A stretch of DNA of 64,000 bases from Rhodoferax sp. (GTDB taxonomy: Bacteria > Pseudomonadota > Gammaproteobacteria > Burkholderiales > Burkholderiaceae_C). Each line of letters starts with the position of its first letter. Position 1 is the stretch's first letter. The DNA is taken from positions 1 through 64,000 of the forward strand of contig NZ_JAQTMS010000009.1 in the NCBI RefSeq assembly GCF_028714215.1, written 5' to 3'. Below the pieces are notes generated by a model. The model was not told where the DNA came from. It saw only the letters and a list, made by a program, of their open reading frames with translations, and did not search any database. A program made the position numbers and the translations under genes. This document shows positions 1-64,000 of the stretch, piece after piece.

Positions 1-113
1 CGCTGGCGCTATTTGCAAGCCCATGAGCGTTTCTAGACTTGAGTGCCCGGCTCTGGCCCAGCGGCCATCCGAAAAAATTCGATAATGAATCCAGTATTGA
101 TTTGGATCCATTT

Positions 114-1388
114 ATGATTTTCCGTTCTTTCAAGTTGTTCTTCGCCGCGCTGATCGCCGCACTGCTGTTGGTCGCTTGCAATAGCGGCGATCCGGCTCCG
201 GCGCCAAGCGGGCTGGCCGTCACCGCCGGTGAATCGTCGGTCACGGTGTCCTGGGATATGACTGACGGCGTTGAATACTGGCTGTTTTTTGGTCCCAGCA
301 GCGCAGCCCCCAGCAGCACGACATCGATGCAAGGCTGGTTTGGCCTGCCGGGCGGCAACGTGGTGATCAAAGCCACCTCACCGTATGTCGTTTCCGGCCT
401 GGTCAACGGCTTGAGCTATTCGTTTTCGGTCAACGGCAGAACCAATGGCGGGCCCGGCGGGCCAGGCGCCACGCCGGTTACCGCCACACCCCGGATTGCC
501 GGCTCAAGTTGGAGCGCCGGCAGCGCCATCTCCGGCAGCGTTGGCTTGCGCGGCCTGACCTATGGTGCAACCACCGCCACCACGACCACCAACTCGGTGG
601 CGAACTTTGTTGCGGCCGGCGCGGCCGGGGCCATCTACGCCAGCCTTGATGGCGTCACCTGGAACGCCATCAACTACGCCACCAGCAGCAACATCAATGG
701 CGCCGCCTACTTTGGTACTTTCAAATTGGTGGGTGATGGTGGCCTGGTGCTGACCAGTTCGGATGCCGCCACTTGGACCGCGCAAACCAGCGGCACCAGC
801 CAGAACCTGTACGCGATCGCCAGCAATTATTCGAATTTGAATGTTGCCGTGGGCGCCAACGGCACCATCATCACCAGCCCCGACGGCGTCACCTGGACGG
901 CGGCAACCAGTTCGGCTACCAGCCGTGATTTGTATGCGGTGGCTTACACCAGCTACAACAGTGGCACCTGGGTCGCCGTCGGCGCCGGCGGCACCGTCGT
1001 GGAAAGCGCGGACGGCTTGACCTGGCATGGCGTCACGTCCGGCAGCACGGCCGACCTGCGCGGCGTTGCCTACACCACCAGCACCTCCACGGACGGCGTC
1101 GTAAGCTACACCTTCGTGGCGGTTGGTGCCTCCGGTACCGTGCTGAGCAGCACCGACGCCAGCACCTGGACGGCACAGGCCGTGAGCGGCGCCGGCGCCC
1201 TCAATGCCGTTGTCTATGGCACGCAGTTTGTGGCGGTTGGCGCCGCTGGCAAGATCTTCATCAGCACCGATGGCCTGAACTGGACGCTGACCCCAGCCGC
1301 CACCAGCCAGGATCTCTACGCCGTGGCACACGGCTCGCTGGATTACTCGGCAGTGGGTGCCGCCGGCACCAATTTACTGTCCAGATAG
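114..1388 (+). CDS. Putative secreted lipoprotein: N-terminal Fn3-like segment followed by Ycf48-like beta-propeller repeats
   Basis: Lipobox LLVAC after a hydrophobic leader (start taken at the internal ATG, 114); repeated FVAVGAxGTxxxSxDGxTWT units. Confidence 0.7.
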   Translation: MIFRSFKLFFAALIAALLLVACNSGDPAPAPSGLAVTAGESSVTVSWDMTDGVEYWLFFGPSSAAPSSTTSMQGWFGLPGGNVVIKATSPYVVSGLVNGLSYSFSVNGRTNGGPGGPGATPVTATPRIAGSSWSAGSAISGSVGLRGLTYGATTATTTTNSVANFVAAGAAGAIYASLDGVTWNAINYATSSNINGAAYFGTFKLVGDGGLVLTSSDAATWTAQTSGTSQNLYAIASNYSNLNVAVGANGTIITSPDGVTWTAATSSATSRDLYAVAYTSYNSGTWVAVGAGGTVVESADGLTWHGVTSGSTADLRGVAYTTSTSTDGVVSYTFVAVGASGTVLSSTDASTWTAQAVSGAGALNAVVYGTQFVAVGAAGKIFISTDGLNWTLTPAATSQDLYAVAHGSLDYSAVGAAGTNLLSR

Positions 1389-2236
1389 CCGCCCGACGCG
1401 GCGGCAACGTTCTTTGCCGCGGCTACCCGCGCGTTCATCCAGCGCAACAGATCGAGCCACATCTGGCGCATCTCGGCATCCCGCGGCGTGCGCGTTGCAT
1501 TGGGCAGCTCGATCGTGACCACCGGCATGCCCTGGTGTGCGCCGCCATAATTGCCCAATGAACCGGGGAAGATGCCAACCTGGTGCAGATACAAGCTGCC
1601 CAGTCGGGACGGCGGCACCACCGGCCCGTCAAAGTCAAGCACGCCATAGGGCGCATGAATACTGACGATCAGTTGCGGCTGAAAATTGCGCATCTCGTCG
1701 TGCAGAAAGCGCGACTCCGGCTCCGACAAGGGTCGCGGACCGGGCCAGCGGCGCGGGTCCTTGCGCGTGCGCTTTTCCCAGTACAACTTGGCATCGCGCT
1801 CCCAATTGGGCGTCGAAAAGTTCCGGTTCAAATCCACACCATGGGCGTTGACGCGGCGCGGCGAGGGGTTGAACAGACCGTCCGGATTGAGCACCGGCAC
1901 AAAACGCCAGTGCACCTGCTGCGCGCCGACCATGGGCAGTTGCGCCGCCAGCCTGATCCAGTGAAAAGCCACCGCCGCCGAAGACGGCTCATCACCATGG
2001 ATGGCGCCGACCACCAGCACCCGCAGCGTGGCATGTTCCGGCTTGACATCGCTGACCCACAGCGTTCGCCCTTTCACGGATCTGGCCGCCGTCGGTTGCA
2101 GCTTGGCGGCCTCGCACAGCTCGCGTCGCAAATTCGGCAAGCGGGCCGCAAAATCGGCGCAAGGTGTGGCGGATTGGGCGCTATCAACAGTTAAAAACAG
2201 AGCCAGCAAAAAGGGCTTCAGGCAACGCGCAGGCAT
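1343..2236 (-). CDS. M14-family zinc carboxypeptidase (MpaA-like)
   Basis: GAIHGDEPSS, NPDG, RVNAHGVDLNRNF motifs and signal peptide; 3' end overlaps the convergent gene. Confidence 0.85.
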   Translation of the reverse strand: MPARCLKPFLLALFLTVDSAQSATPCADFAARLPNLRRELCEAAKLQPTAARSVKGRTLWVSDVKPEHATLRVLVVGAIHGDEPSSAAVAFHWIRLAAQLPMVGAQQVHWRFVPVLNPDGLFNPSPRRVNAHGVDLNRNFSTPNWERDAKLYWEKRTRKDPRRWPGPRPLSEPESRFLHDEMRNFQPQLIVSIHAPYGVLDFDGPVVPPSRLGSLYLHQVGIFPGSLGNYGGAHQGMPVVTIELPNATRTPRDAEMRQMWLDLLRWMNARVAAAKNVAAASGGYLDSKLVPAAPTAE

Positions 2237-2354
2237 GAATCCGAGTTTAACTTCTGGCCCCACCCAATGACGGGTTCAAATATACCTGTCGCTCAATATT
2301 GAGATTGCCTTCACGCAACCCAGTTACGTTCCAACATCACTCGCCGCAGCCTCC

Positions 2355-2954
2355 ATGTTTACCTTTCGCCATCCGCGCCCTGTCGGTAACCGAAAACCGG
2401 TTGCGGAGTTGTCAATGCAACAGGAGGCCAGGGCCATCGACGCGTCGCATGCCATATTGGTCGGAAAGTCGGATGTTCTGCCACCACCCGTAGTCGCCAC
2501 CACTTCAAGCGTGCCGCAACAACTTACGCTGGAGTTCTCGGTTTCGTATCGACTTGCGGAGTACTTGAGCTTCGCCCGGGATCATGCGCCTCTGGTTACG
2601 CAGCGCGTTCTGGCCGCGAAAGGGAAACTTGTCCAAACACCTTCGCGGTTACAAGGCGTGGCACTGACACTCATCTGCACGGTCGCCTTCTTCTTCAAGA
2701 AGCGCCGCATGCCAATTTGCCGGTTTATCATCACCGAGGATGGCATCCATAGAAGCGCGGCTTCGCGCAATTTGTTCATTCCATGGACCGAAGTTCTGGA
2801 GGTTCATCGGTACTCTCAGGGATACTTCATTGAGATGCACCGCGGCGCCATGCCACTGCCGTTCAGGTGCCTCCGTGCCCAGCAAGTGTCGGCATTTGAC
2901 GCTCTCGTTGCCAAGTGGCAAAAGGCCTCTTTGGCATCAACCTTCCCGAAATGA
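2355..2954 (+). CDS. YcxB-like C-terminal domain protein
   Basis: YRLAEYL...ITEDGIHRSAASRNLFIPWTEVLEVHRYSQGYFI pattern. Confidence 0.5.
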   Translation: MFTFRHPRPVGNRKPVAELSMQQEARAIDASHAILVGKSDVLPPPVVATTSSVPQQLTLEFSVSYRLAEYLSFARDHAPLVTQRVLAAKGKLVQTPSRLQGVALTLICTVAFFFKKRRMPICRFIITEDGIHRSAASRNLFIPWTEVLEVHRYSQGYFIEMHRGAMPLPFRCLRAQQVSAFDALVAKWQKASLASTFPK

Positions 2955-3290
2955 TGACATGCCAAACCCGGTTCGGCATAGCGGGAGGATCAGGCTGGAG
3001 GGGCACTCAGCTCCGTGTCCCCCGCCCTGCGGGCTCCTCCTTTACCTGCGCTGAGCGCCCCTCCAGCCTGATCTTTCAAGCAAGGTTGGTGTGCAATCGG
3101 CGCAAACCACCGACGCTCGCCGCCGAGGACGCTGGGGTGGGTGGCGTAGCGTGGACTTGGGGTTTTGCCAAATTAAGGGGGAGGCCGAAGGCCGGAGGAC
3201 ATTCGCAGAGCTACCCACCGCAGCGCTCTCGACCCACACACGCCTGGGCTGTAGTTCTTGACTTGCGAAAGCAATCCGCATCAGCCACGC
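2945..3290 (-). repeat. Copy A of the three-copy structured intergenic element (hairpin core 2988-3073)
   Basis: Reverse-complement match to copies at 5975-6215 and 53935-54119; carries about 100 bp extra sequence. Confidence 0.85.
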
Positions 3291-3367
3291 TCGGCTGAAA
3301 CGGTGTCCTGAATTTCGGGATTTTCAATAGCCGATTCACCTTCAGTCATCAATAGCGTGCCAAGCAA

Positions 3368-3877
3368 ATGAGACGTGAGGCGACGCCAGTTATAGTGTCG
3401 GCGCCGCATGACTTGTCGCAACTGATCAACGCTAAAACACTGATGACTCTCCCACCTTGGTTATCGATTGCCGCCGCAGAGACGGGTGTGCGCACCTTTG
3501 CGCCGGGCGCCAGCAACCCCAGAATCACCGAGTACCACGCCCACACCAACATCCGGGGCTATGACGACAAAGCCTCCTGGTGCTCCTCCTTTGTCAACTG
3601 GGCGCTGGCCCAAGCGGGCATTCAGGGCACCGGCTCGGCGCTGGCCCGCTCCTGGTTGGCCTGGGGCGAGCCTTTGAGCGAGCCGGTACCTGGCTGCATC
3701 GTGGTCCTGTCACGCGAAGATCCTGGCGGCTGGAAAGGTCATGTCGGCTTCTTCCTGCGCGCCGACGCCCAGTTGATCCATCTGTTGGGCGGCAATCAGC
3801 TGGAACAGGTGCGCGAGCACTTCTACCCCCTGTCATCGGTGCTGGGCTACCGTTGGCCGGCGCGCAACACACCCTGA
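3368..3877 (+). CDS. TIGR02594-like / CHAP-type peptidoglycan hydrolase-like protein
   Basis: DDKASWCSSFVNWALAQAG ... GCIVVLSR...GHVGFFL Cys/His arrangement. Confidence 0.65.
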   Translation: MRREATPVIVSAPHDLSQLINAKTLMTLPPWLSIAAAETGVRTFAPGASNPRITEYHAHTNIRGYDDKASWCSSFVNWALAQAGIQGTGSALARSWLAWGEPLSEPVPGCIVVLSREDPGGWKGHVGFFLRADAQLIHLLGGNQLEQVREHFYPLSSVLGYRWPARNTP

Positions 3878-3895
3878 CGCTTGGGCAACCCCACC

Positions 3896-4492
3896 ATGCC
3901 ACTCACTCCAAGACGCTGCCTGAGCGCCCTCCTGCTGGGGGTCACGGCCGCCCTATCTTCGCCGGCACAGGCACTGGAGAACGACCTGGGCAACGCCGTG
4001 CAAAGCGTCGCCGGCATCTACAGCAGCATCTGGATTCATGAGATGGGCCACGCATTGACCTTCCATGCTTTGGGCGCCACCGACATTGAAATCAAGGTAC
4101 CCCGCGAAGGCTGCCGGCTGTGCGGAGAAACGACTTCCAAGAGTCCGGCCGGCGGCTACCAACTCTGGCATGCACAGGCCATTGCCGGATCAGGCCTGCT
4201 GGCGGCCAACCTGGCCGGCGAACTGGTGATCCAGCGCCAGTCGCTGCACGGCTCAGCCTTCGCACAAAGCGTTCTGGGCAGCTCCTTGGTGTCCAACGCC
4301 ATCCATGTCTACACCTATTACACCCGCTACGTCGGCGTCGACGGCTACCGGGGCAACGACATCGACGCCTTCGCGGCCAGTGGCGGCAACCCGCATCTTT
4401 TTTCGGCAGCGCTGCTGGCCTATACCGCCTGGTCGCTGCAGCGCATGCGGCAGAAGGAGATTCCGTTCTTCTATGTCAATCTTCGCTTTTAG
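3896..4492 (+). CDS. Small secreted protein with HExxH metallopeptidase motif
   Basis: Signal peptide MPLTPRRCLSALLLGVTAALSSPAQA; WIHEMGHALTFHALG motif. Confidence 0.6.
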   Translation: MPLTPRRCLSALLLGVTAALSSPAQALENDLGNAVQSVAGIYSSIWIHEMGHALTFHALGATDIEIKVPREGCRLCGETTSKSPAGGYQLWHAQAIAGSGLLAANLAGELVIQRQSLHGSAFAQSVLGSSLVSNAIHVYTYYTRYVGVDGYRGNDIDAFAASGGNPHLFSAALLAYTAWSLQRMRQKEIPFFYVNLRF

Positions 4493-4504
4493 CCAGGAAA
4501 ATCC

Positions 4505-5116
4505 ATGGAAAAGATCGACCTCAAAAAAGACCTGAAACAGTACCAAGCGTCTGCCAAGGAGGTGGTGCAGCTTGACGTACCGAGCTTCCAGTTCCTGATG
4601 GTCGACGGCCGGGGCGATCCGAACACCTCGCCAGAATATGCCCAGGCGGTGGAGGCCTTGTTTTCCGTCTCTTACACGGCCAAGTTCATGCTCAAGAAGG
4701 GGCCGCAGCAACTTGACTATGCCGTCATGCCGCTGGAAGGGCTTTGGTGGGCCGATGACATGTCCGCCTTCGTCACCGGCGACAAAGCCAAGTGGCAGTG
4801 GACCCTGCTGATCCTGCAGCCATCCTTCGTGACCCCTGAAACCATCCAGGTGGCCATTGTCGAAGTCCGCAGAAAGAAAAAATTGCCGGCCCTCGACAAG
4901 CTACGCCTGGAGGATTTCTCTGAAGGTCTTTGTGCTCAAGTGCTGCACGTCGGGCCGTTCGCGGAGGAAGGGCCAACCATCGAGCGCCTGCATCAATTCA
5001 TCGATGAGCGCACCGGCCGCAGCGGCAAGCACCATGAAATCTACCTGAGCGACATACGGCGCGCCGACCCGAAGCGATGGAAAACCATCATTCGGCATCC
5101 CATGAAACGAGCTTGA
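4505..5116 (+). CDS. GyrI-like small-molecule-binding domain protein
   Basis: QLDVPSFQFLMVDGRGDPNTSPEYAQAVEALFSVSY...YAVMPLEGLWW. Confidence 0.75.
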   Translation: MEKIDLKKDLKQYQASAKEVVQLDVPSFQFLMVDGRGDPNTSPEYAQAVEALFSVSYTAKFMLKKGPQQLDYAVMPLEGLWWADDMSAFVTGDKAKWQWTLLILQPSFVTPETIQVAIVEVRRKKKLPALDKLRLEDFSEGLCAQVLHVGPFAEEGPTIERLHQFIDERTGRSGKHHEIYLSDIRRADPKRWKTIIRHPMKRA

Positions 5117-5118
5117 CC

Positions 5119-5535
5119 ATGACAACGATTCAATGGTCGGTTACCGATCTGAACGCCGTGCTGGAGCGAACGCCGTTCCTGAAGTCGTACGGCTTCAACG
5201 TCCAGTCCTGCGCCCCTGGCGAGTGTGTGCTGCGGGTTCCCTTCAACTTGGCGCTCGAGCGGCCGGGCGGCATCGTCAGCGGCATGACACTGATGGGCGC
5301 CGCCGACGTCGCCATGTGGCTGGCCATCATGACGCAGCGGGGCACCGAGGAACAGTGGGTCACCTCGGACATGAAGACCGCCTTTCTGCGCAGCGCTCGC
5401 CAGGAGGATTTCTTGTGCACCGCCCGAATTCTCAAGCTGGGGAAACGCAGCGCCTATGGCAGCGCCGAATGCAACGGTGTTGCCTCAGGCTTGCTGGCGC
5501 ACCATGTGCTCACCTATGTCAAAGTCGCAAGCTGA
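5119..5535 (+). CDS. PaaI-like hotdog thioesterase family protein (DUF4442-like)
   Basis: Hotdog pattern; start at ATG 5119. Confidence 0.65.
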   Translation: MTTIQWSVTDLNAVLERTPFLKSYGFNVQSCAPGECVLRVPFNLALERPGGIVSGMTLMGAADVAMWLAIMTQRGTEEQWVTSDMKTAFLRSARQEDFLCTARILKLGKRSAYGSAECNGVASGLLAHHVLTYVKVAS

Positions 5536-5593
5536 GCGCCCAATCCACCGCCTTGATCTGCCCCCACCAACCACACAACCGGAGTGAAACACC

Positions 5594-5914
5594 ATGCACG
5601 ACATCAAATGGACCCATTCTGAGCAGAAGACGGCACGGAAGGTGTTCGACGCAGCCCTGCAACGAGAGCTTGCGGCGATCCTGTCCAAGCTCAAGGAATT
5701 GGCGGCCAGCGCAAAGACGCCTCAAGACATGTGGGAAATCGAAAAATACCTCACTCAACAGCGACGTCAGATTGACTCGAAATACGACTTTCGGTATTCA
5801 CAGTTGATTGAGGTGTTCGGCAGGCTGCTGCGTGAGAACTGGATCGAAGAAAAAGAACTGCAGGCTCTCTCACCAGAGAAACTCGCCTGGATTCAACACA
5901 TCGCCACGCTGTGA
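5594..5914 (+). CDS. Hypothetical helical protein
   Basis: Intact ORF with upstream purine-rich RBS. Confidence 0.55.
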   Translation: MHDIKWTHSEQKTARKVFDAALQRELAAILSKLKELAASAKTPQDMWEIEKYLTQQRRQIDSKYDFRYSQLIEVFGRLLRENWIEEKELQALSPEKLAWIQHIATL

Positions 5915-5974
5915 ACCAACTGTTCCGCCAGTCGGGCCGCATTCTGTAGCCAACCCTGGTCAAGCCTGTCTGAT

Positions 5975-6215
5975 GCAGATTGCTTTCGCAAGTCAATAAC
6001 TGAGGCCCAGGCGTGTGTGGGCCGAGGGCGCCGCAACGAGCGTCGGTGGTTTGCCCAGCTCGCATACCAGCCCAGCCTGAAAGATCAGGTTGGTGGGGCG
6101 CTCGGTGCAGGTAAAGGAGGAGCCCGCAGGGCGGGGGACACGGAGCTGAGTGCCCCTCCAGCCTGATCCACCAGGTACATGAGCGGAGTTTGGCACGTCA
6201 TCCTTTCGGGAACGA
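5975..6215 (+). repeat. Copy B of the three-copy structured intergenic element (hairpin core 6083-6168)
   Basis: Near-identical to copies A and C. Confidence 0.85.
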
Positions 6216-6228
6216 TCCATAAAAGTGT

Positions 6229-6566
6229 GAAGCCCACCGATAAGCCGGATTCTGTGCAACTGCCAACCCTTGCGGGCCGGCAGAAGTGACTGCCATTAAT
6301 CTGGGCTGTTGGTCGCCCAACAGCTCGGTGCTACCTACCCGCACACTCCGGGGGCCCCGTCAACGTGTGCCTACTTGGTATTGCTGCGCGTAGAGATTGC
6401 CCGTTTCACCCGAACTTAATCGGCTCGTCTCTGTTGCTCTGATCCTCACCTTATACCTTGCGGCTTTCAGTGGACAGCCGTTAGCTGCTACGCTGCCCTA
6501 TGCAGTCCGGACGTTCCTCCAGTGCCCTGTTTCCAGGATTGCACCAGCGGCAGTCTGGCGGGCTTC
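6229..6566 (-). ncRNA. rnpB: RNase P RNA (bacterial type A)
   Basis: Minus strand begins GAAGCCCGCCAGACTGCCGC, contains GGAACGTCCGGACTGCATAGGGCAG, ends ACAGAATCCGGCTTATCGGTGGGCTTC; P1 ends pair. Confidence 0.95.
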
Positions 6567-6676
6567 ACCCCTCCATTATCGCGGCTATCCATAACCTTAT
6601 ATCGAAAACTGTCGATCAACTGGTCCAAAATCTGGCCTTCTTCGCCCCAACCCACCACCTGCCCAAGGAGTTCCTC

Positions 6677-7594
6677 ATGAAAGCCGACAACATCCTGCAA
6701 ACCATTGGCAACACGCCGCACGTGCGCATCAACCGCCTGTTCGGCAGTTCGCACAAGGTCTGGATCAAGTCCGAACGCAGCAATCCCGGCGGCTCCATCA
6801 AGGACCGCATTGCACTGTCCATGGTCGAGGCGGCCGAGAAAAGCGGCCAGCTCAAGCCCGGCGCCACCATCATCGAGCCGACCTCTGGTAACACCGGTGT
6901 CGGCCTGGCCATGGTGGCCGCGGTCAAGGGCTACAAACTGATTCTGGTGATGCCCGACAGCATGTCGGTGGAGCGCCGCCGCCTGATGCTGGCCTACGGC
7001 GCCACCTTCGACCTGACGCCGCGCGAAAAAGGCATAAAAGGCGCCATTGCCCGCGCCACGGAACTGGTGGCTGCCACACCCAATTCGTGGATGCCGCAGC
7101 AGTTCGAGAACCCGGCCAACATCGACGCCCATGTGCGCAGCACGGCGCTGGAAATTTTGGCCGATTTTCCGGATGGCATCGACGCCTTGATCACCGGCGT
7201 CGGCACCGGTGGTCACCTGACCGGTTGCGCCCAGGTCCTGAAAGCCAAATGGCCCAAGCTCAAGGTCTACGCGGTGGAGCCGGTGGCCTCTCCCGTGATC
7301 TCGGGCGGTGCGCCGGCGCCGCACTCGATCCAGGGCATTGGCGCCGGCTTTGTGCCGAAGAACCTGGACACCGCTTTGCTCGATGGCGTGATTCTGGTCG
7401 ATGCCGAACCGGCACGCGAGATGGCGCGCCGCTGCGCCCGCGAGGAAGGCATTCTGGTGGGCATCTCCAGTGGTGCCACGCTGGCCGCGATTGCGCAAAA
7501 ACTGCCCGATCTGCCGGCCGGTGCCACCGTGCTGGGCTTTAACTACGACACGGGGGAGCGATATTTGTCGATTGAAGGTTTCCTGCCGGCCTGA
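6677..7594 (+). CDS. cysK: Cysteine synthase A (O-acetylserine sulfhydrylase)
   Basis: [24 protein letters not shown]; true start is ATG 6677, not 6500 (which lies in rnpB antisense). Confidence 0.9.
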
Positions 7595-7668
7595 AACCGG
7601 GCCGGCAAGGCCAGACCGTAAAATTCGGTGCTTCTGCTTGATAAACACAAGCCCACCAGACACCGACC

Positions 7669-9366
7669 ATGATCCGACTGACAGAGCTCAAGCTGGGGCT
7701 TGAGCACTCCGCCGAAGACCTCAACGCACTGATTCACAGCACACTGGCCGTAACGGCGGCCGACGTGGCGCAGTCCAGCATTTTCAAACGCAGTATTGAT
7801 GCGCGCAAAGCCGAACTGCGGGTGGTCTACATCGTCGATGTGGAGCTAAGCCCGGGGCTGGAGGCCACGTTGCTGGCCAAGTTTTCCGGCAACCCGCATA
7901 TCTTTGCCGCACCCGACCTGGCGTACCACCCGGTCGCTCAAGCCCCCATCAACTTCGGGCCGCGTCCGGTCGTGGTGGGCTTTGGTCCCTGCGGTATTTT
8001 TGCCGCCCTCATTCTGGCGCAAGCAGGCTTCAAGCCTATCGTGCTGGAGCGTGGCAAGACGGTGCGTGAACGCACCCAGGACACCTGGGGCCTGTGGCGC
8101 AAGCGCGAGCTCAACCCCGAATCGAACGTGCAATTCGGCGAGGGCGGCGCCGGCACTTTTTCCGACGGCAAGCTCTACAGCCAGATCAAGGACCCGCGGC
8201 ACCTCGGGCGCAAGGTCATGAACGAGTTCGTCAAGGCCGGCGCGCCGCCCGAGATCCTGGTCGATGCGCACCCCCACATAGGCACCTTCAAATTGGTCAA
8301 AGTGGTGGAGAACCTGCGCCAGCAGATCATCGCACTGGGCGGCGAAATCCGCTTTCAGCAGCGCGTCACCGATGTGCTGATCGAAGGTGCTGCCGATGAC
8401 CGCCAATTGCGTGGTTTGACGGTCTTGAACCAGGCGAGCGGTGAGTCCTATGAACTGCCTGCCGAGCAGGTGGTGCTGGCGCTGGGCCACAGTTCGCGCG
8501 ACACCTTCGCCATGCTGTACCGGCGCGGTGTCGCGATGGAAGCCAAACCGTTCTCGATCGGCTTTCGCATCGAGCACCCGCAAAGCCTGATCGACCGCGC
8601 CCGCTGGGGCCGCCATGCCGGTCACCCCAAGCTGGGCGCGGCCGACTACAAACTGGTGCACCACGCCAGCAATGGCCGCTCCGTGTACAGCTTTTGCATG
8701 TGTCCCGGCGGCACCGTGGTGGCGGCGACCTCCGAGATCGGTCGCGTGGTGACCAACGGCATGAGCCAGTATTCGCGCAACGAGCGCAATGCCAACGCCG
8801 GCATCGTGGTGGGCATTGAGCCCAGCGACTACCCGAGCGACGCCGCCGCCTTCCATGCCACCCTGGGCGACCAGGTGCCAAGCCAATTGACGCCCGGCAT
8901 GGCACAGCATCCGCTGGCCGGCATCGTGTTGCAGCGCCAGCTCGAATCGAATGCCTATGTGCTGGGCGGCGCCAACTACGACGCACCGGGGCAACTGCTG
9001 GGCGACTTCCTGGCGGGCCGGGCCTCGACCCAACTGGGCGAAGTGGAGCCCTCATACAAGCCGGGCGTCGAGCTGGTCGATCTGGGCAGCGCCCTGCCAG
9101 GCTACGCGATCGATGCGATCCGGCAGGCACTGCCCGCCTTTGGCCACAAGATCAAGGGTTTCGACCGGCCCGACGCGGTCCTCACCGGCGTGGAGACGCG
9201 CACCTCGTCACCGCTCAAAATGCCGCGCGGCGAGGATTTTCAGAGCAGCAACACGCGCGGACTCTATCCGGCCGGCGAAGGTGCCAGCTATGCCGGCGGT
9301 ATCCTGTCGGCCGGGGTGGATGGCATCAAGGTGGCCGAGGCGCTGGCCAGGAATTTGCTGGGCTGA
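7669..9366 (+). CDS. FAD-dependent oxidoreductase (COG2509-like)
   Basis: VVVGFGPCGIFAALILAQAG; FGEGGAGTFSDGKL; C-terminal GEGASYAGGILSAGVDG. Confidence 0.85.
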   Translation: MIRLTELKLGLEHSAEDLNALIHSTLAVTAADVAQSSIFKRSIDARKAELRVVYIVDVELSPGLEATLLAKFSGNPHIFAAPDLAYHPVAQAPINFGPRPVVVGFGPCGIFAALILAQAGFKPIVLERGKTVRERTQDTWGLWRKRELNPESNVQFGEGGAGTFSDGKLYSQIKDPRHLGRKVMNEFVKAGAPPEILVDAHPHIGTFKLVKVVENLRQQIIALGGEIRFQQRVTDVLIEGAADDRQLRGLTVLNQASGESYELPAEQVVLALGHSSRDTFAMLYRRGVAMEAKPFSIGFRIEHPQSLIDRARWGRHAGHPKLGAADYKLVHHASNGRSVYSFCMCPGGTVVAATSEIGRVVTNGMSQYSRNERNANAGIVVGIEPSDYPSDAAAFHATLGDQVPSQLTPGMAQHPLAGIVLQRQLESNAYVLGGANYDAPGQLLGDFLAGRASTQLGEVEPSYKPGVELVDLGSALPGYAIDAIRQALPAFGHKIKGFDRPDAVLTGVETRTSSPLKMPRGEDFQSSNTRGLYPAGEGASYAGGILSAGVDGIKVAEALARNLLG

Positions 9367-9370
9367 GCAC

Positions 9371-10255
9371 TCACGCTGCCGTTGGCGTTGCCGGGCGCGT
9401 GGCGCCCCACAGGCCGGCCAGACAAAACACGATGCCGGCAGTCGACACCAGCGTCGGACGCCAGCCCTCCAGCAGCGCCGACAGTAGCAGCGCAATCACC
9501 GGAATGATCATGCCTATGAGCGCGGCGCGCCCGGGTCCCTGGCGCTGCGCCAGCTTGAAGTAAAGCAGGAAGGCCACCACCGAACCGAAGGCGCTGAGGT
9601 AGACCAGCGACAGCCAGTAACTGGGACGCGAGTCCAGATGAAATGGCACCCCGCTGACGGCGGCTATCAGCAGCAGCGTGGCCGCGCCATAGCCCATGCT
9701 CCAGGCCAACAGCGGAATCAGTGCGGTGCCGCCACGGGTCAGGCGCAGCGTCATCATGTTGCCGACCGAGGCACAGGTGACCGCCAGCAAACCGATGCCG
9801 ACGGCGCCCAGCACCTCGGGGGCGGCACGGGTGGTCGCGATGTCGGGCCAGAAGATCAACACGATGCCCAGCACCCCCAGCGCTGCGGAGAACAGGAAGC
9901 GCCGGCTGATGGTCTGGCCAAAACACAGTGCGCCGCCGATGGCGTTGGTGAAAATCATCAGCGAAAACAACACCGCCATCAAACCCGAAGCGAGGTGTTT
10001 TTCGGCCTGGTAAGTGCTGATGTAGTTGAAGCCGTACTGCACCGCTCCGGTCGCCAACAGCCAGCCGTGCGCGCCCGGGCTGAACGCCAGCGACTCGCCG
10101 CGCCAGCGCGCAATGGCAAACAGCATCAGGCTGGCCAATCCAAAGCGCAGCGCCACCGAATGCAGCACCGCCACCTCGCCCAATTGGTACAGGATAGCGT
10201 GCCAGGTGGTGGCCCAGATCAGGGTCGGCACCCAGAACAGGAAACGGTCAGACAC
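9371..10255 (-). CDS. EamA/DMT-family transporter
   Basis: About 10 hydrophobic segments; typical EamA organisation. Confidence 0.8.
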   Translation of the reverse strand: MSDRFLFWVPTLIWATTWHAILYQLGEVAVLHSVALRFGLASLMLFAIARWRGESLAFSPGAHGWLLATGAVQYGFNYISTYQAEKHLASGLMAVLFSLMIFTNAIGGALCFGQTISRRFLFSAALGVLGIVLIFWPDIATTRAAPEVLGAVGIGLLAVTCASVGNMMTLRLTRGGTALIPLLAWSMGYGAATLLLIAAVSGVPFHLDSRPSYWLSLVYLSAFGSVVAFLLYFKLAQRQGPGRAALIGMIIPVIALLLSALLEGWRPTLVSTAGIVFCLAGLWGATRPATPTAA

Positions 10256-10282
10256 GCACGGTCCACCCAGTGCTGTGGCGCA

Positions 10283-11158
10283 TCAAGTTGGCGCGTTTTG
10301 CAGCGCCGCGATGCGCTCTTCGATCGGCGGATGGGTGGCAAACAGTTGGCCGACGCCGCCGGCAATGCCGAACGCCGCCACGCTCTTGGGCAACTCTCCG
10401 GGCTGCATGCCGCCCAGGCGCGCCAAGGCGTTGATCATGGGTTGCCGGCGGCCCAGCAATTGGGCCGAACCGCCATCGGCGCGGAATTCGCGGTGCCGCG
10501 AGAACCAGGCCACCACCATGGAAGCGGCAAAACCGAGCACGATATCCAGCACGATGGTGGTGATCATGTAGCCGATGCCGGGCCCGCTGGAGCGCTCGTC
10601 GCCCTTGCGCAAAAAGCTGTCGACGGCGTAACCGATGACGCGGCTCAGGAACACCACAAAAGTATTCATCACGCCCTGGATCAGCGTCATGGTGACCATG
10701 TCGCCATTGGCCACGTGGGCGATTTCGTGGCCAATGACGGCCTCGATCTCTTCATGCGTCATGCCTTGCAGCAGCCCGGTGCTGACTGCCACCAGTGCCG
10801 AATTCTTGAAGGCGCCGGTGGCAAAAGCATTCGGATCGCCGTCAAAAATGCCTACTTCCGGCATGCCGATATGGGCCTTGTCGGCGAGTTTGCGCACCGT
10901 CTCCACAATCCAGGCTTCGTCGGCGTTTTGCGGCTGGTTGATGAGGCGCACGCCGGCCGTCCACTTGGCCATCGGCTTGCTGATCAAGAGCGAGATGATG
11001 GCGCCGCCAAAGCCCATGACCAGGGCAAAACCGAGCAACGAACCCAGGTTCAGCCCGTTGGCCGTCAGGTAGCGGTTGACGCCCAGCAAACTGGCCACGA
11101 TGCCCAGCACTGTCACCACCAACACGTTGGTCAATACAAACAAAAGAATGCGTTTCAT
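10283..11158 (-). CDS. htpX: Membrane zinc metalloprotease HtpX
   Basis: [11 protein letters not shown] start; [19 protein letters not shown]. Confidence 0.92.
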
Positions 11159-11223
11159 GGTGTCCTTTAAATACGCCCGAAAGAGGCTGCCAGCCCCGGA
11201 TGGTAAGGGCTGGGCGACCGATT

Positions 11224-11979
11224 TCAAGGTCTGGGCGGTCGAAACACACTGGCGTCGGCGTAAAACGCCGGCTCTTCATTGGCCACCCACCAGCCGGGCA
11301 CACCCAGTACCGGCAAGTGCGCAAACGGCTTGCGCGCCAGTATTTCGGCACTCAGGTCCGAGGCCATCCAGTCATCCAGATCGGCCAGCGATGGGCCGCT
11401 CGGCTGTGCCCGGTAGACATGGGCCGTGATGGCTTTTCGGGGCGCCACCAGTTTCTCCAGCAAGGCGTGGCCGAACAACAGCAAATGCGCCTCTTGCCAC
11501 AAGGGACGCAGATCGACGAACAAGGCGTGCCAGTCCTTGGCGGCCAGCGCCTGCCACAGCGCATCGGGCGCTTGCAGCCAGGCGGCGTTCTCGTCAAACA
11601 GTGTCAAGGCGTCACGCGCCGGACCACGCACCGGCTGGATGCCGGTCTGTGCAATCTGTGCCCGGTGCAACTGATTGAGCCGCTGCTTGGTCAGGGGGAA
11701 GCGCAGCCAGGCCAGGCCATTGAAGAAATCGTGCAAACCGTCGCGCGTCGGCACACAGCCGGTATCGAAGATGTACTGCTCGTAGGCCACCCCATCGGGC
11801 AGCTCGCCTTGTGGCACAAAACGCACCGGAAAATGGGGCCTGTCCAGCGCCGCCTGATTCAGCGCTGCCGGCTGCGACTGACCGGCCGCCACGCGTTGCA
11901 CCACGGCCTGGCCGACTGCGCGCCAGGGCGCCAGCCAGGGCGCGGTCCAGTCGATCTCCTGGATCAGGCCAAGCGCCAC
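11224..11979 (-). CDS. DUF3025 domain protein
   Basis: [12 protein letters not shown]...[21 protein letters not shown] start overlapping the pyrC stop is plausible. Confidence 0.7.
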
Positions 11980-12995
11980 GGCATGGTCTCGCCGGCGCGC
12001 AGGGGCTTGAGCTGCGCCTCGCCAAAGGCAAAACTCTGGGGCACCGTCCAGGCTTCGCGCTTGAGGGTGACATGGCCGGTGTTGCGCGGCAGGCCATAAA
12101 AATCGGCGCCGTTGAAACTGGCAAAAGCCTCCAGCTGGTCCAGCGCACCGGCCGCATCGAACGCTTCGGCGTACATCTCCAGGGCGGCATGCGCCGTGTA
12201 GCAACCGGCGCAACCGCTGGCGTTTTCTTTCAAGTGCGCCGGGTGCGGCGCGCTGTCACTGCCCAGGAAGAACTTGGCGGAACCGCTGGTGGCAGCAGCC
12301 ACCAAAGCCAGGCGGTGGGTCTCGCGCTTCAAGACCGGCAGACAGTAGTAATGCGGCCGGATGCCGCCCGTGAAAATGGCGTTGCGGTTGTACAGCAGAT
12401 GGTGCGCCGTGATGCTGGCCGCGGTGAAGCGGTCCGACTGCTGCACGTATTGCACGGCCTCCAGCGTGGTGATGTGCTCGAAGACGATTTTCAGCTCCGG
12501 AAAATCACGCCGCAAGGGAATCAACTGGGTCTCGATGAAGACCGCTTCGCGGTCGAACAGATCGACCTCGGGCGCCGTCACCTCACCGTGCACCAGCAGC
12601 AACAAACCGGCGCGCTGCATCGCCTCCAGCGTTTTGTAGGTCTTACGCAAATCAGTCACGCCGGCGTCGCTGTTGGTGGTGGCGCCTGCGGGATAGAGCT
12701 TGACGGCCACCACGCCGGCGTCGCGGGCACGTTGGATTTCATCCGGCGGCAAATTGTCAGTGAGGTACAGCGTCATCAAGGGCTCGAACTGCCGGCCCTG
12801 CGGCACGGCGGCCTGGATGCGCGCCTTGTAGGCCAAGGCAGCGGCAGTGCTGGTGACCGGCGGCCGCAGATTGGGCATGATGATGGCACGGCCGAACTGG
12901 GCCGCGCTATGCGGCACCACCCAGCGCAAGGCAGCGTCATCGCGCACATGCAAGTGCCAGTCGTCGGGTCGGGTCAGGGTAATGGTTTGCGTCAT
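11964..12995 (-). CDS. pyrC: Dihydroorotase
   Basis: [42 protein letters not shown]. Confidence 0.93.
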
Positions 12996-14179
12996 CCCGC
13001 TATTGTCCCCACTACTTGAGCTCCCAGCGTGTGCCAGGCCCGGACTTGCACATTTTTGACTGAATAACTGTCTTGCCCTCCATACACCAGCACCGGGTCG
13101 GCGGCAGCCGCGCCGGCATAGCGTTGCCAACGCTGACAGGCATGCACCCAGTCGGACGCAAAGGTGGCCCCCGACTTGATCTCCACGGCATGCAGTTTGC
13201 CCGCGTGTTCAAACAGCAAATCGACTTCCGTGCCATGGTTATCGCGCCAAAAGTAGATATCGGCCGGCAAGCCTTGATTCCATCGGTGTTTAAGGGTCTC
13301 GCTCACCACCCACGACTCAAAAATGGGACCGCGCAAGGCGTGGATGGCCAGGGTTTCGGAGCTGTCGACGCGCAACAGATGGCACAGCAAGCCGGTATCC
13401 AGAAAATACAGCTTGGGCATCTTGACCAATCGCTTGCCAAAGTTCTGGTGGTAGGGCTGCAACAGGTACACCACGTAGCTGGCTTCCAGGACGGTCAGCC
13501 AGCTGCGCGCTGTGGTGTGGCTAATGCCGCAGTCTGCCGCCAAGGCAGACAGGTTCAGCAACTGGCCCGTGCGTGCTGCACACATCAACACAAAACGCTG
13601 AAACAAGGACAGATTCGAAACTTCGAGCACCTGCCGGACATCGCGCTCAACGTAGGTCGCCGCATAGGCGCTCAACCACTGGGCCGGCCGATCAAGTTGC
13701 CGCCGCCGGTCATACAAGGCCGGGTAACCACCCAGCCATATGGTCTGCTCCAGTGTTTTGGGGTTCAAGCCGGCGGCTGCTAGCTCACCCAGCGAGAGTG
13801 GCAGCAACTGCACCAAGCCGACCCGTCCGGCCAGTGACTGGGTGATACTCCCCAGCAAACCAAACTGCTGCGAGCCTGTGATGACAAACTCTCCCATCCG
13901 GGCACGCTGGTCGACCACACCTTGCAGATAAGAAAAAATCTCCGGACAACGCTGCACTTCGTCGAGCACTGCGCCATTCGGCAAGAGTGCGAAAAACTGC
14001 CGCGGGTCGGCCATGACCCGCTGGCGAATTTCAAGATCTTCAAGGGAAAAATAGGGTTTGTCAGGGAACGCCTGGCGCGCCAGTGTTGTTTTGCCGGATT
14101 GACGCGGACCGGTCAAGGCCACAACCGGGAAACCCTTGGCCATCTGCCCAAGCAACCGCGAAGCCTGACGGTGAATCAT
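12992..14179 (-). CDS. AAA_14/DUF4143 ATP-binding protein
   Basis: [20 protein letters not shown]-terminal [20 protein letters not shown]. Confidence 0.88.
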
Positions 14180-14233
14180 TTGTACAATTTCACTTTCTAA
14201 AACTCAAATTGTACAGATTGAGCGCGATCCAGA

Positions 14234-15250
14234 TCAAGCCGGCAAATTCCCGCGCAACCGGCCATCGAGCGGGTAGGCCGGGTCGGTATAGCCGGGGGTG
14301 GACGGGTGGCCCGGCTTGACCAGGCTGTCCACCAGCGCCTCGTCCTCCAGGGTGAACACATAGTCCAGCGCCGGCCGGTAGTCTTGCCATTGCGCCAGCG
14401 TGCGCGGTCCGGCAATCACCGAGCTGACCACCGGGTTGGCCAGCACCCAGGCGGTGGCGAACTGCGCCAGGCTGATGCCCTTGGCCTTGGCATGGTGCTT
14501 GAGCTGCTGCGCAATATGCAGCGACTCTTCGCGGAACTCGGTCTCGGCCATGCGCTGGTCGGCGCGGCCGGCGCGGCTGGCGGGGTCGGGCGTCTGGCCC
14601 GGCTGGTACTTGCCGGTGAGCACGCCGCGCGCGATCGGGCTGTAAGGCGTGACGCCAATGCCATAGTGCGCGCAGGCCGGCAGCACCTCGACCTCGGGCA
14701 TGCGGTTGAGCAGGTTGTAGTAAGGCTGGCACACCACCGGCGCCGGCATGCCAAGCTGCCCGACCAGCCTCATCATTTCGGCAATGCGCCAGCCGCGGAA
14801 GTTGGAGATGCCCCAGTAGCGGATCTGGCCGGCGCGCAGCATGGCATCGAGCGCCCGTAAAGGCTCTTCCAGGTTCATGCCGTTGTAGTCGCGGTGCAGG
14901 TACAGGATGTCCAGGTAATCGGTTTGCAGGCGCGCCAGCGAAGCCGCCACCTCGCGCAGCATCCAGCTGCGCGAGTATTGGCCCTCGTTGACCCGCTCCG
15001 ACATCTTGTTGCCCAGCTTGCTGGCCAGCACCCAGTCCTGGCGCTGGCCCTTGAGCAACTCGCCGACCATGGTCTCGGCGCCGCCCTTGGAATAGACGTC
15101 GGCGGTGTCGATGTAGTTCACGCCATGGGCGTGGGCGTCGGCCACGATGGCGGCAGCCTCCTCGCGACCGGTCTGGTCACCGAACATCATGGTGCCCAGG
15201 CAGAGGGCGGAGACTTGCAGTTGGCTGTTGCCGAGAGAGCGGTATTGCAT
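14234..15250 (-). CDS. Aldo/keto reductase
   Basis: NYIDTADVYSKGGAE; typical AKR motifs. Confidence 0.9.
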   Translation of the reverse strand: MQYRSLGNSQLQVSALCLGTMMFGDQTGREEAAAIVADAHAHGVNYIDTADVYSKGGAETMVGELLKGQRQDWVLASKLGNKMSERVNEGQYSRSWMLREVAASLARLQTDYLDILYLHRDYNGMNLEEPLRALDAMLRAGQIRYWGISNFRGWRIAEMMRLVGQLGMPAPVVCQPYYNLLNRMPEVEVLPACAHYGIGVTPYSPIARGVLTGKYQPGQTPDPASRAGRADQRMAETEFREESLHIAQQLKHHAKAKGISLAQFATAWVLANPVVSSVIAGPRTLAQWQDYRPALDYVFTLEDEALVDSLVKPGHPSTPGYTDPAYPLDGRLRGNLPA

Positions 15251-15325
15251 GGAAATCTTCAGAGTGGAGGGGGAAAACTTGCAGTCTATGCCAAAGCCGA
15301 CCGGGAACAGGTCAGGCTTGCTCTT

Positions 15326-16174
15326 TCAGCGCGACACATGAGGCGCGATCGGCGCGCCAGAATCGCGCTCTTCGACCGCCTGCTTGAAGCCCACCGCCTC
15401 GGCGCGCTGCTTGAACCACTGGCCTTCGGGCGAATGGCGCGCCGCGCCGTCGAACAGGGTGGCGAACATTTGCGTGGTCGTCAGGCCCATGTTGTCGAAC
15501 GCCGAATTGATCATCAGCTTGCTCATCATGAGCTGGTTGCGCGGCACGCTGGAAATGCGCTGCGCCAGACGCTCGACGTAAACGTCTAGCTCAGCCTCCG
15601 GCACCGCATCCAGCACCAACCCCATGTCCTTGGCCTGCATGCCGGTCACCAGATCGCCGGTAAACAGCATGCGCTTGGCGCGCTCGGCACCCAGGCGATA
15701 GACCCACATCGCCGGCGTCGGTATGCCCCAGACCCGCGCCGGCGGATAGCCGATCTTGGCGTCCTCGGCCATCACCACCATGTCGCAGCACAAGGCAATG
15801 TCGCTGCCGCCGGCCACGGCATGGCCATGGACCCTCGCGATGGTGGGTTTGTAAGAGCGCCACAGCGACATGAACTTCTGCGTGTTGCCGTACATCAGCT
15901 CGAAGTCGATCATGCTGTCCCAAGGCATTTCCTGCTGGCCCGGGTTGGCGCCGGGCGTCTGGGCATAGTGCTTGAGGTCGTAGCCGGCGCAGAAAGCGCG
16001 CCCGGCACCGGTCAGGACGATGACGTGCACGCCCTTGTCCTTGTTGGCCAGCGCCACCGCCTCGGCGATCTCGGTGGGCATCTGGTCGTCGATCGCGTTC
16101 AGCCGCTCCGGGCGGTTCAGCGTGATGGTGGCGACGCGGCCCTCGACAGCGTACGCAATACTTTTGAAAGACAT
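15326..16174 (-). CDS. Enoyl-CoA hydratase/crotonase family
   Basis: TLNRPERLNAID; GHAVAGGSDIALCCDMV. Confidence 0.88.
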   Translation of the reverse strand: MSFKSIAYAVEGRVATITLNRPERLNAIDDQMPTEIAEAVALANKDKGVHVIVLTGAGRAFCAGYDLKHYAQTPGANPGQQEMPWDSMIDFELMYGNTQKFMSLWRSYKPTIARVHGHAVAGGSDIALCCDMVVMAEDAKIGYPPARVWGIPTPAMWVYRLGAERAKRMLFTGDLVTGMQAKDMGLVLDAVPEAELDVYVERLAQRISSVPRNQLMMSKLMINSAFDNMGLTTTQMFATLFDGAARHSPEGQWFKQRAEAVGFKQAVEERDSGAPIAPHVSR

Positions 16175-16260
16175 GGTGCCTCCTGAAGGTGTTGGTAATT
16201 GTTGCATAGCGGACCCGCTTGAGGCGTCCGCGCCACACCGACCACACCCGGTGCGCCGAC

Positions 16261-17103
16261 TTACTTGCTGGAATGGTCGACGTTGATAAACGGCGTGGCG
16301 CCGCCGGTCACGCTGGGCAGCTTGCCATCCCATTTGGCAATCGCGGCACGTTCATTTTCGATGCGCCGCAGCGACAACAACTCGGGCGTGATCTGCATCC
16401 GCTGCACCGCCAGCGCTTCAGCCTCGGCCTTGGCGCCCACCACTTTTTGCTGCGCTTCCACCTGCAGGCGCTGCAAGTCGCGCTCGGCCTGCTGCTTTTG
16501 CTGTTCCGCCTTCACCTTGTTTTCAATGGCATCGGAAAAGCTCTTGGAAAACGCAAAGTTGATCAAATTGAATTCGTCCAGCACCAGGCCGTGGCGCACC
16601 ATCTTTTGTTTCAGCAGCGCGGCAATCTGATCCCGCACCACCGTGCGCTGGGTGATCAATTCTTCCGCGGTGAAAAGAGCCGTGACGGCCTTGACCGACT
16701 CATGGGTCGCAGGAATGATGATGCGCGCGGCCAGGATGTCGGTCGACGGCCCCACATTCTTGAACGCCTCCACGGCAAACGCCGGGTCGAGGTGGTAGTT
16801 GATGGCCACTTTGGTGTGCACCGTCTGCAGATCCTTGGACGCCGCATCGCCGTCCCCTTCGCCGTTCTGGATCTGCACATTCATCAGGTTCATGGACTGG
16901 GCGATGGGCCAGCGGAAATGCAAACCGGGCTCATACAACGCATCGCGCGCCGAGCCAAATGTCGTCATCACGCCCCGGCTACCGGCGGGCACGATCGCCA
17001 CCGGCGCCAGCAGCGCGATCACCACGCACGCCCCCACGAAGAACGTGATTTTCTTGGCCCAACCACCGTCCCGCACACCAGCCAATTGATCGATGAACGC
17101 CAT
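16261..17103 (-). CDS. SPFH/prohibitin family membrane protein
   Basis: N-terminal TM; SRGVMTTFGSARDALYEPGLHFRWP; ALLKQKMVRHGLVLDEF. Confidence 0.85.
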   Translation of the reverse strand: MAFIDQLAGVRDGGWAKKITFFVGACVVIALLAPVAIVPAGSRGVMTTFGSARDALYEPGLHFRWPIAQSMNLMNVQIQNGEGDGDAASKDLQTVHTKVAINYHLDPAFAVEAFKNVGPSTDILAARIIIPATHESVKAVTALFTAEELITQRTVVRDQIAALLKQKMVRHGLVLDEFNLINFAFSKSFSDAIENKVKAEQQKQQAERDLQRLQVEAQQKVVGAKAEAEALAVQRMQITPELLSLRRIENERAAIAKWDGKLPSVTGGATPFINVDHSSK

Positions 17104-17208
17104 GAAACACCTCCCTTTATAGTCCGTAATAATGAAACGGCGGCCATCCGACTGGCCTGCCGTGGCCGCAGTATCGCAGTTTGGGTTCGATCAAAGCGGT
17201 TTGGACTC

Positions 17209-17544
17209 TCAGGCAAACACCACATTCACCCGGCCCGCCACGCCAGCCACGGCACGGCGGCGGGCGGGTTTGACCACGATGTCGATATCGCGCCCGAGCC
17301 GGGCCAGACATTCAAGCATCTTGGCCTCGCTGATGCCCCTGAATTGACCGCGCAGCAACATGGACACCTTGGGCTGGGGCATGGCCAGCAGCTCGGCGGC
17401 TTGTTGCTGGGTCAGGTTTTGGCGCTTGATGATGTCGCCAATTTTGCTGGCCAGTTTGGCCTTGACCAGCATCTCTTGCGCGTCGGCCATGCCCAGGTCG
17501 GCGTAGACGTTGCCGCTGCCTTGTTCAAGGGTGATGGTGCTCAT
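17209..17544 (-). CDS. HigA-like XRE antitoxin
   Basis: NLTQQQAAELLAMPQPKVSMLLRGQFRGIS HTH; follows HigB-like gene. Confidence 0.85.
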   Translation of the reverse strand: MSTITLEQGSGNVYADLGMADAQEMLVKAKLASKIGDIIKRQNLTQQQAAELLAMPQPKVSMLLRGQFRGISEAKMLECLARLGRDIDIVVKPARRRAVAGVAGRVNVVFA

Positions 17545-17576
17545 GGGGAAACTCCTGCAAATAGGTGGGTTGATCT

Positions 17577-17939
17577 TCACTGCCCGGCGTGCGCCAAAGC
17601 GGCCTTGAGTCGGTCACGGACCAAGTCCATATCCGGCTTGGGGGTCGCAATGCCGGAGGTGGATTTCTTCTGAAAGCAGTGCAGCACATACACAACTCCG
17701 GCAATCTTCACGGTGTACACCGCCCGGTAGGTGCTGCCCGCCTCGCTTTCCACCACCTCCAGCACACCCGCCGAGCCAAAGCCCTTCAATGGCTTGGCCT
17801 GAACATGCTTGCCACCGGTCTGCGCCAGGTAAAGGGCATAACCGAAGGTATCTTGCACTTCGTCGGGCATGGCCTGAAGGTCTTTCCTGGAAGAGCCCAT
17901 CCATAGCAACGGTTTGGGCGTGTCGTGGACCAGGGACAT
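17577..17939 (-). CDS. HigB-like (RelE/Gp49-type) toxin
   Basis: KPLKGFGSAGVLEVVESEAGSTYRAVYTVKIAGVVYVLHCFQKKS. Confidence 0.87.
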   Translation of the reverse strand: MSLVHDTPKPLLWMGSSRKDLQAMPDEVQDTFGYALYLAQTGGKHVQAKPLKGFGSAGVLEVVESEAGSTYRAVYTVKIAGVVYVLHCFQKKSTSGIATPKPDMDLVRDRLKAALAHAGQ

Positions 17940-18103
17940 GAGGAATTATACCTATGTGGGTCTAAATATGTGCCAAACCGAAGTGACGTAGTCCGATGGA
18001 CACCGCGTGCACCCAGTGCCGGTCATAGTCGGGTAACTGAAGGTTTCCATTATTGAGAGGTTAGTATTGCATTTTAACCATGCATTGCTAAAATGCAATA
18101 TAA

Positions 18104-18201
18104 ATGAATGCCAAGCCGATTGCCAGCGCCCAAGAAGTGCGAGACGATGAACTGGCAACTTCTGGACGACTTCCAGCATGACGTCGAAACCTGGAGGTGA
18201 A
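18104..18201 (+). pseudogene. Internally deleted remnant of a TumE-type (DUF6516) toxin gene
   Basis: ATGAATGCCAAG start, then out of frame a tail reading QLLDDFQHDVETW, immediately upstream of a matching antitoxin-like gene. Confidence 0.4.
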
Positions 18202-18203
18202 GC

Positions 18204-18566
18204 ATGAAAGCCATCATTGAGATCGCCCCGCGTGGCTCGGTATTCAAGGCCGCGCGCAAACAAGTCAAGGCCGCCGAGGCCAGTGCACCGTTCGGCGCCG
18301 ACCACCACCTGAGTTTCGAGTCAGCCCGCACCCTGTTCTCGGAACTCACGCCGGCCCGCATCGACCTGCTGGAGGCGCTGCGCCAGTGCGGCCCCTGCTC
18401 GGTCTATGCACTGGCCAAAACCGTGGCGCGCAACTACTCCAACGTGCACACCGACGTGGGCAAACTGGAAGAGCATGGCCTGGTCCGGCGTACACCGGAA
18501 GATGCCGTGTTTGTGCCGTTTGAGTCGGTGGAGATTCACCTGGATTTGTTCAAAAAAGCAGTTTGA
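18204..18566 (+). CDS. HTH antitoxin-like regulator (TumA / HVO_A0114-like)
   Basis: SFESARTLFSELTPARIDLLEALRQCGPCSVYALAKTVARNYSNVHTDVGKLEEHGLV. Confidence 0.75.
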   Translation: MKAIIEIAPRGSVFKAARKQVKAAEASAPFGADHHLSFESARTLFSELTPARIDLLEALRQCGPCSVYALAKTVARNYSNVHTDVGKLEEHGLVRRTPEDAVFVPFESVEIHLDLFKKAV

Positions 18567-18631
18567 GAGTGGCACATGCCATCGACACGTATAAAGGTTT
18601 ATACTTGTATTAACAAAGCAAGGGATCGGTC

Positions 18632-18895
18632 ATGATTGCAACCGTAACGACAGAGCAAACAATCCAGGCCTGGGGCAATGGCCTTGGGGTGCGTATTACT
18701 GCGCCAGTCGCCAAAGCGGCACGCTTTGCGCGCGGCCTGCCTATCAAGGTGGAGGTGGTTGAAGGCGGCGTTTTTCTTCGGGCCGTGGGCAAGCCCCAGT
18801 TAACGCTGGCACAGAAGCTCAAAGCTTTTGACCCGGCGATCCATGGCGGCGAAGTGATGGCAACGGGTCGCATCGGCGCCGAGGTGTTCGAATGA
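18632..18895 (+). CDS. MazE/AbrB-type antitoxin
   Basis: IQAWGNGLGVRITAPVAKAARFARGLPIKVEV. Confidence 0.85.
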   Translation: MIATVTTEQTIQAWGNGLGVRITAPVAKAARFARGLPIKVEVVEGGVFLRAVGKPQLTLAQKLKAFDPAIHGGEVMATGRIGAEVFE

Positions 18896-19260
18896 AAACG
18901 CCAGGAAAATTGTGGGTGCCGGATCGGCGCGACATGATCTGGATTGATTTCAGTCCCCAGGTCGGCGGCGAAATGAAAGACGAGCACCCCATGATGGTGC
19001 TGTCGCCGAAAGCTTTTAACGAGCGGACAAACCTTGTCATTGGGCTGCCGATGACGCACGCTCAATCAAACGACAGCAACCCCTTTGCGGTCAAGTTCGT
19101 GACGCCCAAAGGCGAGGTTTGCTACGTGCTGGCACATCAACCCAAATCATTTGCCTGGCGCGCCCGAGGTGCCCGCCCGCATCCCTGGAAACAAGTGCCG
19201 CCCACAGTATTCGAGTCGGCGTGTGAAGAACTGAACGGGATCATTTCCATCGGTGTTTGA
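18892..19260 (+). CDS. MazF/PemK-type endoribonuclease toxin
   Basis: WIDFSPQVGGEMKDEHPMMVLSPKAFN; ATGA overlap with antitoxin. Confidence 0.88.
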   Translation: MKTPGKLWVPDRRDMIWIDFSPQVGGEMKDEHPMMVLSPKAFNERTNLVIGLPMTHAQSNDSNPFAVKFVTPKGEVCYVLAHQPKSFAWRARGARPHPWKQVPPTVFESACEELNGIISIGV

Positions 19261-19470
19261 AACATCAGGCACCGCCCAAGTCGGGAAGTCACGCAACCTT
19301 CCTCCGACCAACCCACGCGCGCTTGAAAACCGGGAACAAGGTCGCGCCAAACCCAACAGCCAAAGGCGCTGCTGGTCCCGCTGGTGGCGAGGTTTCCGGA
19401 CACGGTGCAAAGGCTTGAGGCGGTTTGAACCAGTGCGCCGACGTGGCCCAAGATTAGTCACAGCATCGAC

Positions 19471-19863
19471 TCAGCCCATCTTGAATATGAAATGGCTCGG
19501 CTTTTCAGTACGCCCGACATGACTTGCCACAGCAAGACGACCGCAATATGTGAAGTCCGTGTGATGCCGCTCACGATGAAATAGATGAATTTCATCTCCG
19601 GTCGATGCGGCATTGAGCATTCGATCTTCGCCAAAATGATCGGTCGGACCTTCCCATTCGAGTTTGCCACCAGTGAGGCGATCGGCGTATTGCTCAGCGG
19701 AAGATTGTTTTTCTTCTGTAACGAAGAGAACTATTTTGTTGTCGTCTCGTGGGGTGACTACACCGCGAGCAATGGCGTGAAAACTGGTGTAGCCCCATAG
19801 CTCAGCTAATGCTTGGCGCGAATAGGTGGCACCTTTTGTGATCTTGGCGAATGAGACGGGCAT
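19471..19863 (-). CDS. Standalone DUF3427-like domain protein
   Basis: KGATYSRQALAELWGYTSFHAIARGVVTPRDDNKIVLFVTEEKQ...IHLFHRERHHTDFTYCG. Confidence 0.65.
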   Translation of the reverse strand: MPVSFAKITKGATYSRQALAELWGYTSFHAIARGVVTPRDDNKIVLFVTEEKQSSAEQYADRLTGGKLEWEGPTDHFGEDRMLNAASTGDEIHLFHRERHHTDFTYCGRLAVASHVGRTEKPSHFIFKMG

Positions 19864-19979
19864 GATGATCCTTTAGTTCAACTCAATATATGGAGGCACG
19901 GGCGAGTCTCCCTAGCGTTTCGATTGTCGCCCTAACAACCAGCAACACCGCATACATGATCCCAGAACGCCACCCGCAG

Positions 19980-20050
19980 AGATTGGGGTATGGTCCCCCG
20001 CCGATTTGTGCGCATTTGGCAGTATGAGGCGGGGGGCCATGCCCCAATCT
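19980..20050. repeat. Long inverted repeat (about 23-bp arms, about 25-bp loop)
   Basis: AGATTGGGGTATGGTCCCCCGCC ... GGCGGGGGGCCATGCCCCAATCT, two arm mismatches. Confidence 0.8.
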
Positions 20051-20106
20051 CCGCCACCACGATCATTCGCCGCCACGCACTTTACCGCTAAAGGCAAGCG
20101 GTCGAA

Positions 20107-22011
20107 TCACTCCGCACTCTGCTGCAGCGCCCACATCTCCGCATACCTGCCACCCGCCGCCAGCAGTTCCGCGTGCGAGCCGCGCTCGATGATGCGCCCG
20201 GCCTCCATCACCAGGATTTCATGCGCGTCGACCACTGTCGAGAGGCGGTGCGCGATCACCAGGGTGGTCTTGTTTTGCGCCACGCTTTGCAGCTCGGCCT
20301 GGATGGCGCGCTCGTTGGCGCTGTCGAGCGCCGAGGTGGCTTCGTCGAAGATCAATATCGACGGGTTCTTCAGCAGGGTGCGGGCGATCGCCACGCGCTG
20401 CTTTTCGCCACCCGAAAGTTTCAGCCCACGCTCCCCCACCATGGTGTCGTAGCCTTTCGGTGTGGCGCTGATGAAGCTGTGGATGTGGGCGGCGCGCGCC
20501 GCCTCCTCCACCTGCTCGCGGGTGGCGCCGGGCTGGCCGTAGGCGATGTTGTATTCCACCGTGTCGTTGAACAGCACGGTATCTTGCGGCACGATGCCGA
20601 TGGCCTGGCGCACGCTGGCTTGCGTGACCTGCTTGATGTCCTGCCCGGCGATCAGGATCTGGCCGCCCTGCACGTCGTAAAAGCGGAACAGCAGCCGCGC
20701 CAGCGTCGACTTGCCGGAACCCGACGGGCCGACGACGGCCACCGTCTTGCCGGCCGGTATCTCGAAGCTGACGTCGCGCAGAATGGGCCGCGCCGGGTCA
20801 TAGGCAAAGTTGACGTTTTTGAAACTCACACTGGCGCCACCCTGGCCCATGGGGGTGGATTGCGGATCAAGTCCGCAATGACACACTTCAAGTCCGCAAT
20901 GACAAACTTGATCAAGCGCCAACGGCAGCGCGCCCGGCACATCGGCGATCTCGCGCTCGCGCTCCATCAGGGTGAACATCTTGTCCAGGTCGGTCAGGCT
21001 CTGCTTGATCTCGCGGTACAGCACGCCCAGAAAGCCCAGCGGTATGTAGAGCTGGATCATGAAGGCGTTGACCATCACCAGGTCGCCCAGCGTCATGTGG
21101 CCGTCCACCACGCCTTGCGTGGCGCGCCACAGCATGGCCACCAGGCCGCTGGCGATGATCAGTTGCTGGCCGGTGTTGAGCAGGCTCAAGGTGCTCTGGC
21201 TCTTGACGGCGGCACGCCGGTAGCGCTCCAGGTTCTCGTCGTAGCGGCGCGCTTCGAACTCTTCGTTGTTGAAGTACTTGACGGTCTCGTAATTGAGCAG
21301 CGAATCGATGGCCCGGCTGTGCGCCTTGGAGTCCAGCTCGTTCATCTCCTTGCGGAACTTGGTGCGCCACTCGGTCACGGTCACCGTGAAGGCAATGTAG
21401 AAGACCAGCGCGACCAGGGTGATGCCGGCAAACCAGACGTCGAACTTGACGGCCAGGTAAGTCAGCACCATGGCCACTTCGATCAGCGTCGGAAAGATGC
21501 TGTACAGCGAATACGAGATCAGCGAATTGACGGCCCGCGTGCCGCGCTCTATGTCGCGCGTCAGGCCGCCGGTCTGGCGCTCCAGGTGGAAGCGCAGGCT
21601 CAGGGCATGCAGGTGGCGGAACACCTGCAGCGAGATGGTGCGCGACGCACCTTCCGTGGCCTTGGCAAAAATCAGTTCGCGCAACTCGGCAAACAAGGTG
21701 GTGGAGAGGCGCAGCAAGCCATAGCCGAACAGCAAGGCCACCGGCACCACCAGCAGGGCACGGGCATCGATGCCGCCCTTGGGGTTCATGGTGTCGACCA
21801 GTTGCTTGAGCAGCAGGGGCACGCCGACATTGGCCAGCTTGGCGCCCACCATGAAGGCCAGCGCCGCCATGACGCGCCACTTGTACTGCCATAGGTAGGG
21901 AAACAGGCGGCGCAGCGTGGCCCAGTCGGAGCGGGTGGCAGCGGGGGCGGACGCAGTGGCGGCGCCGTCACGGGAGCGGTTGTGTTCGCCAGAGCGGCGC
22001 ATGGGGGACAA
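20107..22011 (-). CDS. ATM1-type ABC exporter (fused permease/ATPase)
   Basis: VGPSGSGKSTLARLL, LKLSGGEKQRVAIARTLLKNPSILIFDEATSALD. Confidence 0.9.
   Translation of the reverse strand: MSPMRRSGEHNRSRDGAATASAPAATRSDWATLRRLFPYLWQYKWRVMAALAFMVGAKLANVGVPLLLKQLVDTMNPKGGIDARALLVVPVALLFGYGLLRLSTTLFAELRELIFAKATEGASRTISLQVFRHLHALSLRFHLERQTGGLTRDIERGTRAVNSLISYSLYSIFPTLIEVAMVLTYLAVKFDVWFAGITLVALVFYIAFTVTVTEWRTKFRKEMNELDSKAHSRAIDSLLNYETVKYFNNEEFEARRYDENLERYRRAAVKSQSTLSLLNTGQQLIIASGLVAMLWRATQGVVDGHMTLGDLVMVNAFMIQLYIPLGFLGVLYREIKQSLTDLDKMFTLMEREREIADVPGALPLALDQVCHCGLEVCHCGLDPQSTPMGQGGASVSFKNVNFAYDPARPILRDVSFEIPAGKTVAVVGPSGSGKSTLARLLFRFYDVQGGQILIAGQDIKQVTQASVRQAIGIVPQDTVLFNDTVEYNIAYGQPGATREQVEEAARAAHIHSFISATPKGYDTMVGERGLKLSGGEKQRVAIARTLLKNPSILIFDEATSALDSANERAIQAELQSVAQNKTTLVIAHRLSTVVDAHEILVMEAGRIIERGSHAELLAAGGRYAEMWALQQSAE
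20855..20913. repeat. Palindromic-repeat fragments inserted in frame in the ABC transporter gene
   Basis: TGGATTGCGGATCAAGTCCGCAATGACACACTTCAAGTCCGCAATGACA; encodes VCHCGLEVCHCGLDPQST. Confidence 0.75.
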
Positions 22012-22054
22012 TCCTACAAAATAGTTGCTATCTAGCTAACCTAGGATTGTGCCC

Positions 22055-22474
22055 ATGTCTACAAACACAAGTCCGCCGGGCGTCAAGTTGCCCACCGATG
22101 AGGAACTGGTGCTCAAGGTGATTCCGATGCCCGCCGACTCCAACGCCAATGGCGACATCTTCGGCGGCTGGGTCATGGCGCAGGTCGATCTGGCCGGCTC
22201 GGTGATCCCGGCGCGCTACACCCAGGGCCGCATGGCGACGGTGGCGGTCAATGAATTCATCTTCAAGCAGCCGGTGCGGGTCGGCGACATCCTGACTTTT
22301 TTCTCCAAGCTGGTGCGCATCGGGCGCACCTCGATCACGGTCAAGGTCGAGGTCTACGCCGAGCGTTTCTCGGCGCAAGGGCAGTACGTCAAGGTGACCG
22401 AGGCCTCACTGACCTACGTCGCCATCGACGATCAAGGCCGCCCGCGCCCCATACCGGCCCAGACACCGCGATAA
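22055..22474 (+). CDS. YciA-type acyl-CoA thioesterase
   Basis: ADSNANGDIFGGWVMAQVDLAG. Confidence 0.88.
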   Translation: MSTNTSPPGVKLPTDEELVLKVIPMPADSNANGDIFGGWVMAQVDLAGSVIPARYTQGRMATVAVNEFIFKQPVRVGDILTFFSKLVRIGRTSITVKVEVYAERFSAQGQYVKVTEASLTYVAIDDQGRPRPIPAQTPR

Positions 22475-22481
22475 TAGCGGC

Positions 22482-23666
22482 GTGCCCAAGCACTTCCCGC
22501 CTCTTCTCCTACCCTTGATTCTGGTTACCCTGACGGGCCACATGGCCTTGTCGGGGGGGCGCCTTTCGGGTTCCCTGTATGCCCTGAGCGTCGGCTCACC
22601 CGAGCTGGTGGTGGGTATTTTCATGGCCATGTTTTCGGTCTTGCCGGCTCTGGCGGCGATGTCGATCGGCCGCTGGGTCGACCGCATGGGCGCGCTGCCG
22701 GTGATACGGCTGGGCGTGCTGGCGGTGCTGATCGGCGCCTTGGTGCCGGTGCTGTGGCTCAGCGTGCCCTCGCTGTTTGTGATGGCGGTGCTGATCGGCT
22801 TCGGCTTCAACGCCATGTCGGTGGCCAGCCAGCATACGGTGGGCGCCATGGCGCAGGGCAAAACGGCGGAGCAGCGTCTGCGCAACTTCGGCTGGTACGC
22901 CTTGGGGCATTCGGCCTCCAGCGCGCTGGGGCCTTTCATCTCGGGCCTGTTGATCGACCATATCGGTTTTCGCACCGCTTTTGCCACCATGGCCGGGTTT
23001 ACCTGCGTCGCCTGCTGGCTGGTGTTCAAGAGACTGCGCAAGCTGCCGGCGGCAGCCAAATCGGAAGCGGCCGGCGACGACCAACCCAAGCCGCAGGCCT
23101 GGCATGACCTGCTGGCGGCGCCCGAGCTGCGGCGCATCTATTACGTCAGCATGGCGCTGGCCTGCACCTGGGACTTGTTCATCGTGATGCTGCCGGTGCT
23201 GGGCACGCGGCTGGGTTTTTCGGCCTCCGTCATCGGCACCGTGTTCTCGCTGTTTGCCGTCGGCACCTTTGTCAGCCGGGCCCTGATGCCCTGGCTCTCG
23301 ACCCGTTTTCGCGAATGGCAAATCATGCGCGCCGCGATGGTCATCATCGCCCTGGTGTTTATTCTGCTGCCGTGGGCCAGTGCCGCCGCTGCCTTCATGC
23401 TGCTGGGCTTTTTGTTCGGCACCTCGGTCGGCTTCAGCCAACCCAATATGCTCTCCTTGCTGCATGCGGCGGCACCCGGTGGACGCGGCGGCGAGGCGCT
23501 GGGTCTGCGCTCCCTGATCGGCAACAGTTCATCGGTGATGGTGCCCATCGCCTTCGGCCTGGCCGTCGGGCCGCTGGGCGTGGCGCCGCTGCTGTGGGCC
23601 GGCGCCACGCTGATCAGCAGCGCCCTGCCGGCCGCGCACCGCGGCGTGCGGCATCATTTGGGTTGA
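22482..23666 (+). CDS. MFS transporter
   Basis: About 12 hydrophobic segments; MSIGRWVDRMGALPVIRLG. Confidence 0.85.
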   Translation: MPKHFPPLLLPLILVTLTGHMALSGGRLSGSLYALSVGSPELVVGIFMAMFSVLPALAAMSIGRWVDRMGALPVIRLGVLAVLIGALVPVLWLSVPSLFVMAVLIGFGFNAMSVASQHTVGAMAQGKTAEQRLRNFGWYALGHSASSALGPFISGLLIDHIGFRTAFATMAGFTCVACWLVFKRLRKLPAAAKSEAAGDDQPKPQAWHDLLAAPELRRIYYVSMALACTWDLFIVMLPVLGTRLGFSASVIGTVFSLFAVGTFVSRALMPWLSTRFREWQIMRAAMVIIALVFILLPWASAAAAFMLLGFLFGTSVGFSQPNMLSLLHAAAPGGRGGEALGLRSLIGNSSSVMVPIAFGLAVGPLGVAPLLWAGATLISSALPAAHRGVRHHLG

Positions 23667-24436
23667 CATAAACCGCTCAGCAGGCTGGGCATAACCGCCC
23701 CGGCAGCACTACGCAGGGTCCAGGTGCATTCGTCGTCCAACGCCGTCGCCGTCGGGTTGACCTGCACCACCTTGGCACCGGCTTGTTTTGCAAGCCAGGG
23801 AATGCGTGCCGCCGGGTGCACCAGGCCCGAGGTGCCAATGGCCAACAGCAGGTCGCAGGCTTCGGCGGCGGCAAATGCAGCATCCAGTACCTCCTCGGGC
23901 AGAGCTTCACCAAACCAGACGACGCCGGGGCGGACCGGGCCACCGCAATGCTGGCAACTTGGGGGACTGAGTCGGCGCCCTCCTTCGGGTTCCTCAGGGA
24001 TGCCAGGCGGAAGCAGATGTGCCCGGCCGCAGGCAAAGCAGCGCGGAGCGTGCAGGCTGCCGTGCAAGTGCAGCACCTCGGTACTGCCAGCGCGCTCGTG
24101 CAGGTCGTCCACGTTCTGCGTCACCACGGTGAGCCTGGGAACAAGCTGCGCCAACCCGGCAATGGCAACATGCGCCGGGTTGGGCTGCGCGCGCAACACC
24201 TGCATGCGGCGCCACTCGTACCAGCCCCAGACCAGTTCCTTGTCCCGGCGAAAAGCGTCGGGTGTGGCCAGGTCCTCGGCATCGAAGCGCTGCCACAAAC
24301 CCGTCAGTGCTTCACGAAAAGTCGGAATGCCGCTCTCGGCGGAAACGCCGGCGCCGGTGAAGACCACGACATGATCTGCCTGTTGCAGGGCAGCGATCAA
24401 TTCGGGCGGGATGGCGGTGCTGGCGTCTGGGTTCAT
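23654..24436 (-). CDS. Sir2-family NAD-dependent deacetylase
   Basis: VVVFTGAGVSAESGIPTFR; TQNVDDLHERAG; LHLHGSL. Confidence 0.93.
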   Translation of the reverse strand: MNPDASTAIPPELIAALQQADHVVVFTGAGVSAESGIPTFREALTGLWQRFDAEDLATPDAFRRDKELVWGWYEWRRMQVLRAQPNPAHVAIAGLAQLVPRLTVVTQNVDDLHERAGSTEVLHLHGSLHAPRCFACGRAHLLPPGIPEEPEGGRRLSPPSCQHCGGPVRPGVVWFGEALPEEVLDAAFAAAEACDLLLAIGTSGLVHPAARIPWLAKQAGAKVVQVNPTATALDDECTWTLRSAAGAVMPSLLSGLCQPK

Positions 24437-24774
24437 GATGATTTTCGAAGGCTGGTGAAGCCCTCAGTTTCGCCGCCAGGGCGACGACCTGTGTCGTCCG
24501 GCAATACCGGCAGGAACGACCTTCCGGATGCGTCACATTTCGCCGCAGGGCTCAACAAAATGGAGTCTCCTCATCCATCATTGCGACAAGAAGCCAGGCT
24601 GTAATGCAACCGAACTCCTTGCGGCGCGCCAGCATCCGCTCTGCGACACATCTCATCGCATCATTGATTAATAGTCTCCCAGTTACGAGATTGAAGGGAA
24701 AGCCCCAGCAAATGCAAACCAAGCGGGCAACACCGTCGCTGAGACGCTTTTCCACATTACAAAGGAATTCTGAA

Positions 24775-25530
24775 ATGAACAGACCAATCGAGCCACCTTC
24801 AACCCAGGAATCACCAGATCCGACATTTGTCCGGGACATTCTGCGCAACCGAATGGCAACCGATGATCTTCTTGAAAGATTGAGGAAAGCGTCGAACGAA
24901 CTGGCGGCCGGATTGGACATTCCGTTTCCGGGTTTGCTACCGGCGTGTTCTTCCGCTCGCAATCGGGCAAAGCGGATTGATCGGTTACTCTGGGCTGTGC
25001 GGCAGAAGGCAGCAAGTCTGCGCGAACAACAAATGTCGGAGCTACCCGAACTCACCCAAGTGCGGACCGATATATTGGCGCACTTGGATAGACAGATGCT
25101 TTTGCTGGGCCCTGCTCTTGGAGATTGGTTTGAGGGTCAGGTTCCGCATCGTGGCGCTATTGGTAAATCACGTGGCGACTGGATTGAGATTGACAACTCG
25201 GTCTGGATCAAATTTCAATTTCGGCACGATCTTGATTCCGAACTTTCGCAATCCTGGCCGCTTGAACTTGGATGGCAGTTTGGACGCGTTCTATGCCGAT
25301 GGCGGTGTACCCCCAGCGATGACCACCCACATTTTGAATTTCAATCGTTTGCTGATGAGCTGAAAACAGTTGATCGCCGGGAACGTTCAGATGTGAAAAG
25401 CGAGCTCTTGCTTGCGGTTTTGCCTCGCATTCCAGAGTTGGCCTTTGCCGCGAAGTTTGTAGAGCGCCTTTCTCTTCAAGTTGGCAATAGCCGGTTTACC
25501 GCAGGCATTGCCATGTCGCCCGGACTTTGA
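24775..25530 (+). CDS. Hypothetical protein, first gene of the FtsZ-like/AAA+ module
   Basis: ORF 24604-25530; likely start ATG 24775 (after AAGGAATT); one base before the next gene. Confidence 0.55.
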   Translation: MNRPIEPPSTQESPDPTFVRDILRNRMATDDLLERLRKASNELAAGLDIPFPGLLPACSSARNRAKRIDRLLWAVRQKAASLREQQMSELPELTQVRTDILAHLDRQMLLLGPALGDWFEGQVPHRGAIGKSRGDWIEIDNSVWIKFQFRHDLDSELSQSWPLELGWQFGRVLCRWRCTPSDDHPHFEFQSFADELKTVDRRERSDVKSELLLAVLPRIPELAFAAKFVERLSLQVGNSRFTAGIAMSPGL

Positions 25531-25531
25531 C

Positions 25532-26575
25532 ATGGATCGCCGCCAATTTCTGCAGAGCTTGAACGCCAGCGGCATGGGTGCCATCCTCCCCGCATCGGCT
25601 ATGCCGCCAATAGTCGCACAAACGGCTATCGTTGAGGAGGCCGGTACGGCATGGGATATCCCAAAAATTGGCATCGTGTCTGTCGGCGGAATCGGCGGAA
25701 GCTGCATTCCCAAGGCAGGTGATCGCGCCCGGAGCCTGCCATATCTCAGCCGAACTGTTGCAGTCGATACCTACGGCGTCGATTTGCACGGCATGAACGC
25801 TGATCGCAAGGTGCTGGTGGGCGACAGCAAGACCCGGCTCAACCCCCTTACCGCAAGGCTCCTGGCTCAATCCGCTAGCAATGAAATTGCAGAGGCAGTT
25901 GCCGACCTGGACATGGTCTTGCTGGTTGCCGGGATGGGTGGCGCCACCGGCACTGGGGTTGCTCCCATCGTCGCGCAAGTTTTACGCGAGCAAGGCATCT
26001 TGATCCTGGCTTTTGCGGTCATGCCTTTCCACTGTGAGGGGCCGTTGCGCCAGCAAACCGCGCAAGTTGGTGTTCGCAATCTTCGGCACCATGTCGACAC
26101 GTTGATTCCGTTCGTCACCAACGACTTTAACCCAGATGCCAAAAACGTCAGATGGCTATCTGCCGCGACCCAATTGGCCCCGCTGGCCTTCATCGAGGTA
26201 TGTCGAAACATCATGAACCCGGTTTGCCGGCCAGGCTGGGTCAATATTGACTTTGAAGATCTGCGACACATCATCTTGAGCCAGGAAGGAGAATGCGCGT
26301 TGGGATTCGGATCTGCCAAAGACGCGCTCGGCGCTGCGACCGCGGCGATTGACCACCCCTTGCTCGGTCGAGGCCGATTGCAGCGGGCGTCGGCGTCTCT
26401 GGTTGCCATCGCAGCCCCACAGCAATTGCTCAAGCTACAAGACTCAAAGACCGTTCTGAACAGCGTCAGAAAGCAGATGTCCAGAGACGCATACGTGTTC
26501 TACGCCTCGACCTACGACGACAATCTCGATAACGAAATTGGGGTGTCGATCATCGCCAACGGCATCCGGGGGTGA
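25532..26575 (+). CDS. FtsZ/tubulin-superfamily GTPase (accessory FtsZ-like) with Tat-like N-terminus
   Basis: GIVSVGGIGGS; LLVAGMGGATGTGVAPIVAQVLREQG; VNIDFEDLRHI T7-like loop; LGAATAAIDHPLL; DNEIGVSIIANGI; N-term MDRRQFLQ. Confidence 0.85.
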   Translation: MDRRQFLQSLNASGMGAILPASAMPPIVAQTAIVEEAGTAWDIPKIGIVSVGGIGGSCIPKAGDRARSLPYLSRTVAVDTYGVDLHGMNADRKVLVGDSKTRLNPLTARLLAQSASNEIAEAVADLDMVLLVAGMGGATGTGVAPIVAQVLREQGILILAFAVMPFHCEGPLRQQTAQVGVRNLRHHVDTLIPFVTNDFNPDAKNVRWLSAATQLAPLAFIEVCRNIMNPVCRPGWVNIDFEDLRHIILSQEGECALGFGSAKDALGAATAAIDHPLLGRGRLQRASASLVAIAAPQQLLKLQDSKTVLNSVRKQMSRDAYVFYASTYDDNLDNEIGVSIIANGIRG

Positions 26576-26691
26576 TCTCTGCAGTGACATCGCCAGAGGT
26601 GCGACGGTATGCGACGTACAACACAAATTTTGTGCGTCACAAAATGACTCAGCGACGTGGATACTTGCCTTTCAACCAAAAGGGAAAAGCC

Positions 26692-28953
26692 ATGTCAGCA
26701 CGCACAAATCTGCCCTCGTTAGCCTACACACAACGTCTTGCGCCACGCGGAGACGATGCCAGCACCTGCTCTGGTGATGACGCATTGTTGCCATTGATTC
26801 AACGCTGGGTGCTGGCCTTGATGGTGCAGTACAAGAAAGTCTTTGAGTTGCCGGAAGATTCAGTCTTGCGAAAACTGCTCAAGGTTGGCAGTCCGGAATA
26901 CTGGCATAACCATGAAGACGACCCGATCACATATGAAGACGATCAGGAACCCGGCGCGAAGGCCGACCAGCGCCGCAAACAGCGCTGGACTGCCGAACTG
27001 CTGGCGGCAGCCAAAGTGAATGCCGCAGCCATAGAGCCTGACTTTTCTCATCCAGTTTTTGCCAACGTACGGGCACTGGGCGAGCTTCTGGGCCTGAACG
27101 ATACCGACATGGTGGTCCTTTGCTTCTTGGTCTTGTTGCAGGGGGATGAACGATTTAAGGAAAGCGTCGCCAGCATGCGTTTAAAGCTGAGCAACGAGAG
27201 CGAATGTGTTGCCATGTTTGCCAGTGCCACGGGAGGCAACACCGTCGATCTACAGCGCGTACTGCGCCGCGACAGCCCATTGCGCAGCATGGGTTTGCTC
27301 AAGCTTGGCAAAGAGGCGCGCGACATGGAAGACTTTCTGGAGCTTCCACGGGGTCTTGCCACGCTCATGATGGACCCGCACGAATCAACTTTGCCACTGG
27401 TGCGGCATTTCTTCACACCGCGCAGCCCGAGCACGCTGGACCTCTGCCACTTCCCGCACCTGGCCGATGAAGCTGCCATCATTGCCGGCATCTTGCGCGA
27501 GGCGATGCGCCAGGGCATTGCGGGTACCAACATCCTGCTCTACGGCCCGCCCGGCGTGGGCAAGACCGAGCTGGCTTCGGTGGTGGCGCAGACTCTGCAA
27601 GCCGAGCTTTATGAGGTGGGCTACGCCGACGATGAAGGTGCCCCGATTCGCGGCGTCGAGCGATTGCAGGCCTTCAACCTGTGCCAACGCCTGCTGAGCC
27701 GACGCAACAATGCACTGGTGTTGTTCGACGAGGTGGAGGACATGCTGGAACGCGGTGAAGTACCCGGCAAAGCATGGGTCAACCGCGCCCTTGAAGAAAA
27801 CCCGGTGCCAGCGATCTGGATCACCAACCACGCCAACGCGCTGGAGCCGGCCTACCGTCGGCGCTTTGACTACTCTGTGCAGCTCAGCACGCCGCCGCGC
27901 GCCGTGCGCCTGCAAATTGCCAGCCACCACCTGCTGGGCATTGCCAGCGTCGATGCAGCGAATTCCGACGCCGCAGCACAAAGCGCGGACCACACCTGGC
28001 TGCACGACTTGGCCGAGAGCCCGAGTCTGACCCCATCGCAAATGGAACGCGCGGCCAAAGTGGCCCGCCTAGTCGAGGCTCAATCTCTGATGCAGGGTGA
28101 CACGGCTCCGGCAAAGCAGCGAGTGCTACAGGTGCTGGAGCGCTCGGCGAAGCTGCTGGGTCAGCCCAAACTGCGCCCCGGTCGCCCCATGGCCACCGCT
28201 TACGACCTGGCCTATCTGAACACCGATGCGCCGGTTGCCGCTCTGGTCGAATCGCTGCGCCATGCGCCCGGTGGTTCGTTCTGCTTCTATGGCCCACCCG
28301 GTGCCGGCAAGACGGCGCTGGCTCGCTATATCGCCCAGGCGCTGGAACTGCCCGTGGTGCTACGCCGTGCGTCTGACCTGCTGGACATGTATGTGGGTGG
28401 CACTGAGCAAAAAATCGCCGAGATGTTTGACACCGCCCGTACTGAGCCTTGCGTGCTGATTCTGGATGAGGCCGACTCCTTTCTGCAATCACGCGCTGAA
28501 GCCAAGCACTCCTGGGAAATCACCCAGGTCAATGAACTGCTGACGCAAATGGAAGAGTTTGAGGGCTTGTTCATCTGCACCACCAACCTGCTGGAAAAGC
28601 TGGACCCGGCCAGTCTGCGCCGCTTTGACTGGAAGGTGGCGTTCAGCGCCATGACGGCTTCGCAACGCTGGGCCTTCTTTTTGCAGGAATTCCACCTACT
28701 GGGCGGCAACATGGAGACGGCAGCGCCACTACAGTCCTATGTGCGCCAGCAGTTGGGCGGGCTCACGCCGGGAGACTTTGCGCCCGTCACACGGCAGTTT
28801 CGGCTGTTGCGGCGCACGCCATCGGCGCAGGAACTGCTGGAGCGCTTGCGTGGCGAACTGGCAGTCAAGAACGGCGCTCACGCGAATTCGCCCGTGTACC
28901 TCAGCGCCTATGGCAACGGCGCCGGAATCAAAAACATCCCCGTCGCCGCTTGA
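26692..28953 (+). CDS. Double AAA+ ATPase (Vps4/SpoVK-like), MoxR-independent
   Basis: Two Walker A (LLYGPPGVGKTELA; FYGPPGAGKTALA) and Walker B (LVLFDEVED; LILDEADSF). Confidence 0.85.
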   Translation: MSARTNLPSLAYTQRLAPRGDDASTCSGDDALLPLIQRWVLALMVQYKKVFELPEDSVLRKLLKVGSPEYWHNHEDDPITYEDDQEPGAKADQRRKQRWTAELLAAAKVNAAAIEPDFSHPVFANVRALGELLGLNDTDMVVLCFLVLLQGDERFKESVASMRLKLSNESECVAMFASATGGNTVDLQRVLRRDSPLRSMGLLKLGKEARDMEDFLELPRGLATLMMDPHESTLPLVRHFFTPRSPSTLDLCHFPHLADEAAIIAGILREAMRQGIAGTNILLYGPPGVGKTELASVVAQTLQAELYEVGYADDEGAPIRGVERLQAFNLCQRLLSRRNNALVLFDEVEDMLERGEVPGKAWVNRALEENPVPAIWITNHANALEPAYRRRFDYSVQLSTPPRAVRLQIASHHLLGIASVDAANSDAAAQSADHTWLHDLAESPSLTPSQMERAAKVARLVEAQSLMQGDTAPAKQRVLQVLERSAKLLGQPKLRPGRPMATAYDLAYLNTDAPVAALVESLRHAPGGSFCFYGPPGAGKTALARYIAQALELPVVLRRASDLLDMYVGGTEQKIAEMFDTARTEPCVLILDEADSFLQSRAEAKHSWEITQVNELLTQMEEFEGLFICTTNLLEKLDPASLRRFDWKVAFSAMTASQRWAFFLQEFHLLGGNMETAAPLQSYVRQQLGGLTPGDFAPVTRQFRLLRRTPSAQELLERLRGELAVKNGAHANSPVYLSAYGNGAGIKNIPVAA

Positions 28954-28980
28954 ACCCCGACCAACCATCAGGAAAACACC

Positions 28981-29400
28981 ATGGAACCCAAACACAAGAA
29001 AGACGCAGCCTTCAGCCATTTGCTGAGCAATATGCTTGACGGTTCTGCTCACGCACTTGAGCTTGCACAAGAGTTGACCAACGACCGCGATGAACACTTG
29101 CGGGCATTGCAACGCCAGTTTGCCACCGCGCCAGTCATGGGCTTTCGTCCCGGTCAGATCATCCAGTGGAAGCCGGGCATGAAAAACAGACTGATCCCGG
29201 TCTATGGCGAACCGGCGATTGTGATGGAGGTGCTCAACCCGCCGGTTTTTGACTCCAACAAAGAGTTGGATGGCACCAGCCTGTATCGGGAGCCGTTGAA
29301 CCTGGTGCTGGGCATTCAGGATGTCGATGGTGATTTCTTGACGTTTCACTACGACGCTCGCCGTTTTGAGGTGACGGCAGACCTGGGAGAAGCCAAATGA
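28981..29400 (+). CDS. Small conserved-looking protein, paralog 1
   Basis: FRPGQIIQWKPGMKNRLIPVYGEPAIVMEVLNPPV matches the next ORF. Confidence 0.7.
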   Translation: MEPKHKKDAAFSHLLSNMLDGSAHALELAQELTNDRDEHLRALQRQFATAPVMGFRPGQIIQWKPGMKNRLIPVYGEPAIVMEVLNPPVFDSNKELDGTSLYREPLNLVLGIQDVDGDFLTFHYDARRFEVTADLGEAK

Positions 29401-29792
29401 GCACACCCCGCAAACTGGACCCGGCCCTGCAATCCATGCTGCACGGCTTGGCAAGCACGGAGCAGCCGGACGTGGATGTACGCCGTGAAGCACGTGAGCA
29501 AAAGATAGAAGCCCTGCGCGACGGCTATCGCCGCATCCATGGCACCGACCCCTGTAGGTTTCGGCCAGGCGACTTGGTACGCTGGCAACCGGGCCTGAAA
29601 TACGTCAAGTGGCCGCAGTACGGTGAGACTGCCGTCGTGGTGGAATGCCTTGACCCGCCGGTCATGGACGACGTGTCCAGTAGCTTCACACCGTATTTTC
29701 GAGCGCCACAGACCCTGGTGCTGGGCTTGCAGCACGACAATGGCTTTCATTGCTGGCACTTCGATGGTCGGCGCTTTGAGCTGGTTCCGTAG
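29397..29792 (+). CDS. Small conserved-looking protein, paralog 2
   Basis: FRPGDLVRWQPGLKYVKWPQYGETAVVVECLDPPV; ATGA overlap with previous gene. Confidence 0.7.
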   Translation: MSTPRKLDPALQSMLHGLASTEQPDVDVRREAREQKIEALRDGYRRIHGTDPCRFRPGDLVRWQPGLKYVKWPQYGETAVVVECLDPPVMDDVSSSFTPYFRAPQTLVLGLQHDNGFHCWHFDGRRFELVP

Positions 29793-29823
29793 ACGTTGAC
29801 AATAGAACAAGGGGGAAATCACC

Positions 29824-31326
29824 GTGCGCACCTTTTCAAAATCCAAGCTGCTCGCCCTGCGCCAGTGCCCCAAACGCTTGTGGCTGGAAGTGCATCGCCC
29901 TGATTTGCGCGAAGACTCCGCCGCCACTCAGGCGAGCTTTCAGGTGGGTTTTCAGGTTGGCGACATTGCTCAGCGCCTCTATGACCCTGAGGGTCTTGGG
30001 GCGCTGATCGACGTAGCGGCTGACGGCTTTGACGCCGCCTTCAAACGCAGCGCAGAACTGCTCAGCTCCACCCGGCAACCCATCTTTGAAGCCGGGTTCT
30101 CCGCTGGCGGGGCCATGGCCTTCGCCGACGTCATGTTGCCGGTACAAGAAAATGGCAGCACGCTCTGGCGCATGGTTGAAGTCAAGTCCGCCACCAGCGT
30201 CAAGGACTACCACCGTGATGATCTGGCAGTGCAAGCCTTTGTTGCCCAGAACGCCGGCGTACCGCTACAGTCCATTGCCTTGGCGCACATTGACAGTTCA
30301 TGGACTTATCCGGGGGATGAGGATTACAGCGGACTACTGAAGGAAAATGACCTCACGGCAGAAGCCTTCTCACGCGGCGAAGAAGTGAGAGCCTGGATTG
30401 CCCAGGCGCAAAGCATTGACGCCATGCCAGCCGAGCCCGTCATGGAAACCGGTGCGCATTGCGACACACCCTATTCGTGCGGTTTTTATGACTATTGCAG
30501 CCGCGATGAGCCGAAAGCCGAATTCCCCATCTACTGGCTACCTCGCTTCGGTACCGCCAAAGTACGAGAGCTTGCCGAACTGGGCGTCAACGACCTCAGC
30601 GCCGTTGCAGACGACCTGCTCAACGCCAAGCAACAGCGGGTGAAAGCCCACACCCTTGCCGGCACCGTGTTCTTCGATACCGAGGGCGCCGCTGCCGACT
30701 TGGCAGTTCACAGCCTGCCCGCCTACTTTCTGGACTTCGAAACCATCCAGTTTGCCGTGCCCATCTGGAAGGGGACGCGCCCTTATCAGCAGAACACATT
30801 CCAGTTCAGCCTGCATACCCTGTCCGCATCAGGTCAGCTTGATCACACGGAATTTCTTGATATTTCCGGCAATGACCCAGCCGAACCCTTTATTAATGCG
30901 CTGATAGCCGCCTGCGGCGTTGAAGGGCCGGTGTATGTGTACAACGCCGGGTTTGAAATGGCGCGCATAAACGAGCTGGCCATCCGGTACCCGCAGTTCA
31001 GCGAAGCCCTGCTGGCCATCAATGCCCGGGTGGTCGATCTGTTGCCCATTGCGCGTGAACGCTACTACCACCCCAGCCAGCAAGGCAGTTGGAGTATCAA
31101 GAAGGTGCTGCCCGCTGTCGTGCCAGAACTCCGCTACGACGCGCTCGATGGCGTGCAGGATGGCGGCATGGCGATGGACGCTTTTCTGGAGGCCATTCAC
31201 CCGGACACCAGCGTCGAGCGCAAAGCACAGATCGAACAGCAACTGCTGGCCTACTGCAAGCTCGATACGTACGCCATGGTGCGCCTGTGGCAAGTGTTTG
31301 CCGGGCGCACCGACTTGAGCCTCTAA
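29824..31326 (+). CDS. DUF2779 domain protein (Cas4/RecB-like plus DEDD exonuclease-like regions)
   Basis: SKSKLLALRQCPKRLWLEVHRPDL; VEVKSAT; CDTPYSCGFYDYC; YFLDFETIQFAVPIWKGTRPYQQ; GTG start. Confidence 0.87.
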   Translation: MRTFSKSKLLALRQCPKRLWLEVHRPDLREDSAATQASFQVGFQVGDIAQRLYDPEGLGALIDVAADGFDAAFKRSAELLSSTRQPIFEAGFSAGGAMAFADVMLPVQENGSTLWRMVEVKSATSVKDYHRDDLAVQAFVAQNAGVPLQSIALAHIDSSWTYPGDEDYSGLLKENDLTAEAFSRGEEVRAWIAQAQSIDAMPAEPVMETGAHCDTPYSCGFYDYCSRDEPKAEFPIYWLPRFGTAKVRELAELGVNDLSAVADDLLNAKQQRVKAHTLAGTVFFDTEGAAADLAVHSLPAYFLDFETIQFAVPIWKGTRPYQQNTFQFSLHTLSASGQLDHTEFLDISGNDPAEPFINALIAACGVEGPVYVYNAGFEMARINELAIRYPQFSEALLAINARVVDLLPIARERYYHPSQQGSWSIKKVLPAVVPELRYDALDGVQDGGMAMDAFLEAIHPDTSVERKAQIEQQLLAYCKLDTYAMVRLWQVFAGRTDLSL

Positions 31327-31350
31327 TCAACGCATCAACCAAGTATCACC

Positions 31351-32316
31351 ATGCCCAAACGCCCTGATCCCCTGGATACGCTGCAACTGTCTATCGAGCT
31401 GCTGCACCGCATACCCAGGCGCCGTTCCATCAGCACAACAGAACTACACCAGCAGTTGAAGAATGCCGGCTTTGAGCGCCAGCCACGCACCATCCAGCGC
31501 ATGTTGGAAACGCTGTCAGAGGTCTTCAACATCGAGCGTGACGACAGCGCCAAACCCTACCGCTACTGCTGGAAGGAAAACGCCAAGGGTATTTCTCTTG
31601 GCGCCCTGAGCGCACAAGAGTCCTTGCTGCTCACGCTGGCCGAGCAACAGCTCAGCAGCCTGCTGCCGGTCAAGCTCATGAAATCAATGCAAGGCTTCTT
31701 CGCCCAGGCACGCGGCCAGTTGAACGAGAAAGGCGCGACCCTGCGCGAACGCCAATGGCTGGACAAAGTGCGCGTGGTCAGCACCAGCCAGCCGCTACTG
31801 CCACCCAAAGTTGACCCCGGCGCGTTTGAGCAGGTCAGCAATGCGCTCTACGCCAACCAGTGGCTGGACGTGGACTACAAGAACGCCGCTGGCAAAAGAG
31901 CGACTTCCAGAGTCATGCCCCTGGGTCTGGCACAACAAGGACCGCGCATGTACCTGGTTTGCCGGTTTGAAGGCTATGAAAACGAACGCTGCCTCGCGCT
32001 GCACCGCATCATCTCGGCCCAGGCATCGACGCTGACCTTTGAGCGCCCCAAGGAATTCAACCTGAAGAAGTTCGATGAAGACGGACGCTTTGGCTATGGC
32101 GACGGCAACAAAATCCGCTTGAGTTTCAGGATAGAGAAAGGGGCCGGACTGCACGTCGTGGAGTGCCCGCTGTCTGCGGATCAGAAGGTGGTGGAACTGG
32201 ATGGCACCTACGAGATTTCGGCAACGGTGGTGGACTCGGATATGCTGGACTGGTGGCTGCGGGGGTTTGGGGATGCGACGTGGGGTGTCAAAAGAGAAGC
32301 TGTAAAGAAACTTTGA
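31351..32316 (+). CDS. WYL-domain transcriptional regulator
   Basis: N-terminal HTH (RRRSISTTELHQQLKNAGFERQPRTIQRMLETL) and WYL-like core YANQWLDVDYKNAAGKR. Confidence 0.85.
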   Translation: MPKRPDPLDTLQLSIELLHRIPRRRSISTTELHQQLKNAGFERQPRTIQRMLETLSEVFNIERDDSAKPYRYCWKENAKGISLGALSAQESLLLTLAEQQLSSLLPVKLMKSMQGFFAQARGQLNEKGATLRERQWLDKVRVVSTSQPLLPPKVDPGAFEQVSNALYANQWLDVDYKNAAGKRATSRVMPLGLAQQGPRMYLVCRFEGYENERCLALHRIISAQASTLTFERPKEFNLKKFDEDGRFGYGDGNKIRLSFRIEKGAGLHVVECPLSADQKVVELDGTYEISATVVDSDMLDWWLRGFGDATWGVKREAVKKL

Positions 32317-32325
32317 AAGGGAAAA

Positions 32326-33024
32326 ATGATTGATCAAAAAAAGACGAAAGTCTGCGCCTATGTCATGACTGTGGATTCGGGATTCGCACCGAATCCGTTT
32401 CATGGTGTTTGTACTCTTGCGGTTTGCACACCAAATCATATGCGTGCAAACCTCGGCATTGATGACTGGATCGTTGGAATTGCGGGACAAGGCCTCCGTT
32501 CAAGGCTAGGAAAGTCTGATCAATGGAAAATAATTTATGCCATGAAGATCGGTGATAGACAGGATCTTGATAGCTATTACAACCATCCTGCGTATCTAGC
32601 AAAAATTCCAAAGCTAATTGGCTCAAGAATCGAGATGTGCGGGGATAACTTCTACAGACGTACGCCCGAGGGAATTAAGCACACTCGACAGACCAATAAT
32701 CATGAGGGAGACTTTGAAAAACAAGACACCAATGGTGATCGGGTTTTTATCGGAACAGAGTTTTACTACTTCGGATCGCTGGCCATAGAACTTCCGCAGA
32801 ACGAGTCATGGAGTAAGTTAATAGTCCAAAAATTTCAAAACTGCGCGGTTGGCCTTAGATATCTGCTTGGCGGATCTAGTCGCGAGCGGTGGGGAGAAGA
32901 TGAATTTGAAAAATTTCGAGACTTTCTTAAACAGCGGCAACTAAACTGGATTCCGAACCCCAAGGATTTCCCCCCTATGGAGAACCCGAAAAACCAAAAT
33001 ACTTGTCACTCCAAGTGTGCGTGA
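32326..33024 (+). CDS. Nmad2-type putative nucleotide-modification protein
   Basis: YVMTVDSGFAPNPFHGVCTLAVCTPNHMR...DDWIVGIAG. Confidence 0.75.
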   Translation: MIDQKKTKVCAYVMTVDSGFAPNPFHGVCTLAVCTPNHMRANLGIDDWIVGIAGQGLRSRLGKSDQWKIIYAMKIGDRQDLDSYYNHPAYLAKIPKLIGSRIEMCGDNFYRRTPEGIKHTRQTNNHEGDFEKQDTNGDRVFIGTEFYYFGSLAIELPQNESWSKLIVQKFQNCAVGLRYLLGGSSRERWGEDEFEKFRDFLKQRQLNWIPNPKDFPPMENPKNQNTCHSKCA

Positions 33025-33043
33025 TCAACATAGGATTGAGGCA

Positions 33044-33745
33044 ATGAAAATCCTCTTTTTGCGCGTTGGGATTGATCGCGGTTGCGGTGGCACTTTGTCT
33101 CCGCGATTCCAAAATGGAGCATTTGAGTACGTACCAATACCCGAGTCTTCAGAGTTGTCTGTGGGGCGCGGCGTAACGTACCCCGAACTGCCCGCCCGGC
33201 ATGGCGGCACGTTGGATAAGTACTCGGGCTCCACTAGCTACACACACTACGACCCCGAGTTTGAAACATTCACCTATGGTGAGCCCAGCGAGCCAAAGCG
33301 CTCGCAGTTACTTCGACTTACGGCGGGCGACAGACTTGTTTTCTACTCAGGTTTTCAGGGGCCGGATATCGCAAAAGGTACTTGCTTTGTCATTGGCTAT
33401 TTGACGGTTCGCGCGGTTCATCGCGCCCCCATGAATGAACCTTGGCCACCACCTTCGCTCGCCCATCTTCATCGGAACGCTCATTTCCGTCGTAAAAACC
33501 CAGAAGCCACTCTCGTCGTCGTTGAGGGTGAGCCATCAAGCTCTCGGCTGTTTACGAATGCACTACAACTTTCCGATGACCATCAACGGGTTTTAGCCGG
33601 TGTCGAGAGCGTTGTTGGCTTCGGTGGATCTGTCATGCGAGCTGTTGGCCGCTGGGTTCCAGAAAGTCATAACAACAAAGCGCTCGAGTGGCTTCGGAAG
33701 GATGATTTCCAGGCAAGTGAAGCGTTAATCTCGAATCAACATTAA
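33044..33745 (+). CDS. Nmad3-type putative nucleotide-modification protein
   Basis: MKILFLRVGIDRGCGGTLSPRFQNGAFEYVPIPES; DRLVFYSGF. Confidence 0.75.
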   Translation: MKILFLRVGIDRGCGGTLSPRFQNGAFEYVPIPESSELSVGRGVTYPELPARHGGTLDKYSGSTSYTHYDPEFETFTYGEPSEPKRSQLLRLTAGDRLVFYSGFQGPDIAKGTCFVIGYLTVRAVHRAPMNEPWPPPSLAHLHRNAHFRRKNPEATLVVVEGEPSSSRLFTNALQLSDDHQRVLAGVESVVGFGGSVMRAVGRWVPESHNNKALEWLRKDDFQASEALISNQH

Positions 33746-33756
33746 GGATATTTCAA

Positions 33757-34026
33757 ATGGGAACTAAATGTAAGTTTTGCGGCTCATCAAGTTTTGGAAC
33801 TACATCCAATTCTGGTCACCCAGATGGATGTCACGAACATACAGGCGTAGATTCCAAACATTGCGTATTCTGCAACTCAACCAGTTACGGAACCACGTCA
33901 AACTCGGGTCATCCAGATGGATGCCACAAACATGGAAGTGATGGACAGCATTGCATCTATTGTGGATCTACAAGCACCGGTACAACATCCAATGTCGGTC
34001 ATCCAAATAAGTGCCACGAAAGTTAG
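33757..34026 (+). CDS. Triple CxxC/HxxxxCH repeat mini-protein (putative zinc-binding)
   Basis: Three tandem units CxxCxSxSxGTTSNxGHPxxCH in 89 aa. Confidence 0.75.
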   Translation: MGTKCKFCGSSSFGTTSNSGHPDGCHEHTGVDSKHCVFCNSTSYGTTSNSGHPDGCHKHGSDGQHCIYCGSTSTGTTSNVGHPNKCHES

Positions 34027-34066
34027 CCAAGCGGTATGAACACATCGACTGCGTAGAAGTCCGCGC

Positions 34067-34190
34067 ATGTGGATTTCCTATAGCTCCTTCAGCCAATGCG
34101 GCAAAGCCCACAACGAAGATGCAGTGCTGCTCGCCGGCCGCGTGCATCAAGGCAGAGTACGTGAACATGGTGAGGTCGATACGACCCCTG
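34067..34190 (+). pseudogene. 5' fragment of a PP2C-type phosphatase gene
   Basis: MWISYSSFSQCGKAHNEDAVLLAGRVHQGRVREHGEVDT, then loss of family-like sequence. Confidence 0.5.
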
Positions 34191-34223
34191 GCCTGACCCC
34201 AGCCAATGGCACTTGGTTCAGAC

Positions 34224-35039
34224 CTAAAACTTCCCGTGCCTGCCACCGCCCGCGGCAAAGCGCAGCGCCCCTTGCAGACCTTCTTCAATGCACTGCTTGC
34301 CGCGCTGCCACTCCTGGTGCAGGGCTTGCGGCAGCGGCAGGTCCCACTGGGCGTAGGCGCTCAGGCGGTCGGCGCGCATGGTTTTTTGCGGAAAGTCGGC
34401 CAGTTGCTGCGCCAATGCCAGCGCAGCCTCCAGCGCCTGGCCGGTGGGCACGACGCGGTTGCACAAACCCATTTGCAACGCCTCGGCTGCTTCCACCTTG
34501 CGCCCGGTCAGGATCAAGTCCATGGCGTGACCCATGCCAATCAGGCGCGGCAGACGCACCGTGCCGCCATCGATCAGCGGCACGCCAAAGCGACGGCAGA
34601 AGACGCCGAAGTAGGCGTCCTGTTCCATCACCCGCATATCGCACCACAGCGCCAGTTCCATGCCGCCGGCCACCGCCGCACCACTGACCGCCGCAATCAC
34701 CGGCTTCGACAACAGCAAGCGCGACGGCCCCATGGGACCCAGCGGACCGGGCGGCACACAGTCTTGCGGTGAAAACTCAAGCCCCAGCAGCGGCCCCGCC
34801 TGATCGGTCTGGGCCTGTTGCGCCAGACGCGCGCCTGCCTGCAAATCCCAGCCGGCGCAAAAGTGGCCATGGGCGCCATGAAACACCGCGACCCGCGCAT
34901 GGTCATCGGCATCGAAGGCCAGAAAGGCGGCATGCAGCGCATGCGCGGTGGCGGCATCGACGGCATTGCGCACATCGGGCCGACTCAAAGTCACCACGCT
35001 GATAGCGCCATGTTGGCGAACTTCAACAGAGTTGTTCAT
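34224..35039 (-). CDS. Enoyl-CoA hydratase/isomerase family
   Basis: VVTLSRPDVRNAVD; GAAVAGGMELALWCDMRVM. Confidence 0.87.
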   Translation of the reverse strand: MNNSVEVRQHGAISVVTLSRPDVRNAVDAATAHALHAAFLAFDADDHARVAVFHGAHGHFCAGWDLQAGARLAQQAQTDQAGPLLGLEFSPQDCVPPGPLGPMGPSRLLLSKPVIAAVSGAAVAGGMELALWCDMRVMEQDAYFGVFCRRFGVPLIDGGTVRLPRLIGMGHAMDLILTGRKVEAAEALQMGLCNRVVPTGQALEAALALAQQLADFPQKTMRADRLSAYAQWDLPLPQALHQEWQRGKQCIEEGLQGALRFAAGGGRHGKF

Positions 35040-35171
35040 GACCCATATCATGACGCGTTTTTGCGCTTGTCCGGGTTCACTTGTCACCCGCCTGACACAC
35101 GTCGGTAAAAACCCTGTCAGCCCGAAGCGGGATTGCAGCTATAACCGTTGCACCATGCAACAGGAGAGCAA

Positions 35172-36047
35172 GTGCAGTTTTTACAACTGGTGATCAGCGG
35201 CATCGCGCAAGGGTGCATTTACGGCCTGATTGCGCTGGGCTTTGTGCTCATTTACAAAGCCACCGAGACCGTCAGCTTTGCGCAGGGCGAGCTGATGATG
35301 CTGGGCGCCTTCGGTGGCCTGGCGGCCATGACCATGCTGGGCTTTCCGTACTGGCTGTCGGTGATCAGCACCATCGCCGGCATGGCGCTGTTCGGCGTGC
35401 TGCTGGAGCGCCTGGTGATCCGTCCTATCCTGGGGCAACCGGCGTTTTCGGTCGTCATGCTGACCATCGGCATCGGCTACGTGATACGCGGTCTGATCAC
35501 CATGATTCCCAATATCGGGACCGAGACGCACACCCTGCCGGTGCCTTACAAAGACCAGGTCTGGAATGTGGCCGGACTGGTGCTCAACGTCGAGCAGATG
35601 GTGGTGATTGCCGCCACTGCCGTGCTGTGCCTTCTGCTGTACCTGCTGTTTCGCTACAGCAAGCTGGGCATTGCGATGCAGGCGGCATCGCAAAACCAGT
35701 TGGCCGCCTACTACATGGGTATCCCGGTGAAAAAGCTCAACGGCATCGCCTGGGGACTGGCCGCGGCGGTGGCGGCGATTGCCGGTCTGTTGCTGGCGCC
35801 TATTACTTTTGTGCACGCCAACATGGGTTTTATCGGCCTTAAAGCCTTTCCAGCGGCCGTGGTCGGTGGCTTCAGCAGCTTGCCCGGCGCCATCGTCGGC
35901 GGCCTGCTGATAGGCATTGTGGAATCGCTGTCGGGGTTTTATCTGCCGGATGGTTTCAAGGACACCGCCGCTTACATCGTGGTGCTCATCATGCTGGTCA
36001 TCAAGCCCACCGGCTTGTTCGGTGAGAAGCTCAGGAAAAAAGTCTAA
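35172..36047 (+). CDS. livH: Branched-chain amino acid-type ABC permease LivH
   Basis: GLIALGFVLIYKATETVSFAQGELMMLGAF; GTG start. Confidence 0.9.
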   Translation: MQFLQLVISGIAQGCIYGLIALGFVLIYKATETVSFAQGELMMLGAFGGLAAMTMLGFPYWLSVISTIAGMALFGVLLERLVIRPILGQPAFSVVMLTIGIGYVIRGLITMIPNIGTETHTLPVPYKDQVWNVAGLVLNVEQMVVIAATAVLCLLLYLLFRYSKLGIAMQAASQNQLAAYYMGIPVKKLNGIAWGLAAAVAAIAGLLLAPITFVHANMGFIGLKAFPAAVVGGFSSLPGAIVGGLLIGIVESLSGFYLPDGFKDTAAYIVVLIMLVIKPTGLFGEKLRKKV

Positions 36048-36108
36048 TAACCTTGCGGGACAGACCAAGAATGGCGCAGCCATTTTGCTCTGTCCTCAAC
36101 TGATCAAG

Positions 36109-37185
36109 ATGCGATTCATTTTTAAAACCGACTATGGGCAGGACATCAATCTTGCCAAGCATGGCGGGCACATCTTCTGGTACAGCGCACTGATGCTGGT
36201 TCTGATCGCTGCACCCTGGCTGGTGGCCGAGTACTGGCTGGCACAACTGACTTTTGTGCTGATCTATGCCATCGCCGGCTTGGGGCTGATGCTGCTGGCC
36301 GGCTTTACCGGCCTGTTCTCGCTGGGGCATGCGGCCTTTCTGGGCGTAGGCGCCTACAGCCAGGCGGTGTTGACCAATGCCGGCCTGCCGTTCCCTCTAG
36401 CCTTGGCTTGCGCGGCCGGCCTGTCGGCCGCGGTGGGTGTCGTGGTGGGCTTGCCGGCGCTGCGGGTCAAAGGCATTTACCTGGGCATGGCGACCCTGTC
36501 TTTCGGTTTCATCGTGGAGGAAGTGCTGGCGCGCTGGGAGTCCGTGACCGGCGGCAACGCCGGCATCCACATCAAAAACCCCGCCATTTTGAACTGGACG
36601 CTGAACTCCGGCGAAGAGTTTTATTTTCTTTGTCTGCTGATCACCGTGCTGGCCACGCTGGGCATTCTGAACCTGCTGCGCGCCCCCACCGGCCGCGCTT
36701 TTGTCGCCATTCGGGACTCGGAGATTTCAGCCCAGAGCATGGGCATTCACCTGGCGCGCTACAAGACGCTGTCGTTTGCCTTGTCAGCGGCGCTGGCCGG
36801 CGTCGCCGGCGCCCTGTACGCGCACAAGTTGCAGTTCATTTCACCCGACCAGTTCAACATTCTGCAATCGATAGACCTGCTGCTGATGATCGTGATTGGC
36901 GGTGTCGGCTCGGTCCATGGGGCCTTTCTGGGGGCCATCTTCCTGATCACCATGCCGCAAGTGATCGCCATGATCAAGGACTATTTGCCACCCACCATCG
37001 GCCAGGCGCCCGGCCTGCAAGGCCTGGTCTATGGCGTGGTGCTGGTGGCCTTTGTGCTGTTCGAGCCGCAGGGCTTGTATGGCCGCTGGCTGAAAATCCG
37101 CACCTACATGCAGATGTTCCCGTTCTACCGCAAAGGTATGTTCAAACGGCAGAAATCGTTCCAGAAATCGGACAGGCTGAAATGA
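36109..37185 (+). CDS. livM: ABC permease LivM
   Basis: FTGLFSLGHAAFLGVGAYSQAV; GVGSVHGAFLGA. Confidence 0.9.
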   Translation: MRFIFKTDYGQDINLAKHGGHIFWYSALMLVLIAAPWLVAEYWLAQLTFVLIYAIAGLGLMLLAGFTGLFSLGHAAFLGVGAYSQAVLTNAGLPFPLALACAAGLSAAVGVVVGLPALRVKGIYLGMATLSFGFIVEEVLARWESVTGGNAGIHIKNPAILNWTLNSGEEFYFLCLLITVLATLGILNLLRAPTGRAFVAIRDSEISAQSMGIHLARYKTLSFALSAALAGVAGALYAHKLQFISPDQFNILQSIDLLLMIVIGGVGSVHGAFLGAIFLITMPQVIAMIKDYLPPTIGQAPGLQGLVYGVVLVAFVLFEPQGLYGRWLKIRTYMQMFPFYRKGMFKRQKSFQKSDRLK

Positions 37186-38012
37186 CCAATCAGGTACTTC
37201 TCTCGGCCAAAGAACTGGGCGTGCGCTTTGGTGGCGTGCTGGCGGTCAACCGGGTCAGCTTCGATGTCAAACAAGGCGAGGTGTTCACCCTGATAGGCCC
37301 CAACGGCGCCGGCAAGACGACGGTCTTCAATCTGATCAGCCGCATCTACAACCCGACCAGCGGCACCATCGATTACCTGGGGCCGCAAGGCATGCTGTGC
37401 CTGACCGAACAGCCGCCGCAAAACGTGGCGGCGCTGGGTATTGCCCGCACTTTTCAGAACATCGAACTGTTCGAGCACGCCACCGTGCTGCACAACCTGT
37501 TGATCGGCCGCCACACGCAGCGCAAGACCGGACTCTGGCAAGACCTGTTCTTCACCGGGACGGCGCGCGCGGCCGAACTGCATGCGCGCGAAAAGGCCGA
37601 GGAAGTGATCGAGTTTCTCGATCTGCAACATCATCGCGACGCCATGGTGGCCGGCCTGCCCTATGGCGTGCGCAAGGTGGTCGAGATGGCGCGGGCCTTG
37701 TGCACGGAGCCGAAACTGCTGTTGCTCGATGAGCCTTCCTCGGGCCTGAATGTGGAGGAAACCGAAGACATGGCGTTCTGGATTGCCGACATCAAGAACG
37801 ACCTGGGCATCACGGTGCTGATGGTGGAACACGACATGACACTGGTCTCCAAGGTCTCGGACCGGGTACTGGCCATGAACCAGGGCGAAGTGCTGGCGAT
37901 GGGCACGCCGCGCGAGGTGCAAAACAACCCCGCGGTGATCGAGGCCTATCTGGGCTCGGTCGACGACGTCACTTCCCTGCGCCGGCAAACCACCCCGGAG
38001 GCGGCAGCATGA
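37182..38012 (+). CDS. livG: ABC ATP-binding protein LivG
   Basis: LIGPNGAGKTTVFNLI; ATG overlaps livM stop; upstream 258 codons of the listed ORF are a shadow of livM. Confidence 0.92.
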   Translation: MTNQVLLSAKELGVRFGGVLAVNRVSFDVKQGEVFTLIGPNGAGKTTVFNLISRIYNPTSGTIDYLGPQGMLCLTEQPPQNVAALGIARTFQNIELFEHATVLHNLLIGRHTQRKTGLWQDLFFTGTARAAELHAREKAEEVIEFLDLQHHRDAMVAGLPYGVRKVVEMARALCTEPKLLLLDEPSSGLNVEETEDMAFWIADIKNDLGITVLMVEHDMTLVSKVSDRVLAMNQGEVLAMGTPREVQNNPAVIEAYLGSVDDVTSLRRQTTPEAAA

Positions 38013-38023
38013 GCGCCGCGCCG

Positions 38024-38091
38024 GGCCGCCCCAAGCAAGCTCGCGCCCCCTCGGGGGGCAGCGCAGTACGCGCAGCGACAAGCGTGGGGGC
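38024..38091 (+). repeat. Dispersed repeat GGCCGCCCCAAGC...CCCCTCGGGGGGCAGCGCAG...AAGCGTGGGGG, copy 1
   Basis: Second copy at 57155-57222. Confidence 0.85.
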
Positions 38092-38094
38092 ATC

Positions 38095-38892
38095 ATGAAC
38101 CTGAATCAGCCCCCGGTCAGCGATCAGCCGGTGCTCAAGCTGCTCAACGTCGAGAGCGCCTACGGCCCGATCAAGGCGATACGCGGCGTCAGCCTGCAGG
38201 TGCGGCGCGGCGAGATTGCGACCGTGCTGGGCTCCAACGGCGCCGGCAAGACCACCATCCTGAAAACCATCTCCGGCATCATCGATCCGCGCAAGGGCTC
38301 GATCGAGTTCAAGGGCAGCGACATCACGGCGCAAGACCCGGCCTTCATCGTGCAGCAGGGCTTGAGCCATGTGCCCGAGGGGCGCGAGGTGTTCCCGCTG
38401 CTGAGCGTGCGCGACAACCTGCTGATGGGCGCCTACACGCGCAAGGACCGCGACGGCGTCGCCAGGGACATCGAAGCGGTGTATGCCTACTTTCCGATCC
38501 TGCGCGAACGCAGCGCGCAGGACGCCGGCCTGCTGTCGGGCGGGCAGCAGCAAATGCTGGCGATCTCGCGCGCCCTGATGGCCGACCCGGTGCTGATGCT
38601 GCTGGACGAACCCAGCCTGGGAATTTCGCCCAAGCTGACCAAGGAAATCTTCGAGATCGTGGTGCGCATCAACCGCGACCGCGGCACCACCATTTTGCTG
38701 GTGGAGCAAAACGCCAACATGGCGCTCAACGCTTCCGATTACGGCTACGTACTGGAGAACGGCCGCATCGTGATGGAAGACAGCTGCGCCCGCCTGCGCG
38801 AAAAAGACGACATCAAGGAGTTCTACCTGGGGCTCAAGGAAGACGGCGTGCGCGGCGAGCGGCGCTGGAAAAAGAAAAAAACCTGGAGATAG
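38095..38892 (+). CDS. livF: ABC ATP-binding protein LivF
   Basis: VLGSNGAGKTTILKTISG; LLSGGQQQMLAISRALM. Confidence 0.92.
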   Translation: MNLNQPPVSDQPVLKLLNVESAYGPIKAIRGVSLQVRRGEIATVLGSNGAGKTTILKTISGIIDPRKGSIEFKGSDITAQDPAFIVQQGLSHVPEGREVFPLLSVRDNLLMGAYTRKDRDGVARDIEAVYAYFPILRERSAQDAGLLSGGQQQMLAISRALMADPVLMLLDEPSLGISPKLTKEIFEIVVRINRDRGTTILLVEQNANMALNASDYGYVLENGRIVMEDSCARLREKDDIKEFYLGLKEDGVRGERRWKKKKTWR

Positions 38893-39050
38893 CAATTGAC
38901 ACCGTCATCCCAGACCCACTGCTTGTTGTCCCGGCTTACTGTTGTCATCCCGGACCCTCTGCTTGTCAACCCGGCGTTACTGCTTGTCATCCCGGACTCG
39001 ATCCGGGATCCATGGATTGCGGGTCAGGCCCGCAATGACAGGAAGCAGGT
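38893..39050. repeat. Degenerate array of GTCATCCCGGAC-type palindromic repeats
   Basis: Repeated GTCATCCCGGAC...CTGCTTGT units and GTCATCCCGGACTCGATCCGGGATCCATGGATTGCGGGTCAGGCCCGCAATGACA. Confidence 0.8.
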
Positions 39051-39056
39051 GCGCCC

Positions 39057-40913
39057 ATGAGTAATCTGTGGGACCTCAGCGACATCCGTCCTAATCTGGA
39101 CATCGTGCTGGCCGGCGAGACCATTCCGGCGCTGTTCTGGAATGGCGTCAAGCAACGCGGTCCGGCGGTCTGGATGCGCCAGAAACATCTGGGCATCTGG
39201 CGTAGCTGGAGCTGGGATCAGACCGCGCAAGCGGTGCGCGAGATTGCCGGCGGCCTGCTGAGCCTGGGCTTTGCCCGGGGTGAATGCGCCTCCATTCTGG
39301 CCAACACGGTGGTCGAATGGGTCTGGGCCGATCTGGCGGTGCTGTCCTGCGGTGGCGTCTCCAACGGCATCTACCCGACCGATGCTGCCTCGCAGGTGCA
39401 CTACCTGTGCCAGGACTCGCGCACCAGCATCTTGTTTGTGGAAGACGACGAGCAACTGGACAAGGCGCTGGAAGTGCGCGAGCAGTTGCCCGGTCTGCGC
39501 AAAATTGTGGTCTTCGACATGGAGGGGCTGCACCAGCTGAGCGACCCCGGCGTCATCAGTCTGGATGATTTGCGCAAGTTGGGGCTGGCCTATCTGGCGC
39601 AGCATCCGGATGAGTTGCAACAACGCATCGACGCTTGCCGGCCGGAAGACCTGGCGATTCTGGTCTACACCTCCGGCACCACCGGCAAGCCCAAGGGCGC
39701 CATGCACTTGCACGCCGGGCTGGTCTACACCGTGCGCGGCTTCAACACACTGATCGCGCAGGATGAGCAGGACGAGCGCATGTGCTTCCTGCCGCTGTGC
39801 CACATTGCCGAGCGCATGGGCGGTGAGTACTTTGCCCTCTACACCGGCACCAAGCTGAACTTTGTGGAAAACCCGGAGACCATCCCCGAGAACGTGCGCG
39901 AGATCGCGCCCACCGTGTTTACCGCGGTGCCGCGGGTCTGGGAGAAGTTCTATTCGGGCGTCATGATTTCGCTGAAGGAAGCCGGCGCCGTGCAGCAAGC
40001 CGCCTACGCCTGGGGCATAAGCGTGGGCACCGCAATTGCCAACCAAGTGCTGGCCGGGCAGCCGGTCAGCGGCTGGCTCAAGCTCAAGTTCAAGGTGGCG
40101 CAGTGGCTGGCGCTGAACAATGTGCGCAAGCTGATCGGCATCCACCGCGCCCGCTTTCTGGTGACCGGTGCGGCGCCGATCTCGCCGGACTTGGTGCGCT
40201 GGTACCTGGCGCTGGGCGTGCCGATGCTGGAGGTGTGGGGCATGACGGAGACCTGTGGTGGCTCCACCGGCGTGCCGGCCGACAAGATGAAGCCGGGCTC
40301 CATCGGACCGGCCGCCAGCTTCAATGAAGTCCGGCTCGACCCGGCCAGCGGCGAGATTCTGGTGCGCGGCAAGAACGTCTTTGCCGGCTACCTGAACCTG
40401 CCGGAAAAAACCGCCGAGGCGATTGATGCGGACGGCTGGCTGCACACCGGCGATGTCGGCGTGGTGGATGCGGACGGCTACTTCCGCATCACCGACCGCA
40501 TGAAGGACATCATCATCACCGCCGGCGGCAAGAACATCACGCCCAGCGAGCTGGAAAACGACCTGAAGTTTTCGCCCTACATCACCGACGCCGTGGTGAT
40601 AGGCGACAAGCGACCGTATCTGACCGCCATCATCATGATCGACCAGGAAAACGTGGAGAAGTTCGCCCAGGACCAGGACGTGCCTTTCGGCAACTACGCG
40701 TCGCTGACCCGCAGCCCGGAAGTGCAGGCGCTGATCCAGGCCGACCTGGATCGCGTTAACAAGAAGTTTGCCCGCGTCGAACAGATCAAGAAGTTTTTCC
40801 TGCTGGAGAACCAGTTGACGGCGGAAGACGAAGAACTGACCCCCACCATGAAGCTCAAGCGTAAACTGGTGGAAAAGAAGTATGCCGCCCAGATCGAGGC
40901 CATGTACCGTTGA
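39057..40913 (+). CDS. Long-chain-type acyl-CoA synthetase (AMP-forming)
   Basis: VYTSGTTGKPKGAM; WGMTETCG. Confidence 0.92.
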   Translation: MSNLWDLSDIRPNLDIVLAGETIPALFWNGVKQRGPAVWMRQKHLGIWRSWSWDQTAQAVREIAGGLLSLGFARGECASILANTVVEWVWADLAVLSCGGVSNGIYPTDAASQVHYLCQDSRTSILFVEDDEQLDKALEVREQLPGLRKIVVFDMEGLHQLSDPGVISLDDLRKLGLAYLAQHPDELQQRIDACRPEDLAILVYTSGTTGKPKGAMHLHAGLVYTVRGFNTLIAQDEQDERMCFLPLCHIAERMGGEYFALYTGTKLNFVENPETIPENVREIAPTVFTAVPRVWEKFYSGVMISLKEAGAVQQAAYAWGISVGTAIANQVLAGQPVSGWLKLKFKVAQWLALNNVRKLIGIHRARFLVTGAAPISPDLVRWYLALGVPMLEVWGMTETCGGSTGVPADKMKPGSIGPAASFNEVRLDPASGEILVRGKNVFAGYLNLPEKTAEAIDADGWLHTGDVGVVDADGYFRITDRMKDIIITAGGKNITPSELENDLKFSPYITDAVVIGDKRPYLTAIIMIDQENVEKFAQDQDVPFGNYASLTRSPEVQALIQADLDRVNKKFARVEQIKKFFLLENQLTAEDEELTPTMKLKRKLVEKKYAAQIEAMYR

Positions 40914-40930
40914 TTTTTTTAAGGAGACAG

Positions 40931-42112
40931 ATGATGAAGACACGTTCAGTCATAGCACTCGCTACCCTCGCCTTTTCGGCCAACGTCTGGTGCGCCCAGC
41001 AGGGCGTCAGCGACACCGAGATCGTGCTGGGATCGATCCAGGATCTGTCGGGTCCGCTGGCCGGCTTCGGCAAGCAGGACCGCTTGGGCATGATGCTGGC
41101 GGTGGACGAGATCAACGAGCAGGGCGGCATCAACGGCCGCAAGATTCGGCTGATCGTGGAAGACTCCGGCTACGACCCCAAGAAGGCCGTGCTGGCGGCG
41201 CAGAAGCTGGTCAATCAGGACAAGATTTTCATGATGATGGGCCACATCGGCACGGCGCAGAACATGGCCGCGATGCCGGTCCAGTTCGAGAAGAACGTGA
41301 TCAACTTCTTCCCGGTGACGGCGGCGCGCGAAATGTACGAGCCGTTCCACCGGCTCAAGTATTCTTTTGCCGCCACCTACTTCGACCAGATGCGCCGCGC
41401 CGTGCCGCAGATGGTGAAGGACAAGGGCCTCAAGAAGGTCTGCACCATCTACCAGGATGACGATTTCGGGCTGGAAGTGCTGCGCGGTGGTGAGGCGGGC
41501 CTGAAAACCATCAACATGGACTACGCCGAAAAGACCTCGTTCAAGCGCGGCTCCACCGACTTTTCATCGCAGGTGGCGAAGATGAAGGCGGCCGGCTGCG
41601 AACTGGTGGTGCTGGGCACCATCATCCGCGAGACCATTGGCACCATTGCCGAGTCGCGCAAGACCGGTTTCAACCCGGTGTTTCTGGGTTCCAGTGCCGC
41701 CTACACCGACCTGATCCACAAACTGGGCGGCAAGGCGATGGACGGCTTGTACGCCATGATGACGGTGCAAAACCCCTACACCGACGAGACCTCGCCGGCG
41801 ATACGCTTCTGGGCCAACAAGTACAAGACCAAGTTCAACGAAGACCCGGCCGTGTTCTCGGTCTACGGCTACGTCATCATCAACACCTTCGCCAATGCCG
41901 CCACCAAGGCCGGCAAGAACCTGACCACCGACAGCTTCATCAAGGTGATGGACACGCTGAGCATCCCGACCGACATCTTCGGCAGCGCGCCAGCCACCTT
42001 CTCGCCCACCAAACGCCTGGGCAGCGACGCCTCGCGCCTGTCGCAGATTCAAAACGGCAAGTGGAAGGTGGTGGGGCCGTACATCGACGATGCACCGCCG
42101 GCCAAGAAGTAG
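40931..42112 (+). CDS. livK: ABC transporter substrate-binding protein (LivK-like)
   Basis: Signal peptide; IVLGSIQDLSGPLAGFGKQDRLGMMLAVDEINEQGGINGRKIRL. Confidence 0.88.
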   Translation: MMKTRSVIALATLAFSANVWCAQQGVSDTEIVLGSIQDLSGPLAGFGKQDRLGMMLAVDEINEQGGINGRKIRLIVEDSGYDPKKAVLAAQKLVNQDKIFMMMGHIGTAQNMAAMPVQFEKNVINFFPVTAAREMYEPFHRLKYSFAATYFDQMRRAVPQMVKDKGLKKVCTIYQDDDFGLEVLRGGEAGLKTINMDYAEKTSFKRGSTDFSSQVAKMKAAGCELVVLGTIIRETIGTIAESRKTGFNPVFLGSSAAYTDLIHKLGGKAMDGLYAMMTVQNPYTDETSPAIRFWANKYKTKFNEDPAVFSVYGYVIINTFANAATKAGKNLTTDSFIKVMDTLSIPTDIFGSAPATFSPTKRLGSDASRLSQIQNGKWKVVGPYIDDAPPAKK

Positions 42113-42382
42113 ATCACCCGGCCGCTGACCAAATTTCGCCAGGATAGGCGACAGGGTTGAAAGGGAGGCAAATGACTTCGGTCTTTTGGAAATGTGGCTG
42201 TAGACCAAGGCAGTATGTGCTGCCTTGTCGTCAGATGAGTCATCAGTACCTGAACTCGGATTTCGGGTATGTCCCGGCGGATAAACTGGCTTGCCGGGAT
42301 ATCCAACGATCTACATCACGTAGGCGTCATAGGCCAACGTCCTGGCGAGGCAGCCGAAATCCGAAAACCACAGAAAGATACG

Positions 42383-43591
42383 ATGGCTCGCACTGAATCT
42401 GTTCTTACGATCTTTCTCGCGTCTCCCGGAGACGTCGTCGACGAGCGGAATCGTCTAGAGGACGCTGTACTCGAGTGGAATCGCACTTGGGCCCGCAATC
42501 TTGGCGTTCGCCTCGAGTTACTCCGATGGGAGCATGACGCCTACCCCGGAATTGGGGAAGATGCGCAAGATGTAATAAATGAACAGCTTCCAACGGACTA
42601 CGACCTATTTATTGGAATCATGTGGTCACGCTTTGGCACCCCCACACGGCGCGCGGGGTCCGGGACCGTAGAAGAGTTTGAAAGAGCACTTGCGAGATAT
42701 CGCGCGTCTCCTGGAAATGTCAGCATTCTCTTCTATTTCAAAGACACTCCAATACCTCCAAGCAAGCTGGATGCGTCGCAGATTCAGAAGTTGCAGGACT
42801 TCAAGCGGAGTCTCTCCAGCGAGGGTCTACTGCATTGGGAGTTCACCGATACAGATCAATTCGAGAAACTTGTTTCCATGCATATAACCAAGCATGTACA
42901 GAATTGGCGACACAAACAGAAGGCCACCTCCTTGGATCAAGCGAGTTCCCCTCTCAATGCTCAGGTAAAGTCAACGTCAGTCGTGGCAGTACCAGCACGG
43001 CCAACCGAGGAAGAAGATGACGATGGATACCTCGACCTTCTTGTACTGTTCCTTGAACGGAATGCAGAAGTAGGTGAGATAACAGGCCGATTGACGGCAG
43101 CACAGTCTGATCTGACGACACGAACAACTCAAGGGACAGTCGATTTACAGAATCTAGCCGCGACGCCGGGCGGCGCCGATCCTGCGCACGCCAGACGACT
43201 GATAGGCAAGGTTGCCGACGAGATGGTCAACTTCACGAATCGGATCAATGCGGAAGTGCCACTACTTCGCGCTGCAATGAGCGGTTCTGTTAACGCACTG
43301 ACCCGTGCAGCGGCGATGTCAGCGGACTTTGACTCGACACAAACTCGCGAAGCAAGAGTCGCAGCTGCAGGCCTGCTGGCGGCGATGGCGGGAGCACGCC
43401 TATCGATGATTGAATTCAAAGGTACAACGTTGGGCTTGCCCCGCATGACGAAGGAACTAAACGCCGCCAAGCGAAAGCAGGGAGCCGCTTTGGACGCACT
43501 AATCTCGGAAATGGCCAACGGCGAACAACTACTTGTCGAGTGTCTTACTGTGCTCGATACCCTCCTTGCCGCACAACCGCCGCAGCAATGA
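42383..43591 (+). CDS. DUF4062 domain protein with long helical C-terminal region
   Basis: TIFLASPGDVVDERNRLEDAVLEWNRTWARNLGVRLELLRWEHDAYPGIGEDAQDVINEQLPTDYDLFIGIMWSRFGTPT. Confidence 0.8.
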   Translation: MARTESVLTIFLASPGDVVDERNRLEDAVLEWNRTWARNLGVRLELLRWEHDAYPGIGEDAQDVINEQLPTDYDLFIGIMWSRFGTPTRRAGSGTVEEFERALARYRASPGNVSILFYFKDTPIPPSKLDASQIQKLQDFKRSLSSEGLLHWEFTDTDQFEKLVSMHITKHVQNWRHKQKATSLDQASSPLNAQVKSTSVVAVPARPTEEEDDDGYLDLLVLFLERNAEVGEITGRLTAAQSDLTTRTTQGTVDLQNLAATPGGADPAHARRLIGKVADEMVNFTNRINAEVPLLRAAMSGSVNALTRAAAMSADFDSTQTREARVAAAGLLAAMAGARLSMIEFKGTTLGLPRMTKELNAAKRKQGAALDALISEMANGEQLLVECLTVLDTLLAAQPPQQ

Positions 43592-43596
43592 CGCCT

Positions 43597-43668
43597 AATC
43601 GGGTAGCCGGGAGTCGCTAACTCCCAGCCCCCACACCACCCACCGTGCGGGTCCGCAGTGGGCGGTTC
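43597..43668 (-). mobile_element. 3'-terminal (domain V-VI-like) remnant of a group II intron
   Basis: Minus strand GAACCGCCCACTGCGGACCCGCACGGTGGGTGGTGTGGGGGCTGGGAGTTAGCGACTCCCGGCTACCCGATT. Confidence 0.6.
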
Positions 43669-43684
43669 TTCAGCAACGCAAGGC

Positions 43685-43704
43685 GGGGGTGGGGTGGGGT
43701 GGGG
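43685..43704 (+). other. Putative G-quadruplex motif
   Basis: GGGGGTGGGGTGGGGTGGGG. Confidence 0.85.
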
Positions 43705-43793
43705 TAGATGTTGGGCGCGATTTTAAAAAGCGAAGCGTATGAGCGCTCGGCGTCTACCGCACCCCCGCCGACCCGACCCCAACGTAGTCTTGA
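43705..43793. repeat. Cassette-boundary-like repeat, copy 1
   Basis: TAGATGTTGGGCGCGA...GACCCGACCCCAACGTAGTCTTGAATT; matches 44707-44804. Confidence 0.7.
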
Positions 43794-43893
43794 ATTGCCG
43801 CTTTCAACGAGCGACCACCAAATTGACCTTCGGGTACCAAGCGCATCGTCTGGTATTCTGTCGCCAAACGAAAGCAATCGTCAGGGGATTGGA

Positions 43894-44571
43894 ATGCAGC
43901 TTCTTGCGGTCCTAATTTTGATAAGTGGTTACATCTGGCTAGCAGTTCTGCTTGCGCGATATGCAACCAAAGCCTATTCCCGCACCGTTGGACGATTCGC
44001 CATTTGGACAATGATTTGCCTACCGTTCGCAGATGCGTTGATAGGTCGCGCAATCCTTCAAGACATGTGCAAAATAAAAGGTGAAATAGCCGTAAAGGAA
44101 CATTTTGTCGGGATTGAAGGTATCTCTTCTGGGAGCGACGTTTTTGCTGATTCGGCAAAGTATTACGGTTATATGTGGGTCGAAAGTGCCCCGTCCTTTG
44201 GCTGGGTTAAGCGCTCAATGTCCGATGGACCTGGGCCTGGGCACATAGTTGAGCGTGCAAGGCCACTTGCCAAGTATGAGCTAAACGAGCGTCGCGACGA
44301 GCCCTCCGCTTACTTCAGGACCACTCACTATTCAGTGCGAACAACTCACTACTCCGGAACGACCGTTAATGACAGCCGCGAGTTGTCTGGTTTTGATTGG
44401 GTTAGCTTCCGTGGCGGATGGGCGGAGCGCACCCTAATGATGATTTCGGACGCCGGTCCCCGCGATGTTGCACAGTGCACGGGTCGATATACGCTTGATG
44501 AAAGAATTCGACAAATGTTGCATCGCACGGTCGAACCACTAATGTTCCCAAAAGATTTCACCCGACCCTAA
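43894..44571 (+). CDS. Hypothetical membrane-anchored protein
   Basis: Start MQLLAVLILISGYIWLAVLLARYAT; one or two N-terminal TM segments; no family recognised. Confidence 0.55.
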   Translation: MQLLAVLILISGYIWLAVLLARYATKAYSRTVGRFAIWTMICLPFADALIGRAILQDMCKIKGEIAVKEHFVGIEGISSGSDVFADSAKYYGYMWVESAPSFGWVKRSMSDGPGPGHIVERARPLAKYELNERRDEPSAYFRTTHYSVRTTHYSGTTVNDSRELSGFDWVSFRGGWAERTLMMISDAGPRDVAQCTGRYTLDERIRQMLHRTVEPLMFPKDFTRP

Positions 44572-44706
44572 ACCCGTAGGACCACATCTGGATAGGGATG
44601 GCGGGAAATCTGACATACAGCCGCCATCAGTCTGAAACTGTAGTTGGCACGGCTGTCCCCATGACCACCCGGATCGCACCGGCCGGCAACGCAAGGCAGG
44701 GGCGGA

Positions 44707-44804
44707 GTAGATGTTGGGCGCGACATCAAAGAGTCCGAAGGACGCGGAACGCCCCGGCGTCAGCCCCACCGCCGCCGACCCAAGCCCAACGTAGTTTTGA
44801 ATTA
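44707..44804. repeat. Cassette-boundary-like repeat, copy 2
   Basis: TAGATGTTGGGCGCGACATCAAAGAGTCCGAAGGACGC...AAGCCCAACGTAGTTTTGAATT. Confidence 0.7.
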
Positions 44805-44818
44805 CAGGAGACCGTGAA

Positions 44819-45079
44819 ATGAAAGAATTTCGCCCCGCAAAAAAGCGCGTCAAGGTATCGGTGGGGGAGTCTGTCCGTATCTTGCGCGAGCTTCAAGAAT
44901 TGAGCCAAAGCCAACTTTCCGAACTTACGGGTATTCCTCAAACCACCATCTCAGCCATCGAAAATGGCAGAGTGAATTTGGGCGTCGAGCGCGCGAAGGT
45001 TTTTGCCCGTGCCCTACAGTGCCATCCTGCCGTACTCGTGTTCCCCGGTTGGGAGGTTGCACCTGCACGCGCGGCATAA
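44819..45079 (+). CDS. XRE/HigA-like HTH protein without adjacent recognisable toxin
   Basis: LSQSQLSELTGIPQTTISAIENGRVNLGVERAKVFARAL. Confidence 0.82.
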   Translation: MKEFRPAKKRVKVSVGESVRILRELQELSQSQLSELTGIPQTTISAIENGRVNLGVERAKVFARALQCHPAVLVFPGWEVAPARAA

Positions 45080-45104
45080 CTCGGCGGTGAACCTTCTGGC
45101 TTCC

Positions 45105-45446
45105 TCACTCAAATAGAGTCAACAAGCGGCCCAATGCATCGTCAATAACTTCCTGGGGCGCACGCTCGATCTTCTTCGCCTTGCGTGCGGCCAAGTCCAT
45201 CATCCGGCACTTGTTGACCAGGGCAACTCCCTGCGTCTTGCAGCCGGTATTCATTAGCGAGACAGCGAACCCGGCAAACCGAGAGTGGTCGCCCCCTTGG
45301 GTAATTGGCGCAACCAGAACATCGCCCAGGGCGTTGAATTCCTTCGTGGTCAGCACCAGTGCAGGACGCCGCTCACCCTGCATTTCACGGCCCACCACGG
45401 GTTCAAGGCTCACGACCACGATGTCGCCACGGTCAAAGACGGCCAC
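45105..45446 (-). CDS. MazF/ChpB-type toxin
   Basis: FDRGDIVVVSLEPVVGREMQGERRPALVLTTKEFNALGDVLVAPITQGG. Confidence 0.9.
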   Translation of the reverse strand: MAVFDRGDIVVVSLEPVVGREMQGERRPALVLTTKEFNALGDVLVAPITQGGDHSRFAGFAVSLMNTGCKTQGVALVNKCRMMDLAARKAKKIERAPQEVIDDALGRLLTLFE

Positions 45447-45704
45447 TTACAGGACCTCCTGGCCAACGGGACGGGCGGCATCCCACAACGCCATATCGGC
45501 GGGCGCTGGGGCCCTCCGGTCGCACTGGGCAATCAGATCGGACAGAACGTACTTGCGCTTGGGCGACAGCGTGATTTTGCCGTCCGCGGTGGTGTCCATG
45601 GTCATGGCCTGGCCGACCTTCAAGCCCAAGTCTTTCAATACCGCAGGTGGGAACGCCGCCCCGGTACTGTTGCCGAATTTGCGCAAAACGATTTCAACTT
45701 GCAT
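45447..45704 (-). CDS. MazE/ChpS-type antitoxin
   Basis: VLRKFGNSTGAAFPPAVLKDLGLKVGQAMTM. Confidence 0.88.
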   Translation of the reverse strand: MQVEIVLRKFGNSTGAAFPPAVLKDLGLKVGQAMTMDTTADGKITLSPKRKYVLSDLIAQCDRRAPAPADMALWDAARPVGQEVL

Positions 45705-45774
45705 AGCGCTTCCGTTGTAAAACAATGTTGGACAGCATTGTGGTCTTCCCTTGACCGAATGTCAAACACTATTT

Positions 45775-45812
45775 GACATCAAAAAGTCCGAAGGACGCGA
45801 AGCGCCGGCGCC
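45775..45812. repeat. Cassette-boundary-like repeat, partial copy 3
   Basis: GACATCAAAAAGTCCGAAGGACGCGAAGCGCCGGCG. Confidence 0.65.
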
Positions 45813-45865
45813 CTTGATGCGGCACCGGGAGAAGTCGGTTGGACTTGATGGCGAGTGGCCCCGCG

Positions 45866-46465
45866 TCAACCAATTTTGCGGATCGGGTGCTGGCCGTCCC
45901 AGCCCCTGGCGGCCTGTTCGACCTGGCGAAACAGCTCTGCCTTGCCCCCGGATTGCTCGGAGATCTCGACCACGTTGCCGGGCAGGTCGGCATGAATAAA
46001 GTAGGCAAAACGTCCACCCGGGCCGGGGCGGCCGGCGTGACCCTCGACGTAACCGGCCGACAGCATGCGCGCCACGGCGGCATCGTATTGGTAAGTCCAG
46101 AAGGCGGTGTGCTGTGCCCCTTCGCCGTTGCGCTGCAGAAAATCCAGATAGAGCGAAGGTGCCGTGTTGCGCTGCTGGATCAGTTCGATCTGTAGCGCAC
46201 CAGAATTTGTCAGCGCAATGGACAGTTCAAGGTCTGCCGATGGCTTGCCGAAATAGGTGAATTCCGCGACCGTGATTTTCTCGATATAGAACCATGGACC
46301 GACGCCCAGCACGCCACTCCAATGCGCCATGGCGCGTTCTATGTCGGGTACCACGTAGGCGATCTGGCGCAGCTCGCCGAATTCGAGGCCAGGCGCATTG
46401 GCGGCTGGCGCCACTCCGGCACCGTTGACGGTTGCCGCCATTTCTTCGGTTGATTTGCCATTCAC
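45866..46465 (-). CDS. VOC-family (glyoxalase/epimerase-like) protein
   Basis: ELRQIAYVVPDIERAMAHWSGVLGVGPWF; GNVVEI. Confidence 0.85.
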   Translation of the reverse strand: MNGKSTEEMAATVNGAGVAPAANAPGLEFGELRQIAYVVPDIERAMAHWSGVLGVGPWFYIEKITVAEFTYFGKPSADLELSIALTNSGALQIELIQQRNTAPSLYLDFLQRNGEGAQHTAFWTYQYDAAVARMLSAGYVEGHAGRPGPGGRFAYFIHADLPGNVVEISEQSGGKAELFRQVEQAARGWDGQHPIRKIG

Positions 46466-46683
46466 GACGGCGCTCCTGTTGTTTGATGATGGCGCTAATG
46501 TCGGCGCAGGCAGGCGCTGAGACTGTCCACTGTTGGCAGTTGCTCCTCCGGACTAACCCTTAGGGCGAGACTGCCGTTGCCAAACGTTTGAAGACACCGG
46601 ACCGGCAAAGACGCCGGGTTCTGGAACACACTAAGCAAACGATTGTTTGGTATACTGGTTTTGAAAAATACGCCCACCAGACC

Positions 46684-47271
46684 ATGAGCAACACCCGCAA
46701 ACCGCACACCGACAGCCGGCTGCCGCAAGTCCTCGACGAGGCCGCCCGGCTGTTTCGCACGCAAGGCTTCAAGGGCACTTCGGTGCGCGACATCGCGCGC
46801 GCGGTGGGCATGCTGCCGGGCTCCCTGTACTGTCACTTCGCGACCAAGGAAGCGCTGCTGACGGCGGTCTACGTCAAGGGTGTGAAGCAGATCTCCGGCG
46901 CGGTGCAGACGGTGGTGGAGCGGCACAGCGACCCCTGGGATCGGCTGGAGGCGGCCTGCGTGGCGCATCTGGAGGCGATCCTGCGTGACGACGATTACGC
47001 CCAGGTGGTGATCCGGGTGCTGCCGGCCGACGTTCCGGCGGCACTGCCAGACCTGATCGAGTTGCGCAACCAGTACGAAGCCTTGTTCGTCGCCTTGATC
47101 AAGGCCTTGCCGCTGCGCCGCGGCACCGACCGGGGCGCCCTGCGCCTGATGCTGATGGGGGCGCTGAACTGGTCGCAAACCTGGTACCGCCCGAGCGGCA
47201 AATTCAATCCGCGTGCCATCGCGCACAAATTCGTCACCCTGCTGCGCCAGGGTCAGGAGCTGCCCACATGA
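46684..47271 (+). CDS. TetR-family regulator
   Basis: [43 protein letters not shown]. Confidence 0.9.
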
Positions 47272-47693
47272 ATCAAGTTGTAATCCCCAAGGTGCTGGTC
47301 ACCAAGATCGGTTTCGACGGTCACGACCGCGGCAGCCGGGTGGTGGCGGCCGGCCTGCGCGACGCCGGCATGGAGGTGATCTACACGCCACCCTGGCAGG
47401 AAATCGCCGCTGTGGTGAAACTTGCCCTGGAGGAGGACGTCGACGTTATCGGCATCTCATCGCTGGCAACCGACCACCTGATCGTGCCCAAGCTGATGAG
47501 CGCCTTGCGCGAAGCGGGCCTGACCGACGTGGCGGTGATTGTGGGCGGCATCGTGCCCGACGAAGACGAACAGATGCTGCTGGCGGCCGGCGTCGCCCGG
47601 GTCTTTCACCCGGGCAGTTCGATGGCCGACATTGCCACTTACGTGCGGGAGTTGACGGTGGCTGGACGATTGAACCGGGAGATCCTGCAATGA
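47268..47693 (+). CDS. Acyl-CoA mutase small (B12-binding) subunit
   Basis: [43 protein letters not shown] repeat. Confidence 0.92.
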
Positions 47694-49369
47694 ACCAAGC
47701 TGTGGCCAGCAAGTTGTTATCGGAGGCCGACGCCTTTGGCAAATGGCAACAAGAGTACGCCGCCGGGGTTGGCGTCGACAAGACTGTCGTCAACCGCTCC
47801 GGCATTCCGATCCAGCCGCTCTACACCGACCGTGACTGGAACACCGCCCAGCACGCGGCCGACCTCGGCTTGCCGGGGCAAGCCCCGTACACGCGCGGCA
47901 TCTATGCCACCATGCACCGCGGCAAGACCTGGTCGCAGCGCCAGCTCACCGGCCTGGGCACCCCGGCCGAGTACAACGCACGCCTGCTGGACGTGCTGGC
48001 CAACGGCGCCACCGCGGTTTCGTTGCTGCCCTGCAACTCGGTGTTCCGCGGTTACGACATGGATGAATCGCACATCGAACTGCTGGGCACCTGCGGCACC
48101 GTGATCAACACCAGCGCGCATATGGACCGTGCTTTGCAGGGCGTCGATCTGGCGCAGGTCTCATGCGCCCAGAACGACCCGACGCCGTTCACGCTGCTGG
48201 CCTTCATGCTGGCCACGGCGCGCCGGCGCGGCACCGACTGGCGCCTGCTCAGCGGCACTTCCAACCAGAGCGACTACCTCAGCCACTACGCGGCCAACCA
48301 CATGTTTTTCCGGCTGGCGCTGCCGGGCGCGCGGCGCCTGTTGGCCGACCACATCGAGTTCTGCAACCGCTTCCTGCCCAAATGGAATCCGATGTCGGTG
48401 GTGGGACAACACACGCAGCAGGCCGGCGCCACGCCGGCCGAAGCGATGGCCTTCACGCTCAGCACCGCCATCCAGAACGCCCGCGACTGCCTGGCGCGCG
48501 GCATGGACCCGGACCAGTTTCTGCCGCGCTTCACGTTCTTCTTCGATGTCTCGATCAGCTTCTTCGAGGAGATTGCCAAGTTCCGTGCCGCTCGCCGCAT
48601 CTGGGCGCGTATCACACGCGATCAACTGGGCGCAAAAGACCCACGCTCCTGGCGCTTCAAGTTCCATGCCCAGACGTCCGGCGTCGACCTGACGCGCCAG
48701 CAGCCGCTGAACAACATCGCGCGCGTCACGACGCAGGCCATGGCCGGCATCCTGGGCGGCTTGCAGTCGCTGCACACCGACGCCTACGACGAGGCCTTGT
48801 CCTGCCCCAGCGAGTTCGGCGCCCGCATTGCCATCGCCACGCAGAACGTGCTGCGCGAGGAAGCGCATCTGACCGACGTCATCGATCCGCTGGGCGGCAG
48901 CTACTACGTCGAGACGCTGACCGACCAGATGCAAGCCGAGATCGAGCGCGTGATGGCGATTGTGGAAGACGCCGGCGGCATGTACCAGGCGGTGCAGATG
49001 GGCCTGGTGCAAGGCATGATAGGCGAGTCGGCGCGCAAATTCCAGCAGAGAATCGACGCCGGCGAACAGACCGTGGTGGGCGTCAATGCCTATTGCGTGG
49101 ACGAGGACGCCAGCGCCCGCCCCATCAACACACGCCCGGACCGCGCCAGCATGCAAGCCCTGATCGACGAGTTCAAGGTCTTCAAGGCGGAGCGCTCGCA
49201 AGCCGAGGTGCAAGCCGCCCTGGACGCGCTGGCGCGCTCGGCCAATGATGCCAAGGTCAACGTCTTTGGCCGCGTCGTGGAAGCCGCGCAAGCCTGTTGC
49301 ACGCACGGCGAGATCTGCCACACCCTCAGGCGCGAGATGGGTTTTGGCGACGTCCAGGCGGTGGTGTGA
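47690..49369 (+). CDS. Acyl-CoA mutase large subunit (methylmalonyl/isobutyryl-CoA mutase superfamily)
   Basis: [53 protein letters not shown]; overlaps small-subunit stop. Confidence 0.88.
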
Positions 49370-50631
49370 GTCAGCGCCCCGACCGCCACGGTAACTGGAC
49401 GCCTTCGCCGGCCCTGCTGGCGGGCGACCGGCGCGTGCTGGCGCGCACCATCAGCCAGATCGAGCATGGCCAGATCGCTGCCGGCAGCTTGTCGGCGGCG
49501 CTGGCACCGCACCTGGGCCGGGCCCATGTGCTGGGCATTACCGGCGCGCCGGGTGCCGGCAAATCCACGCTGCTGCATGCCATGCTGGGTGAGTTGCTGG
49601 CGCGCGGCCGGCGCATTGGCGTGGTGGCCATTGATCCGTCGAGCCCGATCAGCGGCGGCGCCGTGCTGGGAGACCGCGTGCGCATGGGTCAGCACGGCGC
49701 CCACCCCGACGTGTTTATTCGTTCCCTGGCGGCGCGCGGCCATTTGGGTGGCCTGTCGAGCAGCACCGAGGAGATCGTCGATTTGCTGGATGCGGCCGGC
49801 TTCGACACCATCATCGTCGAGACCGTGGGCGCCGGCCAGTCTGAAGTCGAAATCATGCGCGTCGCCGACACCCGGATCGTGGCCTGCCCGCCCGGCTTGG
49901 GCGACAAGGTGCAGGCCATGAAGGCCGGCATTCTGGAGATCGCCGACCTGCTGGTGGTGACCAAGTCGGATCTGCCCGGTGCCGACGCCACGGCGCGCGA
50001 CCTGCAAGACATGCTGCATCTGCGCGCGCCGGCGACCGGCGGTCTCTGGACGGTGCCGGTGCTGAATTCCTGCGCCAACAGCGGCGCGGGTGTGGCGGAC
50101 CTGGTCGACGCGATCGACCGGCACGCCGCAGTGGCCGGTCGCGGCCGGCGTCTGCCAGCGCGGCCAGTGGCCAAGACCGCCAGTGTGGCTGAAGATGCCC
50201 AGTCGCTGGTGCTGCGGCTGGCCGCGGCCGATCCGTTCGCGCGCTCGCTGGGCATCACTTGCACCGAAGCCAGCGCGGGCTGCGCCACGGTGACGCTGAC
50301 CCTGGCGCAGCGCCATCTGAACTTCAATGGCACCTGCCACGGCGGCGTCATCTTCGCGTTGGCGGACACCGCTTTCGGACTGGCATCCAACTCGCATGGC
50401 AAGGTGGCGGCCGGCATCGATGCGCACCTGACCTACCAGAAGGCTGCGCAGGCGGGCGATTGTTTGCTGGCCCGCGCGTTCGAGGTCTCCAGATCGCGCA
50501 AGCTGGCGGTCTACCGGGTCGATGTCAGCCGCGCCGATGGCGCCGTGATCTCCAGCTTTACCGGCACCGTCTACATCACCGGGGTCACTGTTGCGGTGCC
50601 AGCGCAGCCGGCCGTTCAGGAGACGATGTAG
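49366..50631 (+). CDS. MeaB/ArgK-type G3E GTPase fused to PaaI-type hotdog thioesterase
   Basis: [44 protein letters not shown]; then [29 protein letters not shown] start overlapping mutase stop. Confidence 0.87.
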
Positions 50632-51104
50632 GCGGCCGTGCCGGTTGACAGCAGTTCGCCGTTGGCGCCCAAAAACTCCATGCGGGTGGACGCCACCCGC
50701 GAGCCCAGGCGCATCACCTCGCCACGCAACTCGAAATACTCGCCGATGGCGGGGCGCAAATAGTCGACCCGCAGGTCGATGGTGCCCAGCTTGCTGAACC
50801 GGTGCAGACGCTGCATCGGTGGCTCGTCCATGTGGCGCGCACCAAGGGCGGCCATGACGGCCAAGCCAGCGATGGCGTCCAGCCCGGCGCTGATCACGCC
50901 GCCGTGCAGCCGGTTGAAGCTGAAGTGCCCGATCAGGTCCGGTTTCATGTCGATGCGGCCTCTGACCAGGGCCGGCTTGAGGGTGGTGATTTTCAAGCCC
51001 AGAATCAGGTTGAAATTGATCATTTCCTCGAAGATCTTCTTCAAGCCAATGACGAACTCAGGTTCGAATTCGAGTTCCGCCGGTAGCACAGTTTTTTTGA
51101 TCAT
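50616..51104 (-). CDS. PaaI-family thioesterase
   Basis: LIGHFSFNRLHGGVISAGLDAIAGLAVMAAL. Confidence 0.82.
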   Translation of the reverse strand: MIKKTVLPAELEFEPEFVIGLKKIFEEMINFNLILGLKITTLKPALVRGRIDMKPDLIGHFSFNRLHGGVISAGLDAIAGLAVMAALGARHMDEPPMQRLHRFSKLGTIDLRVDYLRPAIGEYFELRGEVMRLGSRVASTRMEFLGANGELLSTGTAAYIVS

Positions 51105-51114
51105 GGTGCCATTC

Positions 51115-52287
51115 TCACAGACCGAGCTGACGCGAGGCCAACTCTTTCATGATTTCCTCGGTACCGCCGCCAATCATCATCACCTTGACCTCGCGGTAAA
51201 TGCGCTCACAAGCCGTGCCGCGCATAAAGCCCATGCCACCCAGAATCTGCACCGCCTGGTCGGCGCAGAACTGCATGGACTGCGTCGCATGGTTTTTCAA
51301 CAAGCAGACTTCGGCCACCCACTCCGCGCCCTTGTCTGCTTTGTTGCCCGAGTCCGCTCGGGCCGACACGGCGTTGAGCCAGGCCCGGGTCGATTCGATG
51401 CGCATCTTCATATCCATCAACTTGTGGCGAATCACCTGATGATCGATCAGGGCCGTGCCGAAGGTCTTGCGCTGGCGCGCCCAGGCCAGGGCTTCGTCAT
51501 AGCAGCACTCGGAAAAACCCAGCGCCATGGCCGCCATAGAGAGGCGTTCACCGTTGAAGTTGGTCAAAATCATCTTGAAGCCGGCGCCTTCTTCGCCCAC
51601 CAGATAGCGGGCCGGCACGCGCACCGCATCAAAGCGCAACTGCGCGGTGTCGGAGCACAACCAGCCCATCTTCTTGAGCGCTGTGCGGGACAGCCCCGCT
51701 GCGTCGCCCGGCACCATCAGCATGGAGATGCCGCCGGGGCCTTTGTTTTTGGCATCGGTACGCACCGCCACGGTCAACCAGTCGGCGCGCATACCCGAAG
51801 TGATGAACACTTTTTCGCCGTCCACCACGTACTCATTACCCTCCAGCCGGGCGGTGGTGCGCAGCGCCGACACATCGGTGCCGCCACCGGGTTCGGTGAT
51901 CGCCAGCGCGGCAATTTTTTCGCCGCGCAACACCGCCGGCACCACTTCCTGTTGCAGTTCAGCGCTGCCATGGCGCAACAGCGGCGGCAGGCCGATGTTG
52001 TGGCTGAACAAGCTGGCCATCAGTCCGCCGCTGCCGCCAAAACGCGCCAGCGCCACCGTCAGCGCATTGCGCAAGCACCAAGGGCTGGGCGTGCCGCCCA
52101 GGGCCTCCGGATAACCCATGGCCAGCCAGCCCAGTTCCGCGGCACGCCGGTAGAGGTGGCGCGGAAATTCGCCGGCCTCTTCCCAATCGTTCAGCCGCGC
52201 GGCGACTTCCGTTTGAATGAAGCGGCGCGCGCCGTCCGTCAGCAGTTGCGCTGCTTCGTTCCAGTTCTCGCTTGGCGGCATGCTCAT
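51115..52287 (-). CDS. Acyl-CoA dehydrogenase
   Basis: ALAITEPGGGTDVSALRTTA; GGGTEEIMKELASRQLGL. Confidence 0.92.
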   Translation of the reverse strand: MSMPPSENWNEAAQLLTDGARRFIQTEVAARLNDWEEAGEFPRHLYRRAAELGWLAMGYPEALGGTPSPWCLRNALTVALARFGGSGGLMASLFSHNIGLPPLLRHGSAELQQEVVPAVLRGEKIAALAITEPGGGTDVSALRTTARLEGNEYVVDGEKVFITSGMRADWLTVAVRTDAKNKGPGGISMLMVPGDAAGLSRTALKKMGWLCSDTAQLRFDAVRVPARYLVGEEGAGFKMILTNFNGERLSMAAMALGFSECCYDEALAWARQRKTFGTALIDHQVIRHKLMDMKMRIESTRAWLNAVSARADSGNKADKGAEWVAEVCLLKNHATQSMQFCADQAVQILGGMGFMRGTACERIYREVKVMMIGGGTEEIMKELASRQLGL

Positions 52288-53189
52288 TCCTTTTTGGTAG
52301 CTGCTTCAGGCAGGAACACCTTGGGCGTCTGGGCCCGGTGAAAGCCTTCAAACGGCTTGATGGCGGCGCGCTGGCGCACTTCCTTCGAGGCCGCACGCAT
52401 CGGCCAGCCCAGGCGGACCTGCGGCCGGGCACCGTCGATGCGCAAGACGCTGCCGCTGATGAAAGAGGCCGCCGGACTGAGCAGAAAGACAATACCGGCC
52501 GCCGTTTCGGCCTCGGTGCCGAAGCGCCCCAGGGGGACCGTCTGGGCCATCTCGCGCAGCATCGGTCCCATCTCGGGCGGGTACTTGTCCATGCCGCTGG
52601 AGGCGATGTAGCCGGGCGCCACCGCATTGACGCGCACACCGCGGCCGGCCCATTCAAGCGCCGCGGTCTCGGTGAAGCTGACCATGCCGCAGCGCGCCGC
52701 GCCGCTGTGCCCCATACCCGGCATGGAACCCCACATGTCGGCCACGATGTTGACGATGGCGCCGCCGTGCCGGCTCATGGATTGCAGGAAACACTCGCGC
52801 GCCATCAGGAAGCCGCCGGTCAGGTTGGTGGCCAGCACCGCCTCCCAGCCCTTGGCGCTGATGCCCTCCAAGGGCGTCATGTACTGGCCGCCGGCGTTGT
52901 TCACCAGGCCGTCGATGCGCCCTTGCGCGGCCACCACGGCAGCGACCGTCTGCTTGACCAGATCTTCCTGCCGGATGTCGCAGACATGAAAACTGGCAAG
53001 GCCGCCGTCTTGCACAATTTCATCCATCACCTGTTGCAGCTTGTCGGCCTTGCGGCCCAGCAGCACGACATGCGCGCCCAGCGCCGCCAGCTCATGCGCC
53101 ACGCAGCGGCCAATGCCGGAACCGCCACCGGTCACCAACACCACTTTGCCGGCAAACAAACCGGTCGCAAAGACAGAACCGTAAGCCAT
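52284..53189 (-). CDS. SDR-family oxidoreductase
   Basis: VVLVTGGGSGIGRCVAHELAALGA; GLVNNAGG. Confidence 0.9.
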   Translation of the reverse strand: MAYGSVFATGLFAGKVVLVTGGGSGIGRCVAHELAALGAHVVLLGRKADKLQQVMDEIVQDGGLASFHVCDIRQEDLVKQTVAAVVAAQGRIDGLVNNAGGQYMTPLEGISAKGWEAVLATNLTGGFLMARECFLQSMSRHGGAIVNIVADMWGSMPGMGHSGAARCGMVSFTETAALEWAGRGVRVNAVAPGYIASSGMDKYPPEMGPMLREMAQTVPLGRFGTEAETAAGIVFLLSPAASFISGSVLRIDGARPQVRLGWPMRAASKEVRQRAAIKPFEGFHRAQTPKVFLPEAATKKE

Positions 53190-53860
53190 CAACACTCCTT
53201 CAAAAACAAGGCCATGGCGGCGTCGGTCAAGCCATCGAGTGACGCGCCTTTCTTTCGGTCGAACCATTGCACCGACCAGTTCAGCGCGCCCAGAATCAAC
53301 AAGCGCGAGAGCTTCACCGGCGCGCGCAAATGGCCGCTGGCGTGCAGCGCTTCAAGGACCGGCGTCCAGGCAGCTTCATAGTCGACCTGCAGCTTGGCCA
53401 GCGCGGCGCGCTGGCGCGCATTCAGGGATCGGTGTTCGTACAGCATCACCGGCACAAAGTCATTGCCAGGCCCCAGCAGCGTGTCGAAGTGGGCACGGAT
53501 CAGGCGCCTGATCTGCACCAGGGGCTGGTCCGGCGCGGCGCCCAGCAGCGCCTTGGCTTGGCGCGCGATGGCCGCGTGCATGCCCTCTTCCATCACGGCG
53601 TAGAGCAAGGCATCCTTGCTCTTGAAGTGGTAAAAAGGCGAGCCGCTGTGCATGCCGACCGCCGCCGCAATGTCGCGCGTGCTGGTGGCATCGAAGCCCT
53701 GCACCCGAAACAGATGCGCGGCGGCGCTGAGCAAGGCCTGGCGGCGATTGCCGTCGTCGCGTTCATCCTCGGTCTTGCGCGGCCGACCACGCGGGCGTTT
53801 GGACAGCTGGCCCGCAGGCGTTGGAGGTTCAGGTTCGGCGGGCAAAACGGCGGCTGTCAT
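53189..53860 (-). CDS. TetR-family regulator
   Basis: LLSAAAHLFRVQGFDATSTRDIAAAVGMHSGSPFYHFKSKDALL. Confidence 0.9.
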   Translation of the reverse strand: MTAAVLPAEPEPPTPAGQLSKRPRGRPRKTEDERDDGNRRQALLSAAAHLFRVQGFDATSTRDIAAAVGMHSGSPFYHFKSKDALLYAVMEEGMHAAIARQAKALLGAAPDQPLVQIRRLIRAHFDTLLGPGNDFVPVMLYEHRSLNARQRAALAKLQVDYEAAWTPVLEALHASGHLRAPVKLSRLLILGALNWSVQWFDRKKGASLDGLTDAAMALFLKEC

Positions 53861-53934
53861 GGCTCCGCAGCATACCCAGATTACCTATTTTTGGCAAGCG
53901 ATTGCTTTGTATAAATAATGCAGCACTATCGTCC

Positions 53935-54119
53935 TGCGGCGAGCGTCGGTGGTTTGCGTTGGCCGCATACCAACCCTGGCTGAAAGATCAGGCTGGCGGG
54001 GCGCTCAGCGCAGGTAAAGGAGGAGCCCGCAGGGCGGGGGACACGGAGCTGAGTGCCCCGCCAGCCTGATCCACCCGCTACGCTGAACAAGGGTTTGGCA
54101 TGTCCTCATTTCGGGAAAA
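53935..54119 (+). repeat. Copy C of the three-copy structured intergenic element (hairpin core 53986-54071)
   Basis: Near-identical to copies A and B. Confidence 0.85.
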
Positions 54120-54134
54120 TCCACAGTCCCAGGT

Positions 54135-54983
<849 letters not shown>

Positions 54984-55001
54984 GCTGGACCTTCCTGCCA
55001 T

Positions 55002-55766
55002 TTAAATCTTTGAGAAATCCGGTTTGCGCTTCTCCAGGAAGGCCGTGAAGGCCTCGCGGGCAGCGGGTTCCTGTAGCAGGCGGGCGAAGCTGGCGCCCTC
55101 TTCCTGCAGACGCTCGGCGACGATCCCCACCTGCGCTTTTTTCATCAGGCGCTTGGTCTCTATCAACGAACCCAAGGGCTTGGCGGCCAGTTTGCGCGCC
55201 TGGCGTTGCGCCAATGCCGCCGCCTCGGTCGGTGGCACGATGCGGCTGATCAATCCCATTTCCAGCGCCGTCTCGGCCAGGAACGGTTCCCCCAGCAGCA
55301 GCGCCTCGGCCGCGCGGCCATAACCCATCAGTTGCGGCGCCAGATAGCTGGAGGCGGCTTCCGGACACAGGCCCAGGTTGACGAACGGCATGGAGAACGC
55401 CGCGTTGTCGCCGGCGTAGACCAGATCGCAATGAAACAGCATGGTGGTGCCAATGCCCACCGCCGGGCCGCACACCGCCGCCACCAGCGGCTTGGAAAAG
55501 GTACTGATGGCGCGCAGGAACTGAAACGCCGGGGACTCCTGGGAGGTCGCGATCCGGTTCAAGAAATCGCCAATGTCGTTGCCGGCACAGAAAACGGTTT
55601 CATGCCCTTGCAGCACGGCGACGCGCAGCGTGGCGTCGGCGTCGGCTTGCGCCAGTGCATCGGCCATGGCCGCGTACATGGCCCGGGTCAGGGAATTTTT
55701 CTTCTCCAGCCGGTTCAGGGTGATGGTCAGGACACCGTCGGTGCGGTCTATCAGCAGTTCATTCAT
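55002..55766 (-). CDS. Enoyl-CoA hydratase
   Basis: TLNRLEKKNSLTRAMYAAM; CGPAVGIGTTMLFHCDLV. Confidence 0.88.
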   Translation of the reverse strand: MNELLIDRTDGVLTITLNRLEKKNSLTRAMYAAMADALAQADADATLRVAVLQGHETVFCAGNDIGDFLNRIATSQESPAFQFLRAISTFSKPLVAAVCGPAVGIGTTMLFHCDLVYAGDNAAFSMPFVNLGLCPEAASSYLAPQLMGYGRAAEALLLGEPFLAETALEMGLISRIVPPTEAAALAQRQARKLAAKPLGSLIETKRLMKKAQVGIVAERLQEEGASFARLLQEPAAREAFTAFLEKRKPDFSKI

Positions 55767-55779
55767 GTCAGGTTCTCAA

Positions 55780-56373
55780 TCAATGGGTCAGTGCTTCGCG
55801 CACGAAATCGAGTCTATCCTGACCCCAGAACATCTGCTCAGCGACAAAAAAAGTCGGCGCCCCAAAGACGCCGCGGGACACGGCTTCCTCGGTGGCAGCC
55901 TTCAACTGGTCCTTGACCGCCTGCTCGCTGGCCAGCGCCAACAGTGCCCGGGCGTCAAAACCGGCAGCCTGCAACACGCCGGCCACGGTGGCCGGATCGT
56001 TCATGTTTTGCGCCTCGACCCAGATGGCCCGGAACATGGCGTTGCAGTAATCCATGAAGCGCGGGTCCTGGCGCATTTGCAGGCCTACCGCGATGCGCAT
56101 CAGGGTCAGGGTGTTGATCGGGAAGAACGGATTGGTCTTCAGCGGCACCCCATAACGCCCGGCGAAGCGGGCGAAGTCGCGAAATATGTACTTGCCCTTG
56201 GCCGGCACGCTGGCCGGCGAGGCGTTGCCGGTGGCCACAAACACGCCGCCCAGCAGCATCGGGCGCCACAACACAGTGGCGCCGGTGTCGCTGGCCAGCG
56301 CCGGCAATTGGGTCGAAGCCAGGTAGGCCGCCGGGCTGCCGAAGTCGAAGTAGTACTCCACTGTCTTGCTCAT
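55780..56373 (-). CDS. 2-hydroxychromene-2-carboxylate isomerase family (DsbA-fold) protein
   Basis: VEYYFDFGSPAAYLASTQLPALA; GVFGAPTFFVAEQMFWGQDRLDFV. Confidence 0.88.
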   Translation of the reverse strand: MSKTVEYYFDFGSPAAYLASTQLPALASDTGATVLWRPMLLGGVFVATGNASPASVPAKGKYIFRDFARFAGRYGVPLKTNPFFPINTLTLMRIAVGLQMRQDPRFMDYCNAMFRAIWVEAQNMNDPATVAGVLQAAGFDARALLALASEQAVKDQLKAATEEAVSRGVFGAPTFFVAEQMFWGQDRLDFVREALTH

Positions 56374-56401
56374 TTGAAGGTCTCCAGGGTGATGCGGAAA
56401 T

Positions 56402-57136
56402 TCAGAATTTTTCGATCCAGGGGCGCAGGTCCAGTTCATGCGTCCAGGCGTCGCGCGGCTGGCAGTGCAGTTGCCAGTATTGCTCGGCAATGTGATCCGG
56501 GTTGAGAATGCCTTGCTGCGCCTTCAGCGCGTAGCGATCCGGGAAATTGCTGCGAATGAACTCGGTGTCGATGGCACCGTCGATCACCACATGCGCGACG
56601 TGAATGCCCAGCGGCCCCAACTCGCGCGCCATGCTCTGCGCCAGCGCCCGCAGCGCATGCTTGGCGCCGGCGAAAGCGGCAAAGTTGGCGGCGCCGCGCA
56701 GCGAGGCGGTGGCACCGGTGAAGATGATGCTCTGCTGGCGCTGCGGCGTGGCGCGCTGGACCATGCGTTTGGCGACTTCGCGGCCATTGAGGAAGCCGCC
56801 GAAGCAAGCCATCTCCCAGATCTTGAAGTACTTGCGCGCCGTCTCCTGCAGGATGCTGCTGGGCGCGTTGGCGCCGATGTTGAACACCAGCACTTCGATC
56901 GGTCCAACAGTCGATTCAATTTGCTCGACCAGCGCCACCACTTCTTCTTCCTTGCGCGCGTCGCTGGCAAAGCCCAGCGCGGCGCCGCCAGCGGCAGTGA
57001 TGCTCTCAAGCAAGGGTTGCAGCTTGTCCAACTGGCGCCGCGTGACGCAGACGGTGAATCCTTCGCGGGCAAAGCGGCGCGCAATGGCACCGCCGGTGGC
57101 GTCGCCGGCGCCGACGATAAGCGCTACTTTGTTCAT
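56402..57136 (-). CDS. SDR-family oxidoreductase
   Basis: MNKVALIVGAGDATGGAIARRFAREGFTVCVTRR. Confidence 0.85.
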   Translation of the reverse strand: MNKVALIVGAGDATGGAIARRFAREGFTVCVTRRQLDKLQPLLESITAAGGAALGFASDARKEEEVVALVEQIESTVGPIEVLVFNIGANAPSSILQETARKYFKIWEMACFGGFLNGREVAKRMVQRATPQRQQSIIFTGATASLRGAANFAAFAGAKHALRALAQSMARELGPLGIHVAHVVIDGAIDTEFIRSNFPDRYALKAQQGILNPDHIAEQYWQLHCQPRDAWTHELDLRPWIEKF

Positions 57137-57154
57137 GGCATCAGCCCAGCGCCA

Positions 57155-57222
57155 GGCCGCCCCAAGCAGGGCTGGGCCCCCTCGGGGGGCAGCGCAGCAC
57201 ACGAAGTGGCAAGCGTGGGGGT
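57155..57222 (+). repeat. Dispersed repeat GGCCGCCCCAAGC...GGCAAGCGTGGGGG, copy 2
   Basis: Match to 38024-38091. Confidence 0.85.
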
Positions 57223-57226
57223 CATA

Positions 57227-58054
57227 TTATTCCTTGTAGTAGACGATCTGGTGGGTTGTGGCCAGCAACAGCCCGGCTTCATTCCACAGCTGTGCCGTTT
57301 GATCAAAAAATCCGTTGCGAAAGGCCTGCGCCCGTGCCTGACCGAGCAGGAAGCCGGTCCCCGACTGGGTCAGTTGCGCAGCGTCGGCATGGAAATAGAC
57401 CGTCATCGACACGGTGCCGGCCGGCACCCGCAAGGCGCGGCGCAAGTAGACGCGCGGAAAAAAGATGTCCGCCATGGCGGCCAGGGAACAAAAGTCCACG
57501 GCCCTTGGCGGCGTTTCGCGGACCCACAGCTGCGACAAGCTGGTATCGCCCTTGCCGTCCCACTCGACGGGAAACATGCCTTCGATAAAACGCATGTCGT
57601 AGCGCTTGACCCATTCCACGCTGCCCATCGGTTGTACCGTCGGCAAGTTATTCGGGCGCGACACCGTCGGCAAGGTGGCGTCGTCGCTGCTCCAGGTGGC
57701 ACGCCGGGTGGCCGTGATGGCGCTTGCGGTCAGCATCACCTCCTCAACGCCCATCTTGTTGGTCTGCAACAGCTCGATCAGCCAGTGCTGGGTGGAGCGG
57801 TTGGTGCGCCGTGGCGTGGCCGACAGCTTGAAGGCTCCAGCCGCGATCTGGCCGGCGTAATTCACGGTCAGCGAGATCGGCGCCCCCAGCAATGCCGGAT
57901 GCTGCAGCACCGCGTTCAAGGCGGTCGCCGCCAGCACGCCGCCAAACGGTCCCACCATGTTCCAGTAAGCGTCCGTGGTGGCGCCGGCGTAGACATCGGA
58001 CGCCAGCGGCAACAAGCGCAGCGCGAGGTCGAACGGATGATTTTCCATGCCCAC
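57227..58054 (-). CDS. Thioesterase family (TesB-like double hotdog) protein
   Basis: GPFGGVLAATALNAVLQHP; TVYFHADAAQL. Confidence 0.78.
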   Translation of the reverse strand: MGMENHPFDLALRLLPLASDVYAGATTDAYWNMVGPFGGVLAATALNAVLQHPALLGAPISLTVNYAGQIAAGAFKLSATPRRTNRSTQHWLIELLQTNKMGVEEVMLTASAITATRRATWSSDDATLPTVSRPNNLPTVQPMGSVEWVKRYDMRFIEGMFPVEWDGKGDTSLSQLWVRETPPRAVDFCSLAAMADIFFPRVYLRRALRVPAGTVSMTVYFHADAAQLTQSGTGFLLGQARAQAFRNGFFDQTAQLWNEAGLLLATTHQIVYYKE

Positions 58055-58099
58055 AGTGTGACGCCAGCGCCAGACCCGGGCTGTCCGGTGCGTGACGCG

Positions 58100-59296
58100 T
58101 CAGACGCGCTCGAAGATGCCGGCGGCGCCCTGCCCCATGCCGACGCACATGGAGACCATGGCGTACCTGAGCTGGTTGCGCTGCAGCGCATGGATGGCGG
58201 TGGCGGAACGGATGGCGCCGGTGGCGCCCAGTGGATGACCCAGCGCAATGGCGCCACCCATGGGGTTGACCTTGGCCGGGTCCAGCCCCAAGGTATTGAT
58301 GACGGCCAGCGACTGTGCCGCAAAGGCCTCGTTGAGCTCGATCCAGTCAATGTCTTGCTGCTTCAATCCGGCGTAGCGCAAGGCCGCCGGAATGGCCTCG
58401 ATCGGGCCAATGCCCATGATGTGCGGCGGCACGCCTTTGGCGGCAAAGCTGACGAAGCGCGCCAGCGGCTTCAGGCCGAACTGCTGGACCGCCTTCTCAC
58501 TGGCCAGGATCAGAGCGCCGGCGCCGTCCGAGGTTTGCGAGCTGTTGCCGGCGGTGACCGAACCGCGCGCCGCGAACACCGCCTTGAGCTTGGCCAGGCC
58601 CTCCAGGGAGGTATCGGCACGGGCGCCCTCGTCGACACTGACGAGGCGTTTTTTCTCGATCACCTGGCCGGTCTGCAGATCGGGCGAGCGGTCGGTCACT
58701 TCGATCGGCGTGGTCTCGGCGGCAAAATAACCGGCGGCCTGCGCGGCCAGCGCCCGCTGGTGCGACTGGACCGCGAACTGGTCCTGCGCTTCACGGCTCA
58801 CCTTCCACTGCGTCGCCACCTTCTCGGCGGTCAGCCCCATGCCGTAGGCAATGCCCACGTTCTCGTCGTTCTGGAACATGGCCGGCGAGAACGAGGGCGA
58901 ATTGCCGCCCATCGGCACCATGCTCATGCTCTCGACGCCGGCGGCGATCATCACATCGGCTTCGCCGACGCGAATGCGGTCGGCCGCCATCTGCACGGCG
59001 CTCAGGCCGGAGGCGCAAAAGCGGTTCACCGTGATGCCGCCGACGCTGGTCGGCAGACCGGCCAGCACGGCGCCAACGCGCGCGATATTGAGGCCTTGCT
59101 GACCTTCCGGCATGGCACAGCCGCAGATCAGGTCCTCGATGCTATTGGGGTCCAGCGCGGGCACTTGCGCCAACGCCGCCTGCAAGACCTTGACCAGCAG
59201 ATCGTCGGGACGGGTGTTGCGGAAAAATCCGCGCTGCGAACGGCCGATCGGGGTGCGGGTGGCGGCGACGATATAGGCTTCTTGCACTTGTTTCAT
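58100..59296 (-). CDS. Acetyl-CoA acyltransferase (thiolase)
   Basis: IVAATRTPIGRSQRGFF; VNRFCASGLSAVQMAAD; GGAIALGHPLGATGA; MCVGMGQGAAGIFE. Confidence 0.93.
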   Translation of the reverse strand: MKQVQEAYIVAATRTPIGRSQRGFFRNTRPDDLLVKVLQAALAQVPALDPNSIEDLICGCAMPEGQQGLNIARVGAVLAGLPTSVGGITVNRFCASGLSAVQMAADRIRVGEADVMIAAGVESMSMVPMGGNSPSFSPAMFQNDENVGIAYGMGLTAEKVATQWKVSREAQDQFAVQSHQRALAAQAAGYFAAETTPIEVTDRSPDLQTGQVIEKKRLVSVDEGARADTSLEGLAKLKAVFAARGSVTAGNSSQTSDGAGALILASEKAVQQFGLKPLARFVSFAAKGVPPHIMGIGPIEAIPAALRYAGLKQQDIDWIELNEAFAAQSLAVINTLGLDPAKVNPMGGAIALGHPLGATGAIRSATAIHALQRNQLRYAMVSMCVGMGQGAAGIFERV

Positions 59297-59364
59297 GAGA
59301 GACTCCTTAAAGGGTTGAGAGCAGAACTTGCGGTCTTTCCGCCACGCTCTGCCCCGCAATGTTT

Positions 59365-59880
59365 TCAGTTTTTGCGTGGGGCTGAGGGTATCCAGGCCCA
59401 GATAAATTCACACTCGATCGGTTGTGCACCGGATTCATCGGTCACTTGCACCGCCACCGTGACTTCGCCCTTGTCGACCTGCTGCATCAGGGCGCGCTGC
59501 TGGTCGCTCAACGTGGCCACGGCACGCAGGGCGCCTTGGGCGCGTTTCTTGAACGCCACCTTGAGTTCCTTGACCAGCGGCAGGCAGTCGTCGCGCACGT
59601 TCATGCCCACCACCATGCCGGTGGCAGTCTCCACCAGCAGCGTCATGGCGGCGGCATGCACGCCCTTGATGTGGTTCTGCACCCGGCGCTCATTGGCAAT
59701 GGCGATTTCCACGCACTGGGGCGTCATCACGGCAAAGTCCAACCCGGCCGTGCCGGTGAACGGCACGGCGCGGTGCAACACCAGGTTGCGCGCCCAGCCG
59801 CGGGCAAACGCCGGCACGGCGTCAAGCTGCTTGAGCGAACGCAGCAGGCGATTGGGTTTTGAAACAGCAGCGTGGGTCAT
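59365..59880 (-). CDS. DUF4442-like hotdog protein
   Basis: ALNRAVPFTGTAG...NHIKGVHAAAMTLLVETATGMVVG-like segment. Confidence 0.7.
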   Translation of the reverse strand: MTHAAVSKPNRLLRSLKQLDAVPAFARGWARNLVLHRAVPFTGTAGLDFAVMTPQCVEIAIANERRVQNHIKGVHAAAMTLLVETATGMVVGMNVRDDCLPLVKELKVAFKKRAQGALRAVATLSDQQRALMQQVDKGEVTVAVQVTDESGAQPIECEFIWAWIPSAPRKN

Positions 59881-59951
59881 GCGTGGTACTCGAAGTAGGT
59901 TCGTGACTGAGCAAGCGTAGCGAGGAGTCGTCAGGCTAGGCGCGGGTGCCC

Positions 59952-59992
59952 GAAAACAACCGAAACGTACTTCTGTACGTGAGGATTGTTTT
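59952..59992. repeat. Intergenic palindromic element
   Basis: AAAACAACCGAAACGTACTTCTGTACGTGAGGATTGTTTT nested inverted repeats. Confidence 0.7.
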
Positions 59993-60031
59993 GGGGCTGC
60001 AACGACGCATGGCGACTCCGCAGTAGCTTGA

Positions 60032-62431
60032 TCAGTTACGAACCGGTTTGCCGGTGGACATCATGCCCATGATCCGCTCCTGGGTCTTGGGATTCACCAG
60101 CAACTCGCAGAAGGCGCGGCGCTCCAGCGTCATCAAATACTCTTCGCTGACCAGACTGCCGGCGTCCACATCGCCGCCGCAGACCACGTTGGCAATCAGG
60201 CTGGCGATGTGAAAGTCGTGCGCGCTGATGAAGCCGCCGTCGCGCATGTTGACCAGCGAGCCCTTGATGGTCGCGGCACCGCTGCGTCCGGCCATCGCAA
60301 ACAAGCGCTTGTGCGGCGCCCGGTAACCGGAATTGAACATGGCCTTGGCCTCGTTGAGGGCGACAAACAGCAACTCGTCCTTGTGCGGCACGATCACATC
60401 GCTGTCCAGCAGATAGCCCAGCTTGCGCGACTCCAGCGCACTGGTTCCCACCTTGGCCATGGCCGCGGCGGTGAAGCCTTCGGTCAGGAACGGCAGCAAG
60501 TCCTTGCCGGTGGAACTGGCCGCGTTTTCGGCGGCACGCCGCGCAATGTAGGCCAGACCGCCGCCACCCGGCACCAGACCGACGCCCACTTCAACCAGGC
60601 CGATATAGCTTTCCATGGCCACCACGCGCCTGGCCGAGTAAGCCGCCAATTCACAGCCGCCGCCCAACGCCAGACCGCGCACGGCCGACACCACCGGCAC
60701 GTTGGCGTAGCGCAATCTGAGCATGGCCTGCTGCATTTCCAGTTCGGCACCATCAATCGCCTGCACGCCCGCCATCATGAAGGCCGGCAACATGGCCTGC
60801 AGATCGGCGCCGGCGGAAAAGATCTCGTCATTGGACCAGATCACCAGTCCTTTGTAGCTGGCCTCGGCCAGATCCAAACCCTGTAGCAAGCCCTCGATCA
60901 CGCCGGGGCCGATGGCGTGCATCTTGGTCTTGATGCTGGCAATCACAACTTCGTCATCGAGCGTCCACAGACGGATCGCCTCATCCTCATGCAGCGTCTT
61001 GCCGGTGGCCTCAACCCTGGGCGCATTGGCGCCCAGCACGCTCTCGGGGAAGTGCTGGCGCGCGTAGACCGGCAGGCTGCGTGGCAAGACGAACTGGCCG
61101 GTGCTGGGATTCCAGGAGCCCTGCGGCGTGTGCACGCCACCGGCATCGGCCACCGGGCCTTTGAAGACCCAGTCCGGCAGCGGCGCCTGGCACAAGGCCT
61201 TGCCGGCGTCTATGTCTTCCTTGATCATGTTGGCCACGGTCAGCCAACCGGCTTCCTGCCACAACTCGAACGGGCCCTGCTTCATGCCGAAACCCCAGCG
61301 CATGCAGAAGTCCACATCGCGCGCGTTGTCGGCGATGGCGGCCAGGTGCACGGCCGAGTAGTGGAAGCTGTTGCGCAGAATGGCCCACAGGAAGCGCCCT
61401 TGCGCGCCTTCGCTGTCGCGCAGCAATTTGAGGCGCTCGGCGGCCGGCTTTTTCAGCATGCGGGCATAGACCTCATCGGCCTTCTGGCCGGCCGGCACAT
61501 ACTCCTTGGACTCCAGGTCAAAGCGCAACACTTCGCGCCCCACCTTCTTGAAAAAGCCGGCTCTTGTCTTCTGGCCCAGATTGCCCATTTCAAGCAGGGT
61601 TTTCAGTACCTCGGGCGTGGCAAAGCTCTCGTAGAAAGGATCGCTCTCCAGGTTCAAGGTGTCCTGCAAGGTCTTGATCACATGGGCCATGGTGTCCAGG
61701 CCCACCACATCGGCAGTGCGGAAGGTGCCTGAGCTGGCGCGGCCCAGCTTCTTGCCGGTGAGGTCGTCCACCACGTCGTAGGTCAGGCCAAAATTGGCCA
61801 CTTCCTTCATGGTGGCCAGCATGCCGGCAATGCCGACCCGGTTGGCAATGAAGTTGGGCGAGTCCTTGGCCCGAACCACGCCCTTGCCCAGGTTGCTGGT
61901 GACGAAGGCCTCCAGATCATCCAGAATTTGCGGCGCGGTGGTGGGGGTGTTGATCAGTTCCACCAGCATCATGTAGCGCGGCGGGTTGAAGAAGTGAATG
62001 CCGCAAAAGCGCGGTTTGATCGCCTCAGGCAGCACTTCGCTCAACTTGGTGATGGACAGGCCCGAGGTGTTGGAGGCGACGATGGCGTGCGGCGCCAGGA
62101 AGGGTGCGATTCTCTTGTACAGATCGAGCTTCCAGTCCATGCGCTCGGCAATCGCCTCGATCACCAGGTCGCAATCCTTCAGCAGGTCCAGGTGCTCTTC
62201 GTAGTTTGCCTGGACTATCAGTGCGGCGTCCTCCGGCACGCCCAAGGGCGCCGGTTTGAGTTTTTTCAGGCCGTCGATGGCCCGGCTCACGATGCCGTTC
62301 TTCGGGCCTTCCTTGGCCGGCAGGTCAAACAGGATGACAGGCACCTTGACATTGACCAGGTGCGCAGCAATTTGCGCACCCATCACGCCGGCACCCAGCA
62401 CGGCAACTTTTTTCACATTAAAGCGGGGCAT
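60032..62431 (-). CDS. 3-hydroxyacyl-CoA dehydrogenase / enoyl-CoA hydratase (FadB-like)
   Basis: VAVLGAGVMGAQIAAHLVN; GIHFFNPPRYMMLVELI; ALGGGCELAAYSARRVVAMES. Confidence 0.93.
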   Translation of the reverse strand: MPRFNVKKVAVLGAGVMGAQIAAHLVNVKVPVILFDLPAKEGPKNGIVSRAIDGLKKLKPAPLGVPEDAALIVQANYEEHLDLLKDCDLVIEAIAERMDWKLDLYKRIAPFLAPHAIVASNTSGLSITKLSEVLPEAIKPRFCGIHFFNPPRYMMLVELINTPTTAPQILDDLEAFVTSNLGKGVVRAKDSPNFIANRVGIAGMLATMKEVANFGLTYDVVDDLTGKKLGRASSGTFRTADVVGLDTMAHVIKTLQDTLNLESDPFYESFATPEVLKTLLEMGNLGQKTRAGFFKKVGREVLRFDLESKEYVPAGQKADEVYARMLKKPAAERLKLLRDSEGAQGRFLWAILRNSFHYSAVHLAAIADNARDVDFCMRWGFGMKQGPFELWQEAGWLTVANMIKEDIDAGKALCQAPLPDWVFKGPVADAGGVHTPQGSWNPSTGQFVLPRSLPVYARQHFPESVLGANAPRVEATGKTLHEDEAIRLWTLDDEVVIASIKTKMHAIGPGVIEGLLQGLDLAEASYKGLVIWSNDEIFSAGADLQAMLPAFMMAGVQAIDGAELEMQQAMLRLRYANVPVVSAVRGLALGGGCELAAYSARRVVAMESYIGLVEVGVGLVPGGGGLAYIARRAAENAASSTGKDLLPFLTEGFTAAAMAKVGTSALESRKLGYLLDSDVIVPHKDELLFVALNEAKAMFNSGYRAPHKRLFAMAGRSGAATIKGSLVNMRDGGFISAHDFHIASLIANVVCGGDVDAGSLVSEEYLMTLERRAFCELLVNPKTQERIMGMMSTGKPVRN

Positions 62432-62542
62432 GTTCGTTCCTGAAAATTAGTTTGGAGAAGCTTGGGGGACCGAGCGCAGCAACCCGCTCTGTCATCAGGG
62501 CTGATCGGAGCCTGGATGGCTGCCAGCTCGGTCCGCCACTGG

Positions 62543-63004
62543 TTACGGTACGCGAACCCAGGTCTGGGTGCGGCCCAGCAAGGCAAAGCCGATAAAGCCG
62601 CGGACTTCGAGTTTTTTGCCGCCCTCGACGGGCGTCATCTTGAGCTTGTAGATGGTGCCGCTGTCGGGATCGACAATGTGGCCGCCTTCCCAGACATCCT
62701 TGCCGTCCACCTTCTTGGCACCGCGAATGATCTCCAGGCCCAGCAGGGGCTTGTCCTTGCGGTCATCGGTGCACTCCTTGCAAACCGCTTTTTGATCGGC
62801 CTCCTTGCGCAGCAGCTTGTCGATACGGCCGCTGACCACGCCGTCGCTCTCGCTGATCTGGATCTGGCTTTTGATCTCCCCGGTCTTGTCATCGATGCTG
62901 TGCCAATTGCCTACCGGCGTCATCTGCGCCTGGGCGCCAGCAACAACACACAGGGCCACCACTGCCAGCGCAGCACGAATCACGGATCGCGTAGTTTTCA
63001 TCAC
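62543..63004 (-). CDS. DUF2147 domain protein, secreted
   Basis: Signal peptide; VGNWHSIDDKTGEIKSQIQI; DPDSGTIYKLKMT. Confidence 0.85.
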   Translation of the reverse strand: MMKTTRSVIRAALAVVALCVVAGAQAQMTPVGNWHSIDDKTGEIKSQIQISESDGVVSGRIDKLLRKEADQKAVCKECTDDRKDKPLLGLEIIRGAKKVDGKDVWEGGHIVDPDSGTIYKLKMTPVEGGKKLEVRGFIGFALLGRTQTWVRVP

Positions 63005-63036
63005 AGGTCTCCTAGAGGGTAATTATGGAAATGCGT

Positions 63037-63996
63037 TTACAGCAACGCGGCATCAGTATCCATCAATACCTTGCTGCCGGCGCGCGCCGTGCGCATCAGT
63101 GTGGCGGTCTCGGGAAACAGCTTGGCGAAGTAGAAACGTGCCGTCTGCAACTTGGCCAGATAGAAGTTGTCGCTATTGCCGGCGCCGATTTGGCGCAGCG
63201 CGACTTGCGCCATGCGGGCCCAAAAGTAGCCAAACACCAGGTGCCCGGCAACGCGCAGGTAGTCCACGGCAGCGGCACCCACTTCATCCGGATTCTGGAA
63301 GCCCTTGAAGCCGATCTCGGTGGTGAACTTGGTCATCTGCTCGCCCAGCACAGCGATCGGCGTGATGAACTCGGCCATTTTTTCGTTGACGCCTTCTTCT
63401 TCCACCAACTTGGCCACCAGCTTGCCGAACTTCCTCAGCGTGGCGCCGTTGTTGCCCAGTATCTTGCGGCCCAGCAGGTCCAGCGACTGAACGGTGTTGG
63501 TGCCCTCGTAAATCATGTTGATGCGGGCATCGCGCACGAACTGCTCCATGCCCCATTCCTTGATGTAGCCGTGGCCGCCGAAGACCTGCAGGCAGGCCGA
63601 AGTGGCGGTCCAGCCGTTGTCGGTGATGAAGGCTTTGACGATGGGCGTCAGCATGGCCAGCAACTCGCCCGAGTCCTTGCGCACTTTTTCATCCGGATGG
63701 TTGTGCTCTTTTTCCAGCAGCATGGCGCAATAGCACAGCAGGGCGCGACCGCCCTCGGCGTAGGCCTTGGCGGTGAGCAGCATCTTGCGCACGTCGGGGT
63801 GCACGATGATGGGGTCGGCCGGTTTGTCCTTCGCCTTGGGGCCGGACAGAGAGCGCATCTGGATGCGCTCCTTGGCATAGGCCAGGGCGTTCTGGTAAGC
63901 CACTTCGGTCAAGCCCAGGGACTGGTTGCCGACGCCCAGGCGCGCCGCATTCATCATCACGAACATGCCATTCATGCCCTTGTTGGGCTGGCCCAC
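63037..63996 (-). CDS. Acyl-CoA dehydrogenase, partial (N-terminus outside window)
   Basis: FGGHGYIKEWGMEQFVRDARINMIYEGTNTVQSLDLLGRKI; ORF reaches the window edge. Confidence 0.9.
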   Translation of the reverse strand: MGQPNKGMNGMFVMMNAARLGVGNQSLGLTEVAYQNALAYAKERIQMRSLSGPKAKDKPADPIIVHPDVRKMLLTAKAYAEGGRALLCYCAMLLEKEHNHPDEKVRKDSGELLAMLTPIVKAFITDNGWTATSACLQVFGGHGYIKEWGMEQFVRDARINMIYEGTNTVQSLDLLGRKILGNNGATLRKFGKLVAKLVEEEGVNEKMAEFITPIAVLGEQMTKFTTEIGFKGFQNPDEVGAAAVDYLRVAGHLVFGYFWARMAQVALRQIGAGNSDNFYLAKLQTARFYFAKLFPETATLMRTARAGSKVLMDTDAALL

Positions 63997-64000
63997 CAGG

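Follow-up and report, generated by a model that had tools for sequence, protein, structure and literature searches.

An FtsZ paralog with a predicted Tat signal in a putative defense-island locus of Rhodoferax sp. encoding a DUF2779 nuclease and a WYL regulator

Analysis of a 64,000-nucleotide stretch of a Rhodoferax sp. contig (NZ_JAQTMS010000009.1, positions 1 to 64,000; hereafter the window) revealed a run of nine same-strand genes at 24775-33745 (+). These encode the hypothetical protein P0001 (24775..25530; 251 aa from ATG 24775), an FtsZ-like GTPase directly downstream of it (25532..26575; 347 aa), a double AAA+ ATPase (26692..28953; ~753 aa from ATG 26692), small paralogs 1 (28981..29400; 139 aa) and 2 (29397..29792; 131 aa), a DUF2779 nuclease (29824..31326), a WYL-domain transcriptional regulator (31351..32316), the nucleotide-modification-associated domain protein Nmad2 (32326..33024), and Nmad3 (33017..33745). 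A preliminary description of the window had recognized an operon of the first five ORFs, all of which lie where it placed them on the plus strand, including the 1-nt gap between the P0001 end at 25530 and the FtsZ-like ORF start at 25532, the 4-nt ATGA overlap of the small genes (whose products are paralogs with 34-35% identity), and the spacing of about 115 nt before the AAA+ gene (116 nt from the FtsZ stop to ATG 26692). Its limit at 29792 did not hold, since the DUF2779, WYL, Nmad2, and Nmad3 genes follow on the same strand, so that the five-ORF unit is the first half of the run. The downstream spacing is 31 nt to DUF2779, 24 nt to WYL, and 9 nt to Nmad2, which Nmad3 overlaps by 8 nt.

The P0001 start at 24775 is more probable than the 24604 assigned earlier, because its sole clear homologue (254 aa, 47% identity) aligns from there; the gene for this homologue likewise immediately precedes a Tat-FtsZ gene (L066/L213, G815:C58). 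P0001 had no match in Pfam, NCBIfam, or PADLOC, and its structure prediction (2 sequences) was unusable at a pLDDT of 37. The AAA ORF is open from GTG 26572, and ATG 26692, preceded by AAGGGAAAAGCC, is the likelier start. Nmad2 (PF18753, 7.4e-42) also occurs in loci L071, L083, and L093 and Nmad3 (PF18754, 4.6e-25) in L083, L084, and L093; in the window the Nmad2/3 stretch has a G+C content of 48-51% versus ~60% around it. The divergent upstream neighbor codes for a Sir2 family deacetylase (23654..24436, minus strand; PF02146, 5.3e-52). In at least 12 other loci the core is immediately adjoined by Sir2 or HDAC genes, whose position and orientation vary, and this variation weakens a purely insertional hotspot beside Sir2; the neighbor is a possible component of the locus or a possible mark of an insertion hotspot.

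The FtsZ fold of the second gene product was supported by matches to both canonical FtsZ domains, i.e., Tubulin (PF00091, 2.1e-24) and FtsZ_C (PF12327, 2.9e-11), while its TIGR00065 score of 182.5 bits was below the NCBIfam equivalog cut-off of 295.2. The protein has the T4 loop GMGGATGTG and the T7 motif NIDFED. A better match to canonical ftsZ was identified elsewhere in the genome (G000:C32) and the copy described here sits among island genes outside the division cluster, in agreement with the accessory character first given to it. A plasmid or phage segregation tubulin of the TubZ/PhuZ type stranded on the chromosome would fit the one plasmid-borne relative, in R. antarcticus, and is extremely improbable: the sequence is closest to FtsZ with FtsZ_C present, no TubR-type partner was recognizable, no phage record covered even 80% of the FtsZ-like query, and R. 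antarcticus gave the only match among plasmids to the whole protein including the N-terminus. The TubZ/PhuZ, FtsZl1, and FtsZl2 identities were rejected on domain content.

FtsZ and tubulin proteins are regarded as cytoplasmic cytoskeleton, and we know of no described FtsZ family with an export signal. The N-terminus of the FtsZ-like protein (25532..25612, plus strand) is nevertheless a textbook twin-arginine (Tat) signal, MDRRQFLQSL...LPASA, which the preliminary description overlooked and which is the most conserved feature of the family. As in Tat substrates, MDRRQFLQSLNASGMGAILPASA comprises a twin-arginine n-region, a weakly hydrophobic h-region, and an AxA-like end. The RR motif was found in ~25 distinct FtsZ-like relatives versus 8/984 non-FtsZ genes of the loci passing the same kind of test and 0/57 canonical FtsZ. 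It is near-invariant while the T4/T7 GTPase motifs erode and is kept across relatives at 26-46% identity, and it was apparently gained more than once. The call is based on the motif plus a hydrophobic region, which is modest in these predicted signals (KD 0.07-1.65). The motif was absent from one full-length relative (identical copies L064/L065) and from the short GTPase-only L068, L095, and L115, and altered in L215 (NRHQF) and L216 (DHHQL). A TatC gene is present in the same genome, and the FtsZ-like protein is a putative Tat export substrate in vivo. The conservation of the Tat-type signal speaks against a plain filament in the cytoplasm.

In most relatives T4 and T7 are not both intact, several having eroded GTPase motifs, and FtsZ_C is kept in relatives whose Tubulin domain drops below cut-off, while one class has the Tat signal and the GTPase domain only, without FtsZ_C. 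The 233-aa proteins of the L057 type were considered as frame-shifted fragments, which was rejected because proteins of equal length and with identical domain boundaries exist in L207 and L211, and because L208-L210, L212, and L205 carry related forms. In the tree, L054 and L073 are nested within the canonical FtsZ of Comamonadaceae and the others form a separate deep clade on long branches whose placement is unsure, a topology that suggests repeated recruitment. A genus-wide profile search with alignment A6, in which matches from profile position 1 (the Tat region) mark accessory copies, identified FtsZ-like genes in 14/90 genomes; a phylum-wide search with the full FtsZ alignment A3 was dominated by canonical FtsZ and was little informative on accessory copies.

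This patchy distribution, together with degraded copies that lack the GTPase core (L066), are split (L214), or retain little beyond the Tat signal and part of FtsZ_C (L072), would be expected of duplicated, decaying ftsZ genes hitchhiking in island hotspots without a shared function. Such passive carriage is quite improbable and already disfavored by dN/dS values of 0.25-0.43 in every close pair of FtsZ-like genes tested, which show that the genes are maintained under purifying selection; the Tat motif also persists through deep sequence divergence, and the defense context is repeated. With purifying selection and homologous clusters in other genomes, the gene cluster is more than chance.

The AAA+ protein contains two copies of PF00004 (5e-44), as had been read from the sequence. 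All 35 family members contain two Walker A motifs and nearly all a Y-V-G type pore loop, which by motif content is the signature of a protein-threading unfoldase. The small paralog pair, of which paralog 1 is a possible AAA partner, was found only with this AAA gene, and the order AAA, small paralogs 1 and 2, DUF2779, WYL is shared by the window, L074, and L084. Small paralog 1 had no family match, and an AF2 model of the small paralogs (6 sequences) was unusable at a pLDDT of 43.

The nuclease (PF11074, 2.5e-41; 141.3 bits versus a cut-off of 23.3) combines a Cas4-like Fe-S PD-(D/E)XK domain with a DEDD RNase H-like exonuclease (PMC3985635) and had a weak PADLOC Cas4 match (1.7e-4). Among 82 homologues, the four Cys, D/E-x-K/Q, and DEDD residues are invariant or nearly so, with N374 in 72/82, and the enzyme is predicted to be catalytically intact. 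It had no match in the phage collection, and the papers searched contained no description of a link of DUF2779 to WYL, AAA, and Tat-FtsZ genes. In 80 loci seeded on the nuclease, a WYL gene (PF13280 in the window, 3.1e-9) was present in 63, usually directly downstream, compared with a double AAA+ gene in 29 and an FtsZ-like gene in 12. In the eight AAA-seeded plasmid loci no FtsZ-like gene was found (0/8), and a WYL gene or RecB-type nuclease was near most. The AAA and FtsZ-like genes are variable passengers of WYL-regulated loci.

These counts bear on the model of the preliminary description, in which an FtsZ-like filament in the cytoplasm, together with a Vps4/Cdc48-like AAA+ protein that remodels it, forms a self-contained machine for membrane remodeling, compartment formation, or segregation. 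The usable T4 and T7 of the window protein, the threading pore loop of the AAA, and the adjacency of both genes in one operon are consistent with it, as are the recurrence of the pair in about eight distinct loci overall and the pairing of Tat-FtsZ with an AAA-M41 protease gene in L073. However, both genes occurred together in 3/80 nuclease-seeded loci against 4.4 expected if independent, i.e., without positive association, the AAA lacking FtsZ in 26/29 and FtsZ lacking the AAA in 9/12. With a Tat signal better conserved than the GTPase motifs and single-domain Tat-GTPase forms without FtsZ_C, this machine is decidedly unlikely, and the missing association means that there is little genomic support for the AAA acting on the FtsZ-like protein.

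Defense had been one of several functions listed for the operon, and this option was supported by the loci, which sit among defense-type neighbors. Up to seven of 75 sampled neighbors matched PADLOC at E<=1e-20 versus 0/75 controls, small counts obtained with a simple gene caller, the matched models being ZacB, AbiEii, mREase_II, mad3, HEC-06, PDC-S02, and PDC-S18. In addition, PDC-M27ABC adjoins the R. antarcticus copy, BREX genes adjoin an AAA-WYL pair in Sphaerotilus, and Tat-FtsZ genes without DUF2779 were found beside SNF2/AIPR/MTase (L209), type I R-M (L212), and AbiGi (L211). No PADLOC system model covers the core, which gave only generic matches for AAA and WYL and a weak one for Cas4, consistent with the earlier statement that the combination is no named system. 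From this genomic company we infer an anti-phage activity of the locus.

The explanation that we favor, at about an even level of confidence, is a WYL-controlled defense-island locus whose Tat-targeted FtsZ paralog acts at the membrane or across it. It builds on what was observed of the genes and their domains, on the Tat-type N-terminus, on the conserved residues of the nuclease, and on the defense-type neighbors; the patchy distribution within the genus also counts in its favor. The locus would be horizontally mobile, with the WYL regulator and the DUF2779 dual nuclease as constant core and the double AAA+ unfoldase, the two small proteins, Nmad2/Nmad3, and the FtsZ-like protein as interchangeable modules. 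On account of its signal peptide, the paralog is proposed to be routed as a folded protein to the inner membrane or periplasm instead of into the Z-ring. In a healthy cell, TatBC driven by the proton-motive force would keep the FtsZ-like protein out of the cytoplasm; infection that collapses this force or occupies the protein, e.g., by a phage FtsZ-binding factor, would cause its cytoplasmic retention, whereupon it may poison, or signal through, host FtsZ. The AAA+ machine would clear or remodel the FtsZ-like protein and the nuclease would attack invading DNA. We infer WYL induction by infection and every trigger step, and the specific proton-motive-force trigger is doubtful. Also rather unlikely in our judgment is the broader idea that FtsZ-derived GTPases are exported or conditionally held back by Tat in immunity, with Tat as a membrane-energy sensor that disposes of the FtsZ-like protein while the proton-motive force is intact and whose failure on force collapse during phage attack lets this protein act on division, so that the infected cell is arrested or killed. 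This energy sensing would resemble PINK1 import in mitochondria; a literature search found no paper that connects FtsZ with proton-motive force and abortive infection.

The proteins might alternatively be decoys, i.e., fast-evolving copies of a phage-attacked hub. By binding such a copy, an FtsZ inhibitor of the phage would reveal the infection and switch on the neighboring nuclease or AAA machine, with Tat keeping the decoy off the division ring. Repeated recruitment, catalytic loops that erode while the fold persists, and paralogs of other phage-targeted hubs adjoining Tat-FtsZ (DnaB-like in L205 and L069, an isolated ATPase domain of DnaA in L054) would suit a decoy, as would the proven role of FtsZ as sensor partner of the CapRel defense system (PMC13423816). 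We consider this bait reading fairly unlikely, as a decoy does not need export and a Tat substrate would leave the compartment where phage inhibitors act; moreover, the long-branch tree placement is unsure and a dN/dS <0.5 indicates no net positive selection. If the favored membrane-targeted reading is true, a recurrent and selected family of Tat-signal FtsZ paralogs in defense islands would place the FtsZ fold at the membrane or in the periplasm, a compartment not considered for it, and would create a new kind of connection between cell-division proteins and bacterial immunity. It would also raise the question of how a GTPase can function in a place devoid of GTP, or for what reason it is sent to such a place, and the widespread nuclease-WYL cassette (211 confirmed nuclease relatives in one scan) makes this question testable.

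Compared with known systems, the window protein shares the Tubulin GTPase domain, FtsZ_C, and the T7 N-x-D-x-x-D with canonical FtsZ (TIGR00065) but differs in its sub-cut-off score, Tat signal, location outside the division cluster, and coexistence with the genome's own ftsZ. The IetAS anti-phage system consists of an AAA ATPase and a subtilisin-like protease; the window AAA is of similar class and in a defense context, whereas it is double rather than single, scored 139 bits against the IetA cut-off of 510, and has no subtilase/protease gene as IetS-like partner in the nine-gene operon. FtsZl1 and FtsZl2 are likewise accessory FtsZ-superfamily proteins alongside a conventional FtsZ, but are far more diverged, FtsZ_C being replaced by a coiled-coil C-terminus or a novel one of ~300 aa; FtsZl1 sits with vWA/OmpA genes, FtsZl2 has no linked genes, and a Tat signal is described for neither (Makarova and Koonin, 2010; PMC2875224). 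FtsZl1 (coiled-coil plus helical C-terminus, vWA neighbors) was rejected for the window protein, which ends in FtsZ_C within 347 aa and has no vWA among the nine genes, as was FtsZl2 with its novel alpha/beta C-terminus. The nuclease is a clear member of DUF2779, a family in which a Cas4/DUF83-like PD-(D/E)XK domain is fused to an RNase H-like exonuclease. The regulator resembles, by WYL domain and context, the WYL/BrxR-type regulators beside diverse genes of phage-defense islands (PMC9122601), while being tied to a DUF2779/AAA cassette. Finally, CapRel with phage Gp0.4 senses the host's own FtsZ, with neither an FtsZ paralog nor a Tat signal involved, and this system likewise ties FtsZ to anti-phage immunity (PMC13423816).

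The gene run containing the FtsZ-like gene extended further than the five-ORF operon of the preliminary description (24604-29792). The ORFs were as described and the end at 29792 was not, with four further genes on the same strand joined to the run by gaps of at most 31 nt that coded for a DUF2779 protein (PF11074, hereafter the nuclease; 29824-31326), a WYL regulator (31351-32316), Nmad2 (32326-33024), and Nmad3 (33017-33745). The run was flanked by a Sir2 gene on the opposite strand (23654-24436) and an enoyl-CoA hydratase gene on the minus strand (34224-35087). G+C content of the Nmad2/Nmad3 stretch (32000-34000) was 48-51% compared to ~60% in the surroundings, pointing to a separate horizontal acquisition of these genes. 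The window's own genome also contained a canonical ftsZ (G000:C32), as had been sought, and a tatC gene (G000:C29).

The earlier view of the FtsZ-like and AAA+ genes as one self-contained unit was not borne out by co-occurrence. A nuclease-seeded genome scan (thresholds of 150 bits for AAA and E 1e-15 for FtsZ) identified 80 loci from the Betaproteobacteria, Verrucomicrobia, and a few other taxa, including WYL in 63, AAA in 29, and FtsZ-like genes in 12, with AAA and FtsZ-like genes together in only three loci; the two were thus not positively associated. No FtsZ-like gene was found near AAA in the AAA-seeded plasmid loci, most of which had WYL nearby, and the tandem small paralogs sm1-sm2 were found as a pair only with AAA (window and relatives' loci L074 and L084). 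A genus search seeded on the FtsZ-like gene identified forms with a twin-arginine signal (Tat-FtsZ) in 14 of 90 genomes, with WYL in 10 and DUF2779 in six of 15 loci. Other Tat-FtsZ loci formed different modules, in L207 and L211 with WYL and two conserved unknown proteins, and in L208, L209, L210, and L212 with a recurring group of small unknown genes but neither WYL nor DUF2779; the product of one of these (L210:6311-6832) resembled a papain-like fold, by eye only. The nuclease-WYL core was conserved and the AAA, FtsZ-like, small-protein, and Nmad genes were modular. In L073, a gene for an AAA and peptidase M41 (FtsH-like) protein (13492-15489) divergently adjoined Tat-FtsZ, a protease counterpart of the AAA and FtsZ pairing.

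The N-terminus of the window FtsZ-like protein was MDRRQFLQSLNASGMGAILPASA, and equivalent N-termini in relatives of only 26-46% identity followed the pattern M-D/N/K-RR-x-F/L/I-L/I/V, a nearly uncharged stretch, and often AxA, such as in L003 (MNRRKLFQLLGMLGAWTALPAQA), L088 (MDRRTFLKGTAAALAIPAFPPGLQA and MKRRTFLRLTGAAAVLGLPWLAWA), and L207 (MDRRYFLKGLGAGTVGLSLPPTASSA), with the RR nearly invariant. Counting loci met through two collections once (L063=L108, L066=L213, and L098=L204), Tat-type N-termini were identified in ~25 distinct FtsZ-like genes. The same test was passed by eight of 984 other genes of these loci, some resembling genuine Tat proteins, and the motif test by none of 57 canonical FtsZ. 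We infer Tat routing for the FtsZ-like protein.

The window protein matched Tubulin (2.1e-24) and FtsZ_C (2.9e-11) and fell below the ftsZ cut-off (182.5 versus 295.2 bits). Of the 57 canonical FtsZ, 52 had intact T4 (GGGTG[TSG]G) and T7 (NxDxxD) motifs together, as did only two accessory proteins; the window protein had T7 and a T4 differing at one residue (GGATGTG). L078 and L080 retained FtsZ_C with the Tubulin domain below cut-off, and L205 and L207-L212 formed a separate class with Tat signal and GTPase domain only. The FtsZ-like proteins are maintained, as dN/dS was 0.25-0.43 in ten pairs, nine of them close and one distant. Phylogenetic analysis placed the accessory proteins in one deep clade with a few within or beside canonical FtsZ (L054, L073, and L088b), suggesting that FtsZ may have been recruited repeatedly, with placement unsure on these long branches. 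A shorter form of ~190-220 aa, consisting of the GTPase domain alone with T4 intact and no Tat signal, lay near DUF2779-WYL loci (L068:9133-9714, L095:20009-20689, and L115:14346-14996), preceded in L095 and L115 by a small HEAT-like gene.

The window AAA protein contained two AAA domains. All 35 AAA family members carried at least two Walker A motifs and 33 had a pore loop of the Y-V-G type, a pattern typical of protein-threading unfoldases. Across 82 DUF2779 homologues, four cysteines and the D...E-x-K...Q residues were conserved in the Cas4-like part, as were the acidic residues of the RNase H-like part; DUF2779 is classed with 3'-5' exonucleases having a PD-(D/E)XK partner (PMC3985635). 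Family-model searches of the window proteins gave no match for sm1, sm2, or P0001, the hypothetical gene directly upstream of the FtsZ-like gene.

The neighborhoods were of defense type. Among 75 genes drawn at random from those no more than 6 kb away from the nuclease, PADLOC (E<=1e-20) matched ZacB, AbiEii, PDC-S02, mREase_II, PDC-S18, mad3, and HEC-06 (at most seven proteins, one member reported per family) and Pfam matched GmrSD_N (2) and PvuRts1I/SRA, compared to no matches for 75 control genes sampled from randomly chosen regions of family genomes. The copy on the R. antarcticus plasmid adjoined a DUF2357/AAA pair and all components of the candidate system PDC-M27ABC, the Sphaerotilus AAA-WYL genes were close to BREX pglZ/brxD, and Tat-FtsZ adjoined SNF2, AIPR, and DNA methylase (L209), type I R-M genes (L212), and an AbiGi-domain gene (L211).

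Deacetylase genes directly abutted the nuclease/AAA/FtsZ/WYL core in varied orientations and positions, both of the Sir2 (window, L069, L113, L125, L128, L178, and L215) and HDAC families (L067, L072, L074, L075, L077, L096, L099, and L121), possibly because protein deacetylation contributes to function or because two distinct hotspots are involved. ADP-ribosylglycohydrolase genes and an annotated macro-domain gene close to WYL-AAA loci (L054:2489-2878, L056:7155-8078, and L003:13477-14001) suggest, with Sir2, an NAD/ADP-ribose theme. A protein adjoining WYL-AAA(-FtsZ) genes (L054:8608-9321 and L055:10783-11547) had caspase-like HG...DxC motifs by eye and no Pfam or PADLOC match. DnaB-like/DnaA-like genes, several cut to the ATPase domain, adjoined Tat-FtsZ or DUF2779-WYL (L205:5960-7072, L069:3432-4187, L054:6515-7090, and L093:6595-9141) and may be decoys of host replication proteins that phages target.

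In the proposed mechanism, the WYL protein would derepress the operon upon infection, the nuclease would attack foreign DNA, and Tat routing would hold an FtsZ-derived poison or bait outside the cytoplasm until released by a fall in proton-motive force or a phage factor. Such a Tat-held protein would fit a signal conserved more strongly than the GTPase. Alternatively, Tat-FtsZ may itself be a copy of a phage-attacked host hub, its binding by a phage inhibitor marking infection, a reading favored by the DnaB-like and DnaA-like paralogs that adjoin Tat-FtsZ (L205, L069, and L054) and by CapRel, which is activated by the host's own FtsZ together with a phage protein (PMC13423816).

No FtsZ-like defense gene, Tat-signal FtsZ, or DUF2779 defense system was found in the literature searched, largely open-access journal papers. 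The accessory families already described, FtsZl1 and FtsZl2, differ from the window FtsZ-like protein in domains and context (PMC2875224). The FtsZ superfamily and WYL-regulated defense islands are known kinds, and the categorically unusual feature is the export signal.
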